In this document: in pieces, positions 1 to 13,241 of the stretch | How the letters are laid out: each line of letters begins with the position of its first letter | Position numbering within the stretch: the stretch's first letter is position 1 | Source of the DNA: Lachnospiraceae bacterium | GTDB lineage: Bacteria > Bacillota_A > Clostridia > Lachnospirales > Lachnospiraceae | DNA length: 13,241 bases | Reading direction: 5' to 3' | NCBI GenBank assembly: GCA_017542725.1 | Contig: JAFXWR010000148.1 | Coordinates: 1-13,241, forward strand | Made by a program: the position numbers and the translations under genes | The notes under the pieces: generated by a model | The model's input: the letters and a program-made list of their open reading frames with translations, nothing else | Databases searched by the model: none | Told to the model about the DNA's origin: nothing

Positions 1-3000
1 TAATTGTATCTATGATTTTCACAACAGGAGGTTTTGCGACACTCGCAGACTCTGTTTCTGATGTCATAGAAACTTCTGAAAGTGGGAAGATAAGTCAGGC
101 AGAACTTTCTCATAAATATTATGATGATCTCGTAGGCGCCAGTGATGATGTAGGAGAGACATTTGACGAGTCCGAAGATAGTGATGTAGGGGCGAAGCTT
201 AGCGAGCCCGAAGAAGATGATGCAGGGGCAAAACTTAGTGAGCCCGAAGAGAAAGAAGATGAGCCATCATCAAATGAATACGCTGAAGAGCCAGAAGATG
301 ATGGAACTACTGTATCATCTGATGCAGAGCAAGATTTTGATGGAGAAGAGACAACAACTGTAGAAGTTACTACAGAAGAATTGACATCTGAAACTACAGT
401 TATTGTAAATGAAGAGACAACAACAACTAATATAAATGAAGAACCTACCTCTACTACAATTATTCCAGAAGAGACAACAACAACTGAACCTACAACAGTT
501 GTGCCTAAAGAAATTACTAATACTGAAAGTAGTAGCACTGCCACTGATAGTGAGATAAGTGATGCAGAAAATCAAACTGAAAATAACATATCAACAAGTA
601 GTGATGCAGTAGAAGATGTAGAACTTAATAAAGAAACTGCAACTAATAGTGAAACATTTGATATTTCATTATCAAGTAATTCTGAAACTACTAATATAAA
701 CTTGCAAGAGATAGGCATAGCAAGCCTTTCAGAAATAAGTTTAGCAAGTTCTTTTCAACTTTTTGGTGCCGGTTCATTCCCATCACACATTTGGTTTGGT
801 TCATATCCACAGCATGATACAAGTGGAGTGCAGTATGAACCTATAAAGTGGAAAGTGTATGAATATAATACCGACCTGGACACTATTATAGATGCAAATA
901 CAGCACTTTTAGTTTCTGAAAATATACTTGACAATGTTCCTTTTAATAATTCATATGCACAAGTCAACTGGGTGAATTCGTCTATTAAAAGTTGGCTAAA
1001 TAATGATTTTATAAATAGTGCTTTTACAACAAATCTAATTAATAGTGATGCAATACATACAAAAAGTATATTATATGATGACCACCCTGAAGTTATGGCA
1101 TGGGATAGTGGTAATAAAGCAGTCCTGATGAGAATAGATGATATTAGTTGGGTATCATCCGTTTGTCATGATAACTCTTTAAAGATAGCACAATCTTCAA
1201 ATTATGCAAGAAGGAATGGAACCTTACTGGAATCAGATGGAAATTCACCTTGGTGGATTTTGCAGCAGTCTCAAAATATAGGTACAGCAAATGCCGACGC
1301 TTTGTCAAGAGATGGCACTATTGAAGGCTATAGTGTGGACAGTAATCAAGTAGGTGTTCGCCCTGTCATGTTTATTAATCTCAATTCGCAAGTAATAAAA
1401 ATGTCTAATAATACTATTAATTGGGATTTAAATGGTGCAGAATGGAAAACAGAATCAGCCTTATGGGGAGAAATGAATACATATCAAGGTGGTCAAAAAC
1501 TTCCAACAGCAGACAATTTAAATATACCAGAAGGTAAGTACTTCTTTGGTTGGATAGATATTAATAATCCAGATACTATCATAACAGAAATCCCAACTAA
1601 TACAACAGGTGAGTTATCTTTAAAAGCACAGATTGCTGATTCAATATTGCTTGGTACTTATCCACAAAATAGTACTAATTCCGATGTAGTTGAGCCTATA
1701 AAATGGAGAATATTAAAAAGGGATGGAAATGAATTATTATTACTTTCAGATAAAATACTTGACAATAAGTCTTTCCATAGTACAGATACTGCAGGAACTT
1801 CTAATTGGGTAACTTGGAGAGATAGTGATATACGTAGTTGGCTTAATAATGAGTTTAAAGAAAAAATGTTTCCACAAAGTCAAATAGATAATTTGATTAA
1901 GGAAAAACAAATCACAACAAGAAATTATCACCAAGATAATGGCTATAGTGATAATGTAACAAATGATAAAATTATATTATTATATTATACTGATGTAGAA
2001 AATTGGACTACTGATGCCGATAAAAGAAAATCTGAAGGAACAACTTATGCAACAACAAAAGAAAACTATGGAATGCGATTGGATGCATATTATCATAATG
2101 GTTATTATCCATATTGGCTTCGAGGAGAGTCTGTCTATCATACTTCAAATATAATTGACCCACCAACTTATAATATTGTAAACGAAGCAGGAACCATAAA
2201 TAGGGAAGGGCGAGTTGGACATAGTAATCAGCATGGAACAGGTGGTATCCGTCCTGCTATATATATTGATATGTCATCATCTTTTTATCTATCTCCAAGT
2301 AATACTTTGACCTGGGAATTTGAATCTCAGTTTTCAGGAGTTAGTGTTTCATTTAATGAAGTTAGTTCATTATGGAATGAAAAAAATACTTATTTTGCTG
2401 GTGATATACTACCAAAAGAAAATAATTTAACTATGCCGGAAGGATATACACTTCATGGATGGTATATAAATGATAATTATGATACAATTTACACTTCTAT
2501 CCCTACTGATATGAGTGGTGAGATAACTGTAAGACCTCATCTTGAGCCTACAGTCACATGGGATTTAGGAATATATGGAGAGTGGGTATCAGGGAACCCT
2601 CCATTTACAGTTGCAACTTATGGCGAAGTTCAAACCTTACCTGATGTTTCTGCTATTACAGTAAATAATACAGTTAGTTTTTATCAATGGACAATAGATG
2701 GTATAGAAGCAACATCTATAGAAGCAAATAGGACAAGACCAGTAAAAGTAATTGCTCAATATAAATATGCCAATGAATTATTATTTGGTGCATTTCCACA
2801 GAGTAGCACAGATTATAGTGCAGATGACCCAATAAGGTGGATAGTTTTATCAACTGATAATAATAAACAACTTCTTATCTCGGAAAGAGTTCTCAATGAA
2901 ATGCAATTTGCATCTGGTGATGTGCGATATTTTGGTGGTACTCCAGTAAAGAATTGGTTAAATGATGAGTTTTATAATAAAAGTTTTAAAGACTTTGAGA

Positions 3001-6000
3001 AGGACGCAATAAGTGATAATATCATAAATGAAAGTTATTATCACGAAGATCAAGGCTTTACTGTAATAACATATCCTACAACTACTTGCAAAGTACGTTT
3101 ATTGTCAAGAGATGAATGGAATGGTTATAGACCACCAGTTTCGTATGACAATACACATGGAACTGAAAAAAATTATTGGACATGTACATATGTAGGAAGA
3201 TATGATACACCTACTTGGTATAAAAATATCTATATGTATGATGCTGAAACAAACAATATTGTGACAAACAGCAAATACAATCAATCTGGTGTTCGCCCCG
3301 TAATTAATATAGATTTGAATAATGAATTCTTTAATGCAACAGAAAGTAATATTACTTGGCAGTTAGGAGAAGATGTCGGTTTCTTTGAAGGTTCAACATG
3401 GAATTATTTTGTAAAGTATCGTGAAGGGTATGAACAAAAACTTCCGACTGATGGCAACTTTGCAGTAAAGCCAAATGGCAAAGTTCTTATCGGCTGGTTT
3501 GTTGATGATGGGACAAAATTAATCGCAGCACGTAGTGTCCCAAAAGAAATGAGAGGTGATATAACACTTACTCCTATCTGGGGCACAGAAGGACAAAAAC
3601 TTATTAAGTATAATTTATACAATAAAGATACAGGTGAATATGGAAGATTTACTACTGAACCACCATATGTATATACACCAGGAACAGCACTCACTTTGCC
3701 AGATGTGTCAACTGTTGAGACACCAAGTGGCGAGTTAGTAGCGAGATGGCAGAGAGATAATAATGTTGTCACTCATATTCCGTCTACAGAAACTTCTGAT
3801 GTTGAAGTTTTTGCAGATTTTAATACAACAGGTGTATGTAAAATCGGATACGATTTAGGCAACGGACATTTTAATATAGCAACTCCATCTGAACGTGTAA
3901 TTGATACTGATTTTATAATCCCAGCAAGTACAAGTGTAGTGCCACCAGTTGGTTATAAGTTTTCACATTGGATATTGAAAACTGAGAGTGGAGACATTCT
4001 TAGTGACAATGCTACATATGTTAGTGGTGAGTATGTAGGTAATGTAAATGTTGTGGCAGTATATGATAATCTTATTTATAATATAACTTGGGATTTAGGA
4101 CCTAGTCGATTTGTTGATGGATTTGCAACACCATCTACCTATACTTATGATATAGAATACATATTTCCAGATAGTAATAAAGTAATTGCATTAACAGATA
4201 AAATACTTGACCACTGGGAGATAGATGGGGTAAGAACTACTAAATTAATTCCAGGTGATATAGGACCTAAAACTATAAAAGCAATTTATAGTGATAGAAT
4301 TATATGGTTTGGTACATATCCACAAAGTAGTACAGATTCTAATGTTGTAGAGCCAATAAAATGGGTAGCACTAAGTAATGATGGATATAAAAAATATGTT
4401 GTGTCAGATAGAGTCCTTGATAAAAAGCAGTTCCATAATGTTGACTATACTCCACTAAGTTATTTAGATAGTTCTTTAAAAACTTGGTTAAATACAACAT
4501 TTTTAAACAAAGCCTTTGAAAATGCGGAACAAGATGCAATAACTGATAAAAGTTTGATATCGGATAATTGTAAGATATTAATTTTGTCAGGTAGTGATTG
4601 TGAAAGTGTAAATTATCCGATGCCATCATATGATAATCATTATGTAACTATACAAACATTTTGGCTTAGAGATATAAGTTGGGTTGGGCATTATCGGTAT
4701 CCCGATGTTTGTGTAGGTAAAGATGTTACAAAAGGTGCATATGATGCAAATCATGTAGTGGGCGTTCGACCATCAATGAATATTGATTTATTATCAGATT
4801 ATATTAATGCACCTGAAAGAAACATTACTTGGCAAATAGGAACAGCATCATTCCTTGATGGTTCAACTTGGCCTGAGTGGACTAAATGTCGTGAAGGTTA
4901 TGGACATAAACTTCCAACTGATGGAAACTTTGCTACAAGACCAGATGGCAAGGTTCTTATTGGTTGGTTGATTGACAATGGAGTATATAAAGTAGCAACA
5001 CATAGTATCCCATCTGATATGAGAGGGGATATAACACTTAAGCCTATCTGGGGCATTGAAGGTCAAAAACTTGTTAATTATAATTTATACAATGAAGTGA
5101 TAGATGAATATGGAAGATTTACCACTGAACCATCATATGTGTATACACCAGGAACAGCACTCACTTTGCCAGATGTGTCAACTGTTGAGACACCAAGTGG
5201 CGAGTCAGTAGCGAGATGGCAGATAAATGACATTGTTGTTACTGAGATATCGTCTATGTCTACTACTGATGTTGAAGTTGTAGCAAATTATAATGTAGCA
5301 GGTACATACAAAATAGTATATGATTTAGGCAATGGACATTTTAATATCGCAACTCCATCTGAACGTGTAATTGGTACTAACTTTATACTTCCAGCAAGTA
5401 CAAGTGTAGTGCCACCATTTGGTTATAAGTTTTCACATTGGATATTGAAAACTGAGAGTGGAGACATTCTTAGTGACAATGCTACATATGTTAGTGGTGA
5501 GTATGTAGGTAATGTAAATGTAGTGGCAACATATGATAATCTTATTTATAATATAACTTGGGATTTAGGATCTGGGCGATTTGTTGATGGATTTGCAACA
5601 CCATCTACCTATACTTATGATATAGAATACACATTTCCACTTGGTAAAGTAGTGGCACCAGAAGACAAAGCATTTAACCACTGGGAAATAGATGGAATAA
5701 AAGTTGATAAGTTGATTGCAGGTGATTATGGGGATAAAACTATAAAAGCATTTTATCATGATAAGTATATGTGGTTTGGTACATATCCACAGAGTGTTCG
5801 TTGGCAAAGTGATGGTTCAGCATATGATGCAGTAGAGCCTATTAAGTGGATAATGCTTGATAATGATGGTGCCGAGGCATTGCTTGTAGCAGATAAAATT
5901 CTTGATAATGTAACTTATCAATCACAACCACAGTCAGTAGTAAACCCACGAAATTCGTGGGAAACAAGTGAGATGAAAGTTTGGCTTGAAAATACATTTT

Positions 6001-9000
6001 ACAATAAAGCATTTTCGACAAATGAAGAAAAAGCGGGAGTAATAAACAAAGCAACTTTATTATCGGCTGAAGAAGCAAGAAATGTAAAATATTTTGCTAA
6101 TAACAATGAAAGAAAGGTAGATGGAACAGAATATGCAAAAACTTTAGTTAATGTTAATAGGACATTACATAGAGAAAATGGTTATTGTCGTTGGTGGCTA
6201 CGTGATGGTCAAGGTGGTGAACTTAAAGTTGGAATGGTAGAGTTTACTGGAGAAGTGAGAACTGGAGATAGTGGATTCCATGCAACAGATAGATATATTG
6301 GTGTCCGCCCTGTTATACATGTAGATTTATCATCTCCTATATTAAAAGCCACAGAAAGTAATATAACATGGCAATTAAGAATAGATACAAGATTTATAAA
6401 TGAAACAACTTGGACAGATTGGAATAAATACCGTGAGGGCTTTGAACATAAACTTCCAACTGAAGGAAACTTTAGTGCAAAACCAGATGGCAAAGTACTT
6501 ATAGGATGGCTCATTGATAATGGAACATATAAAGTAGCAGCACACAGTATCCCTAAAACTATGAGAGGTGATATTACACTTACTCCTATCTGGGGCACTG
6601 CAGAGCAAAAAATAATTAGTTATGATTTATATAATGATAATACAGGTGAGTGTGGAAGATTTACTACTGAACCACAATATGTGTATATACCAGGGACAGC
6701 AGTTACTCTACCAAATACATCAACTGTTGAAACTTTAAGTGGAAGTCAAGTGACTAACTGGAGGATAGATGGAGTAGATGTTTTAGAAATTCCTTCTACA
6801 AGTACAGGTGATGTTCAGGTAAAAGCAATGTTTACTGATTCAAACTTTTTTAGAGTAGACTTTGACTTGATAGGTGGAAGTTTTGTGAGTGGCTTTTCAA
6901 CTCCATCTGAGTATGAGAGAGGAGTAGGACTGACACTTCCAACAAGTGCAGATATTGATTTGCCACCAATGGCAACTGGACTTTCTCACTATATATTATC
7001 TGATATATATGGAAATGTAATAAATGAAAATACAACTGAAATTAGTGACACACAAGTGGGATATGTGAAAGCAACAGCAGTCTATGAATATCAATCATAT
7101 AATATTGATTGGCAACTTGGAACTGATGTAAGTTGGAAGATAGGATATGTAGCATCTGCATCTTACACATATAATACTGGCTTAACTTTGCCAGATGCAA
7201 GTGTTTTAAATTTACCTACTGGAAAAGGATTTTTAGGTTGGAACATAAGGCAGGTTGGAAAACCAGATATACTAAATGCACAAGTGATAGAACCTTTAAG
7301 TATAGGTGATGTAACTGTAGTAGCACACTATAATGATGAAAGTTTTGCTATTAATTGGGAACTTGGGAATGGACATTTCATAAGTGGTTTTGCAACACCA
7401 TCTAATTATAGGGGTGGCACAGGACTTACTCTCCCAACAGGTGATAAAGTAGTGCCACCACGTGGTATGTTTTTTGACCATTTTGAAATTGATGGCATAG
7501 AAGTCACAAGCATACCTGCAGATGCTCAAGGAGAAAAAACTATAGTTGCAAAATATAGATATGATTATATATGGTTTGGAACTTATCCACAAAATGATGC
7601 AAGTGGCATAGAACTTGAACCAATTAAATGGAGAGTTTTATCAAGAAATAATAGCGAAATGCTTTTACTTGCTGAAAATATACTTGACAATGTATCATAT
7701 TATGATGGAAATACTGGTAATGTCAGATGGGCAAATTCAGCACTTAGAAGATGGTTAGATGAAACGTTTAAAAATAAAGCATTTACAACTAATCAAATAG
7801 ATTTAGGCATAATGGAAAAGACCATACCTGCAGATGAAGTAAGTCCAAATGACAAAGTATTTTTATTATCAAAAGATGAATCAAATAGTTATTTTGAAAC
7901 TATTAAAGATAGAATTGCAACAGCATCAAATTATGCGAAAAATGTTGATAATGATGGAGTGAGATTATCAGTAGATACAAATGGTCATTCACCTTGGTGG
8001 CTCCGCACAAGACAGCCTGCTTCATTGCAACAAGGGGAAGGAACAATTAAGTCTGATGGTGATTTAGAATTTTTAGCAGCAGATTTAAATGATATTGGTG
8101 TCCGTCCTGCTATATATGTGAGTCTTTCAACTGGCACAATTAAAACATCTGATAACCACATAAGTTTTAATTTAAATGGTGCAACTTGGAGAGAAAACTC
8201 AAAACTTTGGGCAGAGATGACAACTTATCAAGGTGGACAAAAATTACCAACTAGTGTTAATTTGAATTTGCCAAGTAAAAAGTATTTGGCTGGCTGGGCT
8301 ATAAATGGTGACCCTGATAATATAGTAACAGAGATTCCAAAAGATGAGACAGGTGATATAGAGTTAGTTGCAGTATTCGAGGACTATTATGATATATGGT
8401 TTGGTATGTATCCACAAAGTGTCACATGGCAAAGTGATGGTTCTACATATGATGTAGTTGAGCCTATCAAATGGAGAATGCTAAACTATGATGGTAGAGA
8501 GGCTTTTCTTGTGGCCGATAAGGTACTTGACAATGTAACTTATAGGTCAGTAAATGACAATGAGTGGGAGGATAGTCATCTGAAACCTTGGCTTGAAAAC
8601 ACATTTTATAATAAAGCATTTTCAACAGATGAAGAAAAAGCATCAATTAAAAACAATGTATCTATATTGCTACAGGCAGAAGCGAATAATAGTCAGTATT
8701 TTGCAAACAATGATGCAAGAAAGGCATTAGCAACAGAATATGCAAAGACTGTAGTTAATGGGGACCAAACATTATCTATACAAGACGGCTATAGCCTTTA
8801 TTGGCTTCGTGATGGTGGTGGTTCTTACTTCACAACTGGAGTTGTTGAATATGCTGGAGGATTGAAACTTGGTGTAATATCGCACTTAGTAACAGATAGA
8901 TATGTTGGTGTCCGACCTGTTTTCAATATAGACCTTACATCACCACTACTTAGTGCTAACGAAAGTAATGTTACTTGGCAAATTGGAACGGCAAGTTTCT

Positions 9001-12000
9001 TAAATGAATCAACTTGGCCAGAGTGGAATAAGTATCGTGAAGGTTTTGAACATAAACTTCCAACTGATGGCAACTTTAATGAAAAACCAGATGGCAAGGT
9101 ACTTATAGGTTGGTTAATTGATAATGGAATTTATTCTATAGCGACATATAGTATCCCAAGTGATATGAGAGGAGATATAACTCTTAAACCTATCTGGGGT
9201 ACTGCAGGTCAAAAATTAATTAATTATGATTTGTATAATGAAACTATAGGTGAGTATGGAAGATTTACTACTGAACCTCCATATGTTTATACTCCTGGAA
9301 CAGCACTTACTTTACCAGATGTGTCAACTGCTGAAGATTTAAATGGAAATGCTGTATCTTCTTGGAAGATAGATGGAGTACAAGTTACTGAAATACCATC
9401 TACTGCTACTTCTGATGTTGAGATAAAAGCAGACTTTAATCCTGATACAGGTGTATATAAAGTAGAATTTGATATGGGTGACGGGCACTTAACTATAGCA
9501 ACACCATCAAATTATACATATGGCACTGGATTAACTCTTCCAGTAAGTATAAATGTGGTTCCGCCAATTGGCAAAACATTTTCTCACTGGGATTTAAAAG
9601 ATGCAAATAGAAATATTATAAGTGGTAATGTAACTGAAATTAGTAATTCACAAAGAGGATATGTCAAAGTAGTTGCAGTATATAAAAATACCTCATATAC
9701 TATTAACTGGGATTTGAGAGGTGGACAATTCATAGATGGATTTGCAACACCATCAGAATATACACATGGTACAGAATTTACTCTTCCTACAAGTGATAAA
9801 GTAGTGTCACCATTCACAAGACAGTTTGACCACTTTGAGATTGATGGAGTGGAAGTTACAAGTATAACAAAAGATTCCTATGGAGATAAAACTGTAGTTG
9901 CAGTATATAATTATGATTATTTATGGTTCGGCACATATCCACAAAACGATACTGAAGGAAAACGGCTTGAACCTATCAAATGGAGAATCATATCTCAAGA
10001 TGATGATTCAATGCTTTTACTTGCTGAAAACATACTTGACAATGTTTCTTATGAACCATCGGCAGACTCAAGTCCAGTCTGGGGAAGTTCACATCTTAAT
10101 ACTTGGTTAAATGATGAATTTTTAAATAAAGCATTTACTGCAAATCAAATAAATGATGGTATAGTTGATAAAACAATAACAACGGGAACTGAAACTTCGA
10201 CTGACAAAGTCATGTTATTGTCAGATGATGATATAAATAATTATTTATATAGTAGTAAAAAATTAAGCAAAGCAACAGCATCAGATTATGCGAAGAGTGT
10301 TGACAATGATGGAAATACATTGACAGTAGAAAATGGTAATTCACCTTGGTGGCTTCGTGATAGACAAATAGTAACTTCATATTATAGTCAAATGACAATA
10401 GATGCTGATGGCAATAGAACATTATCATCTCCAAACTCAAAAGTTATAGGTGTCCGCCCTGCTATATATGTTGACCTTTCAAACAATATAATTAAAACAT
10501 CTGGAAATAATATACATTTTAATCTAAATGGTACAACTTGGAGAGAAGACTCAAAACTTTGGGCAGAGATGACAACTTATCAAGGTGGACAGAAGTTACC
10601 AACTGGTGCTAATTTAAATCTGCCAAGTAAGAAATATTTTGCTGGTTGGGTTAATGTTGAAGACCCTGACACAATTTTAACTGAAATTCCAAAAGAGCAA
10701 ACTGGTGACATAGAATTATTTGCAACATTCGCTGATTATCACGATATATATTTTGGAACATATCCACAGAGTGTCACTTGGCAAAGTGATGGTTCTACAT
10801 ATAATGCAGTAGAGCCTATCAAATGGAGAATGTTAAATTATGATGGTGCCGAGGCATTACTCATAGCAGATAAACTACTTGATAATGTATCATTTAGTTC
10901 AGGCACTAATAGATGGAGAGATTCAAGTGTTCGAACTTGGTTAAATAATACATTTTACAATAAAGCATTTTTATCAGATGAAGAAAAAGAAGGACTAAAT
11001 CTTAAAACGATAGAGACCAACGTAAAAGGTACTAGTTCACCAGATATAACTTCTGATTATGTATTCTTCTTGACTAAAGAAGAAGCAAGAAATAGTGAAT
11101 ATTTTGCTAATAACAATGAAAGACAGACAAAAGGAACATCTTATGCCAAGTCTGTACTTAATGATGGGCACCGATTATATATACGAAATGGTTATGGTCA
11201 TTATTGGCTCCGCTCTTATGGTGACTCTGCACATGGAAATAATCGTGTAAGTAATATAACAGAATATGGATCTGTGGACGAAAATGATCCACCAACAAAC
11301 AAAGACCGTGGTGTCCGCCCTGTTATATGTGTAGATTTATTATCTCCTATATTTAATGCTAAAGAAAGTAATGTAACTTGGCAGATAGGAACAGCAAGTT
11401 TCTTAAGTGATTCAACTTGGAGAGAAATCACAAAATATCGTGAAGGTATTGTAAATAAACTTCCAGTTGATGCACATTTTAGTGCAAAGCCAGAAGGCAA
11501 AGTACTTATAGGTTGGTTAATTGACAACGGTACATATAAAATAGCAACATATAGTATCCCAAGTGATATGAGAGGTGATATTACTCTTAAACCTATCTGG
11601 GGAACAAGTGGTCAAAAATTAATTAATTATGATTTATATAATGAAGCGACTGGACAATATGGTATATTTGCAACTGAACCACCATATGTATATACACCAG
11701 GTGTAGTAGAGAATTTGCCAAATCCAATGACTGTTGTAGACCCAACAGGAATAGAAGTGTATGTTTGGCAGATAAATGGAGAAGATGTATATGACATACC
11801 TTCTACAAGTACCACAGATGTCAAAGTCAAAGCAATCTTTAATGATGCAGGTATAAATAAAGTTGAATTTGATATGGGAGGAGGCCACCTAACTATATCA
11901 ACACCATCACAATATACTTATGGTGTAGGTTTGTCTCTTCCAGCAAGCACAAGTGTTGTTGCCCCATTTGCCAAAAAGTTTTCTCACTGGAGTTTAAAAG

Positions 12001-13241
12001 ACTTGAGAGGAAATATAATAAGTGAGAATGCAACTGAAATAAGTGGCACACAAAGGGGTTATGTGAATGTAGTGGCAGTATATAATTATGCAACATATAC
12101 TATAAATTATAATAATGTCATAGCAGGTGCAACTATAGATAATACAAGTTTTGAAAGAACATATGGTTCTTTAGATACAGTACTCGCCAGCCCTTCAAAA
12201 ACTGATTACACATTTGTAGGTTGGTATAGAGATTATGATGAAGCAACCCACACATACGAAAATGAATATACTGGAAATGATGATATATATGTGCAAGGTG
12301 CTACTAACTATACAATTTATGCAAAGTGGAAAGCAAAAGTAACTTACAATGTAAATGGTCATGGAGTGCTCCCAGCAGTAACTCCTGAATATACTGATGT
12401 AGATTTGTGGAATGCTATGACACTTGCTACACTTTCAGATGTCATAGGATACACATTTGACCTAACTCACAGTTGGTATGATGGTTCTGACATAAGCACT
12501 GCATCATTCATAGGTTCAGCAGGAAGCGATTATACTGTAACAGAACCAAAGATACTTTATGCTCGCTGGAATGAAAATATTTATGATGTGAATTATCATA
12601 TGGATGGTGGAAGTTGGAAAGCAAATGCATATAATAAGGCAACAAGGTCATATACAGAAAGACTTACTTTACCTACATCAGATGATATAGAAAAAGTTGT
12701 AGGAGATGATGCCTATGAGTTTGATGGCTGGTGGACAAAGGATGGTAATGTAGAGACAGATTGGGGAGTAAAAGTTGAACTCATAAATGAAGGTGTTAGT
12801 CAAGATGTAGATGTATATGCTAAGTGGAAATCAACAGTATCATTTAATGCAAATGGTCACGGCACTGCTCCGGCATCAGTTGAGATAAGTGGTACACAAG
12901 ATATAAGACTTTCAAGTTTAAGTGAAATCGGATGGACATTTGGTGGATGGTACAAGAGTGCTACAGAGTTCACTGATGATAACTTTGTAGGTTTTGGTGG
13001 TGATACAATCACATTTAATGGACCAAGGATTTTATATGCAAGGTGGAAAGCAATAATAATTTACAATGTAAATTGTCATGGAGCATTCCCAACAGGAACT
13101 ACTGAACGTATCGATGTAGATGATGGGCATACTATAACACTTGAGACACTTTCAGATGTCATAGGATGGACCTTTGACACAACTCACAGTTGGTATGATG
13201 GCTCTGACATAAGCACTGCATCATTCATAGGTTCAGCAGGA
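1..13241 (+). CDS. Giant modular secreted/surface protein with nine DUF6273-like modules and InlB/Flg_new-type beta repeats (partial at both ends)
   Basis: One uninterrupted frame (first full codon at base 3) spans the window, giving 4,413 residues with neither start nor stop codon. Order: end of a signal peptide (1-15), acidic and Thr-rich disordered region (16-262), nine DUF6273-like modules (263-3779) separated by beta-repeat linkers, then Flg_new repeats (4031-4413, cut). DUF6273 has no established function that I know of; Flg_new/InlB B-repeats are typical of exported surface proteins, where they form stalks. I infer a long extracellular adhesin or ligand-presenting fibre. No catalytic motif, thioester Cys-Gln, LPXTG or SLH domain is visible; an anchor, if present, lies beyond 13241. 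Codons are AT-rich with AGA arginine and TGG tryptophan, so the standard code fits. All other open frames here are shadows of this gene. The reading frame is certain; the role is a guess. Confidence 0.95.
3..50 (+). other. C-terminal part of a probable signal peptide
   Basis: Residues 1-15 (IVSMIFTTGGFATLA) are hydrophobic and small, and are followed at once by a polar acidic region. This matches the end of a Sec signal peptide with signal peptidase I cleavage after Ala15 (Thr at -3, Ala at -1). The positively charged n-region and the real start codon must lie upstream of the window. The ATG at base 12 (Met4) is unlikely to be the start: it would leave no charged n-region, and no ribosome binding site precedes it within the visible bases. 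Confidence 0.7.
51..350 (+). repeat. Acidic low-complexity region with a 12-residue tandem repeat
   Basis: Residues 16-116 are dominated by Asp, Glu, Ser and Pro with almost no aromatics, so probably disordered. The 9-residue string GAKLSEPEE occurs at 63-71 and 75-83, a 36-bp tandem repeat at about 189-251, and a weaker relative (DVGETFDESED) precedes it. Codons here (GCG, GGC, GCC, CTC, CCC, TCC) are richer in G+C than in the rest of the gene. Probably a flexible, highly charged N-terminal tail; no domain recognised. Confidence 0.75.
345..788 (+). repeat. Thr/Ser/Glu-rich spacer with repeated E-E-T-T-T motif
   Basis: Residues 115-262 are rich in Thr, Ser, Glu and Asn. EETTT(T) recurs at 115-119, 137-142 and 156-161, encoded each time by nearly the same bases (gaagagacaacaac). 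Such Thr-rich stretches are common as extended, sometimes O-glycosylated spacers in surface proteins; glycosylation is inference. Residues 225-258 become more hydrophobic and may lead into the first folded module. No known domain is visible. Confidence 0.7.
789..1382 (+). repeat. DUF6273-like module 1 (type alpha, divergent)
   Basis: Residues 263-460. Signature order: FGSYPQ 265-270, EPIKW 279-283, VSENILDN 304-311, an Ile-Lys-Ser-Trp-Leu strand at 328-332, PWW 416-418 and GVRPV 451-455. It carries two insertions against the other alpha modules, one after EPIKW (about 285-300) and one around 345-385 holding Cys389. The usual Trp-Leu-Arg reads Trp-Ile-Leu, so the conserved Arg is lost. The segment 421-450 before GVRP is unique to this module. 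Function of the family unknown; a ligand-binding head is inferred. Confidence 0.8.
1383..1643 (+). repeat. Short beta linker (type B) between modules 1 and 2
   Basis: Residues 461-547 hold one InlB/Flg_new-like unit: INWDLNGAEW near the start, then the YQGGQKLP turn (494-501), a G-W step at 516-517 and a closing strand with T-G-E-L-S-L. The same unit, with the YQGGQKLP turn unchanged, follows modules 6 and 8, so type B joins closely spaced module pairs. Assigned from the pattern W-D-L-N-G ... L-P ... G-W ... T-G-x-I/L-x-L; individual units would score weakly in a profile search. Confidence 0.7.
1644..2273 (+). repeat. DUF6273-like module 2 (type gamma)
   Basis: Residues 548-757, the longest module. 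GTYPQ 551-555, EPIKWRIL 564-571, LSDKILDN 581-588, Ile-Arg-Ser-Trp-Leu-Asn-Asn at 610-616, YWLR 704-707 and GIRPA 748-752 (Ile replaces the usual Val). Its segment between WLR and IRP is 40 residues, also the longest, and is rich in Asn, His and Tyr. A His/Asn/Tyr-rich stretch around 641-652 is not shared with other modules except for a faint YYH echo in module 3. Confidence 0.82.
2274..2777 (+). repeat. Linker of two beta repeats between modules 2 and 3
   Basis: Residues 758-925. The first unit (about 767-846) resembles type B: L-T-W-E-F, a Leu-Trp-Asn-Glu-Lys-Asn-Thr-Tyr turn, LP, HGW 818-820 and MSGEITV. The second (about 849-924) starts TVTWDLG, has a YGEVQTLP turn, a WTIDGIEAT hairpin and a closing V-K-V-I-A-Q-Y strand, and so matches the last unit (A4-like) of the long linkers. 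This linker therefore looks like a B unit fused to an A4-like unit. Confidence 0.65.
2778..3317 (+). repeat. DUF6273-like module 3 (type gamma, degenerate at the W-L-R site)
   Basis: Residues 926-1105. FGAFPQ 928-933 (Phe for Tyr), DPIRW 942-946 in place of EPIKW, ISERVLNE (Asn for Asp), Asn-Trp-Leu-Asn-Asp 984-988 and GVRPV 1096-1100. The Trp-Leu-Arg motif reads Trp-Thr-Cys (1059-1061), so both Leu and the conserved Arg are missing. It departs from consensus at more signature positions than any other module. Either its binding face has changed or it is under relaxed constraint; the intact frame argues against decay. Confidence 0.78.
3318..4301 (+). repeat. Long beta linker (type A, four repeats) after module 3
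   Basis: Residues 1106-1433. Four InlB/Flg_new-like units in order: A1 (ITWQLG ... YREGYEQKLPTDGNF ... IGW ... MRGDITL ... IWG), A2 (KYNLYN ... YVYTPGTALTLPD ... RWQ), A3 (DLGNGHFNIATPSE ... SHW ... VNVVAVY), A4 (ITWDLG ... FVDGFATPSTYTY ... DHWEIDGV). From about 3340 to 4169 it aligns without gaps to 4810-5639, the linker after module 4. Contains RGD at 1184-1186. Probably a rigid spacer of about 330 residues. Confidence 0.75.
3949..4051 (+). repeat. 103-bp perfect direct repeat, copy 1
   Basis: Bases 3949-4051 are identical to 5419-5521 (offset 1,470 bp). They encode the centre of unit A3 (the KFSHWILKTESGDILSD region and onward). Over the wider block 3931-4169 I count 8 mismatches to 5401-5639 in 239 bases. 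This is the most conserved DNA I found in the window and indicates a recent duplication or gene conversion. Confidence 0.9.
4302..4790 (+). repeat. DUF6273-like module 4 (type gamma, shortest)
   Basis: Residues 1434-1596, about 163 long. WFGTYPQ 1435-1441, EPIKW 1450-1454, VSDRVLD in the third strand, a Leu-Lys-Thr-Trp-Leu-Asn step, FWLRD 1553-1557 and GVRPS 1587-1591. It is shortened between the WLN and WLR motifs. It has three Cys (1523, 1533, 1570) in a protein otherwise poor in Cys, one of them inside the variable segment 1557-1586; a disulphide is possible but not shown. Confidence 0.82.
4791..5768 (+). repeat. Long beta linker (type A, four repeats) after module 4
   Basis: Residues 1597-1922, units A1-A4 in the same order as the linker after module 3 and aligning to it without gaps at a 1,470-bp offset from about 4810 to 5639; after 5640 the last unit diverges. 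RGD at 1674-1676 within MRGDITLKPIWG. Cys1629 replaces the Tyr of the usual YREG turn. Differences from the module 3 linker cluster at the two ends, with the centre almost identical. Confidence 0.75.
5419..5521 (+). repeat. 103-bp perfect direct repeat, copy 2
   Basis: Identical to 3949-4051 and in the same frame and unit (A3). The equivalent A3 units after modules 7 and 9 keep the protein pattern but not the bases, so the identity is specific to this pair and not a requirement of the fold. Confidence 0.9.
5769..6329 (+). repeat. DUF6273-like module 5 (type beta)
   Basis: Residues 1923-2109. WFGTYPQ 1924-1930, then WQSDGS 1934-1939, a beta-type hallmark shared with modules 7 and 9; EPIKW 1945-1949, VADKILDN, Val-Trp-Leu-Glu-Asn, a YFANNNER helix-like stretch near 2029-2036 also seen in 7 and 9, RWWLRDG 2063-2069 and GVRPVIHVDL 2100-2109. 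Compared with module 7 it has about six extra residues around 1975-1987, where a perfect DNA palindrome sits. Variable segment 2068-2099. Confidence 0.85.
5945..5961. repeat. Perfect 8-bp-arm palindrome inside module 5
   Basis: CCCACGAA, one central A, TTCGTGGG: a perfect inverted repeat, GC-rich in an AT-rich gene. In RNA it could form a six-pair stem with a five-base loop. It encodes Pro-Arg-Asn-Ser-Trp in frame and lies where module 5 carries extra residues against modules 7 and 9. No second copy was noticed in the window. Confidence 0.75.
6330..7568 (+). repeat. Longest beta linker (type A plus one extra unit, five repeats) after module 5
   Basis: Residues 2110-2522. A1 (ITWQLR ... RGD 2188-2190 ... 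IWG), A2 (SYDLYN ... VYIPGTAVTLPN ... NWRIDGV), an A3-like unit (DFDLIGGSFVSGFSTPSEY ... SHYILSD ... VKATAVY), an extra unit at about 2367-2446 (IDWQLGTDVSWKIGYVASASYTY ... LGWNIRQVG ... VTVVAHY), then A4 (INWELGNGHFISGFATPSNY ... DHFEIDGIEVTSIP). The extra unit makes this linker about 85 residues longer than the others and separates the gamma/beta first half from the alpha-beta pairs. Confidence 0.75.
7569..8126 (+). repeat. DUF6273-like module 6 (type alpha)
   Basis: Residues 2523-2708. IWFGTYPQNDASG from 2523, EPIKWRVLS, LLAENILDN, a Leu-Arg-Arg-Trp-Leu-Asp step and NKAFTTNQI; then SNYAKNVDNDG, SPWWLR 2663-2668 and GVRPAIYVSL 2699-2708. All signature positions are intact. Alpha modules share AENILDN and SPWW before the Leu-Arg. 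Variable segment 2669-2698. Closest relative is module 8. Confidence 0.86.
8127..8393 (+). repeat. Short beta linker (type B) between modules 6 and 7
   Basis: Residues 2709-2797: one beta unit with FNLNGATWRENSKLWAEM, the YQGGQKLP turn, AGW, and TGDIELVA. Nearly the same as the linker between modules 8 and 9 in both protein and DNA; the linker between modules 1 and 2 is a more distant copy. The short spacer would hold the two heads of a pair close together. Confidence 0.75.
8394..8936 (+). repeat. DUF6273-like module 7 (type beta)
   Basis: Residues 2798-2978. IWFGMYPQSVTWQSDGSTY from 2798, EPIKWRML, VADKVLDN, Pro-Trp-Leu-Glu-Asn, YFANND near 2899, LYWLRDGGG 2932-2940 and GVRPVFNIDL 2969-2978. 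Its variable segment 2937-2968 resembles module 5 more than other pairs do (both have D-G after WLR, V-V/M-V-E-Y/F, a G-x-L/V, and TDRY before GVRP), so 5 and 7 may share a ligand class (inference). Confidence 0.86.
8937..9920 (+). repeat. Long beta linker (type A, four repeats) after module 7
   Basis: Residues 2979-3306, units A1-A4 as after module 3: VTWQIGTASFLNESTW ... YREGFEHKLPTDGNF ... RGD 3056-3058 ... IWG; NYDLYN ... VYTPGTALTLPDVSTA ... SWKIDGV; EFDMGDGHLTIATPSNYTYGTGLTLP ... SHWDLKD; INWDLRGGQFIDGFATPSEYTHGTEFTLP ... DHFEIDGVEVTSI. A3 and A4 here are closest to the textbook InlB/Flg_new pattern and support assigning the linkers to that family. Confidence 0.78.
9921..10478 (+). repeat. 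DUF6273-like module 8 (type alpha)
   Basis: Residues 3307-3492. LWFGTYPQND from 3307, EPIKWRII, LLAENILDN, Leu-Asn-Thr-Trp-Leu-Asn-Asp, NKAFTANQI, SDYAKSVDNDG, SPWWLRD 3447-3453 and GVRPAIYVDL 3483-3492. The same length as module 6 (186 residues), yet the segment 3453-3482 between WLR and GVRP shares little with it. Confidence 0.86.
10479..10745 (+). repeat. Short beta linker (type B) between modules 8 and 9
   Basis: Residues 3493-3581. HFNLNGTTWREDSKLWAEM, YQGGQKLP, AGW and TGDIELFA. A near copy of the linker between modules 6 and 7. Confidence 0.75.
10746..11339 (+). repeat. DUF6273-like module 9 (type beta)
   Basis: Residues 3582-3779. YFGTYPQSVTWQSDGSTY (Tyr replaces the first Trp), EPIKWRML, IADKLLDN, Val-Arg-Thr-Trp-Leu-Asn-Asn, a YFANNNER stretch shared with module 5, HYWLRSYGD 3733-3741 and GVRPVICVDL 3770-3779. 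It has an extra stretch near 3667-3682 (LKTIETNVKGTSSPD) relative to module 7. Variable segment 3738-3769 is rich in Asn, Ser and Asp. The most C-terminal head in the window. Confidence 0.85.
11340..12092 (+). repeat. Beta linker (type A, three repeats) after module 9
   Basis: Residues 3780-4030: A1 (VTWQIGTASFLSDSTW ... YREGIVNKLPVDAHF ... RGD 3857-3859 ... IWG), A2 (NYDLYNEATGQYG ... VYTPGVVENLPN ... VWQINGEDV), A3 (EFDMGGGHLTISTPSQYTYGVGLSLP ... SHWSLKD ... VNVVAVY). No A4 unit follows; the sequence passes straight into a different repeat class. A2 is the most divergent copy in its TALTLPD region. Confidence 0.75.
12093..12332 (+). repeat. Flg_new/InlB B-repeat unit U0 of the C-terminal stalk
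   Basis: Residues 4031-4110: YTINYNNVIAGATIDN, an ERTYGSLDTVLA turn, FVGWYRD 4074-4080 and closing IYAKWK 4105-4110. This is the canonical Listeria-Bacteroides repeat pattern (GWY ... YAKW). It marks the change from head-bearing linkers to a plain stalk. Confidence 0.85.
12333..13049 (+). repeat. 717-bp stalk superrepeat, copy 1 (units U1-U3)
   Basis: Residues 4111-4349, three Flg_new units: U1 12333-12572 (VTYNVNGHG ... HSWYDG ... ILYARWN), U2 12573-12830 (YHMDGGSW ... FDGWWTK ... VYAKWK), U3 12831-13049 (VSFNANGHGTAP ... FGGWYKS ... ILYARWK). The second copy starts 717 bp after U1 and matches it closely in DNA, for example 12491-12524 against 13208-13241. Confidence 0.88.
13050..13241 (+). 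repeat. 717-bp stalk superrepeat, copy 2 (cut by the window edge)
   Basis: Residues 4350-4413 repeat U1: IIYNVNCHGAFP, then the same LSDVIG, THSWYDGSDISTASF and IGSAG stretches. It is still open at the last base, so the stalk continues downstream for an unknown number of copies. Cys4359 stands where U1 has Gly. Confidence 0.88.

Follow-up and report, generated by a model that had tools for sequence, protein, structure and literature searches.

The window, the whole 13,241-nucleotide stretch analysed here, encodes part of a giant protein with nine tandem DUF6273 modules, each carrying a segment that differs from copy to copy within a conserved frame. We conclude that these nine segments are probably the variable, ligand-contacting site of lectin-like domains in a multivalent surface adhesin or receptor, whose binding faces would have diversified without a diversity-generating retroelement (DGR). 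The evidence is computational and comprises the family, the fold prediction, the segment boundaries, their equivalence with phage variable regions (VRs), rates of change and a mosaic allele.

Architecture of the window protein

A single open reading frame fills the window, which stops before the C-terminus of the protein. The features are:

3..13241, + strand: single open reading frame, open at both ends, 4,413 amino acids visible (translation)
3..60, + strand: putative signal peptide tail, cut by the contig edge
61..785, + strand: stalk, acidic and Ser/Thr-rich (translation)
786..1424, + strand: DUF6273 module 1, variable segment 1263-1352
1641..2315, + strand: DUF6273 module 2, variable segment 2124-2243, structure model m71e65cc440df
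2775..3359, + strand: DUF6273 module 3, variable segment 3183-3287, 99% identical in the G002 allele
3381..3680, + strand: first copy of a conserved 300-nt linker repeat, family D1, with further copies at 4851, 6393, 8997 and 11400
4299..4832, + strand: DUF6273 module 4, variable segment 4671-4760 (profile search)
5766..6371, + strand: DUF6273 module 5, variable segment 6204-6299
7566..8168, + strand: DUF6273 module 6, variable segment 8007-8096
8391..8978, + strand: DUF6273 module 7, variable segment 8811-8906, structure model mfe1c6902c0a8
9918..10520, + strand: DUF6273 module 8, variable segment 10359-10448 (profile search)
10743..11381, + strand: DUF6273 module 9, variable segment 11214-11309
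12096..12326, + strand: best stretch of Listeria-Bacteroides (InlB-like) repeat PF09479 (Pfam search)

The product is probably a giant, secreted surface protein: the close relatives P0002 and P0003 carry C-terminal choline-binding repeats, and similarity points to a putative signal peptide tail. Positions 3..60 may be the end of a signal peptide: in the G002 allele and in P0003-P0005, a similar stretch is preceded by a few extra residues. The InlB-like repeats could act as spacers, and the choline-binding repeats may be the cell-wall anchor in the relatives. Relatives with names are Lachnospiraceae: P0002 and two genomes assembled from metagenomes of goat and water-deer reticulum. The protein most likely comes from a Lachnospiraceae bacterium of the rumen.

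The 2,352-bp superrepeat of the original prediction is borne out by repeat analysis, with modules and linkers recurring as described; four linkers were aligned for the linker repeat. The stalk contains a tandem repeat with a 36-nt unit (window 167-250), of which the G002 allele apparently has fewer copies.

Family and predicted fold

Pfam assigns eight stretches of the protein to DUF6273 (PF19789), whose function the entry lists as unknown, with 325.7 bits against a curated cut-off of 23.5. Five of the nine modules were scanned separately and all five exceed the cut-off. Module 6 also matches the PHROG 'Hoc-like head decoration' (E 6.5e-6).

The predicted module structure matches solved members of the C-type-lectin-like fold, and the earlier guess at such a fold appears right in kind on structure prediction. 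The segment is confidently modelled in module 7 (blocks 80, 95, 87), and confidence falls within it in module 2 (blocks 73, 79, 85, 59). Calcium-dependent sugar-binding C-type lectins carry EPN/QPD and WND motifs, which are absent from all nine modules. The tethering disulfides of C-type lectins were not found either: four modules have no cysteine and three have one. FGE-sulfatase domains (PF03781) carry catalytic cysteines; there are no conserved cysteines among the nine modules, and the five modules scanned gave no profile match to PF03781 at E up to 10 and none to FISUMP (PF09603). The fold matches listed include no FGE or FISUMP entry, which excludes neither.

A variable segment between conserved borders

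All nine segments lie in frame, from just past a W-L-R-like border to just before G-V-R-P, and have the positions and the 30-40 residues originally claimed (30, 40, 35, 30, 32, 30, 32, 30 and 32 residues in modules 1-9). The borders, described as conserved in every module, are so with three deviations: the left one is exactly W-L-R in seven modules (WWIL in module 1, YWTC in module 3) and the right one is GVRP in eight (GIRP in module 2).

Pooling 36 module pairs gives an identity of 20.7% in the segments (212/1023), where shuffled segments as control give 19.6%, versus 42.4% in the remainder (2397/5657), and the segment is the less identical part in 35 pairs. With both borders used as alignment anchors, the segment has the lowest value (0.198) of 251 windows with equal compared residue pairs; the lowest window without segment overlap stands at 0.265. 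This confirms a hypervariable segment inside a conserved frame, to be joined by a second, short loop of ten residues (module 7 residues 51-60) that is equally variable (0.20).

A hairpin core runs through the segments. Among 57 bacterial segments, counting rows with a residue at the position, it comprises a hydrophobic residue (54/56), a glycine (44/55) and a second hydrophobic residue (51/57). The corresponding counts in the nine window segments are 9/9 (all aliphatic), 8/9, with the glycine missing from module 3, and 6/9. Three phage templates also have the core, that of Lelie without its last residue.

Equivalence with phage DGR variable regions

Passages in PMC10743442 and PMC11792537 present DUF6273 as a target of phage DGRs with a C-type-lectin-like model, and the latter places the variable regions at the DUF6273 C-terminus. 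In phage Roos, the template repeat (TR, 26821-26954) and the VR (25781-25914) differ at 16 positions, all template A, and the VR reads WWLR ... GVVPGF. In Lelie there are 17 differences, again all at template A, and the VR reads WWLR ... GVRPA; nd4 has 16 at template A and six others at the ends of the displayed stretch, beyond or right at the repeat boundary. The A changes fall inside the W-L-R to G-x-x-P borders at 15/16 positions in Roos, 16/17 in Lelie and 16/16 in nd4, with one base just outside in each of the first two. Since they sit between the borders in all three phages, the DGR-mutated region is the segment of the window modules, which are variable at this VR-equivalent site. DGR-mutable template positions compared with variable positions of the bacterial segments gave a mean BLOSUM of -0.43 versus 0.57, in the expected direction and not significant (p 0.14). 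The mis-anchored module G1C9_-_1 was excluded from this test, from the neighbour comparison and from the C/T-codon counts, and retained in the 33-pair set below. The Lelie template repeat has a further, weaker match far from the DGR at L070:40447 (over 60 bases, 4 mismatches at non-A and 7 at A), perhaps the second target.

The conserved borders and the rest of the module would build a scaffold on which the 30-40 residues form a strand or hairpin with loops, giving each module a different surface. Because DGR-bearing phages mutate the same DUF6273 segment, this stretch very likely makes the ligand contacts. The earlier ligand-face reading gains partial support, from the fold and from this shared segment; exposure and ligand binding themselves we infer.

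Rates and mode of variation

Eight DNA pairs, three of which share modules, were compared after 6 of 37 modules without anchors were dropped. The expected rise in substitution rates held for dN, which is higher in the segment in all eight, and for dN/dS in six; dS is also higher in seven, however, and dN/dS exceeds 1 in only three (in none outside the segment). Of 13 ortholog pairs chosen by hand, 12 are less identical in the segment. A further 33 one-use pairs, picked by rule with 45 of 171 modules dropped, show identities of 861/1044 in the segment versus 5216/5783 outside (segment lower in 17, higher in 9, equal in 7); 13 of them are 0.99-1.00 identical outside the segment, mostly as one gene in two records. 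Where identity outside is below 0.985 (20 pairs), the segment is lower in 15 and higher in 5. An 810-residue TIR-TPR-DUF6273 protein, represented by 38 rows after exclusion of 4 of 42 by length or make-up (P0062, P0064, P0086, P0092), has a segment that is not variable. The segment is therefore not variable by nature, and its variation depends on the protein. Swapping of segments between window modules was considered and set aside: nearest neighbours by segment and by scaffold differ in 5 of 9 modules, and identities of 0.38-0.45 are too low as proof.

The segments might instead be unconstrained loops of spacer domains that drift under relaxed selection and bind no ligand, which we consider unlikely. 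Such loops could explain identity near the shuffled level, dN/dS mostly below 1, the missing hairpin glycine in module 3 and the drop in confidence in the module 2 model, but they would not account for conserved borders and hairpin core, a confidently modelled segment in module 7, lengths held within 30-40 residues in the window, or phages that retain and DGR-target exactly the same segment.

A mosaic allele in a second genome

A second version of the gene is found on contig C40 of genome G002. Its module 3 and adjoining linkers are 97-100% identical to the window (pS 0.01-0.07), module 2 is 62-76% identical by part (pS 0.22-0.38) and module 1 23-47% (pS 0.54-0.61), and an extra 81-residue stretch lies ahead of module 2. 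Because identity steps within one gene, this single allele from one other genome points to recombination and module replacement. The allele keeps the module 3 segment at 33/34 residues. For modules 6-9, relatives reach 56-57% and 47% identity and so provide no close allele for comparison. Differences between the modules probably arise as modules duplicate in tandem, the segment diverges faster and alleles exchange whole modules, with no DGR involved.

Module replacement in mosaic alleles is characteristic of surface antigens that are under diversifying selection, and this large protein is probably exposed. It is nevertheless quite improbable that the segments are sites of antigenic variation that diversify in response to predation, phage or host antibody and not for ligand choice, as the longest variable stretch coincides with the fold's binding site and is not dispersed over the module.

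Search for a DGR

A comparable adenine-only scan recovered the TR/VR pairs of Roos and Lelie. Run here over the window, it returned 241 adenine-only repeat windows, none overlapping any segment by at least 30 bases; they fall in ordinary repeats, and the controls for other bases gave 110 (T), 17 (G) and 6 (C). Differences involving A make up 0.59 of segment changes versus 0.69 elsewhere, and segment differences are spread alike over codon positions 1, 2 and 3. We reject a DGR in the window on the adenine-only scan, and the sequence evidence as a whole speaks against DGR diversification of its segments. The RVT_1 profile, which also picks up the nd4 DGR RT as a positive control, matches in neither of the two nearest genomes and in 2 of 12 genus genomes (L072 and L073); by eye we take one RT to be group II intron-like and the other retron-like. 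No TR/VR-like pair lies beside them in the 15.5 and 6.1 kb scanned. A scan of viral contigs with the module alignment produced 13 pattern stretches, none confirmed; a search for single-module proteins found none, and phage tblastn gave two weak matches.

Segments of the relatives are enriched in C/T-ending codons (410/664 = 0.617 vs 0.513, p 7e-7; higher in 18 of 21 modules, those of L054, L053 and L057 among the modules with the excess; 0.36-0.54 in control windows), unlike the window segments, which show no such bias (0.531 vs 0.519, p 0.75; higher in 6 of 9 modules). Phage VRs stand at 0.85 (Lelie), 0.62 (Roos) and 0.87 (nd4), and the whole genes at 0.67, 0.62 and 0.68. If the protein were a genome-fixed repertoire of former DGR-type sites, with the phage DUF6273 scaffold adopted by bacteria, the retroelement lost, nine or more faces per protein diversifying by duplication, rapid segment drift and recombination that exchanges entire modules, and combinatorial receptor diversity arising at population level without hypermutation, the excess in relatives would be a trace of the lost DGR; that trace is absent from the window segments, and we regard this history as rather unlikely. 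That a trans-acting DGR mutates, or lately mutated, the window segments is very improbable: the segment sits at the phage VR position and the excess in relatives could be the footprint of AAY template codons, but the window segments lack codon bias, A-only overlap, preferential change at A and codon-position preference, the G002 allele keeps the module 3 segment, and the few RTs have no TR/VR-like pair nearby.

Significance and comparison with known systems

Under the favoured reading of variable, ligand-contacting segments, the protein would most likely work as a long multivalent adhesin or receptor. A common frame with a differing segment suggests one protein showing many binding faces, and the array makes it possible to study the diversification of a lectin-like repertoire in the absence of a retroelement. 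Since the shared segment is mutated in phages, a ligand-binding role is directly testable in single modules. DUF6273 has matches in all 12 genomes searched from the nearest relative's genus (3 to 29 each), and these bacteria therefore hold a considerable number of likely binding domains that have been little explored. The literature passages that name DUF6273 cover the phage DGR target, a phage genome listing and mentions in other bacterial proteins, and describe no tandem arrays.

Other DUF6273 proteins have different partners. P0060 and 37 similar rows represent the 810-residue protein with TPR-like, TIR and DUF6273 domains, possibly a sensor-effector, for which PADLOC gave no match at E up to 0.001. 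Across P0092, P0052, P0048 and P0108, the partners of DUF6273 are protein kinase domains, a ubiquitin-like domain and a lipase that also has Lectin_C; P0092 and P0052 are matched by kinase-type models of PADLOC. The genus also has open reading frames of 14,398 (G009:C3), 14,230 (G012:C1) and 8,517 residues (G005:C21), with DUF6273 in those of G012 and G005.

Among known systems, FGE-sulfatase and FISUMP domains had been proposed as relatives. The likeness would lie in a distantly comparable fold class and in an ending motif similar on inspection, whereas the window modules lack a profile match (five of nine scanned) and conserved cysteines. In Mtd and TvpA, which have an FGE-type C-type-lectin fold, a passage in PMC5006420 places the variable residues near the C-terminal end of a conserved scaffold. 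The window modules share this principle, but Mtd and TvpA are DGR-diversified and neither is among the matches listed for the modules. The N-terminal domain of the Thomasclavelia ramosa IgA protease IgAse (PDB 9qa6) is single and flanks a metallopeptidase, whereas the window has a tandem array. Also close are the phage DGR targets, the tentaclins of Faecalibacterium phages Roos, Pioen and Lelie, which belong to the same Pfam family, have the same predicted C-type-lectin-like fold and vary in the same W-L-R to G-x-x-P segment (Pioen according to a passage in its paper). The three phage proteins scanned have one DUF6273 stretch each, mutated by an RT, whereas the window sets nine modules in tandem in a probable surface protein without a DGR signature.
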